A stretch of DNA of 64,000 bases from positions 99,230-163,229 of the forward strand of contig CALLUS010000004.1 in NCBI GenBank assembly GCA_938010435.1, read 5' to 3'. Origin of the DNA: an uncultured Rhizobiaceae group bacterium (GTDB lineage: Bacteria > Pseudomonadota > Alphaproteobacteria > Rhizobiales > Rhizobiaceae). The notes under the pieces are model-generated. The model searched no databases, was not told the DNA's origin, and was given only the letters and a program-made list of their open reading frames with translations. This document shows, piece by piece, positions 1 through 64,000 of this stretch (position 1 is its first letter; every line of letters begins with the position of its first letter). The position numbers were made by a program, and so were the translations under genes.

Positions 1-551
1 GCCGCCTTGGCAAACGCTGCGTCAGTGGCATCCTCTTCACCGATTTCCCAATCGAAAATCACATTATTTTTCGCTTCGGGATGAAGCTGTGGCGCTTTTA
101 GTCCCATAGCTTGCTCAGCAGTGACCACAGCTTTGAGAACTTTATAATCAACTTCAACGGCTTCAGCAGCGGCTTGCGCTTCTTCGAGACTTTCTGCAAT
201 CACCACAGCAACAGCATCGCCAACGTAGCGCACATATTCGGTAGCCAATGCAGACCATGCACCCATATTCATGGGTGATCCGTCTTTAGAATGAACCATC
301 CAACCGCAAATAATATTGCCGATACCATCTCCAGTCAGCTCTTTGCCGTTGAAAATTCCAGCAACACCAGACATTTTACTGGCTTCTTTAATGTTGATTT
401 TCTTGATTTTTGCATAAGCGTGAGGCGAACGCACAAAAGCGGCAAAGTGCATACCGGCAATTTTATGGTCGTCCGTATAACGGCCTGCGCCTGTTATAAA
501 TCTTTTGTCTTCTTTGCGCAGCACACGTGCGCCAATTCCTTCAATACCCAT
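1..551 (-). CDS. Molybdopterin-binding large subunit of a xanthine dehydrogenase/CO dehydrogenase-type hydroxylase (partial, N-terminal part only)
   Basis: This minus-strand frame starts with ATG at 551 and stays open to the window edge, giving about 183 residues. The start MGIEGIGARVLRKEDKRFIT followed by GRYTDD is the usual opening of CoxL-like molybdenum hydroxylase large subunits. Later segments (YVRYVGDAVAVVIAES, then VEVDYKVLKAVV) match the first domain of that family. A strong ribosome site (ggaggag) lies just upstream. The gene follows the Fe-S small subunit after a gap of about 100 bases, so the two are probably co-transcribed. The active-site loop that would separate true CO dehydrogenase from other hydroxylases is outside the window, so the substrate is unknown. 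Confidence 0.9.
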   Translation of the reverse strand, partial: MGIEGIGARVLRKEDKRFITGAGRYTDDHKIAGMHFAAFVRSPHAYAKIKKINIKEASKMSGVAGIFNGKELTGDGIGNIICGWMVHSKDGSPMNMGAWSALATEYVRYVGDAVAVVIAESLEEAQAAAEAVEVDYKVLKAVVTAEQAMGLKAPQLHPEAKNNVIFDWEIGEEDATDAAFAKA

Positions 552-649
552 AAGTATCTCCTCCAAGAATTTAGAGGCGTTAGCTGGCGTTCAACTTGCT
601 TGACTTCGTTATTGCAAGCGCGCCGCGCATTCGCCCTAGGGTGTAATTA

Positions 650-1141
650 TTACTGAGCGGCTTTTTTCATGCCTTTGCCCATTTCTTTGGCACCAGCAGC
701 AATAGACTTCACAATATTATGGTAACCGGTACAGCGGCAAATATTGCCTTCGAGCTCAGCACGAATGATTTTTTCATCCAGTTTCGGACCAAGACGGTTC
801 ACCATATCAATTCCCGCCATAATCATACCCGGTGTGCAGAAACCGCACTGCAAGCCATGATTTTGATGAAAGGCTTCCTGCATTGGATGCAAAGCGCCAT
901 TTCCGGCAACACCTTCAATGGTTTTAACATCACTGCCGGAAGCTTGCGCTGCCAACATTGTACAGGACTTTACAGCTTTGCCGTCCACATGAACAACGCA
1001 AGCGCCGCACTGGGACGTATCGCAACCCACATGGGTTCCTGTCAGGTTTCGAGTTTCACGCAAATAATCGACCAATAAAGTGCGGTCTTCCACATTCGCT
1101 GACGTGGCTTTGCCATTAACGGTGATTTCTACTTTGGCCAT
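650..1141 (-). CDS. (2Fe-2S)-binding small subunit of a CoxS/xanthine dehydrogenase-type hydroxylase
   Basis: The product is 163 residues, the normal size for the electron-transfer small subunit of molybdenum hydroxylases. It carries a plant-type ferredoxin centre ([16 protein letters not shown] with a further Cys in KSC) and the second cluster motif ([10 protein letters not shown] followed later by [10 protein letters not shown]). It would pass electrons from the molybdenum subunit to a FAD subunit. I chose the ATG at 1141 because gggagg precedes it and the protein then begins [10 protein letters not shown], as in the family. The frame can be extended upstream by 89 codons, but that stretch has no family similarity. 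The large-subunit gene lies downstream on the same strand; a FAD subunit is not visible here. Confidence 0.95.
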
Positions 1142-1325
1142 GCATTTCCTCCCAAATGTCGTCCGATACAGCATGGTTAAACGTGCCGGACGGTAAACAC
1201 TCGATTTAAAGTCTAGGGTGCTAATCAACCGCTTGGCAAGGCGAGTCAGTAGATGAAATTTGAAAAACACATCCTCACACCCCAAATTCAACCTATAAAG
1301 CATTCCAAAATGAAGGTTTCGATCG

Positions 1326-1637
1326 ATGGCCGAAAAAATTACAGTCAACGTTCCCCACAAACTCACACGTGAGGTTGCCCGGAGTCGCATCGAGAACGGT
1401 TTTGCCAAAGTTCAAGAGCAAATCGCCGGAAAATCGGTGGACGTTCAACAGACTTGGGAAGGCGATATTTTGCATTTCAGCGCTAGAGCTATGGGCCAAA
1501 AAATTACGGGCAAATTATCGGTGACAGACAATAATGTGCTCATTGAAGTTGATCTGCCTTGGATATTGGCCAAATTGTCTGGTGGAATTCAAGACAAACT
1601 GAAAAAAGGCACTCAATTATTGCTCGACAAAAAATGA
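1326..1637 (+). CDS. Polyhydroxyalkanoic acid system family protein
   Basis: This 103-residue protein has the pattern of the small PHA granule-region family: [16 protein letters not shown] near the N-terminus, a central strand-rich part ([21 protein letters not shown]), and an end that predicts a short helix with a lysine-rich tail. Members of this family are often found near polyhydroxyalkanoate genes, but their function is not settled and no PHA synthase is in this window. It is transcribed divergently from the hydroxylase operon across about 185 bases (1142-1325). The call rests on motif recognition. Confidence 0.75.
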
Positions 1638-1709
1638 GTCCAGATTAAATCCGACCCTTGGGCCAGCGAAATCTAAGATTGCAAGAAATGACTATGAACG
1701 ACTACATGC

Positions 1710-1726
1710 TTGAGAAAAGTTCTCAA
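1710..1726. promoter_or_regulatory. Perfect inverted repeat before dgcN (candidate operator)
   Basis: The site reads TTGAGAA-AAG-TTCTCAA: two 7-base arms forming a perfect inverted repeat around a 3-base centre. It ends 16 bases before the dgcN start and just upstream of its ribosome site (ggag). Its symmetry and position suit a repressor or activator half-site pair, or a small mRNA hairpin near the ribosome site. No regulator gene lies next to it. The symmetry is read from the sequence; the role is inference. Confidence 0.4.
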
Positions 1727-1742
1727 CTGATGGAGTTGGTCA

Positions 1743-2744
1743 ATGATCGAGACCCCTTATCTCTTGTTTCTCGGCGATGCCGCCGATCCTCTCGCCGCTA
1801 AAGTTGCACAAGGCATTAAAGACTGGCGCCCTGAATTGTGCGTAGGCCAGTTGCGCCTGGACGGATGCCAAGCCGATATGGGTTTGGATGATCTCACCAT
1901 TGAAGAAGCTGTTGCCAAAGGCGCAAAAACCATGGTGATTGGCGTGGCCAATCGTGGTGGTTACATTTCTGATATATGGAAAAAAGCTCTCAAAAAAGCC
2001 CTTGAAGGCGGACTTGATCTTGCCTCCGGTTTGCACAATTTGTTGAACGATGAACAAGACCTTGTGGACTTAGCTTCTGCCAAAGGGCGTGCGTTGCACG
2101 ATGTTCGCATTCCAAGCGTAGAATATCCGATTGCAACTGGTGTGCGCCGCAAAGGCAAACGTTGCCTGGCTGTGGGAACGGACTGCTCTGTCGGCAAAAT
2201 GTACACAGCGCTTTGCATGGAAAAAACCATGCGTGCGCGCGGCATGAAAGCAACATTCCGCGCCACGGGCCAAACCGGCATTTTGGTCACAGGCGATGGT
2301 GTTCCATTGGATGCGGTAATCGCTGACTTTATGGCTGGTGCTGTTGAATACCTCACACCAGACAATGACGACGACCATTGGGATTTGATCGAAGGTCAAG
2401 GTAGTCTTTATCACGCATCATATTCCGGCGTGACAATGGCATTGGTTCACGGCGGCCAACCGGATGCTTTGATTTTGAGCCATGAGCCAACACGTGCCCA
2501 CATGCGCGGTTTGCCTGACTATCAACAACCAAGCTTGGAAGAATTGCGCGATACAGCTCTTATTCTGGCGCGGGTTGTAAACCCGGATGTCAAAGTTGTC
2601 GGCATTGCGATTAACACGCAACACCTTTCCGATGCCGAAGCCACGGCTTTATGTAAAGAGACAGAAGAACGGATGGGATTGCCAACCGTTGATCCATATC
2701 GCCATGGAGCTGACCGTTTGGTTGACGCTTTGGAAACTATCTAA
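1743..2744 (+). CDS. dgcN: DgcN-type D-glutamate N-acetyltransferase (DUF1611 family)
   Basis: The 333-residue product matches the DUF1611 family, some members of which (DgcN) acetylate D-glutamate with acetyl-CoA as the first step of a D-Glu catabolic route described in marine bacteria. Visible features are an N-terminal Rossmann-like half (PYLLFLGDAADPLAAKVAQG, TMVIGVANRGG), a glycine-rich loop GTDCSVGK at residues 145-152, and C-terminal signatures LSHEPTRAHMRG and IAINTQHL. The assignment is strengthened by dgcA starting inside the stop codon (TAATG). A ribosome site ggag precedes the ATG. D-Glu specificity is inferred from the pairing and not proved by any residue. Confidence 0.88.
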   Translation: MIETPYLLFLGDAADPLAAKVAQGIKDWRPELCVGQLRLDGCQADMGLDDLTIEEAVAKGAKTMVIGVANRGGYISDIWKKALKKALEGGLDLASGLHNLLNDEQDLVDLASAKGRALHDVRIPSVEYPIATGVRRKGKRCLAVGTDCSVGKMYTALCMEKTMRARGMKATFRATGQTGILVTGDGVPLDAVIADFMAGAVEYLTPDNDDDHWDLIEGQGSLYHASYSGVTMALVHGGQPDALILSHEPTRAHMRGLPDYQQPSLEELRDTALILARVVNPDVKVVGIAINTQHLSDAEATALCKETEERMGLPTVDPYRHGADRLVDALETI

Positions 2745-3730
2745 TGTCTTCCATCTCTCTTACCGTTGAAGAAACTGTTTTTCCACTTGCAGAAGTGTTT
2801 ACGATCTCTCGCGGCTCACGCACCGAAGCGCGCGTGGTAACTGTGAAATTGAACGATGGTTCACTCAACGGTTGGGGAGAATGTGTTCCCTATGCCCGCT
2901 ACAACGAAACTGTTGACAGTGTGATGGATGAAATTCGTTCACTGGAAAATGCTTTTGAAAATGGTCTTGATCGTCACGAGCTTCAGGACATGCTGGAACC
3001 GGGCGCTGCACGCAATGCACTTGATTGCGCTTTGTGGGATTTGGAAGCGAAACGATCAGGAAAACGCGCTTTTGAACTTGCTGGGCTTTCCAACCTTCAG
3101 CCAGAAATCACAGCTTATACTCTGTCACTTGCCGATCCTGACACTATGCGTGCGAAGGCTGCCGAACACGCTTTTCGCCCACTGCTCAAAATCAAGCTTG
3201 GTGGTGAAGGTGATATGGCACGGCTTGAAGCCGTTCGCGCAGGTGCGCCCAAAACTGACATTATTATTGATGCCAACGAAGGGTGGGATACCTATATCTA
3301 TAAAGAGCTTGCGCCGGTTCTCGTGAAACTAGGTGTAAAAATGGTTGAACAACCAATGCCCGCTGGCAAAGACGATGCACTTGGCGATGTGGAACGAATT
3401 CTACCTGTTTGCGCAGATGAATCATGTCATGACCGCACATCTTTAGCGGGCCTTCATGGCAAATACGATATGGTCAATATCAAGCTCGACAAGACCGGTG
3501 GATTGACCGAAGCACTTGCATTGCGCCGAGAAGCCGAGAAAGCCGGCTTCGATATCATGGTGGGTTGCATGGTCGGCTCATCCCTTGCTATGGCCCCGGC
3601 AACATTGGTGGCACAAGGTGTTGCCTATACTGATTTAGATGGACCGCTACTTCTTGCAGAAGACCGCAATCCACCTCTAAAATTTGACGAACGCGGTGTG
3701 TATCCACCCACAGCTGATCTCTGGGGTTAA
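2744..3730 (+). CDS. dgcA: DgcA-type N-acetyl-D-glutamate racemase (enolase superfamily, dipeptide-epimerase-like)
   Basis: This is a 328-residue enolase-superfamily enzyme of the muconate-lactonising/dipeptide epimerase branch. The N-terminal capping domain is followed by a barrel with the expected residues: KIK (Lys149, Lys151), metal ligands Asp176 (DANEGW), Glu202 (VEQP) and Asp225 (ADES), and a second lysine segment NIKLDK at 245-250. With DgcN upstream, the predicted reaction is racemisation of N-acetyl-D-Glu to N-acetyl-L-Glu; L-Ala-D/L-Glu epimerase is the main alternative and both use the same machinery. Its start overlaps the dgcN stop by one base, and the transaminase gene follows after three bases. 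Confidence 0.88.
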   Translation: MSSISLTVEETVFPLAEVFTISRGSRTEARVVTVKLNDGSLNGWGECVPYARYNETVDSVMDEIRSLENAFENGLDRHELQDMLEPGAARNALDCALWDLEAKRSGKRAFELAGLSNLQPEITAYTLSLADPDTMRAKAAEHAFRPLLKIKLGGEGDMARLEAVRAGAPKTDIIIDANEGWDTYIYKELAPVLVKLGVKMVEQPMPAGKDDALGDVERILPVCADESCHDRTSLAGLHGKYDMVNIKLDKTGGLTEALALRREAEKAGFDIMVGCMVGSSLAMAPATLVAQGVAYTDLDGPLLLAEDRNPPLKFDERGVYPPTADLWG

Positions 3731-3733
3731 ACA

Positions 3734-4588
3734 ATGAGAACTGTATATTTGAACGGCGACTATGTGCCGGAAAACGAAGCCAATGTATCTATTTTCGACC
3801 GGGGTTTTTTGTTTGCCGATGGCGTTTATGAAGTGACAACAGTGGTCGATGGTAAACTGATTGGCTTTGACGGTCATATTGAACGCCTGCAACGTTCACT
3901 CAACGAATTGAAAATCAATTACAAGGTGAATCGCGAAGAACTGTTGACCGTTCATCGTGAATTGGTTGCACGCAACAATATTGATCAGGGCATGATCTAC
4001 TTGCAAATGACACGCGGCAATCCGGGGGATCGTGATTTTGCGTTCCCACCTGAAGACACGCCTTTAACAGTTGTTCTGTTCACGCAGGAAAAACAAATTA
4101 TCGGCACATCCATCGAAACTAAAGGTTTGAAAGTGGTTTCGGTAGACGATTTGCGTTGGGGGCGTCGCGACATAAAAACAGTACAACTTTTGTTCCCATC
4201 GCTTGCAAAAATGGAAGCCAAAGAAAAAGGTGCCGATGATGCATGGCTCATGCAAGACGGGTATGTCACCGAAGGAACATCCAACAACGCGTATATTGTG
4301 AAAGACGGTAAAATCATCACACGTGATCTTTCCAACGATATTCTGCACGGCATCACACGCAAATCTGTTTTGGCCTGCGCCAAACTGCTGCAAATGGAAG
4401 TGGAAGAGCGCCCGTTCACAATTGAAGAAGCATACGCAGCGGACGAAGCTTTCGCTACATCAGCTTCCGGTTTCACAAATCCGATCGTTGAGATTGATGG
4501 AAACAAGGTCGGCACCGGCAAACCGGGACCAGTGGGCGATCGCCTAAGAGCACTTTATATCGCAGAGAATATGAAAGCGGCGATTTGA
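3734..4588 (+). CDS. dat: D-amino-acid transaminase (class IV aminotransferase)
   Basis: The 284-residue fold-IV PLP enzyme has the D-alanine transaminase signatures: YLNGDYVPENEANVSIFDRGFLFADGVYE is the family N-terminus (residues 5-33), the PLP lysine is Lys148 in RRDIKTVQLL, and the phosphate-binding region has EGTSNNAY at 180-187. It interconverts D-Ala or other D-amino acids with 2-oxo acids, including D-Glu with 2-oxoglutarate. Lying three bases after dgcA and overlapping the next gene, it is part of a D-amino acid operon: it can feed or drain the D-Glu pool that DgcN acts on. A branched-chain aminotransferase is less likely given the context. Confidence 0.9.
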   Translation: MRTVYLNGDYVPENEANVSIFDRGFLFADGVYEVTTVVDGKLIGFDGHIERLQRSLNELKINYKVNREELLTVHRELVARNNIDQGMIYLQMTRGNPGDRDFAFPPEDTPLTVVLFTQEKQIIGTSIETKGLKVVSVDDLRWGRRDIKTVQLLFPSLAKMEAKEKGADDAWLMQDGYVTEGTSNNAYIVKDGKIITRDLSNDILHGITRKSVLACAKLLQMEVEERPFTIEEAYAADEAFATSASGFTNPIVEIDGNKVGTGKPGPVGDRLRALYIAENMKAAI

Positions 4589-5067
4589 GCAAAGCTTCAG
4601 TCTATTTCATATCAAAGGTTAGCAATGGCTTTCTTTTTATCGGGCCGCGCCCTCAGGCACAGTCTTTGAAAGAATGGACGAATCAACTCCAAGAATACAA
4701 AATCAATCACGTGGTTTCACTGATTGAAGAAGCTGAAGTTACTCGACATGGATTGCAAAACGAAGGGGATGAGTTGAATTCCCTTGGGATTGGGTTCACC
4801 CGCTTTTCAGTCGATGATTTCCAAACGCCTAACGCAGCTACACTCCCATCATTGATCAATGATCTCTCCGCACGATTGTCCAATGGTGAACACTTGTTTC
4901 TTCATTGTGCCGGTGGCGTTGGCCGCGCTGGCACGATTACCTCGTGCCTGATGGTAAAACATGGGATGACCCCAAACGACGCAATGGAATTGGTTAGCCA
5001 ACAACGTGGGGAGAAATCCCCTGAAACTGATGAGCAAGCAAATTTTGTAAGAGCTTTTCAGCCCTAG
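4585..5067 (+). CDS. Protein-tyrosine/dual-specificity phosphatase family protein
   Basis: The 160-residue product has the CX5R phosphatase P-loop HCAGGVGRAGT, with nucleophile Cys108 and Arg114, and a likely general acid in SVDDFQTP (Asp77 or Asp78). The rest fits a compact dual-specificity fold with IGPRPQ near the start. It begins with TTG overlapping the dat stop (TTGA, 4 bases), so its translation is probably coupled to the D-amino acid transaminase. The substrate is unknown: a phosphoprotein, a phospholipid or a small phosphate ester are all possible. Membership of the dgc-dat operon is the only functional hint. Confidence 0.85.
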   Translation: MSKASVYFISKVSNGFLFIGPRPQAQSLKEWTNQLQEYKINHVVSLIEEAEVTRHGLQNEGDELNSLGIGFTRFSVDDFQTPNAATLPSLINDLSARLSNGEHLFLHCAGGVGRAGTITSCLMVKHGMTPNDAMELVSQQRGEKSPETDEQANFVRAFQP

Positions 5068-5126
5068 CCAGTATGATGCGGCTCACGTAAAAGCTCTATC
5101 ACAGCGCCGAAAACCGCAAAGCACTC

Positions 5127-7913
5127 ATGTCCAAACACGCCCTCCTATTAAATCAATTGATTGACGCTGAGGAATTGCGGAGAGAACTCACCGCATTCAC
5201 CACCAATACGGATGGCGATGGCAGCAACAGTAATGTTCGGTTGAACGTTCTCACGCACCTTAAAAAGGTGTCCGCGCAAGGGCGGAAACGCGCAGAAGAA
5301 TTATTAATCGAAGATGGCAGTGGTGCAGATTGTGCCGCCCGCCTGTCACACCTTCAAGATGAGATCATCCGTTGTATTTATGACTTCGCCATTACTCACG
5401 TTCTGCGCGCGCCTAATCTTTCAGAAGGGGAACGTATGGCGGTGGTTGCCGTGGGCGGTTATGGGCGCGGCACGTTAGCACCGGGGTCGGACATAGATTT
5501 ACTCTTTCTTCTGCCTTACAAACTGACAGCTCTTGGTGAAAGCCTCATTGAGTATATTCTCTACATGCTGTGGGATATGGGGTTTAAAGTCGGCCACGCC
5601 ACGCGAACACCGGATGAGTGCATTCGTTTATCCCGCGATGATATGACAATCCGGACAGCCATTTTAGAAGCGCGCTTTCTTTGGGGTAATTCTGCTCTTT
5701 TCGACGACATGCTTATCCGTTTCAACAAAGAAATTGTTACATCCACCGCTCGGGAATTCATTGAAGCTAAATTAAATGAGCGCGATGACCGCCATCGTAA
5801 GTCTGGTGAGTCCCGCTACCTTGTTGAGCCCAACGTAAAAGATGGTAAGGGAGGGCAAAGAGATATTCACACCCTGTTTTGGATATCGAAATATTTCTAT
5901 CAAGTCCGTACGTGGAAAGAGCTTCGCGCGGCCAAAGTATTTTCAAAAGCGGAATTTCAAAAATTTTCAAAAGCCCATGATTTTCTATGGGCCGTGAGAT
6001 GCCATCTGCATTTTGCAACTGGCCGTGCCACGGAGCGTTTGTCGTTTGACCATCAACCAATGTTGGCTGAACGTTTGGGATATCTTCCGCATCCGGGTCA
6101 AAGCGCCGTTGAACGATTTATGAAACATTACTTTTTGGTGGCCAAAGATGTAGGCGACCTAACACGTATTCTGTGTTCCGCCCTGGAAGAAGAGCAGGCA
6201 AAGAGCGTTCAAGGCGTCACAGGCATTTTACGTTCGCTCACCCGCCGCCCGAAAAAAATAAAAGGCACAGATCAGTTTGTCGCATTGAACAACCGGATCA
6301 AGCCTATTGATGACGAAGTTTTCCAGCGTGACCCCGTCAACATTATCAAAATGTTTCACTTGGCGGAACAGCACGAGTTCTTGTTTCATCCCGACGCAAT
6401 GCAATTGGTCTCACGATCTCTGAAACTGGTGAATAAGAAACTGCGAGCAGAACCCCAAGCCAATGAAGATTTTCTCGCCTGTCTCACCTCGCGAAAAACA
6501 CCCGAACGCACTCTGCGAAAAATGAACGAAAGCGGTGTGCTTGGACGTTTTATTCCTGATTTCGGCAAGATCGTCGCGATGATGCAGTTCAATATGTATC
6601 ACCACTACACAGTCGACGAACATTTACTGCGCTCGATAGGTATTCTGTCAGAGATCGAACATGGTGAAGTGGGAAAACAGCATCCCCTTGCCAACGAATT
6701 GATGGTGAGTTCACCAAATCGCGTTGCTCTTTATGTCGCTCTATTGTTACATGATGTGGCGAAAGGCAGACCGGAAGATCATTCCATTGCGGGAGCTAAA
6801 ATTGCGCGTAAAATTTGTCCGCGCCTTGGGTTGTCAAAAGCGCAGACCGAGCTTGTAGCATGGTTGATTGAACAACATTTACTGATGTCGAACATTGCCC
6901 AATCACGAGATTTGAATGATCCGCGTACTATTTCTGATTTTGCTTCCGTTATGCAAAGCATGGATCGGATGAAAGCTCTTTTGGTGCTAACCGTTTGCGA
7001 CATCAAGGCTGTTGGGCCGGAAGTCTGGAACGGTTGGAAAGGCCAATTGTTGCGCACGCTCTATTATGAAACCGAGCCACGTTTGACGGGTGGCTTCACA
7101 TCTATTCCCCGCAAAGAACGCATCGACGAAGTGCTTGGAGAATTGGAAGAGGCGCTGTCTGATTGGACCACGAAAGATAGCAAGCGATACCTCAATCTCA
7201 TGTATGACAATTATCTATTGACCGTTCCACGGGAAGATCAAATCCGGCACCTCCAATTCATCCATGAGAGTGACAAGACGGAAGACAGCATTGCCACAAC
7301 TTCAGTCACGCGGGAATTTGAAGCGGTGACCGAAATCACATTGTTGGCTCCTGATCATCCGCGTCTGCTTTCCACAATTACGGGGTGCTGTACGGCAGCC
7401 GAGGCTAACATTGTCGATGCACAAATCTTCACCACCAAAGATGGGCGCGCACTTGATAGTATTTTCATCAACCGCGCCTTTGACAATGATGAGGATGAGC
7501 GTCGACGCGCAGAACGTATTGGCAAAACTATTGAGGATGTTTTGTCAGGCAAAACTCGCTTGAAAGATCTCTTGGCCAATCAACCCAAACCCAGCGGGCG
7601 CAAGAAAGCATTCAAAGTTGAGCCTTCTGTCGTCGTCAATAACGGCGCTTCTGATAAATTTACAGTGCTCGAAATTGAAGGGCTTGACCGTCCTGGAGTG
7701 TTGTCAAAAATCACGGACGCTATGGCCGATTTATCCCTCGATATTGCATCAGCTCATATCGCAACATTTGGCGAAAAATTCATCGATACGTTTTATGTAA
7801 CTGACTTGGTCGGTCACAAAATAGTGTCTGCACAAAAACTAACTGCGATAAAACGAAAATTGCTGACAGCTATCATTCCATCTGCAGACAAAAAAGAAAA
7901 GTTGGTTTCATGA
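5127..7913 (+). CDS. glnD: Bifunctional [protein-PII] uridylyltransferase/uridylyl-removing enzyme GlnD
   Basis: At 928 residues this has the full GlnD architecture: a nucleotidyltransferase domain with GGYGRGTLAPGSDIDLL (residues 110-126, catalytic Asp122 and Asp124), a GlnD PII-UTase linker, an HD domain with LLHDVAKGRPEDHS (His542-Asp543) for deuridylylation, and two C-terminal ACT domains starting near residues 730 and 843. It uridylylates PII proteins when glutamine is low and reverses this when glutamine is high. It overlaps murJ by 4 bases (ATGA). In many Hyphomicrobiales glnD sits beside mutS (from memory); here mutS is about 25 kb away. Confidence 0.98.
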   Translation: MSKHALLLNQLIDAEELRRELTAFTTNTDGDGSNSNVRLNVLTHLKKVSAQGRKRAEELLIEDGSGADCAARLSHLQDEIIRCIYDFAITHVLRAPNLSEGERMAVVAVGGYGRGTLAPGSDIDLLFLLPYKLTALGESLIEYILYMLWDMGFKVGHATRTPDECIRLSRDDMTIRTAILEARFLWGNSALFDDMLIRFNKEIVTSTAREFIEAKLNERDDRHRKSGESRYLVEPNVKDGKGGQRDIHTLFWISKYFYQVRTWKELRAAKVFSKAEFQKFSKAHDFLWAVRCHLHFATGRATERLSFDHQPMLAERLGYLPHPGQSAVERFMKHYFLVAKDVGDLTRILCSALEEEQAKSVQGVTGILRSLTRRPKKIKGTDQFVALNNRIKPIDDEVFQRDPVNIIKMFHLAEQHEFLFHPDAMQLVSRSLKLVNKKLRAEPQANEDFLACLTSRKTPERTLRKMNESGVLGRFIPDFGKIVAMMQFNMYHHYTVDEHLLRSIGILSEIEHGEVGKQHPLANELMVSSPNRVALYVALLLHDVAKGRPEDHSIAGAKIARKICPRLGLSKAQTELVAWLIEQHLLMSNIAQSRDLNDPRTISDFASVMQSMDRMKALLVLTVCDIKAVGPEVWNGWKGQLLRTLYYETEPRLTGGFTSIPRKERIDEVLGELEEALSDWTTKDSKRYLNLMYDNYLLTVPREDQIRHLQFIHESDKTEDSIATTSVTREFEAVTEITLLAPDHPRLLSTITGCCTAAEANIVDAQIFTTKDGRALDSIFINRAFDNDEDERRRAERIGKTIEDVLSGKTRLKDLLANQPKPSGRKKAFKVEPSVVVNNGASDKFTVLEIEGLDRPGVLSKITDAMADLSLDIASAHIATFGEKFIDTFYVTDLVGHKIVSAQKLTAIKRKLLTAIIPSADKKEKLVS

Positions 7914-9466
7914 GCGGTTTGATTTCGAAATTTGCCACTGTTGGTGGTGCAACTATGGCCAGCCGTGTGTTTGGTTTTGCGCGTGAAGCCTTTATGGCAG
8001 CAGCACTGGGCACCGGCCCGGTGGCCGATGTTTTTTACACTTGTTTCAGATTTCCAAATCTCTTTCGACGGCTGTTTGCAGAAGGCGCATTTAATATTGC
8101 ATTCATTCCGCTTTTTGCCAAAGAGTTGGAAGGAGGCGGTAATGATGCGGCCCGCAAGTTCGGACAAGATGTGTTTGCGGTTCTCGCCTCTTGGCTGTTG
8201 CTGTTTACGGGCATTGCCATGCTGTCCATGCCGTTCTTGGTCGCCACCATTGTTGCACCCGGATTTACCGACAACTCTGAGAAATTCGATCTTGCCGTTC
8301 TCATGACGCGGATCATGTTTCCCTATCTGCTTTGCATGTCATTGGTGGCGATGTTCTCAGGCATTTTGAATTCCATGCGTCGTTATTTCTTGGCGGCCAT
8401 TGTTCCGGTTCTGCTCAACGTGATTCTTGTCAATATTCTCATTTATTCAATTTGGTGGGAAATGCCCGAGCGGGAAACAGGCATATTGTTGGCTTGGGGT
8501 GTCTTCTTCTCAGGCATCGCGCAATTCCTGTTTTTGCTCTGGGGCGTTCACCGCGAAGGGATGGGGTTCAAACTCACTTTCCCAAAACTAACTGCTCCGG
8601 TAAAACGCCTTATGGTCTTGATGGGACCAGGGCTGCTAACAGGTGGTGTTTTGCAGATTAATCTTCTGATCGGAACAATTATTGCCACCGCTCAAGATGG
8701 CGCCAATGCACTGCTCAATTACGCCGATCGTCTCAACCAATTACCCCTTGGTGTGATCGGCATTGCCGTCGGCGTTGTGCTTTTACCGGAATTATCGCGT
8801 GCTCTGAAATCTGGCAATCACGAGGAAGCCGAAAACTTACAAAACAGATCTTTGGAATTTGCTCTCGCGCTCACACTGCCTGCGGCAGTGGGTTTCATCA
8901 TGATTCCGGAAGACATTGTTCGGTTACTTTATGAGCGTGGTGAGTTTGATGCCATTGCCACATCGAAGACGGCACTGGCTTTGGCCGCCTTCGCAACAGG
9001 TCTACCGGCCTATGTGATGATGAAAGTATTCCAGCCTGCATTCTTTGCCCGTGAAGATATGCGGACACCGTTTTGGTTTTCCTGCATCATGGTTGTTACA
9101 AATATCGTTCTTTCTTTGGCGCTTTTCCCAACACTTGGTCATGTGGGAATCGCGATTGCAACGTCGGTTTCCGCATGGGTGAATTTGATTTTGCTGGTTG
9201 TAACCCAATGGCGACGTGGTGATTTCAAACCTGACAATTTAACCCTGCGACGTTTATTCATGCTTGGAATTTCCGCCCTCATCATGGGCGCTGTGGTCTG
9301 GTTTGCGAGAATGGTATTTGAGGATATTTTGATTGATGCAGGATTCTTCACGCAACTGATTGTAGTCGGTGGTTTGATCACTTTTGGCGCGTCGATGTAT
9401 TTCGCAATGTGCTTTATCTCAGGAGCTGTGGACCGCGCTCAAGTGAAACTACTCTTGCGCCGTTAA
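7910..9466 (+). CDS. murJ: Lipid II flippase MurJ (MviN)
   Basis: The product has 518 residues and alternating hydrophobic segments consistent with the 14-helix MOP-family fold. Family signatures are TMASRVFGFAREAFMAAALG near the N-terminus, ADVFYTCFRFPNLFRRLFAEGAF, and LNYADRLNQLPLGVIGIAVG in the middle. MurJ moves lipid-linked peptidoglycan precursor across the inner membrane. The start overlaps the glnD stop by 4 bases, so the two are translationally coupled, an arrangement found in many alphaproteobacteria. Confidence 0.97.
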   Translation: MSGLISKFATVGGATMASRVFGFAREAFMAAALGTGPVADVFYTCFRFPNLFRRLFAEGAFNIAFIPLFAKELEGGGNDAARKFGQDVFAVLASWLLLFTGIAMLSMPFLVATIVAPGFTDNSEKFDLAVLMTRIMFPYLLCMSLVAMFSGILNSMRRYFLAAIVPVLLNVILVNILIYSIWWEMPERETGILLAWGVFFSGIAQFLFLLWGVHREGMGFKLTFPKLTAPVKRLMVLMGPGLLTGGVLQINLLIGTIIATAQDGANALLNYADRLNQLPLGVIGIAVGVVLLPELSRALKSGNHEEAENLQNRSLEFALALTLPAAVGFIMIPEDIVRLLYERGEFDAIATSKTALALAAFATGLPAYVMMKVFQPAFFAREDMRTPFWFSCIMVVTNIVLSLALFPTLGHVGIAIATSVSAWVNLILLVVTQWRRGDFKPDNLTLRRLFMLGISALIMGAVVWFARMVFEDILIDAGFFTQLIVVGGLITFGASMYFAMCFISGAVDRAQVKLLLRR

Positions 9467-9517
9467 GCCAACTGCCCCATACAGCCGCGCAAATAGAAAA
9501 AAGCTTGGGTCCACACC

Positions 9518-10591
9518 ATGTCAAAAATTGAAGAACGCGTCTTTTCAGGCATTCAACCAACCGGTAATCTGCATCTTGGAAACTATCTCGGTGCGATCAA
9601 GCGTTTCGTGCCGCTGCAAAATGAATATAATTGCATCTACTGCGTGGTTGATCTTCATGCCATTACGGTATGGCAAGACCCTGCTGAGATGGCATCCAAT
9701 ATCCGCGAAGTCACCGCCGCTTATCTCGCATCTGGTATAGATCCGGAAAAGCATATTGTGTTCAATCAAAGCCAAGTTGCAGAACACGCTGAACTGGCTT
9801 GGGTGTTCAATTGTATTGCCCGTATGGGTTGGTTGAACCGGATGACACAGTTTAAAGAAAAGGCTGGCAAAGACCGCGAAAAAGCATCTGTTGGCCTGTT
9901 TTCATATCCAACACTTATGGCGTCAGACATTCTCACATATCGCGCTACCCACGTTCCCGTGGGTGAAGATCAGAAACAACATCTGGAACTGACCCGCGAC
10001 ATTGCGCAAAAGTTCAACAATGACTTTTCTGACCGTATTAAAGAATTATCTCTTGGTGAGCCTATGCAGGTGGGCAATGAAACCGTGCAAGGCTATTTCC
10101 CTCTCACAGAACCACTGATTGGCGGTCCTGCCGCACGAGTTATGAGCCTTCGTGATGGATCGAAGAAAATGTCAAAGTCTGACCCGTCTGATCTTTCGCG
10201 CATTGTGATGACAGACGATGCCGATGCTATTGCCAAAAAAATCCGCAAAGCAAAGACAGATGCTGATCCGTTGCCCGAAACCGTTGAAGGATTGGAAGGG
10301 AGACCTGAAGCAGACAATCTGGTTGGAATTTATGCGGCACTGACTGATACAAACAAGGCCAGTGTACTCAAAGACTTTGCTGGCGCGCAGTTTGGAACGT
10401 TTAAGCCAGCGCTTGCAGATGTTGCTGTTGAGAAAATTGCTCCAATCACCGATGAGATGCGTCGATTGCAGGCTGATCCAGCAGAAATTGATGCCGTTTT
10501 GAAAAAGGGTTCAGATCGTGCCCGCGAAATCGCTTGCGAAACATTGGCCGATGTGAAGGAAATCGTTGGCTTTGTGGGTGCACGACGCTAA
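9518..10591 (+). CDS. trpS: Tryptophan-tRNA ligase
   Basis: The 357-residue class I aminoacyl-tRNA synthetase has the HIGH-equivalent [11 protein letters not shown] near residues 17-27 and the KMSKS loop at 217-221 ([10 protein letters not shown]). The length and the FSGIQPTG opening fit bacterial TrpRS. It charges tRNA-Trp in the cytoplasm. It lies about 50 bases after murJ and before a universal stress gene, matching the usual order in this lineage. Confidence 0.98.
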
Positions 10592-10627
10592 TCTATTTAT
10601 TGTTCTCATAACAAACGGCACAGTTAA

Positions 10628-11119
10628 ATGGTCACCAAAAGACAAGTTCGAGAAGAAGGCCACAGACGTAAGTTCTTAGCCGTTGTCGATTCGACCCCTG
10701 AATGTGCCAAAGCCATTCACTATGCGGCACGACGTGTGGCGGGAATTGATGCCGACTTGGTTCTGGTATACGTGATTGCTCCCGCTGACTTCCAGCATTG
10801 GCTGGGCGTCGAAGATGTTATGCGTGCAGAAGCAACAACTGAAGCCGAGGCCGCTCTTGCAAAGGCAAGCCAATGGGCCATTGAATTCGGTGGTACCACC
10901 CCTGAAACGGTGATTCACGAAGGCACTCCGGCTGCTGCAATCGAAGCGGTTATTGAGAATGATCCCGACATTGCATTGATGGTTTTGGCAGCCGGAGATT
11001 CAAGCGACGGACCTGGCCCACTTGTCTCGGCAATCGCAGGCAGCGGTGGCGCATTTTCTATTCCTGTGACTGTAGTCCCGACAACTTTGACCGATGAAGA
11101 CATTGACGATTTGGTGTAG
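10628..11119 (+). CDS. Universal stress protein (UspA family)
   Basis: This 163-residue protein is a single Usp domain: FLAVVDSTPECAKAIHYAARRV at the N-terminus, the VLVYVI strand, and a C-terminal segment LAAGDSSDGPGPLVSAIAGS that stands where the ATP-binding G-2X-G-9X-G(S/T) motif is found in the ATP-binding subclass. Nucleotide binding is therefore possible but not certain. It sits between trpS and nfuA and is probably read from upstream. Its role is not specified by the sequence. Confidence 0.9.
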   Translation: MVTKRQVREEGHRRKFLAVVDSTPECAKAIHYAARRVAGIDADLVLVYVIAPADFQHWLGVEDVMRAEATTEAEAALAKASQWAIEFGGTTPETVIHEGTPAAAIEAVIENDPDIALMVLAAGDSSDGPGPLVSAIAGSGGAFSIPVTVVPTTLTDEDIDDLV

Positions 11120-11181
11120 TAAAAACCACTGTTATCAAATGTGACCTTATGGCCCTTGATGTGGAGCCATGATCAGCCTAT

Positions 11182-11198
11182 TTTAGAGTTATTCTAAA
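11182..11198. promoter_or_regulatory. Irr-box/ICE-like palindrome before nfuA
   Basis: The sequence TTTAGAGTTATTCTAAA has TTTAGA and TCTAAA arms in perfect inverted symmetry around five bases. It differs at one specified position from the iron control element recalled for the Irr regulator of Hyphomicrobiales (TTTAGAA-N3-TTCTAAA). It ends 33 bases before the nfuA start codon. Irr responds to haem and iron status and is associated with Fe-S and haem genes, which suits an Fe-S carrier gene. The match is seen directly; regulation by Irr is inferred. Confidence 0.65.
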
Positions 11199-11231
11199 CA
11201 AGGGTTCAGATGGACCTGTAAGGACAAAACA

Positions 11232-11801
11232 ATGTTCATTCAAACAGAAGCAACACCAAATCCGGCAACTTTGAAGTTTCTACCGGGTGAAACCGTCGTT
11301 CAGGATGGGCCGTTTGAGTTTACCAGCGCAGAACAAGCGCTAGGTAAATCACCTTTGGCTGAAGGCTTGTTTGCAATTGAAAATGTAACCGGTGTGTTTT
11401 TTGGCTTTGATTTTGTTACGGTTACCAAAAATGACAGCACGGAATGGCCGCATCTCAAACCAGCAATTCTGGGTGCTATTATGGAGCACTATATGTCCGG
11501 GGCTCCCGTTATGGCCGGGAACGGTGTTCCTGACGCAGGTGATGGCGAAGAATTTATCGAAGAAGGCATGGAAGAGATCGTCGAAACGATCAAAGAATTG
11601 CTGGAAACACGCGTGCGCCCAGCAGTTGCGCAAGATGGTGGCGACATCACATTCCATGGTTTCAAACAAGGTCGTGTATTTTTGAAAATGCGCGGCGCCT
11701 GCGCTGGCTGTCCATCGTCCACTGCGACGTTGCAACATGGTATTCAAAACCTTCTGAAACACTTCATTCCTGAAGTGGAAACAGTGGAAGCTGTTCAGTA
11801 A
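11232..11801 (+). CDS. nfuA: NifU-family Fe-S cluster carrier (NfuA type)
   Basis: The 189-residue product joins an N-terminal Nfu_N domain (MFIQTEATPNPATLKFLPG) to a C-terminal NifU domain with the cluster-binding pair GACAGCPSS (Cys157 and Cys160). Such proteins receive a [4Fe-4S] cluster and hand it to target enzymes. A ribosome site (taagga) lies 7 bases before ATG, and an Irr-box-like palindrome lies upstream, suggesting iron-responsive control. Possible clients in this window include MiaB, QueG, Nth and HemW. Confidence 0.95.
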   Translation: MFIQTEATPNPATLKFLPGETVVQDGPFEFTSAEQALGKSPLAEGLFAIENVTGVFFGFDFVTVTKNDSTEWPHLKPAILGAIMEHYMSGAPVMAGNGVPDAGDGEEFIEEGMEEIVETIKELLETRVRPAVAQDGGDITFHGFKQGRVFLKMRGACAGCPSSTATLQHGIQNLLKHFIPEVETVEAVQ

Positions 11802-11807
11802 TTAGTC

Positions 11808-11830
11808 GTGCTTGTGGCAATCACAAGCAC
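11808..11830. other. Perfect 9-bp hairpin between nfuA and tsaB
   Basis: GTGCTTGTG and CACAAGCAC form a perfect 9-base stem around the loop GCAAT, seven bases after the nfuA stop. No T-run follows, so it is not a standard intrinsic terminator. A second small hairpin (CACTTCA-TTCC-TGAAGTG, 11760-11777) lies just upstream inside the end of nfuA. Processing, mRNA stability or weak termination are possible roles. Confidence 0.6.
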
Positions 11831-11846
11831 CGCTTAAAACCTCTAT

Positions 11847-12503
11847 ATGATTCTCGCAATTGATACTTCTGGCCCTATTTGTTCGGCCGCATTTCTGGAT
11901 TCCGGTTCCGGGCAGATCATCGTGCAACGTAGCGACGATATTGGTCGCGGCCATGCAGAATTGTTGCTTCCAATGATTGACGAATTGATGGAATCAAAAA
12001 ATTTGAAATGGAACGACGTTGAAGCGGTTGGCTGTTCAACGGGACCCGGTTCGTTCACCGGACTGCGCGTTGGACTTGCTGCTGCAAAAGGAATTGCATT
12101 TGCGCGTTCATGCCCCTGCATAGGTATTTCTGTATTTGAAGCTTTCGCCCGTAAAGCAAGCCAACCCGTCTGCGTTGTTTTGAATGCCAAACGCAATGAA
12201 TTCTGGTTACAAAACTTCAATGAATCAGAGGACGGGGCAACAGATGCCAAAGCCGTTTCAACCGAGCGCGTTCTTGATTATATTCCATCGCATATCGAAG
12301 ATTTGGCAGGGTCAGGCGCCATAGACGTGCAAAGGAAAGACGCACGTTTCCGCGTCCTGACAGATGCCGTATCACCGCCCATAGAAACCATTGCTCAATT
12401 GACCAATGAACGGCGATCCAACCCTACTCAGTTTCGGGCAAAACCACTTTATTTGCGTGCACCAGACGCGAAACCACAAGCAGGATTGGTATTCGCAAAC
12501 TGA
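11847..12503 (+). CDS. tsaB: tRNA threonylcarbamoyladenosine biosynthesis protein TsaB
   Basis: The 218-residue product begins MILAIDTS and contains GRGHAELLLPMI and STGPGSFTGLRVGLAAAKG, the TsaB fingerprints in an ASKHA-type fold. TsaB is the partner of TsaD in making t6A37 on ANN-decoding tRNAs. It overlaps rimI by one base (TGATG), the common tsaB-rimI pairing. The C-terminal half is less conserved, as is usual for TsaB. A tsaE domain is probably encoded just outside the right edge of the window. Confidence 0.95.
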   Translation: MILAIDTSGPICSAAFLDSGSGQIIVQRSDDIGRGHAELLLPMIDELMESKNLKWNDVEAVGCSTGPGSFTGLRVGLAAAKGIAFARSCPCIGISVFEAFARKASQPVCVVLNAKRNEFWLQNFNESEDGATDAKAVSTERVLDYIPSHIEDLAGSGAIDVQRKDARFRVLTDAVSPPIETIAQLTNERRSNPTQFRAKPLYLRAPDAKPQAGLVFAN

Positions 12504-12997
12504 TGTTGGGATTTGGCAAAAAAGAGTTTGTTGTGCAGAAAGCTGCACCTGAAGATTATGGTGCTCTTGCTGACTTGCACGCACTTTCATTCGCACGTGG
12601 TTGGTCAACGAGTGAGCTAGAAGGTCTGGCGGGACAACCCTCCGTAACTATTTTGTCAGCGCGCCTTGTTGGCAAACCAAAACTTGCCCCGGTTGCTTTC
12701 AATATTATTCGTCAAACAGAATTCGAGGCTGAGATACTCTCGATTGCTGTCGACACCACATATCGAAGGGCCGGACTTGGAGGGCAATTGATGCGGGAAG
12801 CCATTCTTCATCTGCAAGCTGATCGTGTTGGAACATTGATTTTGGAAGTTGATGCAACCAATGTCCCCGCCGTTACCATGTATCAAAAACTGGGTTTTGA
12901 AACGGTGGGCAATCGCCCGGGATATTATGCTTCAGACTCCCAAAGCTCCAACGCAAACCGTGCAACTGCATTAGTGATGCGGCTCGAATTGGCCTAA
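12503..12997 (+). CDS. rimI: Ribosomal-protein-S18-alanine N-acetyltransferase-like GNAT protein
   Basis: The 164-residue GNAT domain has the acetyl-CoA loop region DTTYRRAGLGGQLMREAI and the C-terminal VPAVTMYQKLGFETVGNRPGYY typical of RimI. It probably acetylates the N-terminus of a ribosomal protein, though other substrates cannot be excluded. It overlaps tsaB by one base. In several related genomes a Fur-family regulator gene follows rimI (from memory); none is present here, and plsC starts ten bases downstream. Confidence 0.88.
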   Translation: MLGFGKKEFVVQKAAPEDYGALADLHALSFARGWSTSELEGLAGQPSVTILSARLVGKPKLAPVAFNIIRQTEFEAEILSIAVDTTYRRAGLGGQLMREAILHLQADRVGTLILEVDATNVPAVTMYQKLGFETVGNRPGYYASDSQSSNANRATALVMRLELA

Positions 12998-13006
12998 GGG
13001 AAAACA

Positions 13007-13795
13007 ATGCTGAGAAATATCAGGTTTCTTTTGATTATACTCAGCATAATCATCGTGCTCATTCTTGTTGTGCCCTTTCAGTTGATTGCACTGATATTCG
13101 CGCGATTTGGTTTTCCGCAACCTGCCGGATATTTGCCTTTGGTGTTTCACCGTATCGTTTTGAAATTGGTGGGCATTCGTTTGACCATCAATGGTGATCT
13201 GCCAAAGCACCGTCCCTTGTTGTTGGTTTCCAACCATGTGAGCTGGCTGGATATTGTGGTTTTGGGAGCTGTGACGCCTCTTTCTTTCGTGGCAAAATCT
13301 GAGATGTTGAGCTGGCCGCTCTTTGGGAAAATGGCGCAATTGCAACGCACTGTATTCATTCAACGTGAACAACGTAGACAATCTGGACATCAAGCCAATG
13401 CCATTGCGGACAGAATGACCAAGAAGGAAATCATGGTTTTGTTTCCGGAAGGGACAACGACCGATGGTAACACGTTGTTCCCGTTCAAAACTCCCTTATT
13501 TGAAGCTGCACGGTTTGCGCTCGTGGCATCTCCTGTTGAAGAAGCACTCATCCAACCCGCAGCTATAGACTACAGCCATATCCATGGTCTCCCCATTGGC
13601 CGTGCTGAACGCACCCATGTGGCTTGGCCGGGAGATCTAGGGTTGGGAGAAAGTCTGATACCTATTTTGAAAAAAGGTGCATTGGATGTGACTGTCCATT
13701 TGGGCAAACCAATCGCATTCACTGAACAATCAAAGCGCAAGATTGTTTCCGCTGAAGCATCTGCAGCCATCAGCACCATGCTTTTGAATCGTTAG
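13007..13795 (+). CDS. plsC: 1-acyl-sn-glycerol-3-phosphate acyltransferase
   Basis: The 262-residue protein has an N-terminal membrane helix (RFLLIILSIIIVLILVVPF) and the acyltransferase blocks: the catalytic HX4D in SNHVSWLDIVV, then FPEGTTTDG. It acylates lysophosphatidic acid to phosphatidic acid at the inner membrane. It follows rimI by ten bases and is likely in the nfuA-tsaB-rimI transcription unit. An unusual intergenic region with nested inverted repeats lies downstream. Confidence 0.93.
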   Translation: MLRNIRFLLIILSIIIVLILVVPFQLIALIFARFGFPQPAGYLPLVFHRIVLKLVGIRLTINGDLPKHRPLLLVSNHVSWLDIVVLGAVTPLSFVAKSEMLSWPLFGKMAQLQRTVFIQREQRRQSGHQANAIADRMTKKEIMVLFPEGTTTDGNTLFPFKTPLFEAARFALVASPVEEALIQPAAIDYSHIHGLPIGRAERTHVAWPGDLGLGESLIPILKKGALDVTVHLGKPIAFTEQSKRKIVSAEASAAISTMLLNR

Positions 13796-13798
13796 TCT

Positions 13799-13880
13799 AT
13801 AATGCGTTGAATCTGCGCCATCAATTGCACCAAGATTGCGTATTTGATGGTACTTTTTGAATATTGATAAAACGCATTAT
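13799..13880. repeat. Nested inverted repeats between plsC and miaB
   Basis: Outer arms ATAATGCGTT (13799-13808) and AACGCATTAT (13871-13880) form a perfect 10-base inverted repeat. Inside them CCATCAA (13818-13824) and TTGATGG (13844-13850) form a perfect 7-base pair of arms, followed by a short T-run (tacttttt). The inner hairpin could end the plsC transcript, while the whole could fold as an 82-base RNA element or act as a binding site. It fits no structure family I recognise. Confidence 0.5.
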
Positions 13881-13971
13881 GCGCTAATCGCTCGACTCAG
13901 GTTTCATTGACAGATAAAGACACGTCATTGAATTCAACTGTCCGAATTTGGACACCGCAAAGGTCGATTTT

Positions 13972-15327
13972 ATGACGCAAACCAGCACCGAAAAAAAGGT
14001 CTTCATCAAGACTTGGGGCTGTCAAATGAACGTCTATGATTCCACGCGAATGCAAGACGCGTTGGAAGCTGACGGCTATACAAATACAGACGATATAACA
14101 GACGCCGATCTGGTGCTTTTAAACACGTGCCACATTCGCGAAAAAGCAGCTGAAAAAGTCTATTCCAATCTTGGCCGTATTCGCGCTTTAAAAAACAAAC
14201 GTGCAGGCACAAATCGCCCCATGACAATCGGCGTAACTGGCTGTGTTGCGCAGGCAGAAGGCAAAGAAATTTTGCGCCGTGAGAAAGCCGTTGACCTTGT
14301 TGTGGGGCCGCAAACATATCACCGTCTTCCTGAAATTGTCTCGAAAGCCAAAAACGAAGGTCGACAAGTCGACACTGAGTATGCCGTTGAAGACAAATTC
14401 GAATACATACCGTTGGCTACCAAGAAACAGGTGCAAGCACGTGGCGTGACGTCATTTCTCACTGTGCAAGAAGGATGCGATAAATTCTGCACCTTCTGTG
14501 TGGTGCCTTATACACGTGGCGCAGAGGTCTCTCGCCCACACAGCCAAATAATAGAAGAAGCCAAATCACTGGTTGATGCCGGTGTCCGCGAAATCACATT
14601 GCTAGGACAGAACGTCAACGCATGGCATGGTCTTGGACCTAAAGGCACAGAAATGCGCCTTGGTGAATTGCTCTACGATCTTGCGGAAGTTGATGGCCTC
14701 AAACGCCTGCGTTATGTCACCAGCCATCCAAAAGATATGGACGATGGTTTGATTAATGCTCATCGCGATCTTAATGTTTTGATGCCGTATCTGCATCTCC
14801 CTGTTCAAGCTGGATCTGACAAAATTCTGAAATCCATGAACCGCAGTCATACGGCTGCTGAATATGTGGACATTATCAAACGCGTTCGCGAAGCACGCCC
14901 GGATATCGCCATTTCTGGCGACATGATTGTAGGCTTCCCCGGTGAAACCGATGACGACTTTGAAGCAACTATGGAAATAGTGCGTCAGACAAATTATGCA
15001 TCTTGCTATTCATTTAAATATTCCATTCGCCCCGGCACACCGGGCGCTGAGTTGACAGATCAGATTGATGAAGACGTGAAATCAGAACGGTTGCAAAGAT
15101 TACAAGCCCTGTTGTTTGAACAGCAACAGGCGTTCAATGCCGGATGTATCGGTAAAACGATTGATGTTTTGCTTGAAAAAACTGGGCGTGAAGCAGAGCA
15201 ATTGATCGGTCGTTCCCCATGGTTGCAAAGCGTTGTCGTTCCGTCACATTGTGGAACTATAGGCGATACGGTTACAGTGAAAATTATCGACAAAAACACA
15301 AACAGCCTCATCGCTGAAGCTGTTTAA
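13972..15327 (+). CDS. miaB: tRNA-2-methylthio-N6-dimethylallyladenosine synthase MiaB
   Basis: The product has 451 residues from the chosen ATG. It has an N-terminal methylthiotransferase domain ([31 protein letters not shown]: three cluster cysteines), a radical-SAM core with C169-DKF-C173-TF-C176 in [10 protein letters not shown], and a C-terminal TRAM domain. It adds the 2-methylthio group to i6A37 in tRNA. An in-frame TTG eight codons upstream lacks a ribosome site; the ATG has aaagg before it. The enzyme needs two [4Fe-4S] clusters, a plausible client of nearby NfuA. Confidence 0.96.
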
Positions 15328-15345
15328 TCCCAAGAGGACATCCAT

Positions 15346-16440
15346 TTGAGCCAAACTGACGGTTTACCCGATTTTATCAAGAATCCTTCTGAAAAATCTT
15401 TAATAAATAAGATGAAGAGACCGGAAGAAAGCGGTGCATCCGATATGGTTCATGTGGCGGTTGTCTATGATGACAATCATCGTGCCCAAGCACTGTTCGG
15501 ACAATATGACGAGCACCTTGCGATCATAGAGCGTGATCTGCATCTGGAAGCTGTGGCGAGAGGAAACGAAGTCACTCTTCGCGGGTCTGCAGTTGCGACC
15601 GGTCAAGCACGCCGTGTGTTGGATGCTCTTTATATACGTATCGAGAACAATGAAGAAATTACAGCAGGCGATGTGGAGGGGGCCATACGCCAAGCTATTG
15701 CCTCTGACGCACAAATGACGCTACCTGCATTGAGTGAAATCGGCTCAAAAAAGGGCAAACTCGCCATGGCCGGAATTTCGACGGCTAAGAAAACTGTCCA
15801 TGCTCGGACGCCAACCCAAGATGCCTACATTCGCGCTATGGAACGGGCAGAAATGGTTTTTGGGACAGGGCCCGCGGGAACAGGCAAGACCTATCTGGCC
15901 GTTGCTTATGCGGCTTCGCTTTTAGAACGCGGTGCTGTGGATCGTATCATTCTATCTCGCCCCGCTGTGGAAGCAGGTGAACGCCTTGGGTTTCTTCCCG
16001 GAGACATGAAAGAGAAAGTTGATCCTTATCTGCGCCCACTCTATGACGCGCTCTACGACATGATGCCCGGCGACAAAGTGGAACGGGCAATCACATCAGG
16101 TGTGATTGAAATTGCCCCTCTGGCATTTATGCGTGGACGGACTCTTGCCCATGCCGCTGTCATTTTGGACGAAGCTCAAAACACCACCTCTATGCAGATG
16201 AAAATGTTTTTGACCCGCCTTGGTGAAGGGTCGAAAATGATCATCACCGGTGATCCAAGTCAGATTGATTTGCCTAACGGCCAAATCTCCGGCCTTGTTG
16301 AAGCACTGCAAATTCTTAAGCCGGTTGATGGTATTATATCTGTCGCCTTCACCGCCAAAGATGTTGTGCGTCACAAATTGGTGGGCCGTATTGTGGAAGC
16401 TTACGACCATGCGGGGCAAGATCAGGCGGACTATCGGTGA
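15346..16440 (+). CDS. phoH: PhoH-like ATPase (YbeZ)
   Basis: This 364-residue protein has an N-terminal RNA-binding-like region and a P-loop ATPase domain: FGTGPAGTGKTYLAVAYA (Walker A), LSRPAVEAGERLGFLPGDM, and ILDEAQNTTSMQMKMFLTRLG (Walker B region), all typical of PhoH/YbeZ. It begins with TTG at 15346 after aagagga. It overlaps ybeY by 4 bases (GTGA), and the phoH-ybeY-corC order is widely conserved. The pair is linked to rRNA maturation and ribosome quality control. Confidence 0.95.
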   Translation: MSQTDGLPDFIKNPSEKSLINKMKRPEESGASDMVHVAVVYDDNHRAQALFGQYDEHLAIIERDLHLEAVARGNEVTLRGSAVATGQARRVLDALYIRIENNEEITAGDVEGAIRQAIASDAQMTLPALSEIGSKKGKLAMAGISTAKKTVHARTPTQDAYIRAMERAEMVFGTGPAGTGKTYLAVAYAASLLERGAVDRIILSRPAVEAGERLGFLPGDMKEKVDPYLRPLYDALYDMMPGDKVERAITSGVIEIAPLAFMRGRTLAHAAVILDEAQNTTSMQMKMFLTRLGEGSKMIITGDPSQIDLPNGQISGLVEALQILKPVDGIISVAFTAKDVVRHKLVGRIVEAYDHAGQDQADYR

Positions 16441-16922
16441 CTAAAGCAGCCTCCGTATTAACGATTGATTTCTCGATACAATCCGGCTCTTGGCCGACGC
16501 AAGCCGAATTGACCGGTTTGTTGGACAAAGCTTTGAGCACTGCAAGCAACTTATGCCCCTTCGATATGCCTGCTGGCGCGGAGGTGAGTGTTGTCTTTTG
16601 CGATGATGAAAACATTCAGGTTTTGAACAAGTCATTTCGTGATGAAGACAAACCCACAAATGTTTTGTCTTTTGCCAGCAATGATGGGGTTGAAATGACA
16701 TCCTGGTCACCGCTTTTGGGTGATATTATTCTTGCACAAGAAACAATCGAGCGGGAAGCTGAAGCTCAAAACAAGACATTTACAGACCACATAACTCATC
16801 TTCTGGTGCATGGTTTTCTACATTTGGTCGGCTACGATCACATGAATGATGAAGATGCGGAGAATATGGAAGATTTAGAACGCAAAGTTCTTGCAGCACT
16901 AGGCATTGCCGATCCGTATTGA
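16437..16922 (+). CDS. ybeY: Endoribonuclease YbeY (16S rRNA maturation factor)
   Basis: The 161-residue protein has the zinc-binding HX3HX5H motif HGFLHLVGYDH, with His125, His129 and His135, and the upstream NVLSFAS segment of the family. YbeY takes part in 3' processing of 16S rRNA and ribosome quality control. It starts with GTG overlapping the phoH stop, so translation is likely coupled. Confidence 0.96.
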   Translation: MTKAASVLTIDFSIQSGSWPTQAELTGLLDKALSTASNLCPFDMPAGAEVSVVFCDDENIQVLNKSFRDEDKPTNVLSFASNDGVEMTSWSPLLGDIILAQETIEREAEAQNKTFTDHITHLLVHGFLHLVGYDHMNDEDAENMEDLERKVLAALGIADPY

Positions 16923-16932
16923 GGACTTTAGA

Positions 16933-18060
16933 TTGCGAATCGATGGAGATATCGCACCGCCCATGAACGATAAAATTGCAGAGACAACTGATCAGGCTAT
17001 TTCCAGTGAAAGCCCGAACGACTGTTCGCCCGACATAAACCCCGATCAAAATCCGATTGAACACAATCGTTCGCTGGTCGTTCTTGGAAAACAAGAACGC
17101 GACGAAGGTTGGTTCACACGTTTTATGGTGCGCATCGGTTTGCGATCCGGCGGGTCACTTCGTGATGACTTGAACGAAGCGCTTTCCGGCGAAGGGGAAG
17201 CTGGTGATGTGTTCTCACCTGAAGAACGCGCCATGCTGCAAAATATTTTGCGCCTGCGTGAACGCCGTGTGGAAGACGTGATGGTGCCCCGTGCCGAAGT
17301 TCATGCTGTGGATCTATCGACACCCTTGAGTGATCTTCTTCAGACGTTTGAAGACACTGGTCACTCCCGACTTCCGGTCTATGACGATTCTCTCGATGAC
17401 CCCCGTGGCATGGTTTTGATCAAAGACCTCTTGCTGCACATGACCAAACTTTCTGGTAAAGGTGCGCGCAAAAACAGTGACGGTTATAAATCCCTTGATC
17501 TCTCCAAGGTCGATCTTGATGTGACACTGTCCAAAACGAATGTGATGCGCAAAGTCTTGTTCGTACCGCCCTCCATGCTAGCTTCAGATCTCATGGCGCG
17601 TATGCAGGCCACACGAACCCAAATGGCCTTAGTGATCGACGAATATGGTGGAACTGACGGACTGGTTTCACTGGAAGACATTGTCGAAGAAGTGGTCGGT
17701 GAAATTGAAGACGAACACGACGAAGATGAAGATGCATTGATCGAAGACCTTAGTGAAGGTCGCTGGAATGTAGATGCCCGTGTTGAATTGGAAAAGCTGC
17801 AAGAAATTATTGGTAAAACTTTCAACCCCGGTGAACTGGCAGATGACATGGACACGGTCGGCGGACTGGTTTTTGCTCTAGCCGGTCATGTGCCGGTGCG
17901 TGGAGAAGTGATTGTCGGGTTAGCAGGCTTTGAATTTAGAATTTTGGATGCTGACCCACGTCGCGTAAAACAGATTCAAATTGTTCAAACGAGCCATCGC
18001 GATAAACGCAGGAAGGCAGTAGCCATAACCGCGGGCTCCAAAATTGAGGACAAAACTTAG
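16933..18060 (+). CDS. corC: CorC/HlyC-family CBS-domain protein
   Basis: The 375-residue product has two CBS domains ([20 protein letters not shown]; then [20 protein letters not shown] with [20 protein letters not shown]), a very acidic linker, and a CorC_HlyC C-terminal domain. No transmembrane DUF21 part is present, so it is the soluble type linked to magnesium or cobalt efflux. I chose the TTG at 16933 because GAGGA lies seven bases upstream; an earlier TTG at 16906 inside ybeY and an ATG at 16963 are possible. In relatives this position is followed by lnt (from memory); here recR follows. Confidence 0.9.
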
Positions 18061-18665
18061 TGTCCGGTTCACAAAGCGGCCAAGAGATTGAACGTCTTAT
18101 CCAGTTATTAGCCAGACTGCCTGGTCTGGGACCGCGTTCCGCACGGCGTGCAGCATTGCATTTGATCAAGAAAAAAGAAGTTTTAATGGAACCGCTCGCG
18201 GGAGCGCTTGCAGATGCTGTTGATGCTGTTGGGATCTGCGACACGTGTGGAAACATTGATACTTCTAACCCTTGCAAATTATGTAGCGATCATCGTCGTG
18301 ACAATTCCACAATTATCGTTGTTGAAGATGTGTCCGATCTGTGGGCTTTAGAGCGGGCTGGCGAAATGAACGTCGCCTATCATGTTCTTGGGGGTACATT
18401 ATCTCCGCTCGACGGTGTTGGGCCGGACGATCTCACAATTACGCAACTGGTTGATCGTGTTGGAAATGGCGACGTCAAAGAAGTAATCATCGCCGTCAAC
18501 GCCACAGTGGAAGGACAAACCACTGCTCATTATTTAACCGATCAATTGGACGGTTTTAACGTAAATGTATCACGCCTTGCCCATGGTGTACCTGTGGGTG
18601 GTGAGCTCGACTATCTGGATGAAGGCACGTTGAGTGCGGCTCTTCGCGCACGCACCAAGTTCTAA
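18060..18665 (+). CDS. recR: Recombination protein RecR
   Basis: The 201-residue product has a helix-hairpin-helix N-terminus ([19 protein letters not shown]), a four-cysteine zinc finger (Cys60, 63, 72, 75 in [16 protein letters not shown]) and a Toprim domain ([14 protein letters not shown]). RecR helps load RecA at gaps and stalled forks with RecF/RecO. It starts at GTG inside the corC stop (TAGTG). This is unusual: recR commonly sits in dnaX-ybaB-recR, and neither of those genes is here. Confidence 0.97.
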
Positions 18666-19831
18666 ACATTGCGCATCAATGCCAGCATAAACCCACCGGC
18701 CAGCAACCCCCAAAATGCCCCCGATATTCCAAACAATGTAATCCCTGAAGCGCTAGCCATAAATGTCATTGCAGCCGCGGGACGATGGTTTTCAACTTTG
18801 AAAGCCCCGAGCACAGAGACTGAAAAAGCGCCGATTAAAGCCAAGCCCGCAACAGCCTCAATCAGAATCGCAGGTGCAAGTGAAACAAAAGCCGTCACAA
18901 GGCCAGCGAACAAACCAAAAATGATGTAGGTGGCCCCACATACGATAGCTGCAGTGTATCGTTTTTGAGGGTCAGACCCCGCATCTTCACCAGCCAACAT
19001 AGCAGCCGTAATAGCAGCCAAATTAACCGCATGACTGCCTAAAACCGCAAATACCCCTGAGAACAAACCCGTGACCCAAAGTAGGGGGCCTGATTTTGTT
19101 TCATAATTATTCGCGCGCAAAACTGCGAGACCCGGAATATTTTGGGACGCCATCGTCACCACAAATAAAGGGAATGCAATTCCCAAAATAGATTCCACAT
19201 TAAATGTGGGAGTTACAAACACAGGGTTCGGAATAACCGCAGACGTCAATTTTCCTTGCCAACCATTGGGAAGATCTACACCAAAAATCATCACTGCTAC
19301 GAATGCCAATAGTGCAGCTGGAATGCCGAGGAACTTATTGATCCGATTTCCAATCACCCAAGCCAACAGAATTGAAAGACCCAATACCGGATCAAATGCA
19401 ATTGCTTTGAATGGAGCTAAACACAGCGACATTAAAATTCCGGCCAACATGGCATTGGCCAAAGAATCTGGAATGACTTCCACAGCCTTTCCAAAGGGAC
19501 GCCATAGCCCCGATAAAATAATCAAAACTGCACAAACCAAAAACGCGCCAACAGCAGCTGAAAACCCACCATCATTTGCGCCAGAGATCGCCAGCAGTGC
19601 AGCACCGGGTGTAGACCAAGCCACACTAACAGGCATTTTTGTACGAACGCTCAATACGATACCACATAGACCCATCGCAATTGCAGCAGCCATCAACCCT
19701 GATGCGGCTTCAGCCTCACTTGCACCCACACCGCGCAAGCCTTGAAGCACAACTGCAAATGATGACGCGAAGCCAACAAATGCTGCCAGCACACCCATGA
19801 ACACAGATTGTGGGGTTAGATCACGCAGCAT
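18662..19831 (-). CDS. benE: BenE-family transporter (benzoate/proton symporter-like)
   Basis: The 389-residue protein is very hydrophobic, with about a dozen membrane segments, and has family blocks including [20 protein letters not shown] near the N-terminus, [12 protein letters not shown], and [20 protein letters not shown]. BenE proteins are described as aromatic-acid/proton symporters, but no aromatic catabolic gene is near, so the substrate is uncertain. It ends with a 4-base convergent overlap with recR and starts nine bases after slyX, so the two minus-strand genes are probably co-transcribed. Confidence 0.88.
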
Positions 19832-19840
19832 TGGGCAGGT

Positions 19841-20056
19841 TCAATAATGTGGAGGGCGTGTGTTTTCATGGCCGCCGGGGCCTGTTTCCTCGACTTCAGT
19901 CAATCGATCACGGAATCGCAAAAGAGCCTTTTTGAGACCATCAATCTCTGTCCATTGCTCTTTCACCACATCGGACAAGCTTTCAATTTCACTGGTTTGA
20001 TGAGCACAAAGTTCTTCAAGAACCTGAATGCGCTTTTCGAAATTGTCAGAACTCAT
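19841..20056 (-). CDS. slyX: SlyX family protein
   Basis: This 71-residue protein is mostly a predicted coiled coil (KRIQVLEELCAHQTSEIESL, then LSDVVKEQWTEIDGLKKALL) and ends in the proline/histidine tail RPPHY, which marks SlyX. Its function is unknown. It lies 155 bases after grpE and just before benE on the minus strand. Confidence 0.88.
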   Translation of the reverse strand: MSSDNFEKRIQVLEELCAHQTSEIESLSDVVKEQWTEIDGLKKALLRFRDRLTEVEETGPGGHENTRPPHY

Positions 20057-20211
20057 GAGAATTGATGTTTCCAGCTTTTGCTTGCTTCAATTCTGCACTT
20101 GATAGACGTGCAAGTCGAGGCAGTTCGTTAAAACCAAAGCGAATGTATAGAAGATGGATGGCTAAGTTAGCTTGACCTGATGATGACCAACGTCAACGAA
20201 AGTCAAACGAC

Positions 20212-20913
20212 TTAAGCTTCACCGCCATCTTCAGATGAATCGGTTGCGACGTCAGATAGTTCTGGCTGAACAACGTCTTCAAACTTTGGACCACCCTTAG
20301 CGACACCCACCATGGCGGGGCGCAAAATACGGTCGCCGATTGTATAGCCTTCTTGAACAACCTGCTGCACCGAATTGTTCGGAACTTCTGGGTTTGGCAT
20401 TTCAAACATCGCCTGATGTTTGTTCGGGTCAAACTTTTCGCCTTCAGGATTAAATTTTTTGACGCCTGCATTGTCCAGCGCTTTTAACAATTCGCGCTCA
20501 GTCATTTCAACACCTTCGATCAACGCCTTAAATTCATCTGAGCCCGATTCACGCTTGTCCGCAGGAACGGCTTGAATGGCACGCTGCAAGTTGTCGCCAA
20601 CACCCAAGAGATCACGGGCAAAGCCTGAAACCGCATAAGAACGGGTGTCAGACATTTCCCGTGCTGTTCGTTTGCGAAGATTGTCCATCTCGGCAACCGT
20701 GCGCAGCATTTTATCTTTCATCTCTTCGTTTTCAGCTTTCAGCTTATCAAGGAGAGACAAAATTGTTGCAGGATCATTGGGATCAGCTTCGGGTTCATTA
20801 GCCGCTTCTTCTTCAGCAGCTTCCATCTCCGCCTGCTCTTCTTCTTCCAAGCGCGCTTCTTCAGCCTCTAGGTCATCAAAAAGGGCATCTTCTGGAGTGC
20901 GGTTTCCCGACAT
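20212..20913 (-). CDS. grpE: Nucleotide exchange factor GrpE
   Basis: The 233-residue product has a long acidic N-terminal extension, then the GrpE coiled coil ([19 protein letters not shown]), the four-helix part ([16 protein letters not shown]) and the beta domain ([18 protein letters not shown]). It releases ADP from DnaK. The gene follows hrcA by 85 bases on the same strand, the usual alphaproteobacterial hrcA-grpE pair. No CIRCE element is seen upstream. Confidence 0.97.
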
Positions 20914-20998
20914 GTTTCACCTGTAAAAACATAAAAAGAGATCGACGGGCATATCGGACTTATCGTGCGAAAAATCAAGAACCAATCGAAAAAAACAC

Positions 20999-22078
20999 CT
21001 ATGACAGAATACGACTAACCACTTGTGCCGTATAATCCACCATGGGCACGATCCGTGCATAATTGAGCCGCGTTGGGCCAATGACACCCACCGCACCGAT
21101 AATCCGTTGATCGCTGTCACGATAGGGCGCCACGACAACGCTTGAGCCTGACAAGGAAAATAGTTTGTTTTCCGATCCGATAAATATCTTCACGCCTTCG
21201 CCTTGTTCGGCCAAATCAAGGAGTTGCATCAGGCCTTCTTTGGTTTCTAACTCATCAAACAAATGGCGCAGCCGCTCAAGATCTTCTTGAGCCGTGATGC
21301 TTTCCAGAAGATTCGATCGCCCGCGAACAATCAATTGAGGCTGGTTGTTGGATGTTGCGCCTGCCCAGGTGGCGAGACCTTGGTCGACTAAGGTTTTAGC
21401 TAATTCATCCAATTCGCTTTTGGCTGATATCAGGCGCGCTGAAATCGCTGTGCGCGCTTCGCCCAATGTACGGCCAGAAATATGAGCGTTGAGATAATTG
21501 GACGCTTCCACAAGTGTCGACGCTGACAGCCCAGGAGGTAAATCGAGAATGCGGTTTTCCACATTGCCGTTTTCGCCCACCATCACCACCAGCGCTTTGG
21601 TCGCTTCCAAACGAACAAACTCGATATGCTTCAAACGAATATCTGCTTTGCCGGCAATCACCAATCCAGCACCCTGTGTCAAACCAGACAGCAACTGGCT
21701 GGCTTGGGTGAGCATGGAATCCATCGTTTCACCTTGGGCTGCATCTTTAACTTTCGCATCGATGCCCCAACGTTCCTGAGCCGTGAGGTTGCCGATTTCC
21801 ATGAACCCATCAACAAAATATCGCAAACCCTGTTCGGTGGGCAATCTTCCTGCACTCACATGGGGTGCATAGATGAGGCCCAAATGCTCAAGATCAGACA
21901 TCACATTGCGAATAGATGCGGGAGACAAGGCAATTGATAATTGTCGTGATAAGTTGCGCGAACCCATCGGCTCGCCGGTTTCTAGATACGTTTCTACAAC
22001 CGTTCGAAAAATCTCACGGCTGCGATCATCCAGATTTTCCATGTATTGGAAATGTTTTGGCGGAATAGAAGCTGTCAT
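20999..22078 (-). CDS. hrcA: Heat-inducible transcriptional repressor HrcA
   Basis: The product has 359 residues from the chosen ATG. The N-terminal winged helix (DRSREIFRTVVETYLETGEP, PASIRNVMSDLEHLGLIYAP, HVSAGRLPTEQGLRYFVDGF) and the C-terminal VVAPYRDSDQRIIGAVGVIG block are diagnostic. HrcA represses chaperone operons by binding CIRCE repeats and depends on GroE. A TTG 12 codons upstream is possible, but the ATG at 22078 gives the usual length. The intergenic region to rph (22079-22188) has no CIRCE-like repeat, so it does not look self-regulated. Confidence 0.96.
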   Translation of the reverse strand: MTASIPPKHFQYMENLDDRSREIFRTVVETYLETGEPMGSRNLSRQLSIALSPASIRNVMSDLEHLGLIYAPHVSAGRLPTEQGLRYFVDGFMEIGNLTAQERWGIDAKVKDAAQGETMDSMLTQASQLLSGLTQGAGLVIAGKADIRLKHIEFVRLEATKALVVMVGENGNVENRILDLPPGLSASTLVEASNYLNAHISGRTLGEARTAISARLISAKSELDELAKTLVDQGLATWAGATSNNQPQLIVRGRSNLLESITAQEDLERLRHLFDELETKEGLMQLLDLAEQGEGVKIFIGSENKLFSLSGSSVVVAPYRDSDQRIIGAVGVIGPTRLNYARIVPMVDYTAQVVSRILS

Positions 22079-22188
22079 GAACCTAATATAGGAACGAAGG
22101 CTGCCTTCCTGCAATGGATTAAATCACGCACTAGCGCCAAACTCATTACAGGTCTAAAAGACGCTCAAATTTAATTTGCGAGACTCAC

Positions 22189-22899
22189 ATGAGACCTTCC
22201 AAACGTGCCTTAGATGAAATGCGTGCTGTTACGCTTGAACGCGGATTTTCCAAACATGCTGAAGGGTCTTGTCTGATCAAGTTTGGCGATACGCATGTGC
22301 TTTGCACTGCTTCTCTTGAGGATCGTGTCCCACCATGGTTGCGCGGCGGAGGCAAAGGTTGGGTTACAGCAGAATATGGAATGTTGCCCCGTTCCACCGG
22401 ATCACGCATGCGCCGTGAAGCCTCATCGGGTAAACAGTCGGGACGTACCCAAGAAATTCAACGCCTGATAGGTCGTTCGCTCCGTGCAGTTGTGGATATG
22501 GAAGCATTGGGTGAACGCCAAATTTCGCTCGATTGCGATGTAATCCAAGCAGACGGTGGAACGCGTACAGCTTCTATCACTGGTGCTTATGTGGCGCTGA
22601 AAGAATGCCTCGACTGGATGCAAGCCCGCTCGATGATTGGGGGCAACGTGCTGAAAGACAATGTGGCAGCGATTTCTTGCGGCATTTACAACGGTACACC
22701 TGTTCTTGACCTTGATTATGATGAAGATTCTGAAGCTGAAACAGATGCCAACTTCGTTATGACCGGTTCAGGCGGCATTGTTGAAATTCAGGGCACTGCA
22801 GAAGCTGATCCGTTCAGCGAAGATGAATTTTCTAAACTGATGGGCCTTGCCAAAAAAGGCATTGGTGAATTAGTCAACTTGCAAAACCTGTCGGCCTAA
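22189..22899 (+). CDS. rph: Ribonuclease PH
   Basis: The 236-residue enzyme opens [20 protein letters not shown] and contains [37 protein letters not shown] and [20 protein letters not shown], all RNase PH signatures. It trims tRNA 3' ends by phosphorolysis. It is divergent from hrcA and followed two bases later by rdgB, a common rph-rdgB-hemW operon. Confidence 0.98.
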
Positions 22900-22901
22900 A
22901 C

Positions 22902-23549
22902 ATGCGCAAACTTGAAACCAAAGAGATTATTTTGGCCACTCACAATGAGGGCAAGCTACGCGAAATGCGTCAGTTAATGGAACCCTTTGGTTTTAAGATC
23001 ACGTCTGCTGGCGAACGCAGGTTGCCCGAACCGGCCGAAGAAGGCACCACGTTTGAAGAAAACGCCTATACCAAAGCTTGGGCTGCGGCCAAAACCACCA
23101 ATATGGTCGCGCTTTCCGACGACAGCGGGTTGAGCGTTGATGCATTGGGTGGAGCACCCGGTGTTTACACAGCAGATTGGGCGGAAAAAGAAGATGGGTC
23201 TGGCAGAGATTTCCAGATGGCCATGCAAAAAGTGGAAACAGCACTTGCGGAAAAAGGTGCTGTTGATCCTGCTCAACGCAAAGGCGCTTTCAACGCCGTG
23301 TTGTGCCTCTGCTGGCCAGACGGCCATGCCGAATATTTTAAAGGCGTTGCGCCTGGGACATTGGTATGGCCACCGCGTGGCGGAGATGGGTTCGGATATG
23401 ACCCCGTGTTTTTGCCCGACGGTCATGAACGCACATTTGGTGAAATGACTGCGGACGAAAAACACTCTTGGACAATGGGACAGGCAACTGAACCTCTCTC
23501 CCACCGCGCACGCGCGTTTGCCAAACTCGCAACGGTTCTCTTGCACTAA
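22902..23549 (+). CDS. rdgB: XTP/dITP diphosphatase (RdgB/HAM1 family)
   Basis: The 215-residue protein has [20 protein letters not shown] at the N-terminus, the acidic [20 protein letters not shown] segment, [12 protein letters not shown] and the C-terminal SHRARAF. It hydrolyses deaminated purine triphosphates and keeps them out of DNA. It lies between rph and hemW and overlaps hemW by one base. Confidence 0.97.
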
Positions 23550-24718
23550 TGTCCGATTTGAACAAAGACGATGGCTCACCCGGATTCGGTATCTATGTCC
23601 ATTGGCCGTTTTGCGCAGCCAAGTGCCCCTATTGTGACTTTAATTCTCATGTGCGCCACAAAGCTATTGATCAACCGAGATTTGCAGCAGCGTTTGAACG
23701 TGAAATTGAACATATGGCGGCCATGCAACCCGGCCGTGAAGTCACCAGTGTATTTCTTGGGGGTGGTACTCCGTCTTTAATGGAACCCGCCACTGTTGAA
23801 CGTATTTTGAACGCCATTGCAAAAGCATGGAATGTGCCACACGGAATTGAAATCACGCTGGAAGCCAACCCGACCAGCGTGGAGGCTGACCGCTTTCGAG
23901 GTTACCGCACTGCTGGCGTGAACCGTGTTTCTTTAGGGGTTCAGTCTCTCGTTGATCAAGAATTGAAAATGCTGGGCCGGCAACATTCTGCGCAAGAAGC
24001 TATTTCTGCCATCGGGCTGGCGCGTGATATTTTTCCACGTCTTTCGTTCGATTTGATCTATGCGCGCCCCAACCAAACGGTTGCACAATGGACCCAAGAA
24101 TTGGAACAAGCCATTGGTCTCGCGGCGGATCACTTGTCCCTTTACCAATTGACTATCGAACAAGGCACTCCGTTTTTTGAACTGCATCGCAAAGGCAAAT
24201 TGAAAGTGCCAGATGCTGAACAAGCTGCAACACTTTATGAAGTCACCCAAGACATCACCACTGCACACGGCCTGCCTGCTTATGAAATATCAAACCATGC
24301 CAAACCCGGATCGGAAAGTCGTCACAACCTATCCTATTGGCGTTTTGGCACATGGGCCGGTGTTGGCCCGGGTGCTCATGGTCGCCTATCCATGAATGAT
24401 GGTCGTCACGCCCTGAGCACCGAACTGCATCCGGAAACCTGGTTGGAAAAGGTTGAAGCTGACGGCCATGGATTAATCGATAACGAGCTTCTCACCGCTG
24501 AAGATTTTGGCGATGAAATGCTGGTGATGGGTTTGCGATTGAAAGAAGGTTTTGATCTTGCCCGTTACACACAAGAAACCGGAACATCACTTGATGAAAA
24601 ACGCATAAATGATCTGATTGATCTTAAAATGATCGAACGTATGGACAATGGCAAAATGCGCGCCACTGCCCAAGGCGCACTGGTTTTAGACGCTGTGATC
24701 GCCGACCTCGCAGCTTAA
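23549..24718 (+). CDS. hemW: Radical SAM family haem chaperone HemW
   Basis: The 389-residue product has the radical SAM triad at Cys22, Cys26 and Cys29 within YVHWPFCAAKCPYCDFNSHV, then FLGGGTPSLM and GVQSLVDQELKMLGRQHSAQ. The extra cysteine found after the triad in true HemN is absent, so HemW (a haem-binding protein for respiratory enzymes) is preferred over coproporphyrinogen dehydrogenase. It overlaps rdgB by one base (TAATG). Confidence 0.94.
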   Translation: MSDLNKDDGSPGFGIYVHWPFCAAKCPYCDFNSHVRHKAIDQPRFAAAFEREIEHMAAMQPGREVTSVFLGGGTPSLMEPATVERILNAIAKAWNVPHGIEITLEANPTSVEADRFRGYRTAGVNRVSLGVQSLVDQELKMLGRQHSAQEAISAIGLARDIFPRLSFDLIYARPNQTVAQWTQELEQAIGLAADHLSLYQLTIEQGTPFFELHRKGKLKVPDAEQAATLYEVTQDITTAHGLPAYEISNHAKPGSESRHNLSYWRFGTWAGVGPGAHGRLSMNDGRHALSTELHPETWLEKVEADGHGLIDNELLTAEDFGDEMLVMGLRLKEGFDLARYTQETGTSLDEKRINDLIDLKMIERMDNGKMRATAQGALVLDAVIADLAA

Positions 24719-24724
24719 TCAGGT

Positions 24725-25933
24725 TTAGCGAAAACTGTTTAGCGCGGACGAAGCGATAACTTTCTTTCCGCTTTGCACCTGATTGACCACTTGCCCACGT
24801 TCCAACCGGCCATTTCTTTTGAAGCGGAAAATACCTGTTGCGCCATTGAACCCAGCGCTACTTTGTATGGCTTGTGCCGTAAACGGATTCACTTGATTCC
24901 GGCCAATCAACTGGGCTGCAAGACTCACTGCATCATAACCAAGCGCTGCTGTCACAGTTGGTGTTGACCCATAGGTTGAACGATAGCGGCTGGAGAAATT
25001 AGCAAAGTTTCGTTTGTCGGCACCAGCAAATATTGCACCGTTCAAGCTGCTGTTGGCCAAGTTGATCGCATCCCATTGACCAGAACCCATGATCTGTTTT
25101 CCAGCGGTAGAGCCGCCTGCTTTGAGAATAGATTTTAAAATCAAACTCGGCACTTGACCGCCTTCGGGAATATACAAAGCATTGGCCGTTGCCAGTGGCA
25201 CTGCGGCAGACTTCGCAGCTGCCTCGATGGCTCTCGCATTGCCAGCATATTTAATTACGGACACAACTTGACCGGTGCCGGACGCATCATAAGTACGGCG
25301 CAATGTACGCTCTGCAATTGCGCCATAGGCATTGTTCGGCAACAGTGCAACCACGCGTGTTCCTCCGCGAGAAATTCCGTAATTCAAAGTGCGCGAAATG
25401 TCAGCTTCAGGCGCAAAAGACAGAAGGTAGGTACCCGACCCCGCACGAGCGGTATCTGAAGAAAAAGCAATCACTGGAATAGAAGCTGGACCTGCAACGC
25501 TGGACGCAGAACTGACATTGGCAGACAAAAGCGGGCCAAGGACAAGTGTTGAACCCTCATCACGCGCTTCTGCGACCGCACTTGCCGAACGCGCTGCTTG
25601 GCCTTTGGTATCCTTTATGACCAGTTGCAAACGACCAGCGCCGAAGTCACGCACAGCCAGTTTAGCGGCATTGCGAATTTGCTTACCAACAGCGCCAGCA
25701 CCACCGCCCATTGAAGATGGTACCAACAGAGTTACACGCACAGGGCCATTGCCCACCACTTCACCTTTTGGGTTTGGTGTAATCGCACGCTTTGGAAGTT
25801 GAGGTTGAACTGCTTTAGGTTTCTGGCCTGACAGATCTCCAATATCGAGAGAACCGGGCTGACAGGCTGACAAAAATAATGCCGCCAAAGATATTGCTGT
25901 TGTTTTAGCATTGAATATTGAGAAATAAGTCAC
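24725..25933 (-). CDS. Penicillin-binding protein activator-like lipoprotein (LppC/LpoA type)
   Basis: The product is about 402 residues, with an N-terminal lipoprotein signal whose lipobox is LSAC followed by QPGS, so it should be anchored in a membrane facing the periplasm. The rest is a two-lobed periplasmic-binding fold similar to LpoA and to branched-chain amino acid binding proteins (RVTLLVPSSMGGGAGAVGKQ, LVLGPLLSANVSS, ALGYDAVSLAAQL). The GTG at 25933 gives a normal signal length; another GTG at 25972 is possible, and neither has a good ribosome site. Its divergence from rsmI-yraN matches the LpoA neighbourhood in other proteobacteria. Activation of PBP1 is inferred. Confidence 0.85.
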   Translation of the reverse strand: MTYFSIFNAKTTAISLAALFLSACQPGSLDIGDLSGQKPKAVQPQLPKRAITPNPKGEVVGNGPVRVTLLVPSSMGGGAGAVGKQIRNAAKLAVRDFGAGRLQLVIKDTKGQAARSASAVAEARDEGSTLVLGPLLSANVSSASSVAGPASIPVIAFSSDTARAGSGTYLLSFAPEADISRTLNYGISRGGTRVVALLPNNAYGAIAERTLRRTYDASGTGQVVSVIKYAGNARAIEAAAKSAAVPLATANALYIPEGGQVPSLILKSILKAGGSTAGKQIMGSGQWDAINLANSSLNGAIFAGADKRNFANFSSRYRSTYGSTPTVTAALGYDAVSLAAQLIGRNQVNPFTAQAIQSSAGFNGATGIFRFKRNGRLERGQVVNQVQSGKKVIASSALNSFR

Positions 25934-26162
25934 GGACAGTCCAACCAAAGGGTACTTTGAGTGCGGTCTCACCGACCGAAAAGCGAACTTACTGTAGAAC
26001 GCCCCGATTGCGCAAACGACCCCTCATCGCGCAACCTCTCGATTGTCTTATGCAAGACACTGCAAGTCAAATATCTACCATACCGTTATGCATTTACTTT
26101 CTGTTAAGGTTAACGGAATGTAACTACAAACTTCACCCTATGAATTTGCCTCTTGCATCGGC

Positions 26163-27065
26163 ATGAATGGCTTTATGACAAACACTCCTTCCAGTTTCAT
26201 GATCAAAGGCAATGTTCTACAAAGCAACCCGCTTCCTGCAGGGCTCTATCTTGTCTCCACACCTATCGGCAATCTGGGTGACATAACCATTCGCGCATTA
26301 GAAACTCTGGCAGGGTGCACGGTGATTGCTTGTGAGGACACTCGTTCGAGTGGTGTATTGTTGTCACGCTACGGGATTGATCGTCCTAAAATTTCTTATA
26401 ATGAGCACAATGCTGACAAGCGTGGCCCCGACATATTGCGCCAAATCGCCGGGGGTGCAGCAATTGCCCTGATCAGTGATGCAGGAACTCCCTTGGTCAA
26501 TGATCCCGGTTTCCGTTTGGTGGCGGAAGCGGTTGAACAAGACTTAACAGTGATCCCCATTCCCGGGGCCAGCGCACCGTTGAGCGCGTTAGTCGCCAGT
26601 GGGTTGAAAAGCGAAGACTTCCGGTTTTGCGGGTTCATTCCGAATAAAGCTGGTGCGCGACTCAAATGGTTGGACAAACTTGTGGATGCACCCTCAACTC
26701 TGATCTTCTTTGAAGCGCCCACCCGCTTGATCACCAGTTTAAAATCTATGTTGGAAGTCTTTGGCCCCGACCGACCAACCGTTGTGGCGCGTGAATTGAC
26801 TAAAATGTACGAAACGTTTGAACGCGGAACTATGAATGAATTGCTTGAACTATTTGAAACGCAAGAACGTTTGCGAGGCGAATTTGTTATTCTGGTTGAG
26901 GGTGTAGTCGAAACACCTGTAAGCGAATTGGATACAATCGAAATGCTGAAAGATGCACTGACCCGTTTGAAGACAAAGGATGCAGCCGCAGAAGTCGCCA
27001 AGCAGACAGGATTGCCGCGCCAAGATCTGTACCGTCAAGCACTCGATTTGAAAAAAGATGGCTGA
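26163..27065 (+). CDS. rsmI: 16S rRNA (cytidine-2'-O)-methyltransferase RsmI
   Basis: The 300-residue protein has the tetrapyrrole-methylase-like fold with GLYLVSTPIGNLGDITIRAL, the VIACEDTRSSGVLLSRYGI block, ISDAGTPLVNDPGFRLV and PIPGASAPLSALVASGL. It methylates C1402 of 16S rRNA. Internal ATGs at 26175 and 26199 are alternative starts. The last eight bases overlap yraN. Confidence 0.95.
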   Translation: MNGFMTNTPSSFMIKGNVLQSNPLPAGLYLVSTPIGNLGDITIRALETLAGCTVIACEDTRSSGVLLSRYGIDRPKISYNEHNADKRGPDILRQIAGGAAIALISDAGTPLVNDPGFRLVAEAVEQDLTVIPIPGASAPLSALVASGLKSEDFRFCGFIPNKAGARLKWLDKLVDAPSTLIFFEAPTRLITSLKSMLEVFGPDRPTVVARELTKMYETFERGTMNELLELFETQERLRGEFVILVEGVVETPVSELDTIEMLKDALTRLKTKDAAAEVAKQTGLPRQDLYRQALDLKKDG

Positions 27066-27423
27066 CGCGCGTCTCAAAGCCTATCGCAAAGGCCATCGTG
27101 CCGAATGGCTCGCCGCGTTCGCTCTCCTCATACGTGGCCATAAAATTATTGCACGTCGTTTTAAAACTCCAGTTGGAGAAATCGACCTCATTGCGCGCAA
27201 TGGAAATCTGGTTCTCTTCATTGAGGTTAAGGCACGTACAACACATCAGTTGGCGCTCGATTCCGTCAGCCATACGGCACAAAAACGAATCGCTAAAGCG
27301 GGTGACTGGTGGTTATCGCAACAAAAAGACTTCCAGCAACTGTCGTGGCGGTTTGACGTTATAACAGTTGTGCCTTGGCGATGGCCACGACATTACAAAA
27401 ATGTGTGGTCAGGACACCGCTAA
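27058..27423 (+). CDS. yraN: YraN/UPF0102 family putative endonuclease
   Basis: The 121-residue protein has the PD-(D/E)XK-like core of UPF0102: GEIDLIARNGNLVLFIEVKAR, with the expected acidic pair and lysine, and a preceding HRAEWLAAFALLIRGHKIIARR. Family members resemble Holliday-junction nucleases, but their function is unproved. The overlap with rsmI is a conserved pairing. Confidence 0.92.
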   Translation: MADARLKAYRKGHRAEWLAAFALLIRGHKIIARRFKTPVGEIDLIARNGNLVLFIEVKARTTHQLALDSVSHTAQKRIAKAGDWWLSQQKDFQQLSWRFDVITVVPWRWPRHYKNVWSGHR

Positions 27424-27489
27424 AACAGTTTGCAGTCAATCAATTGCCCTTTACATAGACATATCAGTTTTTAGATGGATTATTGCACC

Positions 27490-28431
27490 ATGACACTTCG
27501 TATTGCCGTTCAGATGGATCACATCTCCACAGTACAAATTGCCGGGGATTCATCCTTTGCTCTCATGCTTGAAGCGCAAGCCCGTGGCCACAAGCTATAT
27601 CATTATGAAGTAGACCGACTGTCCATGCGCGATGGACGTGTTTTTGCCCGGTGCGAGCCTGTTGAAGTGCGCGATATTAAGGGCGATCACTTCACGCTTG
27701 GAGAAACTAAAGAAGAAAACATGGCTGATATGGACGTGATTTTAATGCGTCAGGACCCGCCTTTTCACATGGGCTATATAACCGCAACTCATTTGCTGGA
27801 ACGCCTGCACCCTAAAACACTTGTAGCCAATAATCCTGCTGAAGTGCGCAATGCGCCAGAGAAGATTTTCGTCACTGAATTTCCAGAACTCATGCCTGAA
27901 ACCCTGATCACGCGATCGGAAGAAGAAGTGCGTAAATTTCGCGACGAATTCAAAGACATTATCGTCAAACCACTTTACGGCAATGGTGGCGCAGGCGTTT
28001 TCCGCATTCAAGAAGGCGACCAAAACCTCTCGTCCCTTATTGAAATGTTCCATGACACCTGGCCCGAACCCTTCATCGCACAACGCTATATGAAAGAGGT
28101 CCGTTCAGGCGACAAACGCATTATTTTGATCGACGGCGAACCCGTTGGCGCGATCAATCGCGTACCATCGGAAAACGAAGCCCGCTCTAACATGCATGTG
28201 GGTGGGCGTGCAGAAGCCGTCGATATTACTCCGCGCGAACAAGAAATTTGCGCGGCCATTGGCCCGGAACTCAAACGGCGTGGTTTCATATTCGTCGGTA
28301 TTGATGTGATTGGCGATTATATGACGGAAATTAACGTTACATCGCCTACAGGTATTCGCGAGGTTCAGAAATTTGGTGGCGCTGATATAGCAGCTCTGTT
28401 CTGGGATGCGATTGAAGCTAAACGCGCTTAA
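27490..28431 (+). CDS. gshB: Glutathione synthase
   Basis: The 313-residue ATP-grasp enzyme has the glutathione synthase N-terminus ([20 protein letters not shown]), the ATP-binding segment [16 protein letters not shown] and the C-terminal [14 protein letters not shown]. It joins gamma-glutamylcysteine and glycine. An ATG five codons upstream (27475) lacks a ribosome site; the one at 27490 has ggatt before it and fits family length. It follows rsmI-yraN, a common arrangement. Confidence 0.96.
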
Positions 28432-28515
28432 ACTATTTGTTCATACTTTGTTCTTGTAAAATACTAAACCTTGCATTAGCCTAAACCTGCGACAGAAGCA
28501 GATTTGGGGTGTGTT

Positions 28516-30036
28516 ATGGTTTCCCGCTGTACGACAATAGCCTTTCAGGGTATTCAAGCCGTTCCTGTGGACGTGCAAGTCATGGTTGCCCCCGGTCATG
28601 TGGGCATGAGTATCGTTGGCCTTGCTGACAAAGCGGTTGCTGAAAGCCGTGAACGCGTTCAAGCCGCCTTGCACGCATCTGGACTGTCTATGCCAGCCAA
28701 AAAAGTGACCGTGAATCTTGCGCCTGCAGACCTTCCAAAAGAAGGCAGTCATTACGATCTTCCAATTGCTCTTGCTTTGATGGCCGCCATCGGCGCAATC
28801 CCCGGCGATGCGTTGGAAAACTATGTTGTAATGGGCGAACTGGCACTGGACGGCACAATTGCACCTGTTGCAGGGGCCTTACCTGCCGCAATTGGCGCAA
28901 ATGGATTGAACAAAGGGCTGATCTGCCCATCCATATCCGGCCCTGAAGCTGCATGGGCTGACCCTGAAATGGACGTCCTTGCCCCTCGCAGTCTTATTAC
29001 CATGGCCAATCATTTTAAAGGAACACAAGTTCTATCCCGACCTGTTGCTGGCATTCGCGACGGAGCCAAAGCATACGGCGATTTAAGCGAAATACGTGGA
29101 CAAGAAACCGCAAAACGTGCGTTGGAAGTATCTGCTGCTGGAGGGCATAATCTTCTTTTTGTTGGCCCTCCAGGTTCCGGCAAAAGCATGTTGGCTTCAC
29201 GTTTGCCATCTATTCTACCCCCACTTCAACCGCGAGAACTTTTGGAAGTTTCCATGATTGCATCCATTGCGGGCACAATCGCTGACGGTAAACTCTCGTC
29301 GGCACGACCGTTTCGGGCACCTCATCATTCAGCCTCTATGGCTGCCATGGTGGGCGGAGGTTTAAAAGCTAAACCGGGTGAAGTATCGATGGCTCACAAC
29401 GGGGTTTTGTTTTTGGACGAGTTTCCTGAATTCACCCCTCAAGTTCTTGACAGTTTGCGGCAACCTTTGGAAACAGGAGAAACTGTGATTGCGCGAGCAA
29501 ATCATCGCGTTTCCTATCCCAGTCGTTTGCAATTGATCGCTGCTATGAACCCGTGCCGATGCGGTATGGCAGGTGAACCGGGCCATACATGCCGACGTGG
29601 TGCGCGATGTGCGTCCGACTATCAAGCGCGCATCTCTGGCCCATTATTGGATAGGATTGACCTTCGCGTGGAAGTGCCTGCTGTATCGGCCAGCGATCTT
29701 ATTTCACCATCGCAAAGCGAATCCAGTGTCAGTGTTGCAGAACGTGTCTTGAAAGCACGCCAAATCCAAGCCTCTCGATATTGTGACGATTCACTGACCA
29801 ACGCAGTTGTGAACAACACAATAATTGAAAAATACGCCCAGCCCGACAAGGGTGGTCAAAAGCTTTTGCAAGACGCAGCGGATGGATTGAAGTTTTCCGC
29901 ACGCGGCTATCACCGAATTCTCAAAGTAGCGCGAACATTGGCTGATCTTGACGGTGTTGAAACTGTAGGGCGTATCCACTTAGCGGAAGCAATTTCCTAC
30001 CGGATGACTGGTGAAAGATTGACGCAAGCACCTTAA
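28516..30036 (+). CDS. comM: YifB-family Mg-chelatase-like AAA ATPase (ComM type)
   Basis: The 506-residue protein has a Lon-like N-terminal domain (GIQAVPVDVQVMVAPGHVGM, KVTVNLAPADLPKEGSHYDL), a Mg-chelatase ATPase domain with Walker A in FVGPPGSGKSMLA and Walker B in VLFLDEFPEF, a cysteine cluster (NPCRCGMAGEPGHTCRRGA), and the Mg_chelatase C-terminal domain. ComM is a helicase that aids integration of incoming DNA during natural transformation. I chose the ATG at 28516, with gggg six bases upstream, over a TTG four codons earlier. Other competence genes are not in this window. Confidence 0.93.
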   Translation: MVSRCTTIAFQGIQAVPVDVQVMVAPGHVGMSIVGLADKAVAESRERVQAALHASGLSMPAKKVTVNLAPADLPKEGSHYDLPIALALMAAIGAIPGDALENYVVMGELALDGTIAPVAGALPAAIGANGLNKGLICPSISGPEAAWADPEMDVLAPRSLITMANHFKGTQVLSRPVAGIRDGAKAYGDLSEIRGQETAKRALEVSAAGGHNLLFVGPPGSGKSMLASRLPSILPPLQPRELLEVSMIASIAGTIADGKLSSARPFRAPHHSASMAAMVGGGLKAKPGEVSMAHNGVLFLDEFPEFTPQVLDSLRQPLETGETVIARANHRVSYPSRLQLIAAMNPCRCGMAGEPGHTCRRGARCASDYQARISGPLLDRIDLRVEVPAVSASDLISPSQSESSVSVAERVLKARQIQASRYCDDSLTNAVVNNTIIEKYAQPDKGGQKLLQDAADGLKFSARGYHRILKVARTLADLDGVETVGRIHLAEAISYRMTGERLTQAP

Positions 30037-30054
30037 TTCCTATCTCGCGAAAAT

Positions 30055-30087
30055 ATGGTTTGGTAAACAAATATCAACTCAAACCAT
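30055..30087. repeat. Inverted repeat upstream of the hybrid kinase
   Basis: ATGGTTTG (30055-30062) and CAAACCAT (30080-30087) are perfect 8-base inverted arms separated by 17 bases, 13 bases before the kinase start. They fill most of the short gap after comM. They could be an operator, or a hairpin in the kinase leader; no T-run follows, so a terminator is unlikely. Confidence 0.4.
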
Positions 30088-30100
30088 GTAATTTATCCGC

Positions 30101-32371
30101 ATGGATAGTGAACCCGAAATCGCAAACGATCGTACGCAACAATCAGATGCCCAATGGCGATCAAAAAAGCGTCCGATGAAAGACAATCATGGCGTTCATA
30201 CACGAACGCCTGATTGGAACCATCTGGTGCCGGCCGTTGTTCAAGTTATCCTACTCACCTTAGCGTATTTGCAGATCATTTCCCCAATGACAGCCACGAT
30301 ATCGTGTGTTGGCACAATGGTACTCTATGCAGCGGCAAATTACCTGTCTTGGTTGGTAAAAAAGCCTTCCAAGGAAATTGGAACTCCTTCTAAAAAAACG
30401 CAGGAGCTTTCTGAACGATTGGAAATGCTTGAAGATCAGTCTTGGGAAATTCGTGAAAGCGAAGATATTCACCGCAGCGCGGCAGAAGCCTTTGGAGATA
30501 TTGTGATCCATCGCAACTCTATGGGTGACATCATCTTTTCGAACTCGGTTTATAAGAAATATTTTGATCACGCAGCACAATTACCCGGTTTTGAGGTCAG
30601 CACTTTTGACAACGACCGAGTTAGCATCGTCCGTGATGTGGAAATTGCTACTAAAATTGGACCTCGCTGGTTTGCATGGACAGATCTGGTGATCCGCGAC
30701 TTTGAAACCGGTGATTCTGGAACGCGGTCAATTGGTCGCGATATCACCGAGCGCAAGCAGCACGAACAATTTTTGGAAACTAAAGCTGCTGAAGCCCACC
30801 AAGCAAGTGATGCCAAGACGCGGTTTTTGGGTATGATGAGCCATGAGATCAGAACTCCGTTAAGCGGCATTTTGGGCATGACCAAACTGCTGCATGATTC
30901 CAAACTCACTTCCACACAATCCAATCATCTCAAGGCCATTGAAACATCCAGCGAAACACTTTTGGAATTAATTGATGATCTGTTGGACCAAGCCCAACTG
31001 GATACAGGGCACATGGTCATCACCAAATCCCCAACCAATTTGGTAAGACTTGTTGAAGATGTGTGTGAATTATTAAGCGACCGTGCGCGGCAAAAGAACA
31101 TTGCAATTACCAGCCATGTGGACGGGCGTATTGCAAATTTTGTAGAACTCGACGGAACACGGTTGAAACAAGTTTTGGTAAATTTGGCTGGCAATGCGTT
31201 AAAATTCACAGAAACTGGTGGCGTGGCCATTGATGTGACATTGCAAAATACTGAAAAAAACAATTCTCCTATCCTGTCCATTTCAGTTCAAGACAGTGGT
31301 CCCGGCATCGCAGAACATGATATTGATAAGATTTTTAACGCTTTTGCTCAGGTAGATTCAAGTTCCAGCCGACACCATGAAGGTGCTGGTCTCGGCCTTG
31401 CTATTTCTCAGGATATCGTTCGATTGATGGGAAGCAGAATTGATGTACAAAGTACATTAGGTATCGGTACAATATTTCAGTTCAATTTACCATTGACGAA
31501 AGAAGAAGTGATTGAACCTGATAATCATAAAATCGATTGCGTTATTCTCGCGATGCCTCAAAATCCGGCGCGTGATGCTATCGTGAAATCGGCCTATCAG
31601 TTTTGCCGAAAAGTCATCACCGCAAATTCAACAGAAAAATTAAATCTGATTGCTGCCACCTGTCCAAAAGGATCTATCGTTGTTGTTGATGATACATTTT
31701 CTGTGTCATCACAATGGGCAGAATCTATCCGGGAAACACTGACACCCTCTGCGCGGATCATCAAACTAGAGCCTGCACGCGGAGCAAAAAGCACGCACAC
31801 GAGCAACCTCTTTGACGGATGGTTGACTTGGCCTGTTCGGTTGGAAAGTTTGAAGAACACGCTTCATAATATTCACATTGTTGAATCGGATGAAGTGCTC
31901 CTCAGAGAATTACCTCAAGACAAAAAAGAAACCGGGTTTCCTGCAAATAGCCCTTCATTGCATGTGCTTTTAGCCGAAGACAATCCCATCAACACGCTTC
32001 TTGCCACATCGCTTTTGGGCAAGCTTGGTCATCGCGTCACCCATGCAGAAGATGGAGAAAAAGCCTATGAACTTTTTGTTCGCACCCAGCCTTTCAATCC
32101 ATACGATGTGGTGTTGATGGATTTGCATATGCCACGCTGCGACGGAATTACTTCCATTCAATCCATTCGGAAATATGAAGTCGATATTGACCTCAACAAA
32201 ATTCCTATCATTGTTCTATCGGCCGACAATCAAGACGATTCGAAAGAAAGTGCGTTTAAAGCAGGGGCAGATGACTTCTTACTCAAACCATTGGATTTTG
32301 AAAATGTGGCCAATGTCCTGAACACAATCAGCACAACAAACATCGAGACCATTTCCCGCACTGGAAATTGA
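30101..32371 (+). CDS. Membrane-anchored hybrid histidine kinase with degenerate and intact receiver domains
   Basis: The 756-residue product has two N-terminal membrane helices (about 43-61 and 63-86), a coiled/PAS-like stretch (about 105-222), HisKA with the H-box MMSHEIRTPLSGILGMT (His248), and HATPase_c with N-, G1- and G2-box segments (LVNLAGNALKFTETGG, DSGPGIAEHDIDKIF, GAGLGLAIS). After this comes a receiver-like segment (CVILAMP, IVVVDDTF) that looks degenerate, then a full receiver with phosphoacceptor Asp674 in VVLMDLHMP and late lysine in FLLKPLDF. No response regulator or phosphotransfer gene is adjacent, so it is an orphan. The signal sensed is unknown. Translation has no clear ribosome site. 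Confidence 0.93.
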   Translation: MDSEPEIANDRTQQSDAQWRSKKRPMKDNHGVHTRTPDWNHLVPAVVQVILLTLAYLQIISPMTATISCVGTMVLYAAANYLSWLVKKPSKEIGTPSKKTQELSERLEMLEDQSWEIRESEDIHRSAAEAFGDIVIHRNSMGDIIFSNSVYKKYFDHAAQLPGFEVSTFDNDRVSIVRDVEIATKIGPRWFAWTDLVIRDFETGDSGTRSIGRDITERKQHEQFLETKAAEAHQASDAKTRFLGMMSHEIRTPLSGILGMTKLLHDSKLTSTQSNHLKAIETSSETLLELIDDLLDQAQLDTGHMVITKSPTNLVRLVEDVCELLSDRARQKNIAITSHVDGRIANFVELDGTRLKQVLVNLAGNALKFTETGGVAIDVTLQNTEKNNSPILSISVQDSGPGIAEHDIDKIFNAFAQVDSSSSRHHEGAGLGLAISQDIVRLMGSRIDVQSTLGIGTIFQFNLPLTKEEVIEPDNHKIDCVILAMPQNPARDAIVKSAYQFCRKVITANSTEKLNLIAATCPKGSIVVVDDTFSVSSQWAESIRETLTPSARIIKLEPARGAKSTHTSNLFDGWLTWPVRLESLKNTLHNIHIVESDEVLLRELPQDKKETGFPANSPSLHVLLAEDNPINTLLATSLLGKLGHRVTHAEDGEKAYELFVRTQPFNPYDVVLMDLHMPRCDGITSIQSIRKYEVDIDLNKIPIIVLSADNQDDSKESAFKAGADDFLLKPLDFENVANVLNTISTTNIETISRTGN

Positions 32372-32432
32372 CATTCTTGTGTCACAATGAAGTTGTTGTA
32401 TTTCTCTGTTTGGGAAAACAGGCGCAATTATC

Positions 32433-33278
32433 ATGGCTTCTAACCCTATGCATTTGAATGACCGCAAATTGTTTGGCCCAGTCACGCCTGTTTTAGGGCG
32501 TATAGGAAATCTGGAAACAAGACTTGCCCGAACCAAAGCAGAAGTACGTCAGGCGCAAAAGGTTCGCTACAAAGTTTTCTATGAAGAATTGGGGGCCATC
32601 GCCAATCGTCGTACAAAGTTGCGCAAACGTGATAAAGATCGATTCGACAGATATTGTGACCATCTTTTAGTGATTGAACGCATTGCCAACAAAGAGAACA
32701 TCATCGGGACTTATCGCCTATTGCAAGACAAACGGGCACGACTTTGTGGAGGATTTTACACTCAGTCAGAGTTCAATATTTCTCCAATGATTCAAGAAAA
32801 CCGAAACCAAAAGTTCTTGGAATTGGGACGCTCCTGCATCTTAAAAGAGCATCGTTCAAAGCGCGCGATCGAACTCATGTGGCAAGGGCTGTGGGCTTAT
32901 GTCCTCGACAATCAATTCGATATTTTGTTCGGCTGCGCCTCATTTCAAGGAACTGGAATCGAACACCATAAGGCTTCCTTTTCTTGGTTGGCTCAGCACG
33001 CGAAGCTTGCTGATCACGAAAACTGCTCCGCCCTTTCAAAAACCGGCATTGATTTGCAGAGTTTCTCATCTGATGCCAATGATGATCCGCGACGCGTATT
33101 GGCCGGGTTGCCGCCATTGTTGAAAGGCTATCTTCGCGTGGGTGCAAAAGTTGGATCACATGCCGTTATCGACCATCAGTTTAAGACAATTGATGTGTTG
33201 GTCGCGCTCAAAGTGGCCGATATTGCACCACGCTATTTGACGCATTATGGCAAAGACGCTTCACGATTTGCTGCTTAA
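32433..33278 (+). CDS. olsB: L-ornithine N-alpha-acyltransferase (OlsB-like GNAT)
   Basis: The 281-residue protein has the OlsB/HlyA-like acyltransferase pattern: RQAQKVRYKVFYEELGAIAN, DRYCDHLLVIE, FLELGRSCILKEHRSKRAIE, FDILFGCASFQGTGIEHHKA and LPPLLKGYLRVGAKVG. OlsB transfers 3-hydroxyacyl groups from ACP to ornithine, the first step of ornithine lipid synthesis. The second enzyme, OlsA, is not adjacent, though plsC at 13007-13795 belongs to the same superfamily as OlsA. A short hairpin (CTGTTT-GGGA-AAACAG, 32406-32421) lies in the leader. The specific acceptor is inferred from family similarity. Confidence 0.88.
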   Translation: MASNPMHLNDRKLFGPVTPVLGRIGNLETRLARTKAEVRQAQKVRYKVFYEELGAIANRRTKLRKRDKDRFDRYCDHLLVIERIANKENIIGTYRLLQDKRARLCGGFYTQSEFNISPMIQENRNQKFLELGRSCILKEHRSKRAIELMWQGLWAYVLDNQFDILFGCASFQGTGIEHHKASFSWLAQHAKLADHENCSALSKTGIDLQSFSSDANDDPRRVLAGLPPLLKGYLRVGAKVGSHAVIDHQFKTIDVLVALKVADIAPRYLTHYGKDASRFAA

Positions 33279-33414
33279 TCTCATAAATATACGTTTACAC
33301 CAAAATCCATCCACAAGTTGAGTTACTCAATGCCGCTTGATGATTCGCTCCATGGCGATTGGTTTGCTAAGAATTTTTATCAATTCTTCAGCGTCGACGG
33401 ACACAGAGCAAGTT

Positions 33415-36111
33415 ATGAGTTCTTCTGAACCTGCGACAATAAAACCCGCGGATGATCATCCGGCGCCAACACCGATGATGGCTCAATATATTGAGATCAA
33501 GGCGGCTAATCCGGATTCGCTTCTGTTTTATCGAATGGGCGACTTCTACGAATTATTCTTTGGCGATGCAGAAACTGCAGCACGCGCACTGGGGATTACG
33601 CTGACAAAACGTGGCAAGCATTTGGGCGAAGATATTCCCATGTGCGGCGTACCTGTTCATGCGGCAGACGACTATTTACAAAAGCTGATTGGTTTGGGTT
33701 TTCGCGTTGCTGTTTGTGAACAAATGGAAGACCCGGCGGAGGCCAAAAAGCGGGGTTCCAAATCTGTGGTCAAACGCGATGTCGTGCGCCTTGTCACCCC
33801 TGGAACAATCACCGAAGAACGCTTGTTGGAGCCGGGTGCGACCAATATATTTGCAACTCTTGCCAGAGTACGCGGCGGTGCAACGGGTGACACATACGCA
33901 ATTGCAGCCGTAGATATTTCAACCGGCAATTTCCGTTTGGTTGAAAGCAGCGCTGCCACCTTGTCTGCAGATATCGCTCGCATCCGCCCACGCGAATTGG
34001 TGGTATCAGATAACGTATTTGACGACCATGATTTGAAATTGGCTTTAGAGATGACCGATTGCGCAGTGCAATCGCAACCGTCTGCGGTATTTGATTCATC
34101 TCGTGCTGAACAAAACATTCAGCGGTTTTATCAGGTTTCCACTCTAGATGGATTTGGCCAGTTTTCCCGTGCAGAACTGTCAGCCGCTAATGCTGCCATC
34201 AATTACGTGGAAAAAACGCAAATCGGTGAACGGCCAGCACTACAAAAGCCACAGCGGGAAGAAACGGCGCAAACCGTTTATATAGACGCAGCTACGCGGG
34301 CCAACCTGGAGCTCACACAAACACTCAGCGGGCACAAAGAAGGCTCTTTGTTGCGCACCATTGATCGCACAATTTCTGGTGGAGGAGCGCGACTATTAGC
34401 TGATCGACTGATGAGTCCTTTAACAAATGTGGAGGCCATTTCTGCTCGTCATGACGAAGTTTCATTTGCTTTGGCAGAAGACAAATTGCGGAAAGCCATT
34501 CGCGATGCGCTAAAAGGCATGCCGGACATTCCTCGCGCCTTGTCTCGACTTTCCTTGAACCGGGGTGGTCCACGCGATATGGCAGCCGTTGCTAACGGAT
34601 TGATTGCTGCAAGAAATCTTGGACAAGCTCTTCGTGAAAATGATTTTAGTTTACCAGAAAACACTCAGCACCAAATGGACAAGGTCAACGCTCTACCGCA
34701 AAAACTGCTGGGCGATTTGAATGATGCACTGGACGATGAATTGCCTCTGTTGGCGCGCGATGGCAGCTTCATAAGGCAGGGTTTCGATGCGGATTTGGAT
34801 GAACTGCGCGCGCTTAGCCAAGAAAGTCGCCGTGTGATTGCTGGTTTGCAATCCAGTTATTCCACCGAGACTGGTGTTAAAAATCTAAAGATTAAACACA
34901 ATAATGTTCTGGGCTATTTCATTGAAGTCACCGCACTCAATGCAGACGCTCTGCAGGATGATAAAGATCGGTTTATTCATCGCCAGACCATGGCAAACGC
35001 AATGCGGTTCACGACAACAGAACTGGCCGATTTGGAAAGTCGCATCGCAAACGCAGCTGGAAAATCCATCCAAATAGAATTGCAACATTTTGAACGATTG
35101 CAAAGCGCTGTGATTAATGAAGCCAGCAACCTCCAATCCATCAGCGCCGCATTGGCTGCTCTTGATGTGGCCAATGCATTGGCAGAACTGGCCGAAGAAC
35201 AAGGTTATGTGCGCCCGAAAATTGACAGCAGTCTGGCGTTCAACATCATTGCTGGGCGCCATCCGGTGGTGGAACAAAGCCTACGCAAACAAGCGGCCAA
35301 CCCGTTTGTTGCCAATGATACTCAGTTGAGCGGCGAGTCGGTTGGAAAGTTGTGGTTGCTCACGGGTCCCAATATGGGTGGCAAATCAACTTTCTTACGG
35401 CAAAACGCACTCATTGCGCTGCTTGCACAAATGGGATCATTCGTTCCGGCAGGTAGCGCCCATATTGGCGTTGTCGACAGGTTATTTTCCCGTGTAGGGG
35501 CGGCTGACGATCTTGCCCGTGGTCGGTCAACATTCATGGTCGAAATGGTGGAAACAGCAGCTATTCTCAATCAAGCTGGAGAACGGTCACTCGTTATACT
35601 TGATGAGATTGGCCGAGGTACAGCAACCTTTGATGGCCTCTCCATCGCATGGGCTGCCATTGAACACCTGCATGAAGTGAACAAAAGCCGCACCCTCTTT
35701 GCTACTCATTATCACGAACTCACAGCACTCTCTTCAAAGCTGGAGCGTCTTTCCAATGTGACGATGAGTGTGAAGGAGTGGGACGGTGATGTAGTGTTCT
35801 TACACGAAGTCATAGAAGGCAGCGCCGACCGTTCCTATGGAATTCAGGTGGCACGACTTGCAGGATTGCCCGATGCTGTTATCGAACGTTCGCGCAGCGT
35901 GTTGGAACAGTTAGAAAGTCAAAACCGCGAAAGTCCAGCCAACACATTGATTGATGACCTTCCATTGTTTTCAACACAACCAGTACAGCCACCCGCAAAA
36001 TCAACTGTGACGTCAGAACTGCGTGAAAAATTGTCAGATATAAACCCAGACGAACTCACGCCTCGAGAAGCTCTCGAGGCGCTTTACGCTCTAAAATCGC
36101 TAGATACCTGA
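33415..36111 (+). CDS. mutS: DNA mismatch repair protein MutS
   Basis: The product has 898 residues from the chosen ATG. The mismatch-recognition Phe-X-Glu is at Phe44 and Glu46 in GDFYELFF, the Walker A at 651-659 is GPNMGGKST, and [20 protein letters not shown] and FATHYHEL complete the ATPase. MutS recognises mismatches and recruits MutL, which is not in this window. Upstream in-frame starts (TTG 33337, ATG 33340) would add 25-26 residues of unfamiliar sequence; I prefer 33415, giving [11 protein letters not shown] before the conserved PMMAQY. It overlaps the convergent adenosine kinase-like gene by 12 bases. Confidence 0.96.
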
Positions 36112-37095
36112 CTGACCTAAAAGATCTTTCAACGAAACCTGTGGGCGTGGCCCAATGTGTTGAATGACTTCTGCTGCCGCCAGTCCACCAATGCGCGCGC
36201 AATCCGTCAATGATCGACCGGTGGTCAACCCATACAAAAAGCCCGACGCATAGAGATCGCCAGCACCCGTTGTGTCTTCCAGTTTTTCAATCTTCTGTGC
36301 CGCAACTTCAACGGTGTCTTCTGGCGTGACAACAAGAGAACCGTTTTCACCCAATGTGACAGTTGCCAACGGAATATCTGTTTTCAATGCCGAAATTGCA
36401 GAGTTCAAATCGCTGGTTTCATAGAGAGATTTCAACTCAGCATCATTGGCGAAAATCATATCGACAGTTCCCGAACGCATAAGCTCCAGAAACTCGTCAC
36501 GGTAACGGTCCACACAAAATGAATCAGAAAGGGTGACTGCAACTTTACGGTTGTTCTCGTGTGCTATTTTCGCGCTCAAACGAATTGCGTCTTTAGCACG
36601 GGGCGGGTCCCACAAATAACCCTCGAAATATGTTACCCGACTTTGGGCAACCACATCAGCGTCAACATCTTCAGGGCCAAGTTCAATACAGGCACCTAAA
36701 TATGTGTTCATTGTACGTTCACCATCTGGCGTCACGAAAATCATAGAGCGTGCAGTTGGTGGAGTTCCATCCAATGGCACCACATCAAAATCTACGCCGA
36801 TGGCACGAATGTCATGGGTGAACACACTGCCCAAATGATCATTGGATACTTTACCAAAATAAGCCGCTTTACCGCCAAGGCTTGCAATACCTGCCGCCGT
36901 GTTGCCAGCGCTGCCACCGGAAGCTTCAATAGCCGGCCCCATGACTGCATAGAGATGTTCGGCACGATCAGCATCAATCAAGTTCATCGCAGCTTTAGTG
37001 ATGTTTTCCTTCACGAGAAAGTCTTCTTCAGCGCGGGCAATGATATCAACAATGGCATTGCCGACAGTCAAAACGTCATATTTAGAGTCCGACAT
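36100..37095 (-). CDS. Adenosine kinase-like PfkB-family sugar/nucleoside kinase
   Basis: The 331-residue ribokinase-fold protein has the N-terminal GNAIVDIIA, the glycine-rich [17 protein letters not shown], the substrate region [14 protein letters not shown] and the catalytic loop [14 protein letters not shown] with its GAGD aspartate. Close relatives in Hyphomicrobiales are annotated as adenosine kinases, some of them active on guanosine or inosine. It probably returns nucleosides to the nucleotide pool and could cooperate with the cdd-punA-deoC genes. Exact substrate is not shown by sequence. Confidence 0.9.
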
Positions 37096-37238
37096 AAAAG
37101 AGTCCGGTTTTCAAAAAATTTGATTTGACCTAAAGGCTTTCAACTTGAAAGAAAAGGTGTGTTTGTAAAGAACCATTGTGTTCAAAGCCATTCATTCCCA
37201 TTTATCATTCATGGATCAAACAACTGACCACTGATTTT

Positions 37239-37913
37239 ATGATTTTTAACGCTGTATCACTGACCCTTAAACAACTGTTTTCTCCGCCATTTCGGTCCGT
37301 TTTGTGGAAATCGATTGGTTTGACAGTGGCTCTGTTCATCGGGCTTTGGTTCATCCTAAACGCAGCGACAACAACGTTTGTTCTCCCGCTCATGGGACCG
37401 GATTCTTGGATCGTGACGACCATTGCTTGGGCATTGGGTGTCAGTCTGCTGTTGGTTATGGGTTTTCTAATTGCACCGGTGACGTCCGTTTTTGCAGGTA
37501 TTTTTCTCGATGAAATAGCCGAAGCTGTGGAGAAAGATCACTATCCAACTGACCCGTCTGGAACTGCTTTAACCGTTTCACAATCTGTCGGCATTACCGC
37601 GCGCTTTTTAGGCCTCGTGCTTATTGCAAACTTGATTGCCTTAATGCTTGTGATTTTCTTAGGTTTGGGTTTTATCATTTTCTTTCTGGTGAATGGTTAT
37701 CTTCTGGGACGGGAATATTTTCAGTTTGCGGCTCTACGCCACCGTTCCGCCCAAGAAGTTGAAAGCCTGCGTGAAAAACATGGATTCACAATATTCATGG
37801 CAGGGTTGGCGATCGCGGTTGTCTTGTCCATTCCCATCATCAATTTACTTACGCCACTTTTTGCGGGGGCTTTGATGGTGCATTTGTTCAAGATACTCGA
37901 ACGCAAAACCTAG
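37239..37913 (+). CDS. EI24/CysZ-like integral membrane protein
   Basis: The 224-residue protein has about four to five hydrophobic segments and the EI24-domain pattern LKQLFSPPFRSVLWKSIGLT, followed by PVTSVFAGIFLDEIAEAVE and NGYLLGREYFQFAALRHRS. CysZ proteins carry sulfate in some bacteria, but no sulfur assimilation gene is near, so the transported compound is unknown. An upstream TTG (37176) would add 21 residues that look unlike the family. It converges on nth with a 4-base overlap. Confidence 0.85.
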   Translation: MIFNAVSLTLKQLFSPPFRSVLWKSIGLTVALFIGLWFILNAATTTFVLPLMGPDSWIVTTIAWALGVSLLLVMGFLIAPVTSVFAGIFLDEIAEAVEKDHYPTDPSGTALTVSQSVGITARFLGLVLIANLIALMLVIFLGLGFIIFFLVNGYLLGREYFQFAALRHRSAQEVESLREKHGFTIFMAGLAIAVVLSIPIINLLTPLFAGALMVHLFKILERKT

Positions 37914-38653
37914 TCTTCAAGTCTCACAATCGTGGCGGGAACATCACAGGTTTTTTCTTTGGATTTACACAAATCAGCAACGATGCAAGCTTCGCATTCG
38001 GGCTTGCGTGCTTTGCACGTGTAGCGTCCATGAAGAATGAGCCAATGATGCGCATGAAAAAGATATTCTTCCGGAATACGCTTCATCAAGATATCTTCCA
38101 CGTCGTCCGGCGTTTTACCGGGTGCCATGCCCATGCGATGACCAATGCGAAACACATGGGTGTCCACCGCCATTGTGGGAATGTTAAAAGCCATAGACAT
38201 CACGACGTTTGCTGTTTTGCGGCCTACTCCCGGCAGTGTCATCAACGCTTCACGCTCCATTGGCACAACGCTGTCAAAGTCATCAATCAATTTCTGTGAA
38301 AGCAAAATCACGTTCTTGGCCTTGTTGCGATACAAGCCAATCGTCTTGATGTAGTCACGCACCTTTTCTTCGCCCAACGCCAACATTTTTTGCGGTGTAT
38401 CTGCAACTTGAAATAGTGCCTTTGTCGCCTTGTTTACCCCCACATCTGTCGCCTGCGCTGAAAGTGAGACAGCCACCACAAGCGTATAGGGATTCACATG
38501 ATTAAGCTCACCTTTTGGTTCCGGGCGCTGTAATTTAAAGCGTGCGAAAATTTCATGCATTTCATCCTGCGTGTATTTCGCGCGCGGAAACTTTTTCTTG
38601 CGCGGTTTTGACTTAGAAACAGATTGCGACTTTTTGGGTGTTTTTTCAGACAT
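37910..38653 (-). CDS. nth: Endonuclease III
   Basis: The 247-residue product has a basic N-terminal tail, the helix-hairpin-helix LMTLPGVGRKTANVVM with catalytic Lys146, AVDTHVFR with Asp164, and a [4Fe-4S] loop CX6CX2CX5C near the C-terminus. It removes oxidised pyrimidines and cuts abasic sites. Two ATGs in tandem (38656, 38653) follow aagaggag; the second gives better spacing. Its divergent neighbour starts 22 bases away, leaving almost no room for separate promoters. Confidence 0.96.
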   Translation of the reverse strand: MSEKTPKKSQSVSKSKPRKKKFPRAKYTQDEMHEIFARFKLQRPEPKGELNHVNPYTLVVAVSLSAQATDVGVNKATKALFQVADTPQKMLALGEEKVRDYIKTIGLYRNKAKNVILLSQKLIDDFDSVVPMEREALMTLPGVGRKTANVVMSMAFNIPTMAVDTHVFRIGHRMGMAPGKTPDDVEDILMKRIPEEYLFHAHHWLILHGRYTCKARKPECEACIVADLCKSKEKTCDVPATIVRLED

Positions 38654-38675
38654 CATCTCCTCTTATACTGTTCCC

Positions 38676-39161
38676 ATGAACGCACACAATATCTCCTCAG
38701 ATGAACTTGTCTTCGCAGCACGGTTAACACCGTACCGATCGCTTGGTGCTGAAGGTTTTAGGTGGCTTATGTTCACCATAGGCAGCGTATGTTTGACTAT
38801 TGGTCTGGTGTTCTACACTCTCGGGCTTTGGCCTGTACTTGGATTTATGGGGCTCGATTTCCTGCTCCTCTTTTGGGCGTTTAAAGTGAATTACCGCGCC
38901 GCCAAAGCCTATGAAGATGTGGAAGTCTCCCGCCAGCATGTATTGCTTCGCAAAGTGACGGCTAAGGGGCGTGAATTAAAATTTGAATTCCCCCAATTTG
39001 GTACACGATTTAAAGTTGATCGTCATGAAGAGATCGGAATCACAAAAATGCGTTTGGCTAATCGTGAGCGCGAAGTGGAACTGGGATATTTTCTCAATCC
39101 AAAAGATAGAGAATCCTTCGCTCATGCATTTTCCCACGCTCTATCACGTGCCAAACGATAA
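38676..39161 (+). CDS. DUF2244 domain-containing membrane protein
   Basis: The 161-residue protein has two membrane helices (WLMFTIGSVCLTIGLVFYTL and the adjoining VLGFMGLDFLLLFWAF, about residues 28-67) and a cytoplasmic tail with VSRQHVLLRKVTAKGREL and LGYFLNPKDRESFAHAFSHA, the DUF2244 pattern. Function is unknown. I place the start at the ATG at 38676; the open frame goes further upstream into nth, but antisense to it. It is the first gene of a plus-strand run including two DNA repair genes. Confidence 0.85.
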   Translation: MNAHNISSDELVFAARLTPYRSLGAEGFRWLMFTIGSVCLTIGLVFYTLGLWPVLGFMGLDFLLLFWAFKVNYRAAKAYEDVEVSRQHVLLRKVTAKGRELKFEFPQFGTRFKVDRHEEIGITKMRLANREREVELGYFLNPKDRESFAHAFSHALSRAKR

Positions 39162-39239
39162 ATACCCTAAGTGCAAGTTTCGGGTGGCTTCGCCTGAAGG
39201 TCTGTTGTCATATACTTACAACGAAACAGGAGTTTCCCC

Positions 39240-40163
39240 ATGTTGGCGACAAACCTAAAACCTTCAGCAGATTTCACCGAAGCGCATACGGACTATGAGA
39301 CCGTGCGGTTGGTTCTGGAACACATCACCGAAAATTGGCAGGATCAACCGGAGCTTGATGATCTTGCCCGATTGACAGGTGTGGAGCAAACCCGCTTGCA
39401 AAAAACTTTCACACGCTGGGCGGGATTGTCTCCAAAAGCTTTTTTACAAGCAGTGACGCTCGACCATGCAAAAAGGATGTTGGACGAAGGTTTGCCCATT
39501 CTGGATGCTTCTTTAGAATTGGGGCTGTCCAGCCCCGGACGGTTGCACGATCTTTTTGTGACCCATGAATCTATGTCACCGGGTATCTACAAGACAGGCG
39601 GTGAAGGGATTACAATCCGATACGGTTTTCATCCCTGCCCGTTTGGACTTGCCTTGGTTATGGCAACGGATCGCGGGCTTGCAGGACTAGCTTTTGCAGA
39701 CACAGAAGACCGACCAAGTTTGGGCCGCCATGATGGTGAGATTGAAAATTTTAGTCGTGAACACGCATTGGCAGACATGATGAAGCGTTGGCCGAAGGCC
39801 ACTTATGTTGAAGATAAAAATTTTACTGCACCCTATACAACACGCGTTTTCAACCCTGAACGCTGGCAAAAAGATGAACCGTTGCGAGTGGTTCTCATTG
39901 GTACCGATTTCCAAATTCGGGTTTGGGAAGGGTTGCTGAAAATTCCAGTCGGCCAAGCCACTACTTATTCTAATTTGGCCAATCACTTGGGAAGCCCAAA
40001 GGCGTCTCGTGCCGTGGGTGCAGCTGTTGGGCGTAACCCGATCTCATTTGTGGTGCCGTGTCATCGTGTCATAGGCAAAAGTGGCAAGCTTACAGGTTAT
40101 CATTGGGGGTTGACCCGAAAACGCGCCATGTTGGGTTGGGAAGCCGGAACGAGCGCCACATAA
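39240..40163 (+). CDS. AraC-type HTH / methylated-DNA-[protein]-cysteine S-methyltransferase fusion (Ada-like)
   Basis: The 307-residue protein joins an AraC-type helix-turn-helix region (about residues 20-120, DDLARLTGVEQTRLQKTF and DASLELGLSSPGRLHDLF) to an alkyltransferase domain with the active-site PCHRV (Cys274) and preceding GRNPISFVV. It transfers methyl groups from O6-methylguanine to itself. The N-terminal zinc domain of classical Ada, which senses methyl phosphotriesters, is missing, so its inducing mechanism must differ or it may not regulate. It sits between DUF2244 and an Nth-like gene. Confidence 0.92.
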   Translation: MLATNLKPSADFTEAHTDYETVRLVLEHITENWQDQPELDDLARLTGVEQTRLQKTFTRWAGLSPKAFLQAVTLDHAKRMLDEGLPILDASLELGLSSPGRLHDLFVTHESMSPGIYKTGGEGITIRYGFHPCPFGLALVMATDRGLAGLAFADTEDRPSLGRHDGEIENFSREHALADMMKRWPKATYVEDKNFTAPYTTRVFNPERWQKDEPLRVVLIGTDFQIRVWEGLLKIPVGQATTYSNLANHLGSPKASRAVGAAVGRNPISFVVPCHRVIGKSGKLTGYHWGLTRKRAMLGWEAGTSAT

Positions 40164-40180
40164 GTTTGGAAGTCTGAAAT

Positions 40181-40873
40181 ATGAGTCAAAGCAAGAAAGC
40201 TGTTTTTGCCGATCAGTTGCTAACTTCCGGAGAGGTAGAAGAGCTCTATCGATTGTTAGAAACTCACATGCCTGGCCGTACGCCAACAGCCAAAGGTCCA
40301 AAAGATCAACCGAATCCCTTTCGATCTTGTGTGTCTTGTATGTTATCGGCGCAAAGCCGTGACGAAAATACAGCCAAGGCATCTCAAGCACTGTTTGCGA
40401 TTGCACAAACTCCTCAAGCCATATTAATGCTTGAAGATGAGGTAATCGCCGCCGCGATCAAACCTGCCGGTTTGTACAATATGAAGACACGTAATCTGAA
40501 AAAGATGTGCCAATATCTGCTGGAAGAATGTGACGGAGTGGTACCGTCCAACCGTGAAGGGTTGATGAAACTACCAGGCATTGGCCGCAAGTGTGCGGAT
40601 ATTGTTATGAGTTTCACATTTGGAGAAGACGTTATCGCTGTCGATACTCATGTCCACCGGGTCTCCAATCGCACTGGTTTGGCGCAAGGTAAAACCGAAG
40701 CGCATACGGCCCAAAACCTTGAGGACCGTTCACCTGATTGGGCGTTGCGCGATGGTCATTTCTGGCTGTTGGAGTTTGGGAAGACTGTTTGCCTATCACG
40801 CACACCCAAATGCGACACATGTTTTCTCAACCACCTATGCAAATTTCATAAAGCTTCAGGTGCGGCAAAATAG
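40181..40873 (+). CDS. Endonuclease III-like DNA glycosylase (second Nth paralogue)
   Basis: The 230-residue protein is a second HhH-GPD enzyme: LMKLPGIGRKCADIVM carries Lys137, AVDTHVHR carries Asp155, and the Fe-S loop CLSRTPKCDTCFLNHLC has CX6CX2CX5C spacing. Both catalytic residues are intact, so it should be active. It differs from Nth at 37910-38653 in the N-terminal region and helices, so it is a distinct paralogue. Substrate preference is unknown. Confidence 0.9.
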   Translation: MSQSKKAVFADQLLTSGEVEELYRLLETHMPGRTPTAKGPKDQPNPFRSCVSCMLSAQSRDENTAKASQALFAIAQTPQAILMLEDEVIAAAIKPAGLYNMKTRNLKKMCQYLLEECDGVVPSNREGLMKLPGIGRKCADIVMSFTFGEDVIAVDTHVHRVSNRTGLAQGKTEAHTAQNLEDRSPDWALRDGHFWLLEFGKTVCLSRTPKCDTCFLNHLCKFHKASGAAK

Positions 40874-40909
40874 GGAAACCATTTGGTTGCTGTTCTGTTA
40901 AAGTAACTT

Positions 40910-41920
40910 ATGCGTCCTGATCAACTTCTTCATCCTACACCCAAAGGCTTGTATTGTCCGGTTGGTGATTTTTACATTGACCCCGTACAACCGGTAGATC
41001 GTGCTCTCATCACTCATGGCCATGCGGACCATGCGCGCACAGGACATCACAGCGTTTGGGCCACTGCGCAAACCCTGGATATTATGGCGATCCGCTATGG
41101 TGAAAAGTTTTGTATCGATCGCAATATGGCTGAATTGCGTGAAACATTTGTAATTAATGGCGTGACCATTGGGTTTTGGCCAGCAGGCCATGTGCTTGGT
41201 TCAGCACAGATATTGGTCGAATATGAAGGGTTGCGTATCGTTGCATCGGGTGACTACAAGCGCCGCCGCGATCCATCATGTCAGTCGTTCGAACCCATCC
41301 CCTGCGATGTGTTTATCACAGAAGCAACATTTGCCTTGCCAGTGTTTCGCCATCCAAAAGATACAGGCGAAATTAAAAAACTCCTTGCTTCAATCGACCA
41401 ATTTCCTGAAAGTGCACATTTGGTTGGTGTCTATGCATTGGGGAAAGCACAACGGTTGATCGCGCTCATTCGTGAAACCGAGTATAACAAAACCATTTTC
41501 ATTCACGGAGCACTGAAAAAACTCTGTGACTATTATGAAACGCAGGGTGTGGATCTAGGCCTACTGTCCTCAGCCACTTTGGCAAAGGGTGAGAAAGGTG
41601 ACTTTGCCGGCTCCATTGTCATGGGCCCGCCTTCAGCATTCACGGACAAATGGGCGCGGCGCTTTCCCGACCCAATCATTTGTTTTGCATCGGGTTGGAT
41701 GCAGGTACGTCAGCGGGCTAAACAACGGGGCGTGGAATTACCACTCATTTTGTCTGACCATTGCGACTGGGATGAATTGTTAGACACCATTTTAGAAGTT
41801 CAACCTGAAGAGGTTTGGGTGACGCACGGTCGTGACGACGCATTGGTACGTTGGTGTGAATTGAACCAAATCAAAGCACGACCTTTACATCTTGTAGGTT
41901 ATGAAGACGAGAACGAGTGA
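40910..41920 (+). CDS. Ligase-associated metallo-beta-lactamase-fold DNA exonuclease
   Basis: The 336-residue protein has the metallo-beta-lactamase motif LITHGHADHARTGH (His36, His38, Asp40, His41), GHVLGSAQILVEYEG and IVASGDYKRRRDP, typical of exonucleases associated with ATP-dependent ligases. The ligase gene starts inside its stop codon (TGATG), supporting the assignment. It probably processes DNA ends before ligation. Usual partners in this module, an Lhr-like helicase and a phosphoesterase, are not next to it. Confidence 0.9.
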   Translation: MRPDQLLHPTPKGLYCPVGDFYIDPVQPVDRALITHGHADHARTGHHSVWATAQTLDIMAIRYGEKFCIDRNMAELRETFVINGVTIGFWPAGHVLGSAQILVEYEGLRIVASGDYKRRRDPSCQSFEPIPCDVFITEATFALPVFRHPKDTGEIKKLLASIDQFPESAHLVGVYALGKAQRLIALIRETEYNKTIFIHGALKKLCDYYETQGVDLGLLSSATLAKGEKGDFAGSIVMGPPSAFTDKWARRFPDPIICFASGWMQVRQRAKQRGVELPLILSDHCDWDELLDTILEVQPEEVWVTHGRDDALVRWCELNQIKARPLHLVGYEDENE

Positions 41921-43572
41921 TGGAGAACTTCGCTCATCTTCTCGATCGACTGATTCTCACACCATCCCGCAACGGGAAAATCCGACTCATGGCTGAGTAT
42001 TTTGCCCGCACGCCTGATCCTGATCGCGGCTATGCACTAGCAGCTATCACCCGTGATTTGGATGTAACCAGCGTGAAACCAGCCATGCTGCGCGGTTTGA
42101 TGAGCGAACACATGGATGAAGTTCTGTTCAAACTTTCCTACGATTATGTAGGCGACCTGGCCGAAACCATTGCTCTTGTTTGGGACAGTGAGCAGCGCAC
42201 ATCAGGCAGTGGCCGAGCTGAAAAAGCTTCTCTGAGAAAACCGGCAACGAATCTCTCGCTTTCGCGAATTGTCGAAACTCTCAACACGCTTGGAAAAACA
42301 GAAGCCATGGGTCAAGTATCTGATTGGCTTGACCAATTGGATGCATCCGGTCGCTATGCATTGTTAAAATTAATGACAGGCGGCATGCGCATCGGCGTTT
42401 CTGCGCGCTTGGCGAAACAAACACTGACGGAATTTGGCAAACGTCACATCGATATTGATGTTATTGAAATTGAAGAGCTCTGGCACGGGCTGGAAATTCC
42501 CTATGAGGATTTGTTCGCATGGCTGGAAGGGAAGGCAGAAAAACCCAGCCACCGTACGGCAGCACCATTTAGACCTGTTATGTTGGCCAATGGGTTTTCT
42601 GATGGCGATATACGAAAGCTCAATCCAGATCATTACGCTGCCGAATGGAAATGGGATGGAATTCGTGTTCAAGTCACCTCCGAAGGAGACACAAGACGTA
42701 TTTATTCACGCACGGGCGATGATATAAGCCGCTCGTTTCCTGATTTAGTAGACGCTATGAATTTCGCAGGATCTCTGGATGGAGAGTTGCTTGTTGGTCG
42801 TCCGAACGAAAATGGGGAAATTGAAATTGGGTCATTCAGTGATTTGCAACAAAGGCTGAATCGTAAAACGGTTTCCAAAAAACTGATGACATCACATCCT
42901 GTTGTGGTTCGTACTTACGATTTGTTAGCGGATGAAACGAGCAATCTACGTAATCAAAGTTTTGAGATGAGGCGTGATCGATTGGAAGGTTTTGCTAAAA
43001 AACTTGATCCAACACGGTTTGATGTCTCTCCACTGGTACCATTTCAAACATGGGATAGTCTTGCTGGTCTACGCGAAAACTTACCGCATCCCGTCATTGA
43101 AGGAGTGATGATCAAACAATGGAACTCCATTTATGTTCCCGGCCGTCCCAAAGGCCCTTGGTTCAAATGGAAAAAGGACCCGATGATTATTGACGCTGTG
43201 TTGATGTACGCTCAACGCGGCCATGGAAGACGGTCCAGTTATTATTCCGATTACACATTTGGAGTGTGGACAGAGGATGGCTCTCTCGTTCCCGTCGGCA
43301 AAGCCTATTTCGGGTTTACAGATGAAGAGTTGAAACAGATCGATAAATTTGTACGCAACAACACAATTGACCGGTTCGGACCTGTACGATCCGTTAAAGC
43401 ACAAAGAGATTTTGGCCTCGTGCTGGAAATTGCCTTTGAAGGCATTCAAAGATCTAAACGTCACAAATCTGGTGTGGCCATGCGCTTTCCACGTATTTCG
43501 CGATTGCGATGGGACAAACCGCCTCATGAAGCGGATTCGTTAACCTCAATTGAAAGTCTTTTGACACCTTAA
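41920..43572 (+). CDS. ATP-dependent DNA ligase (cisplatin-damage-response type)
   Basis: The 550-residue ligase has an N-terminal DNA-binding domain opening MENFAHLLDRLILTPSRNGK, the adenylation motif EWKWDGIRVQ with Lys244, later motifs SLDGELLVGR and EGVMIKQW, and a C-terminal OB domain (FKWKKDP, GLVLEIAFEGIQRSKRHKSG). It is of the bacterial ligase C-like type linked with repair of cross-links. It overlaps the exonuclease gene by one base. A GTG one codon earlier is possible. Confidence 0.94.
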   Translation: MENFAHLLDRLILTPSRNGKIRLMAEYFARTPDPDRGYALAAITRDLDVTSVKPAMLRGLMSEHMDEVLFKLSYDYVGDLAETIALVWDSEQRTSGSGRAEKASLRKPATNLSLSRIVETLNTLGKTEAMGQVSDWLDQLDASGRYALLKLMTGGMRIGVSARLAKQTLTEFGKRHIDIDVIEIEELWHGLEIPYEDLFAWLEGKAEKPSHRTAAPFRPVMLANGFSDGDIRKLNPDHYAAEWKWDGIRVQVTSEGDTRRIYSRTGDDISRSFPDLVDAMNFAGSLDGELLVGRPNENGEIEIGSFSDLQQRLNRKTVSKKLMTSHPVVVRTYDLLADETSNLRNQSFEMRRDRLEGFAKKLDPTRFDVSPLVPFQTWDSLAGLRENLPHPVIEGVMIKQWNSIYVPGRPKGPWFKWKKDPMIIDAVLMYAQRGHGRRSSYYSDYTFGVWTEDGSLVPVGKAYFGFTDEELKQIDKFVRNNTIDRFGPVRSVKAQRDFGLVLEIAFEGIQRSKRHKSGVAMRFPRISRLRWDKPPHEADSLTSIESLLTP

Positions 43573-43636
43573 CGCTGTGGAACACTTTTTCGGTCAAAAT
43601 TAATAGAAATTCGAAACTGGGAAAGTGGACGGTCCC

Positions 43637-44683
43637 ATGAGTGTTCTAATTACGGGCGGCGCCGGATATATTGGCAGCCACATGGTTTGGGAATGTGTGG
43701 ATCACGGCGAAGATGTCGTGGTGCTGGACAATCTCGTGACAGGCTTCGACTGGGCCGTGGCACCGAATGCCAAGCTTGTCGTAGGTGACATTGGTGACCG
43801 CGCTTTGGTGGAGAAAACCATTCGCGACAACAAGATTGATACTATTGTTCATTTCGCGGGTTCTGTTGTGGTTCCAGAATCTATCGAAAAGCCTCTAAAA
43901 TATTACGAAAACAATACAAGTCGCACGCGCACTTTGCTGGAAACAGCTGTGCGCTGTGGCGTGGAACAGTTCATTTTCTCATCCACCGCTGCTGTTTACG
44001 AAGCACCAAGCACGTTGGAGCCGGTCGACGAAATAGCGCCATTAGTTCCATCATCGCCCTATGGCATGTCAAAGTTAATGAGTGAAAGCATGATCCGTGA
44101 CGTGGCAAACGCCCATGGCATGCGCTATGTCATGTTACGTTACTTCAACGTGGCTGGTGCAGACCCTAGAGGGCGCACAGGCCTGTCGACCCTTGGCGCA
44201 ACCCATGTGATGAAGCTTGCGTGCGAAGCAGCAACCGGAAAACGTGATCACTTTGATGTTTATGGGATGGACTACAGTACCCCGGACGGTAGTGCGATCC
44301 GTGACTTTATTCATGTTTCTGATCTTGCAAATGCCCACTATGTAGCGTTGCAATTCTTACGTAATGGTGGATTGAAATTCACGTGCAACGCTGGTTACAG
44401 CAGAGGTGCATCGGTACTGGATGTTGTGGAAGCCGTGAAACGTGTTTCCGGAAATGATTTTGATGTGCGGTTAATGGATCGACGTGCAGGTGACATTCCC
44501 GCGATTGTGGCTGATGCGTCTCGCATGACCAGCCGCCTGAACTGGCAACCAAAACACACTGAGCTCGATACAATCGTACGCCATGCCCTGGCTTGGGAAG
44601 AAAAGCTTGGGCGTATGAAATTGGAAGCGCCATCCATTGCGCCTGTGCTGGATAATCTGACCAACAAAGTTACGCTCGTCTAA
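43637..44683 (+). CDS. galE: UDP-glucose 4-epimerase
   Basis: The 348-residue extended SDR has the NAD motif GGAGYIG near the N-terminus (LITGGAGYIGSHMV), the catalytic Tyr142-X3-Lys146 in YGMSK, and YFNVAGADPRGRTG. It interconverts UDP-glucose and UDP-galactose, probably for surface polysaccharide. The ATG at 43637 has ggacgg before it; a GTG four codons earlier is possible. No other polysaccharide gene is adjacent. Confidence 0.93.
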   Translation: MSVLITGGAGYIGSHMVWECVDHGEDVVVLDNLVTGFDWAVAPNAKLVVGDIGDRALVEKTIRDNKIDTIVHFAGSVVVPESIEKPLKYYENNTSRTRTLLETAVRCGVEQFIFSSTAAVYEAPSTLEPVDEIAPLVPSSPYGMSKLMSESMIRDVANAHGMRYVMLRYFNVAGADPRGRTGLSTLGATHVMKLACEAATGKRDHFDVYGMDYSTPDGSAIRDFIHVSDLANAHYVALQFLRNGGLKFTCNAGYSRGASVLDVVEAVKRVSGNDFDVRLMDRRAGDIPAIVADASRMTSRLNWQPKHTELDTIVRHALAWEEKLGRMKLEAPSIAPVLDNLTNKVTLV

Positions 44684-44753
44684 TTTTCCACGTGAGTAAA
44701 TTTCTGCTCTTGGCATCGGGTCTTAAAAACGCAACATAGTCTTGTTTCGTTTT

Positions 44754-44768
44754 GCAGATGGGATCTGC
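44754..44768 (+). other. Hairpin covering the ribosome-site region of the hydantoinase-like gene
   Basis: GCAGAT-GGG-ATCTGC is a perfect 6-base stem with a 3-base loop ending five bases before the ATG at 44774. The only Shine-Dalgarno-like bases (tggga) lie inside it. It may reduce or regulate translation. The pairing is seen directly; function is inference. Confidence 0.4.
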
Positions 44769-44773
44769 CCTCA

Positions 44774-46792
44774 ATGACTCTTCTTCTTGGTATTGATACC
44801 GGTGGCACATTCACCGATGCTGTTCTACTGGACAATTCTACCAGTGATGAACTTCAACAAGTGGTTGCGAAAGCCAAAAGCCTCACCACCCGTCATGATC
44901 TATCAATCGGAATTGCAGGGGCTGTCGAAGCCGCCCTTAAAGAATCGGGATGCCAACCCGAAGACATCAAACTTGTCTCTGTTTCAACAACTCTGGCCAC
45001 CAACGCTCTTGTCGAAGGACAAGGGGGACGGGTTGCGCTTATCGCTATCGGGTTTGCTAAAAAAGATTTAGAAAACGCCGGTTTGGCCGATGCGATAGGG
45101 CAAGATCCCGTGATTATGCTTCCCGGGGGACACACCACCCATGGGACACAAGCCGATACACTCGATATGGCAGGGTTGGAAGCGCAAATTGAAGAGTTAA
45201 AAGAAAATGTTACCGGATTCGCAGTCGCAGGATATTTTGCTGTTCGAAATCCTGAACATGAAATCATTGTCCGCGATTATATATTTGCCAAAACGGGAAA
45301 GGCTGTCACCTGTAGCCATGAATTGTCTGTACGGTTGAATGGTCCAAAACGCGCGCTCACCACCCTTCTCAATGCACGCCTCGTACCCATGATCACACGC
45401 TTGATTGAGGCGACGCATAAAATGCTTACAGCCCACAGCATTAAAGCACCTGTCATGATGGTGCGCGGAGATGGTGCATTGGTCAGTGCCGAATTCGCCA
45501 GAAGGCGTCCGATTGAAACCATTCTTTCCGGGCCAGCTGCCAGCCTGGTGGGCGCACGATATTTAACAAGAGCAGACCAAGCTTTTGTGAACGACATTGG
45601 CGGCACCACATCAGATGTCGCCATATTGGAAAACGGCCACCCAAAACTCGATCCTGATGGTGCAATGGTCGGCGGATTTCGCACGATGGTGGAAGCTGTT
45701 GCTATGCACACATTTGGCCTTGGCGGAGATTCAGAAGTGGGGCTTGAAGGGCCGACACTTCGACCAGAAATTTCGCTTGGGCCTAGAAGGTTGGTTCCAA
45801 TCAGTCTCATTGCAAAACAGTTTGGTAAACTTATTCACGTGGCACTTGATCACCAACTGAAAAATACATTGAATGGCCGGTATGATGGTCGTTTCGCCAT
45901 GCTTTCTGGCTCTGGTCCGACGGCCGGTTTATCTGCTAACGAAAGCAAACTTCTCGAAAGTCTTAACGATGTACCGCAGCCGCTTGAAGGTTTTTTACAA
46001 AGCACCAGAGAAGCTGCATCCCTTAATAAACTTGTTGGACAGGGGTTGGTTCTCGTTGCAGGCCTCACTCCAAGCGATGCGATGCATGCGCTCAATCATC
46101 ACGACATTTGGGACAAGTCGGCTGCGTTAAAAGCGCTGAAATTGTTTGCGCGCCGCCGTGATGGATCAGGCAATGCAATCATGAATGACCCTCTAGAACT
46201 CGCAGAGCGTATTATCCAACGGGTACAAAGGCGGTCAGCTGAAGTTGTTTTGCAAACTGCTTTCGAAATTGAAGGGCGTAATGGCGCTGAGCTTTTGCAA
46301 CATGAGTTGGTGCAAAATGTTTTAGATCAACGCCTCAACAAGACCGCAAATTCAAACATGATATCCCTTGATATGAACTTGGATCGACCGTTGATTGGGC
46401 TTGGCGCTTCTGCCTACCAGTACCACCCCAAAGCGGCTGAATTGCTCAACACAAAAGCGATTGTGCCTGAGCATGCAGATGTAGCGAATGCAATCGGAGC
46501 GGTTGTGGGTCAAATTTCAGTTCGGTTTGAAGTGACTATATCCCAACCGGCAGAAGGCCGGTTTCAAGTCACTGGTATTGAAATTCCATTTGCTGACGAG
46601 ATACTTGCTTTTGAAGGCGCAGAGAAATTTGCCAGGGAGCGGGTGACTGAATTGGTGCAAGAAGCCGGTGCAAAAGAATTTGAAATTACAATTTCAAAAG
46701 ATGAGAAGCGTGCCACTTTAGAATCTCGTGACATGTTAGTGGAAGCCACTATCATTGCCGTCGCTACAGGGCGCCCACCTATCATTAGCTGA
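44774..46792 (+). CDS. Hydantoinase/oxoprolinase family protein (HyuA type)
   Basis: The 672-residue protein has the N-terminal GIDTGGTFTDAVLLD, STTLATNALVEGQGG, LSGPAASLVGARYL and NDIGGTTSDVAILENG motifs of the HyuA superfamily, which uses ATP to open hydantoin, oxoproline or related rings. HyuA normally works with HyuB; no HyuB gene is adjacent. It is therefore a lone subunit whose substrate cannot be told. Its start lies below a small hairpin. Confidence 0.88.
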   Translation: MTLLLGIDTGGTFTDAVLLDNSTSDELQQVVAKAKSLTTRHDLSIGIAGAVEAALKESGCQPEDIKLVSVSTTLATNALVEGQGGRVALIAIGFAKKDLENAGLADAIGQDPVIMLPGGHTTHGTQADTLDMAGLEAQIEELKENVTGFAVAGYFAVRNPEHEIIVRDYIFAKTGKAVTCSHELSVRLNGPKRALTTLLNARLVPMITRLIEATHKMLTAHSIKAPVMMVRGDGALVSAEFARRRPIETILSGPAASLVGARYLTRADQAFVNDIGGTTSDVAILENGHPKLDPDGAMVGGFRTMVEAVAMHTFGLGGDSEVGLEGPTLRPEISLGPRRLVPISLIAKQFGKLIHVALDHQLKNTLNGRYDGRFAMLSGSGPTAGLSANESKLLESLNDVPQPLEGFLQSTREAASLNKLVGQGLVLVAGLTPSDAMHALNHHDIWDKSAALKALKLFARRRDGSGNAIMNDPLELAERIIQRVQRRSAEVVLQTAFEIEGRNGAELLQHELVQNVLDQRLNKTANSNMISLDMNLDRPLIGLGASAYQYHPKAAELLNTKAIVPEHADVANAIGAVVGQISVRFEVTISQPAEGRFQVTGIEIPFADEILAFEGAEKFARERVTELVQEAGAKEFEITISKDEKRATLESRDMLVEATIIAVATGRPPIIS

Positions 46793-46803
46793 AGTTTGAC
46801 CAA

Positions 46804-47628
46804 TCAAACACTAGGTAAAATACTCGGGAACCAGCCGTAAATCATCGCCAGCAGCAACATTCCAAGGCCAATGCGGTAAATCACAAAGACCAGAAACGAC
46901 GTCCGTTTCACAATGGCCATCAACAGGGCAATCGCAGCAAGGGCCGCAAAGAACGTAAAGAATGCAGCCCAGAGCGCATCTGTTGGAACACCGCCACCTT
47001 CTTGAAACGCTTCTAAAGCCGTAAACAAACCAGCAGCGGAGATTGCCGGTATGCCAAGCAGGAACGAAAACCGAGCTGCTTCGCCTCGTTCAAATCCCAT
47101 AAAACGAGCCGCTGTCATAGTAATGCCAGAGCGACTTGTGCCGGGAATAAGGGCAACGGCTTGAGCCAGACCAATCATCATCGCCGGCATGAAGGTGATA
47201 TCTTCCATCTTTTTAACACGTGGACCATAGCGGTCCGCAACATACATAATGATGCCAAAAAAGACCGCCCCATAGGCCACAACTTCAACGCCGCGTATCA
47301 TGTCTGATACACCACTGAATTTCAGCAATGCGCCAAAGGCGAGGGCGGGAACCGTTGCAAAAGCAATATAGGTTGCCAAACGTGAGCGCTGGGTGATTTT
47401 GCCTTGCACTACATCTTTGCAACCGCCCAGAATATTTAAAACATCACGCCAGAAATAAACGATAACAGCAAAAAGCGACCCCACATGCACCATGACATCT
47501 GTAACGATACCTTGGTCCTGCCAGCCTGTGAAAGCGGGAATGAGAATCAGATGACCTGACGATGAAACGGGTAGGAATTCCGTCAACCCCTGCACAATCG
47601 CAAGCACTAGAATTTGCTCAATGCTCAT
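46804..47628 (-). CDS. uppP: Undecaprenyl-diphosphate phosphatase
   Basis: The 274-residue membrane protein carries the two active-site motifs of BacA/UppP: TEFLPVSSSGHLIL (about residues 16-29) and PGTSRSGITM. About eight membrane helices are apparent. It recycles undecaprenyl pyrophosphate for peptidoglycan synthesis. It converges on the hydantoinase-like gene after 11 bases and is divergent from the GST gene. Confidence 0.97.
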   Translation of the reverse strand: MSIEQILVLAIVQGLTEFLPVSSSGHLILIPAFTGWQDQGIVTDVMVHVGSLFAVIVYFWRDVLNILGGCKDVVQGKITQRSRLATYIAFATVPALAFGALLKFSGVSDMIRGVEVVAYGAVFFGIIMYVADRYGPRVKKMEDITFMPAMMIGLAQAVALIPGTSRSGITMTAARFMGFERGEAARFSFLLGIPAISAAGLFTALEAFQEGGGVPTDALWAAFFTFFAALAAIALLMAIVKRTSFLVFVIYRIGLGMLLLAMIYGWFPSILPSV

Positions 47629-47747
47629 AAACTTCCCTCGATCAGTTTAACGGTTCACTTGCCGCAGTTTCCTTGGCAACCTATAGAGATGATTGCGGCA
47701 TGTTCAAACATATGCACTATCGCGTTTAACAGGACTTTAAACTGCTC

Positions 47748-48437
47748 ATGATCACGCTGTTTCACAATACAATGTCTGCAGGTTCACGCACTGTTCGATT
47801 GCTTTTAACCGAATATGAAATCGACGTGAATTTCCAAGAGGAACAGGTGTGGGAACGCCGGGAAGAATTTCTACAAATGAATCCGGCGGCCACGTTGCCT
47901 GTTCTGGTGGACAATGGAAACGTGATTGTTGGTGCTCATACAATTTGTGAGTATCTGGATGAAACACGTGGAGCATTGAAACGCGAAAAACGTGTTTACC
48001 CGGAAGAGCCATTGGGCCGTGCAGAAATGCGTCGTCTAGTGGATTGGGCATTGATGAAGTTTGAAAATGAAGTCACGCGCTACATTGTTCATGAGCGGGT
48101 TACAAAACGGCAAATGCCGTCATCAGTAGGTGGCGGTGCACCCGATAGCCAAGCTTTGCGCGCCGCGCGGGCGAATATCAAATATCATCTGAAATATTTC
48201 GGGTGGCTCGCTCAAACCCGCGACTGGATGGCAGGCGATCGCATGACCAACGCTGATCTTGCTGTCGCTTCATCTCTCTCACTGCTGGATTATTTAGGAG
48301 AAATTGATTGGTCAGAAGAGGCCGACTTGAAAGATTGGTATGCGCGAATGAAATCACGCCCCGCATTCCGTCCACTCTTGGCTGATCGTTTGCGTGGCAT
48401 GCCACCTGTTTCAAACTATGTCGATCTGGACTTTTGA
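47748..48437 (+). CDS. Glutathione S-transferase family protein
   Basis: The 229-residue product has a thioredoxin-like N-terminal domain (ITLFHNTMSAGSRTVRLLLT, NPAATLPVLVDNGNVIVGAH, ICEYLDE) and an all-helical C-terminal domain (MTNADLAVASSLSLLDYLG). It likely uses glutathione, which GshB in this window makes. Substrate unknown. It overlaps queG by 4 bases (TTGA). Confidence 0.92.
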   Translation: MITLFHNTMSAGSRTVRLLLTEYEIDVNFQEEQVWERREEFLQMNPAATLPVLVDNGNVIVGAHTICEYLDETRGALKREKRVYPEEPLGRAEMRRLVDWALMKFENEVTRYIVHERVTKRQMPSSVGGGAPDSQALRAARANIKYHLKYFGWLAQTRDWMAGDRMTNADLAVASSLSLLDYLGEIDWSEEADLKDWYARMKSRPAFRPLLADRLRGMPPVSNYVDLDF

Positions 48438-49498
48438 ACCACAGCGCCAAAATCAAAGCATTTATTCGTCGGGAAGCCGCGCTACTCGGTTTTGACGGCG
48501 TGGGCTTCACCCATCCTAATTCCATTCCTGATGCTCCCAAAAACTTGCGCCAATTTCTAGAAAATCAACACCACGGCACAATGGAATGGCTGGAAGAAAC
48601 AGAGCGACGTCGCAGCGACCCAAAAGAGCTTTGGCCCAGCGTTCGATCTATCATTGCACTTACAGTAAATTACGGACCCGAAACAAACCCACTTCCACAA
48701 TTGGAAAACCGTGAAGAAGGCACAGTTTCCGTTTATGCGCGTCATCGTGATTACCATGATTTGATCAAAGGTCGACTGAAAACTCTGTCTTCCAAGCTCG
48801 TGTCTCGAGCCAAAGAGCTTGGTCTCGCTCCAGAATTGAAAGTTTTTGTCGATACTGCCCCTGTGATGGAAAAACCCTTGTCGCAACAAGCCGGGCTCGG
48901 TTGGCAAGGCAAGCACACAAATTTAGTGTCGAAAGATTTTGGGTCTTGGCTTTTTCTTGGTTCCATCTTCACGACATTGGAGATTGAACCCGACAGTGCA
49001 GAAACCGACCATTGTGGTTCATGTCAAAGCTGCCTTGATATTTGTCCAACCAATGCATTTCCCACACCTTATCAATTAGACGCGCGACGATGCATTTCTT
49101 ATCTTACCATTGAACATGCCGGCCCCATTGACCGTGAATTCCGCAAACCCATGGGAAATCGGATTTATGGATGCGATGATTGTTTAGCAATTTGCCCCTG
49201 GAACAAGTTTGCAAAGACAACCAACGAAGCCAAACTCACCACGCCCCAATCTGAATCTTCAAAACAGCTGGAAGATTTTCTACAACTCAATGATGCAGAT
49301 TTCAGAGCGCGGTTTTCCGGTTCCCCTGTGAAACGGATTGGACGCAATCGCTTCATCCGAAATTGCCTCGTTGCGGCGGGAAATTCTAACGAAAAAAACT
49401 TGATCCCTATTGTCGAAATGCTTGAAAAAGATCTTGATGAAGTAGTCGTCGAAGCTGCCCGCTGGGCACTTATGGAATTAAAGGTGGAATCCGAATGA
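48434..49498 (+). CDS. queG: Epoxyqueuosine reductase QueG
   Basis: The 354-residue cobalamin/Fe-S enzyme has two [4Fe-4S] motifs: CGSCQSCLDICP beginning at Cys194 and CDDCLAICPWN beginning at Cys247, with earlier family blocks MEWLEETERRRSDPKELWPS and DTAPVMEKPLSQQAGLGWQG. It reduces epoxyqueuosine to queuosine in tRNA. It starts with TTG overlapping the GST stop and overlaps the SDR gene by 4 bases. Confidence 0.96.
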   Translation: MNHSAKIKAFIRREAALLGFDGVGFTHPNSIPDAPKNLRQFLENQHHGTMEWLEETERRRSDPKELWPSVRSIIALTVNYGPETNPLPQLENREEGTVSVYARHRDYHDLIKGRLKTLSSKLVSRAKELGLAPELKVFVDTAPVMEKPLSQQAGLGWQGKHTNLVSKDFGSWLFLGSIFTTLEIEPDSAETDHCGSCQSCLDICPTNAFPTPYQLDARRCISYLTIEHAGPIDREFRKPMGNRIYGCDDCLAICPWNKFAKTTNEAKLTTPQSESSKQLEDFLQLNDADFRARFSGSPVKRIGRNRFIRNCLVAAGNSNEKNLIPIVEMLEKDLDEVVVEAARWALMELKVESE

Positions 49499-50400
49499 AA
49501 GTTGGAATTTTGGGAGCTGGGTTTGCCGGAAAAGAAATCGGACGCAAACTCACTGAAAAAGGAAATAGCGTTTGGGGCACCACCCGATCTGAAGAAAAAT
49601 TTGATGCGTTGCAACAAGTTGGAATTTCACCAGTTGTCTTTGATGGCACACACCTCAACGATGATATTCGAGAAATTTTGCGTGAGACCACTCACTTGAT
49701 CAATTCTATCGCGCCAGCGCGAAAGGAAAATACAGATCAACCAGATGAGATCGTTGACCCTGTTTTGCGCAGTTTGCAGGATGAGGGGTTGATGGCTAAC
49801 GCACCAAAGCTTGGGTGGGTCGGATATCTTTCAACTGTTGGAGTTTATGGAAATCATGATGGTGCATGGATTGACGAGACCACGGCAGCAGCACCCACTT
49901 CGGAACGATCTCGCCAAAGAGTTCGTGCCGAGGCTGAATGGTTGGCTGTTGGCGAAGCACACAACTTACCCGTAGGTGTATTTCGTCTTTCGGGTATTTA
50001 TGGACCCGGGCGCAATGCTTTGCTCACTGCAGAAAAAGGCAAAGCGCGACGTCTGGTCAAGAAGGGTCAAGTGTTTAACCGCATTCATGTGGGAGACATT
50101 GCGACCGCTCTACATTTGGCTGCCGAAAAGAAATCCGCTGGTGCATTTAATATTACAGATAATGAACCAGCACCACCTCAAGATGTGGTAGGGTTTGCTC
50201 ACAAGTTGATGGGCAAAAACCCACCACCTGAAATTGACTTTGAGACAGCAGACCTATCACCCATGGCGCGCAGTTTTTACGGAGAGAACAAACGTGTCTC
50301 AAACATAAAATCAAAGTCCGAATTGAGTTTTGAGTATGAATGGCCGGATTATCGGATAGCGTTGACACGTATGTGGAATGAAGATTGCTGGCGCTCTTGA
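49495..50400 (+). CDS. SDR-family NAD(P)-dependent oxidoreductase (YeeZ-like)
   Basis: The 301-residue protein has the dinucleotide motif GILGAGFAGKEIG at the start and an extended SDR-like body (LGWVGYLSTVGVYGNHDGAW, VFRLSGIYGPGRNAL, NRIHVGDIATALHLA). The catalytic Tyr-X3-Lys is not clearly present: GVYGNHDG occupies that position. It may therefore bind nucleotide without a standard SDR reaction. It overlaps queG by 4 bases, a pairing recalled from related genomes. Substrate unknown. Confidence 0.85.
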   Translation: MKVGILGAGFAGKEIGRKLTEKGNSVWGTTRSEEKFDALQQVGISPVVFDGTHLNDDIREILRETTHLINSIAPARKENTDQPDEIVDPVLRSLQDEGLMANAPKLGWVGYLSTVGVYGNHDGAWIDETTAAAPTSERSRQRVRAEAEWLAVGEAHNLPVGVFRLSGIYGPGRNALLTAEKGKARRLVKKGQVFNRIHVGDIATALHLAAEKKSAGAFNITDNEPAPPQDVVGFAHKLMGKNPPPEIDFETADLSPMARSFYGENKRVSNIKSKSELSFEYEWPDYRIALTRMWNEDCWRS

Positions 50401-50456
50401 ACACAATTCTCATGAAGTCGTAAAATAAGAAAATACTTACTGGAGTGGAAAAAGAC

Positions 50457-50900
50457 ATGACTTTACCCGTTGCCAATATTTCCATCGTGACGCTTGGGGT
50501 TGAAGATCTTGCTGTCTCAACAGCATTCTACGAGAAGCTTGGCTGGACAAACACTGCGGCCAGCCAAGATAGTGTGACCTTTTTTCAAGGTCATAGTGTC
50601 GTTCTTGGTCTTTATGGACGTGCCGCACTTGCAGAGGATGTGGGCGTAGAAAACACTCCGTCAGGTTTTAGAGGAGCATCTCTCGCCCTCAACCTGCCAA
50701 GCGAAGAAGACGTTGATACCTTCTTCGCTCACGTGATTGCTTCTGGCGGGATGGCTGTCAAAATACCTGTGAAAGTATTTTGGGGTGGATATTCCGGATA
50801 TTTCGCAGACCCTGATGGCCACTATTGGGAAATCGCCTATAACCCATTTTTTGTTGGTGATTCCGATACCGGACAATTGAAACTGGACCCGAAAACATGA
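50457..50900 (+). CDS. VOC family protein (glyoxalase/bleomycin-resistance-like)
   Basis: The 147-residue protein has paired beta-alpha-beta modules: NISIVTLGVEDLAVSTAFYE near the start and KVFWGGYSGYFADPDGHYWE at the end, where the last Glu is a usual metal ligand. The first metal histidine expected early in the fold is not seen. Its function is unknown. The ATG at 50457 is preceded by tggaaaaagac. It overlaps the isochorismatase-like gene by 4 bases, at the head of a nucleoside operon. Confidence 0.88.
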   Translation: MTLPVANISIVTLGVEDLAVSTAFYEKLGWTNTAASQDSVTFFQGHSVVLGLYGRAALAEDVGVENTPSGFRGASLALNLPSEEDVDTFFAHVIASGGMAVKIPVKVFWGGYSGYFADPDGHYWEIAYNPFFVGDSDTGQLKLDPKT

Positions 50901-51460
50901 GTGCCGTTCTCATTCTTGTAGACATTCAAAATGCGATTGATGATCCTGTTTGGGGCACTCGCGGGCAACATGATGCAGAAGCAAATTGCGCTAAACTGCT
51001 CGCCCATTGGCGTGAACTGGGTAATCCAGTTGTCCACATCCGCCACGACAGTACAGACCCAAACTCACCTTATGCACCTGACCAACCTGGCAATGACTTC
51101 AAAACTGAAGTTGCACCACTGGATCATGAACCAGTGGTCGAAAAACGCACAAACAACGCATTCATCAGTACAGACTTAATGCAGGTACTCGAAGAGTATC
51201 AGACATCTGAACTCGTAATATGCGGCGTGTTGTTGGAAAATTCTGTTGAATCCACCGTTCGCATGGCCGGAAATCTCGGTTTTATGGTGTATTTACCATC
51301 TGACTGCACTGCCAGTGTAGAAAGAACAGATGTAAACGGTAAAAAATGGTCGGCAGATGACGTTCACGCATTGACCTTGGCTATTCTTGATGGAGAATAT
51401 GCGAAAGTGGTAAGCAGCGAAGCCCTTATGGCAAATCCTGATTCTGGAACTTTGCAGTAA
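50897..51460 (+). CDS. Isochorismatase/cysteine-hydrolase family protein with the nucleophile Cys replaced by Ser
   Basis: The 187-residue protein has the cysteine-hydrolase fold: LILVDIQNAIDD carries Asp9, VEKRTNNAF carries Lys83, and VICGVLLENSVESTVRMAG carries the position of the catalytic nucleophile. There the residue is Ser116 (codon tct) where most amidase-type relatives have Cys. Activity may be altered or lost, or it could be an isochorismatase-type reaction that does not need a thiol. The gene lies between VOC and cdd, 64 bases before the latter, and may belong to nucleoside or base breakdown. Confidence 0.85.
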   Translation: MSAVLILVDIQNAIDDPVWGTRGQHDAEANCAKLLAHWRELGNPVVHIRHDSTDPNSPYAPDQPGNDFKTEVAPLDHEPVVEKRTNNAFISTDLMQVLEEYQTSELVICGVLLENSVESTVRMAGNLGFMVYLPSDCTASVERTDVNGKKWSADDVHALTLAILDGEYAKVVSSEALMANPDSGTLQ

Positions 51461-51524
51461 CATCAATTTGGCAATCGGTTCATTCTACCAAAGCTGCACG
51501 TGCTCCTCATTCGAAAGAACGATA

Positions 51525-51920
51525 ATGCCTCACCAAGACCTCTTTGAAGCAGCTAAATCTGCGATGAATAACAGTCATTCACCCTATTCAAGTTTCCCTG
51601 TGGGTGCAGCTATTCGGGCGACATCTGGCAAAATTTATGCTGGCTGCAACATCGAGAATGCCTCTTATCCTGAAGGGTGGTGCGCCGAAACCTCTGCAAT
51701 CAGTCACATGATTGTTGGTGGCGATAAAGAGATATCAGAAATTCTTGTTCTGTCTCAAAAAATGGAAAAGATCACACCCTGTGGCGGATGCCGCCAACGC
51801 ATTTCTGAGTTTGCGAAAGCCAACACATCTGTTCATTTATGCGATGCTGATGGTGTGGTGGAAACAGTTACTATTGGCAACCTACTTCCCGCAGGTTTTG
51901 AATTGGATGGCACCAAATGA
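51525..51920 (+). CDS. cdd: Cytidine deaminase
   Basis: The 131-residue homotetrameric-type enzyme has GCNIENASYPEGWCAETSAI with zinc ligand Cys53 and catalytic Glu55, and the second motif PCGGCRQ with Cys86 and Cys89. It deaminates cytidine and deoxycytidine to uridine. An upstream TTG (51468) would add 19 residues not found in the family. It overlaps punA by 4 bases (ATGA). Confidence 0.96.
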   Translation: MPHQDLFEAAKSAMNNSHSPYSSFPVGAAIRATSGKIYAGCNIENASYPEGWCAETSAISHMIVGGDKEISEILVLSQKMEKITPCGGCRQRISEFAKANTSVHLCDADGVVETVTIGNLLPAGFELDGTK

Positions 51921-52702
51921 CAGAATTAAAAACTGCTCTTGATGGTTTCAAAGCCGAAACAGCACTGGTGCTTGGTTCTGGGCTTGGCTCTCTTGTCGAA
52001 CGTATCCAAAATCCGAAGCGTTTTCCGTATGAGACCCTCGATGGGTTTCCAACAAGCGGTGTATCTGGTCATGCTGGTGAATTGATTGCCGGTACAATTT
52101 CGGAAACAAATGTTGTCGTCCTGTCTGGCCGTGCCCATTACTACGAACATGGCGACGCAGCTGCTATGCGAACGCCTTTGGAAGCGTTGAAAACTGCGGG
52201 TGTGAAACGTATTATTCTCACCAATTCGGCGGGATCAATAAACAAGAAAATGGCTCCCGGTTCAGTAATGCAGATCAAAGATCACATTAACTTTTCCGGT
52301 ACCAACCCGTTGATAGGGGAGCCAACCGATAACCGGTTCGTAGGCATGACATCCGCTTATGACAAGCCATTGCGCAAGGTATTTCGGAAGGTTGCCAAAA
52401 AGAATGACATCGATATTCATAGCGGCGTTTACATGTGGTTCTCCGGCCCGGTGTTTGAAACGCCCGCCGAGATAAAAATGGCCAAGCGCATGGGGGCTGA
52501 TGCTGTTGGTATGTCCACTGTGCCGGAAGTTATTCTTGCCCGCTTTCTCGGTTTGGAAGCGGCCGCATTCTCGGTGATTACTAATTATGGGGCAGGCATC
52601 ACAGGCAGCGAACTCTCTCATACTGAAACCAAAGAAATGGCCCCAAAGGGTGGAGAAATACTTGGTCGTTTGATCGAAGTTGCTTTTAAGGAGGGGGTTT
52701 GA
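51917..52702 (+). CDS. punA: Purine-nucleoside phosphorylase
   Basis: The 261-residue trimeric-type phosphorylase has LVLGSGLGSLVERI, the GHAGELIAG and LSGRAHYYEHGD phosphate/sugar segments, ILTNSAGSIN, and GADAVGMSTVPEVILARFLG. It cleaves purine (deoxy)nucleosides to base and (deoxy)ribose 1-phosphate. It is overlapped on both sides (cdd, deoC), so translation is coupled. deoB, which would link its product to DeoC, is not in the window. Confidence 0.96.
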   Translation: MTELKTALDGFKAETALVLGSGLGSLVERIQNPKRFPYETLDGFPTSGVSGHAGELIAGTISETNVVVLSGRAHYYEHGDAAAMRTPLEALKTAGVKRIILTNSAGSINKKMAPGSVMQIKDHINFSGTNPLIGEPTDNRFVGMTSAYDKPLRKVFRKVAKKNDIDIHSGVYMWFSGPVFETPAEIKMAKRMGADAVGMSTVPEVILARFLGLEAAAFSVITNYGAGITGSELSHTETKEMAPKGGEILGRLIEVAFKEGV

Positions 52703-53469
52703 TGTCTCCAAAAGATCGTAGACGCGCTGCCGAACGAGCCTTGCCCATGGTCGACCTCACTGACCTGAACGAGAACTGCAATCACGAAGCCATTAAAACG
52801 CTTTGCATTCGCGCACAAACAGAGTTTGGACCCGTAGGCGCAGTTTGCATCTGGCCACGTTTTGTCGCGCACGCCCATAAACTTCTAGCACACACTGGCA
52901 TTCCCATCGCCACCGTTGTTAATTTTCCAGGTGGCAACCAAAGCATCGAGATGACAATGATTGAAACAGCCACCGCTATTGCAGATGGGGCCGACGAAAT
53001 TGATTTGGTCATGCCCTATCAGGCATTGAAGGCCGGTCAGGATGAAGTGGTGCAAGATATGTTTACAGCCGTGCGAGACGTATCTTCAAAGAAAGCACTG
53101 CTTAAAGTGATCATCGAAGCAGGGGAGCTTGGCGAAGATTCTCTCATCCGCAAAGCAAGCGATATGGCTATTGATGCTGGTGCTGATTTTATAAAGACAT
53201 CCACTGGCAAAGTTCCCATAAATGCCACACCAGCCTTTGCCGAAATCATGATTCAAGCAATTGCAGATAGTGGAAAAAATGTGGGTTTCAAGCCGGCTGG
53301 AGGCATTAAATCCACAGAAGACACCAGCACGTATTTGGCTATTGCTGATCGTATTATGGGACCACAATGGGCGAACAATGAAACATTTAGATTTGGCGCA
53401 TCGAGCGTTTTGGACGACTTATTGTCTGCTTTGCGGGGCGGAAACGCAATCAAGAGTGACGGCTATTAG
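52702..53469 (+). CDS. deoC: Deoxyribose-phosphate aldolase
   Basis: The 255-residue barrel enzyme has VDLTDLNENCNHEAIKTLC, AVCIWPRFVAHAHKLL, ADEIDLVMPY and the Schiff-base lysine Lys165 in FIKTSTGK. It splits deoxyribose 5-phosphate into acetaldehyde and glyceraldehyde 3-phosphate. The ATG at 52702 lies in TGATG after a strong ggaggggg ribosome site. It ends the nucleoside operon. Confidence 0.96.
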   Translation: MSPKDRRRAAERALPMVDLTDLNENCNHEAIKTLCIRAQTEFGPVGAVCIWPRFVAHAHKLLAHTGIPIATVVNFPGGNQSIEMTMIETATAIADGADEIDLVMPYQALKAGQDEVVQDMFTAVRDVSSKKALLKVIIEAGELGEDSLIRKASDMAIDAGADFIKTSTGKVPINATPAFAEIMIQAIADSGKNVGFKPAGGIKSTEDTSTYLAIADRIMGPQWANNETFRFGASSVLDDLLSALRGGNAIKSDGY

Positions 53470-53477
53470 ACCTTTGA

Positions 53478-54188
53478 CTAAAGCGCTTCCAAAACATCTG
53501 CCAAAAACCCATCCAAATGGTCGGTTACAAAATCAATCGCATCATCATCTGTTACCGCATGCTCCCAATCTTCCGCACTGTGTTGCGATCCGTTGGCGGG
53601 CGTTACCAACACGGTGCGCATTCCAAATTTGAACGGCACATCCAAATTGCGTGGCATATCTTCAAACATCACTGCAGCTTTTGGGTCCACACCATGGTCC
53701 GATAAGAATTTAGTATACGGTGCTTCGGCTGGTTTAGGGACAAGATCTGACGCAACGATATCAAATACTTTATGAAAATGGTCAGTTATTCCCAAACGGT
53801 CAGTTGTACGTTTGGCGTGGGGAATATCGCCGTTTGTGAAAATATGTTTACGGCCAGGAAGCGCTGCGATCAATTCACCCAACACCGGATTTGGGTCTAC
53901 CGGCGTATAATCAATATCATGGACTTTATCGAGAAAGTCATGCGGATCGATTGAATGCTCAACCATCAATCCGTGCAGAGTTGTTCCATATTTTCGATAC
54001 ATATCCTTTTGAACTTTGCGAGCTTCGTTTTTTGGCATGTCCAAAAGTTCAGACACATAGTCTGTCATTTTCCAATCAATCTGTGCAAACAGATCGCAGT
54101 GACGGGGATAAAGCGTGTTGTCGAGATCGAAGACCCATTCAGTGATTGATCCAAAAGATTTTGCGAGTTGTTCAGGAGTAAATTTCAT
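53478..54188 (-). CDS. Pyrimidine 5'-nucleotidase (HAD family)
   Basis: The 236-residue HAD protein has motif I WVFDLDNTLYP (Asp21, Asp23), motif II IFTNGD, and motif III/IV VPKPAEAPYTKFLSDHG with FEDMPRNL. It resembles the SDT1/pyrimidine 5'-nucleotidase group. It converges on deoC and overlaps argB by one base (TGATG). A role in dephosphorylating UMP/CMP or damaged nucleotides fits the nearby salvage genes, but is inferred. Confidence 0.9.
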   Translation of the reverse strand: MKFTPEQLAKSFGSITEWVFDLDNTLYPRHCDLFAQIDWKMTDYVSELLDMPKNEARKVQKDMYRKYGTTLHGLMVEHSIDPHDFLDKVHDIDYTPVDPNPVLGELIAALPGRKHIFTNGDIPHAKRTTDRLGITDHFHKVFDIVASDLVPKPAEAPYTKFLSDHGVDPKAAVMFEDMPRNLDVPFKFGMRTVLVTPANGSQHSAEDWEHAVTDDDAIDFVTDHLDGFLADVLEAL

Positions 54189-55108
54189 CAGTTCACAATC
54201 ATTGTTCCGGCACCATGCTCGGTGAAGAGTTCCAACAAAACGGCATGAGGTACTTTGCCATTCACAATCACCACAGCCTCAACACCTTGATCGAGTGCCG
54301 CCAAACAGGTTTCCACTTTAGGGATCATGCCATCTGAGATCGTTCCGTCTTTTATCAACGCAGTTGCTTCTTTGCGTGTGAGTTTTTTGATCAATTCACC
54401 TTGCTTGTCCAACACACCGGGCACATCTGTTAAAAACAACAAACGATCAGCGTGAATGGCTCCTGCCACTGCACCAGCAAATGTGTCCGCATTCACATTG
54501 TAAGTTTCACCATCTTTACCAAAAGCAACGGGAGCCACGACAGGGATGAGACCAGAATCTGCTACCATGTGCAGAACTTCCACATCGACTTCTGCCGGCT
54601 CCCCAACAAAACCGAGATCTATAATTTCTTCAATATTGCTGTCAGGGTCGCGATGACGGCGCCGCATCTTCACCGCCTGAACCATATTTCCATCTTTACC
54701 ACACAAGCCAATTGCACGCGCGCCTTGGGCGTTGAAGTCCGCCACAATGCCTTTATTGATGGAACCCGCTAACACCATTTCCACGATTTCTACCGTGGCT
54801 TTGTCAGTGATGCGCATTCCACCTTTGAATTCACTTTTGATTCCCATCCGTTCCAACATGGCACCAATCTGCGGACCACCGCCGTGAACTACAATCGGCT
54901 CCACACCAGATTGACGCAACAAAGCCACGTCCCGGGCAAATGCCCGGCCCAACTCAATATCGCCCATGGCATGACCGCCATATTTTATAACAACTGTTTT
55001 GCCTTCATAGGTTTGCATATAAGGCAATGCTTCAGAAAGCAGTCGTGCTTGTACATTGCCTGAAACAGTTTTTTCGTTTGATGAAGATGTTTTGGAAATG
55101 TCCGTCAT
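54188..55108 (-). CDS. argB: Acetylglutamate kinase
   Basis: The 306-residue amino-acid kinase has [50 protein letters not shown] and [15 protein letters not shown]. It phosphorylates N-acetyl-L-glutamate in arginine synthesis. I use ATG 55108 rather than an upstream TTG at 55126. Its substrate is the predicted product of DgcN/DgcA encoded at 1743-3730. Confidence 0.97.
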
Positions 55109-55160
55109 AACGCTCAGGGTGTGCAAAGTTTGGGGTCTGCAATCTTGCTACACCATAGCG

Positions 55161-55196
55161 CAAAAAAAAACACCCGCTTATGGAAAAGCAGGTGTT
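55161..55196 (-). terminator. Intrinsic terminator downstream of trxA
   Basis: Read on the minus strand, AACACCTGCTT pairs with AAGCGGGTGTT (one wobble pair) around a short loop and is followed by a run of nine T. It lies just after the trxA stop (55220) and before argB, so it should end the trxA transcript and separate it from argB. Confidence 0.88.
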
Positions 55197-55219
55197 CTCA
55201 ATTTCAATATTGCTTGAAC

Positions 55220-55540
55220 TTAAACTTCGCTAGAAATCCAATCTGACAACTTGTTCTTTGGTGCAGCACCCACTTGAATAGCAACAGGCTCACCACCTTT
55301 GAACATCAACAATGTGGGAATGGACCGCACACCGTATTTAGACGCAAGTTCCGGATTTTCATCCATGTTCACTTTGGCAATTGTTACCTTGCCAGCCATT
55401 TCATTGGAAATTTCTTCCAAGCTCGGACCAATCGCTTTACACGGGCCACACCATTCTGCCCAGAAGTCAACAACCACGGGCGTGTCGGAATTCAAAACAT
55501 CACTGTCGAAATTGCTGTTGTCGATTTTAACTGTAGCCAT
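55220..55540 (-). CDS. trxA: Thioredoxin
   Basis: The 106-residue product has WCGPCK with Cys31 and Cys34 and the typical DFWAEW before it, plus [16 protein letters not shown]. It is a general disulfide reductase. It has an AAGGAG ribosome site and a clear terminator downstream. addA lies 115 bases upstream on the same strand. Confidence 0.98.
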
Positions 55541-55655
55541 GAAATATGCTCCTTATGTCCGGCTGATCAGAATCGCAGACGGGACTTTCGTTTCGTTGGC
55601 CAGAACGTAGGGAGACGAATGGTCAGGGTCAAGGACTGCATCTGATGATTCATGA

Positions 55656-58600
55656 TCACAGAAGCGCGACTTTCTCAAACGCCTCGTTCAATGCATTTTC
55701 TGGCAATGTCATAACCTTCGGGCCACTGGGAGCCTGCGTCCAAATAAGCACCGCTTCCACTAGTCTGTTTGGATATATTCGTTCCACTAAATGCCGATAG
55801 AGCGCCATTTGCGTCACGTAATCTTTGGGCACAGTTTCCACACTGGAGGGAACAAACGAACTGGTTTTATAATCCAACAAAAGAATACGATCTTTTTCCA
55901 CCACCAGACGGTCAATCGTGCCTGATACAGATCGAGGTCCAGAAGCCAGTTTTATCTCTCCCATCACGGGTACTTCCGCAGAACTGTTTAATGAATCAAA
56001 CCATGAGTTGATATTAGGATCGTCCAAAACGTCAAAGGTTTGTTTCAAAAGCGCATCTTGAACCCCTCTCAATACATTTGAAGCACTGCGTTCAATATAG
56101 GCCGTTGCTATGGCATGTCTGTCTTGCGGTGGGTATTCTGGCAACACTTGTAATAGACGATGTACCAATGTGCCACGCTTTGCTGGACTCAAGCCTTCAA
56201 CAGGAGATGTTGATGTTTCCAGAAGCGACAGAATATCACCTTCAACTGCCTGACTTTCATCAATCAACGTTTGTGCACCTGACGGGCTTAAGGGACGAGG
56301 TAAAGCACTTTCAGTTGGAAGCCGATGCCCAATCCAACCGGGCAATTCATTTTCTAGTATCATATCCAGAGGCGCTTCATCAGCGTGATGGACCGGTTGA
56401 GGTGTAGGCCGGTTGGGCGCATGCCAACGAATACCTACCTCCTCTCCAGTATCATCGTGCAACGGCACAGCTTCAGGTTTCAATACATCGTTGACAATCG
56501 TGTGCCAATTTGGATCTGGAAGTTTTCTCTTTCCATGATATCCGCAGACAATAAGTCGATCTTTAGCGCGAGTCATGCCAACATAGAGCAGACGCATATA
56601 TTCTTCTTCGGCCTTTTGTTGAGCATGGCTTAAACTGCGTAAAGTTTCGCTGCCATGTTGATTTGGTTTGGGCACCCACAAAAGACCCTTTTGGCCGGAG
56701 TGAGAATTCTCATCGTCACCCCAATCATAAATTGCAGGTGCATGACCGGACTGGAAAGCAGCACTACCCTTGTCCACCAAAAATACGATGGGAGCTTCTA
56801 AGCCTTTTGAAGCATGAACCGTCATCACCCGCACTTCATTGGGCACCTGATCTTGTTCTCGTTTGATCACAGGCTCCTCTTGCAGCAGCGCTTCCAAAAA
56901 GCTCTGCATGCCCGGCAAGCCGGATCTTTCATGTTCCAATGTCATGGCCAAGAATGCGTCCAGTACTTCTTCCACCTCTGGGCCGAGACGTGAGAGAAAC
57001 TGTTTCCGGCCGTTATCGGCTCCCAACACTTGAGCAAAAAATTCATAGACTGGCATTTTATCAACGCGGCGCATCCAGCGTTGCAAGCGTTCGAAATGAG
57101 CATGCATCAGCGCACCATCTGTTTCAGACAGTTCCTCAAAGAGACTAGCTTCATACCCCGTTTTCAGACGGCCGCGTGCCAATTCGAACAAATCTTCTTC
57201 GTTCACTCCAAAAAGTGGGCTTTTCAACAATGCAGCTAATGACAAATCATCCTGCGGCGTGACAATCACTTGGCCCAATGTGATTAAGTCTTGCACTGCA
57301 ATGTGGTTGGTCAGGGTCAAGCGGTCACTGCCGGCAACCGGAATGCGTTTATCCTTCAAGGCCCGGTTTATTGCGGTGACAAAACGGTCTCGTGCGCGCA
57401 CAAGAACGATGATATCACCTGCAGTAACAAGCTTACCTGATGCATCAAACCGTTCACCACCCTCTAGCCAATTGGCGATTTGATCGGCAATACGATTTGC
57501 GGTTCGCACAGCCTGGTGTTGACTGTCGGATTGATCGACAGGTTGATGCCACGCTTCCGGTTGATCCACATCCAGCGATATTTCCATCGTCCAAACATCC
57601 ACATGGCCCGGGTCATTTTTGCGCGCAGCCGTATGACGTTGATAATCACCCTGAGCTGTCACTGCAGATTCGTATCGGGTATTGTTGAATACCTTATCTA
57701 CAGCCCCCAAAACATCTTCCGTTGAACGGAACGACAGGCCAAGGCTCGCTTCTTTGAAAAATTTATCACTTCCCTTTGCTTTTGAATGGAACAGTTCTTT
57801 CTGACGAGCGAAACTTGCCGGTTCCGCACCTTGAAATGAGTAAATGGATTGTTTCTCATCTCCCACAGCAAAGACAGTGCGATCAATCTCTCGAGACGAT
57901 ACGCCACCGAAAAACTCATTCACCAAAGCCTCGACAACTTGCCACTGGCGCGGGCTGGTATCTTGAGCTTCGTCCAGCAAAAGGTGGTCAATGCCCCAGT
58001 CGAGTTTATAGAGAACCCACGCACTGGCATCAGAACGTTCCAACAAATCAACAGTACGGGACACGAGATCATCAAAGTCGAGAAGGCCACGAATGCGTTT
58101 CTCTTCGCGGTAGCGCGTGATCATGGCAGAAGCGAATGTGAAAAAGCCTGTGCTATTAATAATCAAGTCCAGATTATTGATGCGCAATTTGGCTTCAATA
58201 ATGCGTTTTGCTTCTGTAGTTATGTCGTCTTTAATATCAGGCAGCAGATTACAGATTGCTTTGGACGGGTATTTACTCGTGCTTCGCGCTTCCCCCTTTC
58301 CAGTTAGAACAAGTTCTTCGATCGTTGAAAATCGGTTGAATGGATCTTTGTTGCCGAGCCACTTATCAGCCATGGCTTGGAAGGTTTTAGCGCCACTTTC
58401 GTCAATCCCTGCACATGCGCTTTCCAGCTGCATCCACCATTCATCATTCAAAACAGACTCTGACAGATATGTTTCGATGAGGCTCGCTTTTGTCTCCTCA
58501 CTCGAAAATTGAAATCGTTTCCGTGCTTGTTCTTCTGCCGCTTTTGGGCTCCCCACAACATCTAACCATGAAGTGAGTTCTTCCCTACGGGTAATCGCTT

Positions 58601-59204
58601 CGGATAAAGCTTTTTCAATGGCTGAATCGGTTGCAAACTCCAACATGTCAGCAAAGCCCTTGCCGAGTTCGGACTCCGGTTCTCCATAAGCTTTCAACAG
58701 TACGCTACGGCGAGCCTGTTCCAGTAATTCTCTCTGTGTCCGATCATCGACCACTGTAAACGTACCCGGTACATTTGCTTCCAATGGAAACTGGTGCAGC
58801 AATGCTTCGCAGAACGCATGAATGGTTTGAATTTTTAGTCCACCCGGCGTTTCCAAGGCCCGCGCAAACAAAGTTCTTGCCCTGTGCAACTGCGCCTTGG
58901 TTGGAGCTTTCAGTTCAACTCTGGTCAATTCATCACGCAGGTCATCATCTGCAATCACCGCCCAATTACTAAGCGTTTCAAACACTTTGTTAGCCATCTC
59001 GCCAGCAGCGGCCTTGGTGTAGGTGATGCACAGAATCCGCGAAGGATCGGTGCCATTCAACAACAGCCGGACAACGCGACGGGCAAGTACCGTCGTTTTG
59101 CCAGAGCCAGCATTAGCGGACACCCAGACAGATGTGTTCGGATCGGACGCCAGCGCCTGCTGTTGGTTGGTGCGCTTATCGACAACGAGTTTGGAAGCGC
59201 TCAT
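55656..59204 (-). CDS. addA: Double-strand break repair helicase-nuclease subunit AddA
   Basis: The 1182-residue protein is a UvrD-like helicase with Walker A ANAGSGKTTVLARR (GSGKT at 33-37), motif II LLLDEAQDTSPRQWQ, later motifs LLYVGMTRAKDRLIVCGYH, and a C-terminal nuclease domain with LLLDYKTSS. With AddB it resects broken ends for RecA loading, the alphaproteobacterial equivalent of RecBCD. It overlaps addB by 4 bases. Confidence 0.97.
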   Translation of the reverse strand: MSASKLVVDKRTNQQQALASDPNTSVWVSANAGSGKTTVLARRVVRLLLNGTDPSRILCITYTKAAAGEMANKVFETLSNWAVIADDDLRDELTRVELKAPTKAQLHRARTLFARALETPGGLKIQTIHAFCEALLHQFPLEANVPGTFTVVDDRTQRELLEQARRSVLLKAYGEPESELGKGFADMLEFATDSAIEKALSEAITRREELTSWLDVVGSPKAAEEQARKRFQFSSEETKASLIETYLSESVLNDEWWMQLESACAGIDESGAKTFQAMADKWLGNKDPFNRFSTIEELVLTGKGEARSTSKYPSKAICNLLPDIKDDITTEAKRIIEAKLRINNLDLIINSTGFFTFASAMITRYREEKRIRGLLDFDDLVSRTVDLLERSDASAWVLYKLDWGIDHLLLDEAQDTSPRQWQVVEALVNEFFGGVSSREIDRTVFAVGDEKQSIYSFQGAEPASFARQKELFHSKAKGSDKFFKEASLGLSFRSTEDVLGAVDKVFNNTRYESAVTAQGDYQRHTAARKNDPGHVDVWTMEISLDVDQPEAWHQPVDQSDSQHQAVRTANRIADQIANWLEGGERFDASGKLVTAGDIIVLVRARDRFVTAINRALKDKRIPVAGSDRLTLTNHIAVQDLITLGQVIVTPQDDLSLAALLKSPLFGVNEEDLFELARGRLKTGYEASLFEELSETDGALMHAHFERLQRWMRRVDKMPVYEFFAQVLGADNGRKQFLSRLGPEVEEVLDAFLAMTLEHERSGLPGMQSFLEALLQEEPVIKREQDQVPNEVRVMTVHASKGLEAPIVFLVDKGSAAFQSGHAPAIYDWGDDENSHSGQKGLLWVPKPNQHGSETLRSLSHAQQKAEEEYMRLLYVGMTRAKDRLIVCGYHGKRKLPDPNWHTIVNDVLKPEAVPLHDDTGEEVGIRWHAPNRPTPQPVHHADEAPLDMILENELPGWIGHRLPTESALPRPLSPSGAQTLIDESQAVEGDILSLLETSTSPVEGLSPAKRGTLVHRLLQVLPEYPPQDRHAIATAYIERSASNVLRGVQDALLKQTFDVLDDPNINSWFDSLNSSAEVPVMGEIKLASGPRSVSGTIDRLVVEKDRILLLDYKTSSFVPSSVETVPKDYVTQMALYRHLVERIYPNRLVEAVLIWTQAPSGPKVMTLPENALNEAFEKVALL

Positions 59205-62200
59205 TCGTCAGCTCCCTCCTCGACAGTCGACCATTCGCTTACACGCGCTAAATGATCGTAATCACTGGCCCAATCATTTTCTGAAATGAACCGCGCCTTA
59301 GAAAGGTACGCCATATCTTGCTGTTGATATTCATCCACCAACGCAGCTAATCGTGCCCATGCCTGTTCTGCTAGGGTTGCCGCATCATCATCTTTTTTTA
59401 ACCTATCATCATGACCAATGCGGTCCACTTTCAATTCTTCATCCGGTCGCAATCGAACATAAGTGAGTTCTGCGACTTCCTTTTCAAGTTGTGCTCCAAA
59501 TGCCCCACGTACAGCCATTGCAGCTTCCAACGAAAGTTGCGGTGCATCATGGGTTTTTACAGAAGACACTTTTGGATTGGCTCCTGTTTTATAATCAAGC
59601 AATGCAATGCGACCATCTTTCAGTAAATCAATCCGGTCCGCCCGACCTCGTAACGTGAAACCATTAAGACCATCGGCGGTTTTTCCATCTAGTTCGATAA
59701 AGGTTTGATCAATATATTTCATCGTCATTTGATGCCATTTAACAAATGCTTCTGCGATGGTTTCAAAACGAGGCCACCACATCGCCTGAATTTCAGATGG
59801 TAAAATGCTGGATGAAAATTTGCTCTTCGCGATTTCAATCAACCGTTCGTAAGCGGGTTCAAAATCTAACGACCCCTTAGACTCCACAAAATCTTCGAAT
59901 ATCTCGTGGAACAATGTGCCTTTTTCTCTCGCATCGGCTTCACGGATAAGAGGGCCAAGTGCGGAGAGTTTCAATATACGTTTGGCATAGATCGCGTAAG
60001 GATCTTTGATCCAAGTCTCAATATCAGTGATCGGCAAGCTTTTAGGGCGCACTGTAACCGGTGGGGTCGGCCTAGGTTGAGCACAAGCTTTTGGCGACTG
60101 ATCTGGCTGGTCAATTTCCTTGACCCAATCCAAATACACTTGGCCGCGCGATTTCATAGCATTTTTAGATTTTTCACCAGCCAATGTGGTTAAGCGCTGC
60201 ACCCAACGAGAAGCAACTGTTGGCGCATTGTCCGCCTTGATGGAACGGGTCAGCACCACATCTTTTATGCCCAAGAGAACTTGAAAATCATGCGCCGCTA
60301 AACCTGTGCGTCGTTCTGGTGGGGGAAGACCTAAAGCCAATTTCATGGGGCGTGACAAAAACGGGTCGTTGCGGGCTACACCCGGCCAACTTTTCTCATT
60401 CAACCCTCCAAGAACAACACGATCGTAAGTTTGCAAACGTGCTTCCAAGGGCCCCAAAATCGACACACGGGGATGCGCACCACCTACAGGACGCACAACT
60501 TTCTGAGAAAGCAAAGCATCAAATATCTCTGGCCATTCATGAGACAATGCAGCGATATCTTCGCGCTGTTCCATCAACTCGCTCAACAAACCGTAAAGCG
60601 ATTTCCCGTCTTCACCTTCATACAGGGATTTCAATGATCCCTCATGGTCAAACCCGCATGTTTCAATCAAACGTGCGGATACGGTTGCAAGTTCATGAAA
60701 TTCCGTTTCAGCAAATGTATTTTGCAAACCTGCAAAACATGCGTCCAGCTGTTCCCCTAGCCATTCACATGCTTCCCAGTCAGACTTTGAAATACGACGC
60801 ACTGCACGATGCACTCGACCATTCTCTTCTTCAGATTCTAACCGCGTTCTTCGAATTTGACCTGCCAATTCACCGCATTTGACAGGAACGATAGCGTTTC
60901 GCAACACGGCTAACTCCAGCGCTCGGGCTGCATCTCGTGTCTTTTGAGGTTCTTCGCCAAAACGTAAAAGCGGGTGTTTGATCAATGCCACCAAAGCAAC
61001 CGGATCAGGCGCTTCAAAGGCGACCTTCAACACCAAACGCGCTAATGTTCCCACCGGACGGTTGCGTAGAGGAAGACCTGCTGAATCATCCACATCCAAT
61101 CCGAAACGGCGCATTTCTACTGCAACACGTCTTGCCAAATTGCGATCTGGTGTGACCAAAGCTGCCGTCTTGGATGGATCTGTAAGGGTTTCACGCAAAG
61201 CCAAAGCAATGGATAAAGCCTCTTCGTGCTCCCCCTGCGTTTCCACGAGAGCAATGCCTGCAAATGCCAAGTCCCGTTTCTCTTCGGAATAGGTCTCAAA
61301 CACCTGTTGCCAATGACCTGTTGAAAAAGATGGACGCATCGCTTCACTGATCAATTGTTCACGCACCCGTGCGTAGCCTGCAGATAATTCTTCTATGTCA
61401 CCAATTTGTGCAACGTTTTCTCTGTCCACATCGAGACTGCGCAACAGTTTGCGCAACCCATATTGAGGGTGACCCGGTGCAGTACCATCATTGTCACGAT
61501 CATTGTCTGGAAGATCGATCTTTGACCAAGTCTCCGGATCCAAGTCACGGTCGAGACCCGGCAAAACCACCACTCCATTTTCCATGCGGGATATGACGCG
61601 CAGCAAATGGGCGGTGGCTGGAATTGAACCTGTTGATCCTGCGGCAATCACAGGCCCTTTGCTACCAGACTTTTCATAAACATCGGCCTGCAACCGCAAA
61701 CCGGAAACCCGTTGAGATGAACTATCCACCAAACCCCGCTCTTCTAATAAGGCTGGCCAGAGGGTTGTGGCAATTTTTAAAAACTCAAGAGTGAGCTGCC
61801 ACCATTTTTCATGATCATCTGGTACAAGCGTGTGCAACAACTCCCACGACACTTCTTCGGTCGCTACTGTGTCCATGAGACGGGCAAGATCGGTCGAAAA
61901 ACGCACTGCGTCAGCAAGAGAAGATGGGATAATAATATCCCCACCGCCTAAAAGATCTCGTTGCGCCGGTTTCAACGATTGCGACCAAGCTAAAACAAGA
62001 CGAGACAATATCAATTGACGTTCGAGGGGAGACAAGCCAACTTCCAAGCGATTAGCAGGTCCCACATCATCAAGACTGAGCATGTCATCATCCACATCAC
62101 CCAACGCTTTAATATTGGGTAACAATGCGGGAACGCCATCTAGGCGCGCTACAAATTCAGTGGCCAAGGCACGAGCCGCACGACGGGTTGGCACCCAAAT

Positions 62201-62344
62201 GGTGACTGATGCCAATGCGAGAGGATCATTTTGAGGTGCAAACCCTTCAATGAGTTTGCCCGTTAAAAGTGCTTCCACCAATGTAGGCAAATAAGGAGCA
62301 CCCGGTGGGATTGAAGATACGTTGGGGTCGCGACCCAACATCAT
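59201..62344 (-). CDS. addB: Double-strand break repair nuclease subunit AddB
   Basis: The 1047-residue protein has the alphaproteobacterial AddB opening SSIPPGAPYLPTLVEALLTG, an inactive helicase-like body, and a C-terminal nuclease with IALLDYKTGANPK. No N-terminal Walker A is present, as is usual for AddB. The cysteines that coordinate an Fe-S cluster in Bacillus AddB are not seen in the nuclease domain. It overlaps murU-like and addA genes by 4 bases each. Confidence 0.95.
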   Translation of the reverse strand: MMLGRDPNVSSIPPGAPYLPTLVEALLTGKLIEGFAPQNDPLALASVTIWVPTRRAARALATEFVARLDGVPALLPNIKALGDVDDDMLSLDDVGPANRLEVGLSPLERQLILSRLVLAWSQSLKPAQRDLLGGGDIIIPSSLADAVRFSTDLARLMDTVATEEVSWELLHTLVPDDHEKWWQLTLEFLKIATTLWPALLEERGLVDSSSQRVSGLRLQADVYEKSGSKGPVIAAGSTGSIPATAHLLRVISRMENGVVVLPGLDRDLDPETWSKIDLPDNDRDNDGTAPGHPQYGLRKLLRSLDVDRENVAQIGDIEELSAGYARVREQLISEAMRPSFSTGHWQQVFETYSEEKRDLAFAGIALVETQGEHEEALSIALALRETLTDPSKTAALVTPDRNLARRVAVEMRRFGLDVDDSAGLPLRNRPVGTLARLVLKVAFEAPDPVALVALIKHPLLRFGEEPQKTRDAARALELAVLRNAIVPVKCGELAGQIRRTRLESEEENGRVHRAVRRISKSDWEACEWLGEQLDACFAGLQNTFAETEFHELATVSARLIETCGFDHEGSLKSLYEGEDGKSLYGLLSELMEQREDIAALSHEWPEIFDALLSQKVVRPVGGAHPRVSILGPLEARLQTYDRVVLGGLNEKSWPGVARNDPFLSRPMKLALGLPPPERRTGLAAHDFQVLLGIKDVVLTRSIKADNAPTVASRWVQRLTTLAGEKSKNAMKSRGQVYLDWVKEIDQPDQSPKACAQPRPTPPVTVRPKSLPITDIETWIKDPYAIYAKRILKLSALGPLIREADAREKGTLFHEIFEDFVESKGSLDFEPAYERLIEIAKSKFSSSILPSEIQAMWWPRFETIAEAFVKWHQMTMKYIDQTFIELDGKTADGLNGFTLRGRADRIDLLKDGRIALLDYKTGANPKVSSVKTHDAPQLSLEAAMAVRGAFGAQLEKEVAELTYVRLRPDEELKVDRIGHDDRLKKDDDAATLAEQAWARLAALVDEYQQQDMAYLSKARFISENDWASDYDHLARVSEWSTVEEGADE

Positions 62345-63072
62345 GCCGCTTGCCTGAACGCATGGATGGCCTGTTCTGCTTCATCAATCGCTGCAGGTGT
62401 GCCGACGTGCAACCACAACCCATCCAGCACATGACCGAACAATCGACCTGCGGAAATGGCATCGTCAAACAATCGGTTCAACGAAAATACATCATCAGGA
62501 ATCGCTTTAAACAACTCTGGCTTCGTGATAATCGCTCCCGCATAAACATAAGGGGCTGACTCCGCATCACCTCGGCGCTGCAATTGACCATCGGGGGCCA
62601 TGAAGAAATCACCTCTACCATCAAACCCGACAGATTTTTCTTTTGGGGCTACCAACAACTGCATGTCCATTTGATCAACGTCCCATGTCGATTGCATAGA
62701 TATGAGATTTGATGAATCCGTATCAATCCAGAATGAATCTGCGTTCAAAATATAAAATGGTGCATCGCTTAATGGCACTATGGCGCGTTTCACACCTCCG
62801 CCCGAATCCAACAAGATATCGCGTTCATCAGAAATCAAAACCTGCGGTTTGCTTCGCGCCTTAGTGTGCTGTTCAATTTGATCTGCCAGATAGTGAACAT
62901 TCACAGCTGTTTTTTGAACATCCGCACCGGCCAGTGAATCCAAAGCATGATCAAGAAGTGTCTTACCTGAAACTTTCACAAGAGGTTTCGGAAGAGTGTT
63001 TGTAATGGGACGCATACGTGTTCCCAACCCAGCGGCCAATACCATGGCTTGATCGATTTTACTGTTCGTCAC
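62341..63072 (-). CDS. Nucleotidyltransferase family protein (MurU-like)
   Basis: The 243-residue sugar nucleotidyltransferase has MVLAAGLGTRMRPITNTLPK, KPLVKVSGKTLLDHALDSL and ILNADSFW. It begins with GTG after gaggg. MurU joins UTP to MurNAc-1-phosphate in the peptidoglycan recycling pathway; the adjacent AmgK-like kinase would supply that substrate. Other sugar-1-phosphates are possible. It is between the kinase gene (25 bases upstream) and addB. Confidence 0.88.
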   Translation of the reverse strand: MTNSKIDQAMVLAAGLGTRMRPITNTLPKPLVKVSGKTLLDHALDSLAGADVQKTAVNVHYLADQIEQHTKARSKPQVLISDERDILLDSGGGVKRAIVPLSDAPFYILNADSFWIDTDSSNLISMQSTWDVDQMDMQLLVAPKEKSVGFDGRGDFFMAPDGQLQRRGDAESAPYVYAGAIITKPELFKAIPDDVFSLNRLFDDAISAGRLFGHVLDGLWLHVGTPAAIDEAEQAIHAFRQAA

Positions 63073-63097
63073 ATCTTTGCCCTCAATCTAAGCAACA

Positions 63098-64000
63098 TCA
63101 CGCTTGGTGCAAAACTGTTTCCACCCATTCACGATAGCGCTTCAAGGTCGGGTGAGCCAGAGAGCGTGCGAGATAGTCTTCCATACGTGGCAAATGTGCC
63201 AGATATGCATCTTTACCATCACGTTTCGATAAACGCACAAAAATACCCAACACTTTCGTAACCCGCTGTGCCGCCATTATGGCGTAAGCTGAACGGAATT
63301 TTTTTTCATCAAAAGGGATGCGCAACTTACAATAGTGGTCCAGTAGTTCTGTTTCCAATTGCACCGGGATATCCACACGCGCATCCTGCGCAATAGACGC
63401 CACATCGTACGACGAGGGTCCAATCAAACCGTCTTGAAAATCGATCAAGCCCGTTTGATTTGCAGCTTCTACATTTTCAATCCAAATGATGTTGGGGGAA
63501 TGATAGTCGCGCAGAACGATAGACTGTTCGCTCAACAGAACATTATCAACCAGCTCTGACCAAATATTTTGGAATTCTGAGTATTCTTGATCACTGGGCA
63601 CGCGCCCTGTTTTCCATTCAAAATACCAATCAATGAGCAGTTCAACTTCAATCAGCATTGCTTGCTTATCGAAGGGCGGTACGTGATGAATTTTCCCATT
63701 AGGAAGTTTAACTTCGTTACGCCAAACCTTGCTGTGCAATGTTGCAAGAGTTTCCATCGATACCAAATAGCGGGCCGCAATCGGCTGTCTGTTTTTATCG
63801 ATTATCTCGCCTGACCCCAAATCTTCGATCAGCAAAATGCCCTGATCTAAATCTAAATCATATATTTGGGGCACTCGAAACCCCTCTTCTTCGAGTAAAT
63901 ATGCCATACCTGCAAACGCACTCATGTCTTCGGCAAGATTTGCAATTTTGCTATATGGTTTGCCATCACGGATTGGGGGGCCATCCGGTTGAGTTGGCGC
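63098..64000 (-). CDS. AmgK-like sugar kinase/aminoglycoside phosphotransferase family protein (partial, N-terminus missing)
   Basis: The frame is open to the window edge and runs upstream past the first in-window ATG (63925) through PPIRDGKPYSKIANLAEDM, so the start is outside. The visible 300 residues carry the phosphotransferase motifs VLRDYHSPNIIWI and GLIDFQDGLIGPSSYD. AmgK phosphorylates MurNAc and GlcNAc at C1. In many Hyphomicrobiales this domain is fused to an N-terminal TsaE domain; whether that is so here cannot be seen. It heads the murU-addB-addA block. Confidence 0.9.
   Translation of the reverse strand, partial: APTQPDGPPIRDGKPYSKIANLAEDMSAFAGMAYLLEEEGFRVPQIYDLDLDQGILLIEDLGSGEIIDKNRQPIAARYLVSMETLATLHSKVWRNEVKLPNGKIHHVPPFDKQAMLIEVELLIDWYFEWKTGRVPSDQEYSEFQNIWSELVDNVLLSEQSIVLRDYHSPNIIWIENVEAANQTGLIDFQDGLIGPSSYDVASIAQDARVDIPVQLETELLDHYCKLRIPFDEKKFRSAYAIMAAQRVTKVLGIFVRLSKRDGKDAYLAHLPRMEDYLARSLAHPTLKRYREWVETVLHQA

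Follow-up and report, generated by a model that had tools for sequence, protein, structure and literature searches.

A phosphatase gene, ptp, is the fourth gene of a D-glutamate/D-amino acid operon (dgcN-dgcA-dat-ptp) in the window, the 64,000-nucleotide stretch of DNA from an uncultured Rhizobiaceae group bacterium that was analyzed here. The evidence assembled below indicates that ptp is probably a lineage-specific accessory phosphatase gene, co-translated with the operon and dispensable to it.

Organization of the operon

The genes concerned, and the catalytic loop of the phosphatase, are as follows.

1743..2744, + strand: dgcN, D-glutamate N-acetyltransferase, 333 aa (NF041892, 557.4 bits, cut-off 480; DUF1611 N and C domains)
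2744..3730, + strand: dgcA, N-acetyl-D-glutamate racemase, 328 aa (NF042940, 501.9 bits, cut-off 400; MR_MLE N and C)
3734..4588, + strand: dat, class IV D-amino-acid transaminase, 284 aa (NF005209, 367.7 bits, cut-off 320; Aminotran_4)
4585..5067, + strand: ptp, CX5R dual-specificity-type phosphatase, 160 aa, TTG start within the dat stop (PTP-SAK/Tc-R-P/DSPc; catalytic residues; AF2 model)
4903..4932, + strand: ptp catalytic loop HCAGGVGRAG, H107-G116, with C108 and R114 (translation and alignment)
5127..7913, + strand: glnD, [protein-PII] uridylyltransferase (NF003467, 1381 bits, cut-off 959)

The sequence-only reading had described the first four genes as joined by overlaps of 1 and 4 bases and a 3-base gap, and the coordinates of the open reading frames, which all run in the same direction, agree with it. 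Base 2744 is common to the dgcN stop and the dgcA ATG, the gap between dgcA and dat occupies positions 3731-3733, and dat and ptp overlap by TTGA, the dat TGA being 4586-4588 and the ptp TTG starting at 4585. The placing of the ptp start inside the dat stop, for which the start codon is a predicted one, likewise agrees with the sequence. The next gene 3' of ptp is glnD, 59 bases away. A scan of positions 1600-5300 found no promoter-like sites (4.1 in shuffled sequences) and four terminator-like sites (4.6 in shuffled sequences), and for this reason we infer, rather than read from such signals, that dgcN-dgcA-dat-ptp forms a single transcript.

DgcN and DgcA each score above an NCBIfam equivalog cut-off and their genes are adjacent, which confirms the earlier assignment of the first two genes to the D-glutamate route. 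In this route, as given in PMC10845958 and by the NCBIfam names, DgcN acetylates D-Glu and DgcA racemises N-acetyl-D-Glu to N-acetyl-L-Glu. The dat product passed the subfamily model NF005209 and is assigned to that subfamily, because its score with the equivalog TIGR01121 (242 bits) fell below the cut-off of 277.45. Dat would supply the D-Glu, starting from other D-amino acids. Genes resembling MurU and AmgK are located at the far end of the window.

The best Pfam match of the window's ptp product is PTP-SAK (PF22784; 64.5 bits, cut-off 27), which also matched all seven ptp proteins of the genus-level group described below, and DSPc (PF00782) was matched with 42.7 bits against a cut-off of 33.5; together with the HCX5R loop, these matches place the protein in the CX5R PTP/DSP class. 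Residues H107, C108, G111, G113, R114 and D78 are invariant in the alignment of the seven group sequences, the window's included, and D78 is a candidate general acid. The AF2 model (pLDDT 90.2, pTM 0.88) has a PTP fold, its match to KAP having a TM-score of 0.84 (query length) and a Z of 21.4. Because the cysteine, the arginine and the aspartate are all in place, the protein is most likely an active phosphatase. It is the sole match to its kind in the window's genome at E 0.001. PADLOC gave no match. Among the PHROGs, phrog_17568 (named thymidylate synthase) was matched at 4.9e-13 and phrog_5614 (unknown function) at 0.0057.

Occurrence and history of ptp

Among 41 genomes, namely that of the window and 40 relatives, ptp was found in seven, all of them in one genus-level group of 15. 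In each of the seven, the window's genome included, ptp directly follows dat in the order dgcA-dat-ptp. Taking the first likely start codon in each genome as the predicted ptp start, the dat-ptp junction is a 4-base overlap (TTGA or GTGA) in four genomes, a 2-base gap in two and a 13-base gap in one. The gene glnD is found 3' of ptp in five genomes; in the other two (G005 and G010) ptp follows dat, and glnD is not next. The linkage is therefore to dat, which precedes ptp in 7/7 genomes, glnD following in just five. The protein encoded by ptp in the six other genomes shares 37–58% identity with the window's, compared with 75–89% for that encoded by dat; the coupling noticed in the window is thus real, having been kept in seven genomes despite such divergence.

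The ptp profile, which retrieves the window's ptp at 2.5e-76, matched none of the eight remaining genomes of the group at E<=0.01. Five of these (G002, G004, G007, G011 and G012) have dgcA adjoining dat and no ptp homolog at E 0.01; dgcA of G011 is interrupted by the contig end, and glnD of G007 comes directly after dat, with no gene between. G006 and G009 (77% and 87% complete, respectively) gave no match to dgcA or to dat at E 1e-30, and G014 (0.9 Mb) has only dat.

In wider samples, dgcN was matched at E 1e-60 in 158 of the 347 genomes of an order sample and in 84 of the 337 genomes of a class sample. With the window's own locus excluded, 120 dgcN neighbourhoods outside the group were surveyed, comprising 40 of the 157 order matches, chosen for spread, and 80 of the 83 class matches, those of G437, G456 and G556 being omitted as their contigs end soon past the gene. 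The ptp profile, on which the counts rest since a regular expression for the loop missed a known positive (L013), matched in none of these 120 alphaproteobacterial neighbourhoods, of which 106 extend at least 2 kb past the last dgc gene and 14 are shorter, so that a distal gene could escape there. By comparison, dgcA was found by dgcN in 111 of the 120 loci, and eight loci have a dat close to dgcN and on its strand, seven of which also have dgcA. The comparison of dgcN-dgcA neighbourhoods that had been proposed as a check thus gave no conserved CX5R phosphatase, and we reject a phosphatase common to dgc operons across Hyphomicrobiales or other Alphaproteobacteria. The sequence-only reading had taken a restriction to this genome or to a very close clade as counting against its idea: the seven genomes dispose of the former, and the latter largely holds, in that all seven belong to one genus-level group.

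The surveys that started from ptp gave the same picture. The profile matched in 36/347 genomes of the order sample and 16/297 of a family sample, and loci were retrieved for 30 of 39 order matches and all 18 family matches. Within approximately 1.5 kb of the match, dgc or dat genes were confined to members of the group, save for L038 and L049 (G060 and G137), whose enolase-superfamily matches are weak. These two were not accepted as dgc-linked, the gene beside the PTP being only 25–27% like dgcA. Another locus set aside is L161 (G573), in which a different PTP (profile E 0.12) lies approximately 1.4 kb past dgcA with one gene between, and which has no dat match. A contig scan with the single ptp sequence gave no match; with the ptp alignment, the best 80 of 131 loci comprised six group loci and more distant phosphatases. 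When these 80 loci were taken together with 16 others, matches to dgc or dat at E 1e-10 were confined to the group loci.

In an unrooted tree of 49 tips (47 distinct sequences), the group ptp sequences were split from the other homologs with a support of 93, which is consistent with one gain. A dgcN-dgcA-dat tree of 22 tips placed the five ptp-less genomes in one clade nested among the ptp-bearing ones, with a support of only 48. The simplest reading is one gain of ptp before the group diversified, followed by one loss, and there may have been more than one loss. Among the three closest genomes (G000, G008 and G013), the dN/dS values with finite dS are 0.13 and 0.18 for ptp and 0.03–0.06 for dgcN, dgcA and dat; by these values, ptp is under purifying selection but is evolving roughly three to five times faster than its neighbours, a rough figure in that dS is near saturation, many values were unusable and only finite ones are quoted. 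In wider pairs, the neighbours are not uniformly slow: dN/dS was 0.12 for dgcA and 0.13–0.24 for murJ, similar to ptp.

Possible roles of the phosphatase

That ptp serves the D-Glu/D-amino acid route, as had been entertained from the sequence, is disfavoured by its absence from all 120 outside loci and by the five group genomes that keep dgcA-dat without it. In the reading that we prefer, ptp is an accessory gene: the gene for a small, soluble and cysteine-dependent DSP/PTP-fold phosphatase would have been captured once behind dat in an ancestor of the Rhizobiaceae/Ahrensia-like group, would since have been translated with the dgcN-dgcA-dat message through the tight coupling, and would have evolved fast, some members losing it again. 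The route from Dat through DgcN to DgcA would work without it. Its substrate would then be a phosphometabolite, or a phosphoprotein whose kinase is of neither the Hanks nor the BY type, and not DgcN, DgcA or Dat. Against this reading stand the 4-base overlap with dat in four of the seven genomes and the two genomes with ptp behind dat but glnD not next, which amount to more stickiness than a pure passenger requires; ptp may also have a role confined to some members of the group. It is unlikely that D-amino acid transamination acquired this phosphatase, whether it acts on a small molecule or on a phosphoprotein, as a dedicated partner in the group, so that D-amino acid use is tuned by a dephosphorylation step not known from the dgc pathway.

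The sequence-only reading had suggested that the phosphatase controls one of the route enzymes by dephosphorylation, and a dedicated regulator acting on DgcN, DgcA or Dat to switch D-Glu catabolism would fit the tight coupling to dat in 7/7 genomes and the presence of the protein phosphatases KAP and PRL among the top structure matches. Such a regulator would be dispensed with in the five members that keep dgcA-dat and have no ptp homolog, and the searches for a kinase weaken the suggestion further. At E 1e-8, neither PF00069 (Hanks-type) nor TIGR01007 (BY-kinase) had a match in the window's genome; these two models define the scope of the searches. PF00069 was unmatched in 11 of the 12 group genomes, the exception being the ptp-bearing G010. 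TIGR01007 was above the cut-off in four of the 12, namely two of the seven ptp-bearing genomes (G001 and G013) and two of the five ptp-less ones; absences in G008 are weak, as this genome is 61% complete. The kinase matches in three ptp-bearing genomes favour a regulator there, but since the window's genome has no match to either model, a kinase/phosphatase switch acting on any of the three route enzymes is less likely, and we regard this explanation as very unlikely. With the usual protein-kinase partners missing in the window's genome, a small phosphorylated compound, or a phosphoprotein of another kinase class (HipA, HPr kinase or histidine kinases), is inferred to be a somewhat more likely substrate.

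The same lack of the usual protein kinases makes it more plausible that the enzyme dephosphorylates small molecules and thereby feeds or cleans the route, acting for instance on a cell-wall-derived phosphosugar such as MurNAc-6-phosphate or on a phosphorylated cofactor of Dat. AnmK is the source of MurNAc-6-P, and because it was matched in 12/12 group genomes, MurNAc-6-P is probably available in the cells of the group; the MurU- and AmgK-like genes in the window point in the same direction. However, AnmK is present equally in the five ptp-less genomes and so does not track ptp, and MupP, the phosphatase known to act on MurNAc-6-P, belongs to the HAD enzymes. A role of this kind is therefore rather doubtful. 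As for a neutral passenger in the dat-glnD interval with a function elsewhere, such as PII/nitrogen signalling with glnD, it would account for the five genomes in which glnD comes after ptp and for G007, where dat is followed by glnD with nothing between. However, the position of ptp in G005 and G010 makes glnD an unlikely partner, and the reading frame and active-site residues have been kept in 7/7 genomes; a passenger of this kind is quite unlikely.

Comparison with known systems

The dgc route occurs widely among Alphaproteobacteria, and if ptp did act in it, D-amino acid use would have a new point of control. The evidence favours instead a group-specific add-on, so that ptp stays out of general models of the dgc pathway; the seven genomes with ptp and the five without it are a clean comparison set. 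A literature search returned no paper that links a phosphatase to dgcN-dgcA, a weak result in that most subscription journals lay outside its coverage. With the dgcN-dgcA D-glutamate pathway the window shares adjacent genes for equivalogs of DgcN and DgcA; it differs from the pathway elsewhere in the addition of dat and ptp, which were found in eight and none, respectively, of the 120 outside loci.

Among the structure matches listed, the best for the ptp model are KAP (1fpz_C; Z 21.4, 160 residues, 2.2 A), the archaeal SsoPTP (3ro1; Z 20.8, 145 residues, 1.7 A), the archaeal TkPTP (5z5a_B; Z 20.3, 144 residues, 2.2 A) and PRL-1 (1xm2_F; Z 19.7, 143 residues, 1.8 A), matches within 1 Z of each other being tied. 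The ptp product resembles these proteins in having one PTP domain, an HCX5R loop and a general-acid aspartate, the last a candidate in ptp, and differs from them in sequence, with 14–28% identity in the matches listed. In PRL, the loop arginine is followed by alanine, as it is in six of the seven group ptp sequences. Alanine is also the commonest residue at this position elsewhere (69 of the 90 matches to the loop in the 96 loci fetched, 80 of these loci having been obtained with a pattern that requires A or S). Compared with Pfam PTP-SAK (PF22784), the window's ptp encodes a stand-alone protein of 160 residues within a metabolic operon. Neither the genes of the pathway nor the phosphatase family is new, and their arrangement here is a group-specific variant.

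Probable MurNAc recycling genes and Hanks-type kinases

62341-63925 of the window, minus strand: MurU-like and AmgK-like genes

These two genes probably constitute a MurNAc recycling pair, as judged from profile scores that lie below the cut-offs for both NF045697 (272 bits; cut-off 370) and NF045698 (168.5; cut-off 500). An AnmK match is also present in the window's genome, away from the pair. A profile search of 12 genomes of the genus-level group matched PF00069 (Hanks-type kinase) in only one.

Related phosphatases in other genomes

G839:C16:44487-45939: two homologs of the phosphatase (PTP), near each other
G900:C2:802566-804012: likewise
L161 (locus of G573), 8358-8945, reverse-complement coordinates: another PTP
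L038 (G060), 1447-1968 and 1965-3050: related PTP, then enolase-superfamily gene
L033 (G068), 331-1992: related PTP and thiolase-like gene

G839 and G900, each with two neighbouring homologs, belong to the same family as the window's genome. The PTP of G573 lies around 1.4 kbp beyond dgcN-dgcA and overlaps the start of a gene that we take to be MeaB-like.

In G060, the related PTP overlaps by four bases the start of a gene of the enolase superfamily, to which dgcA also belongs; the related PTP in G137 (L049) has the same enolase-superfamily neighbour match. In G068, the stop codon of the directly upstream, presumably thiolase-like gene is followed at the very next base by the start of the related PTP, and this arrangement is a further tight coupling of this phosphatase type with a metabolic gene.
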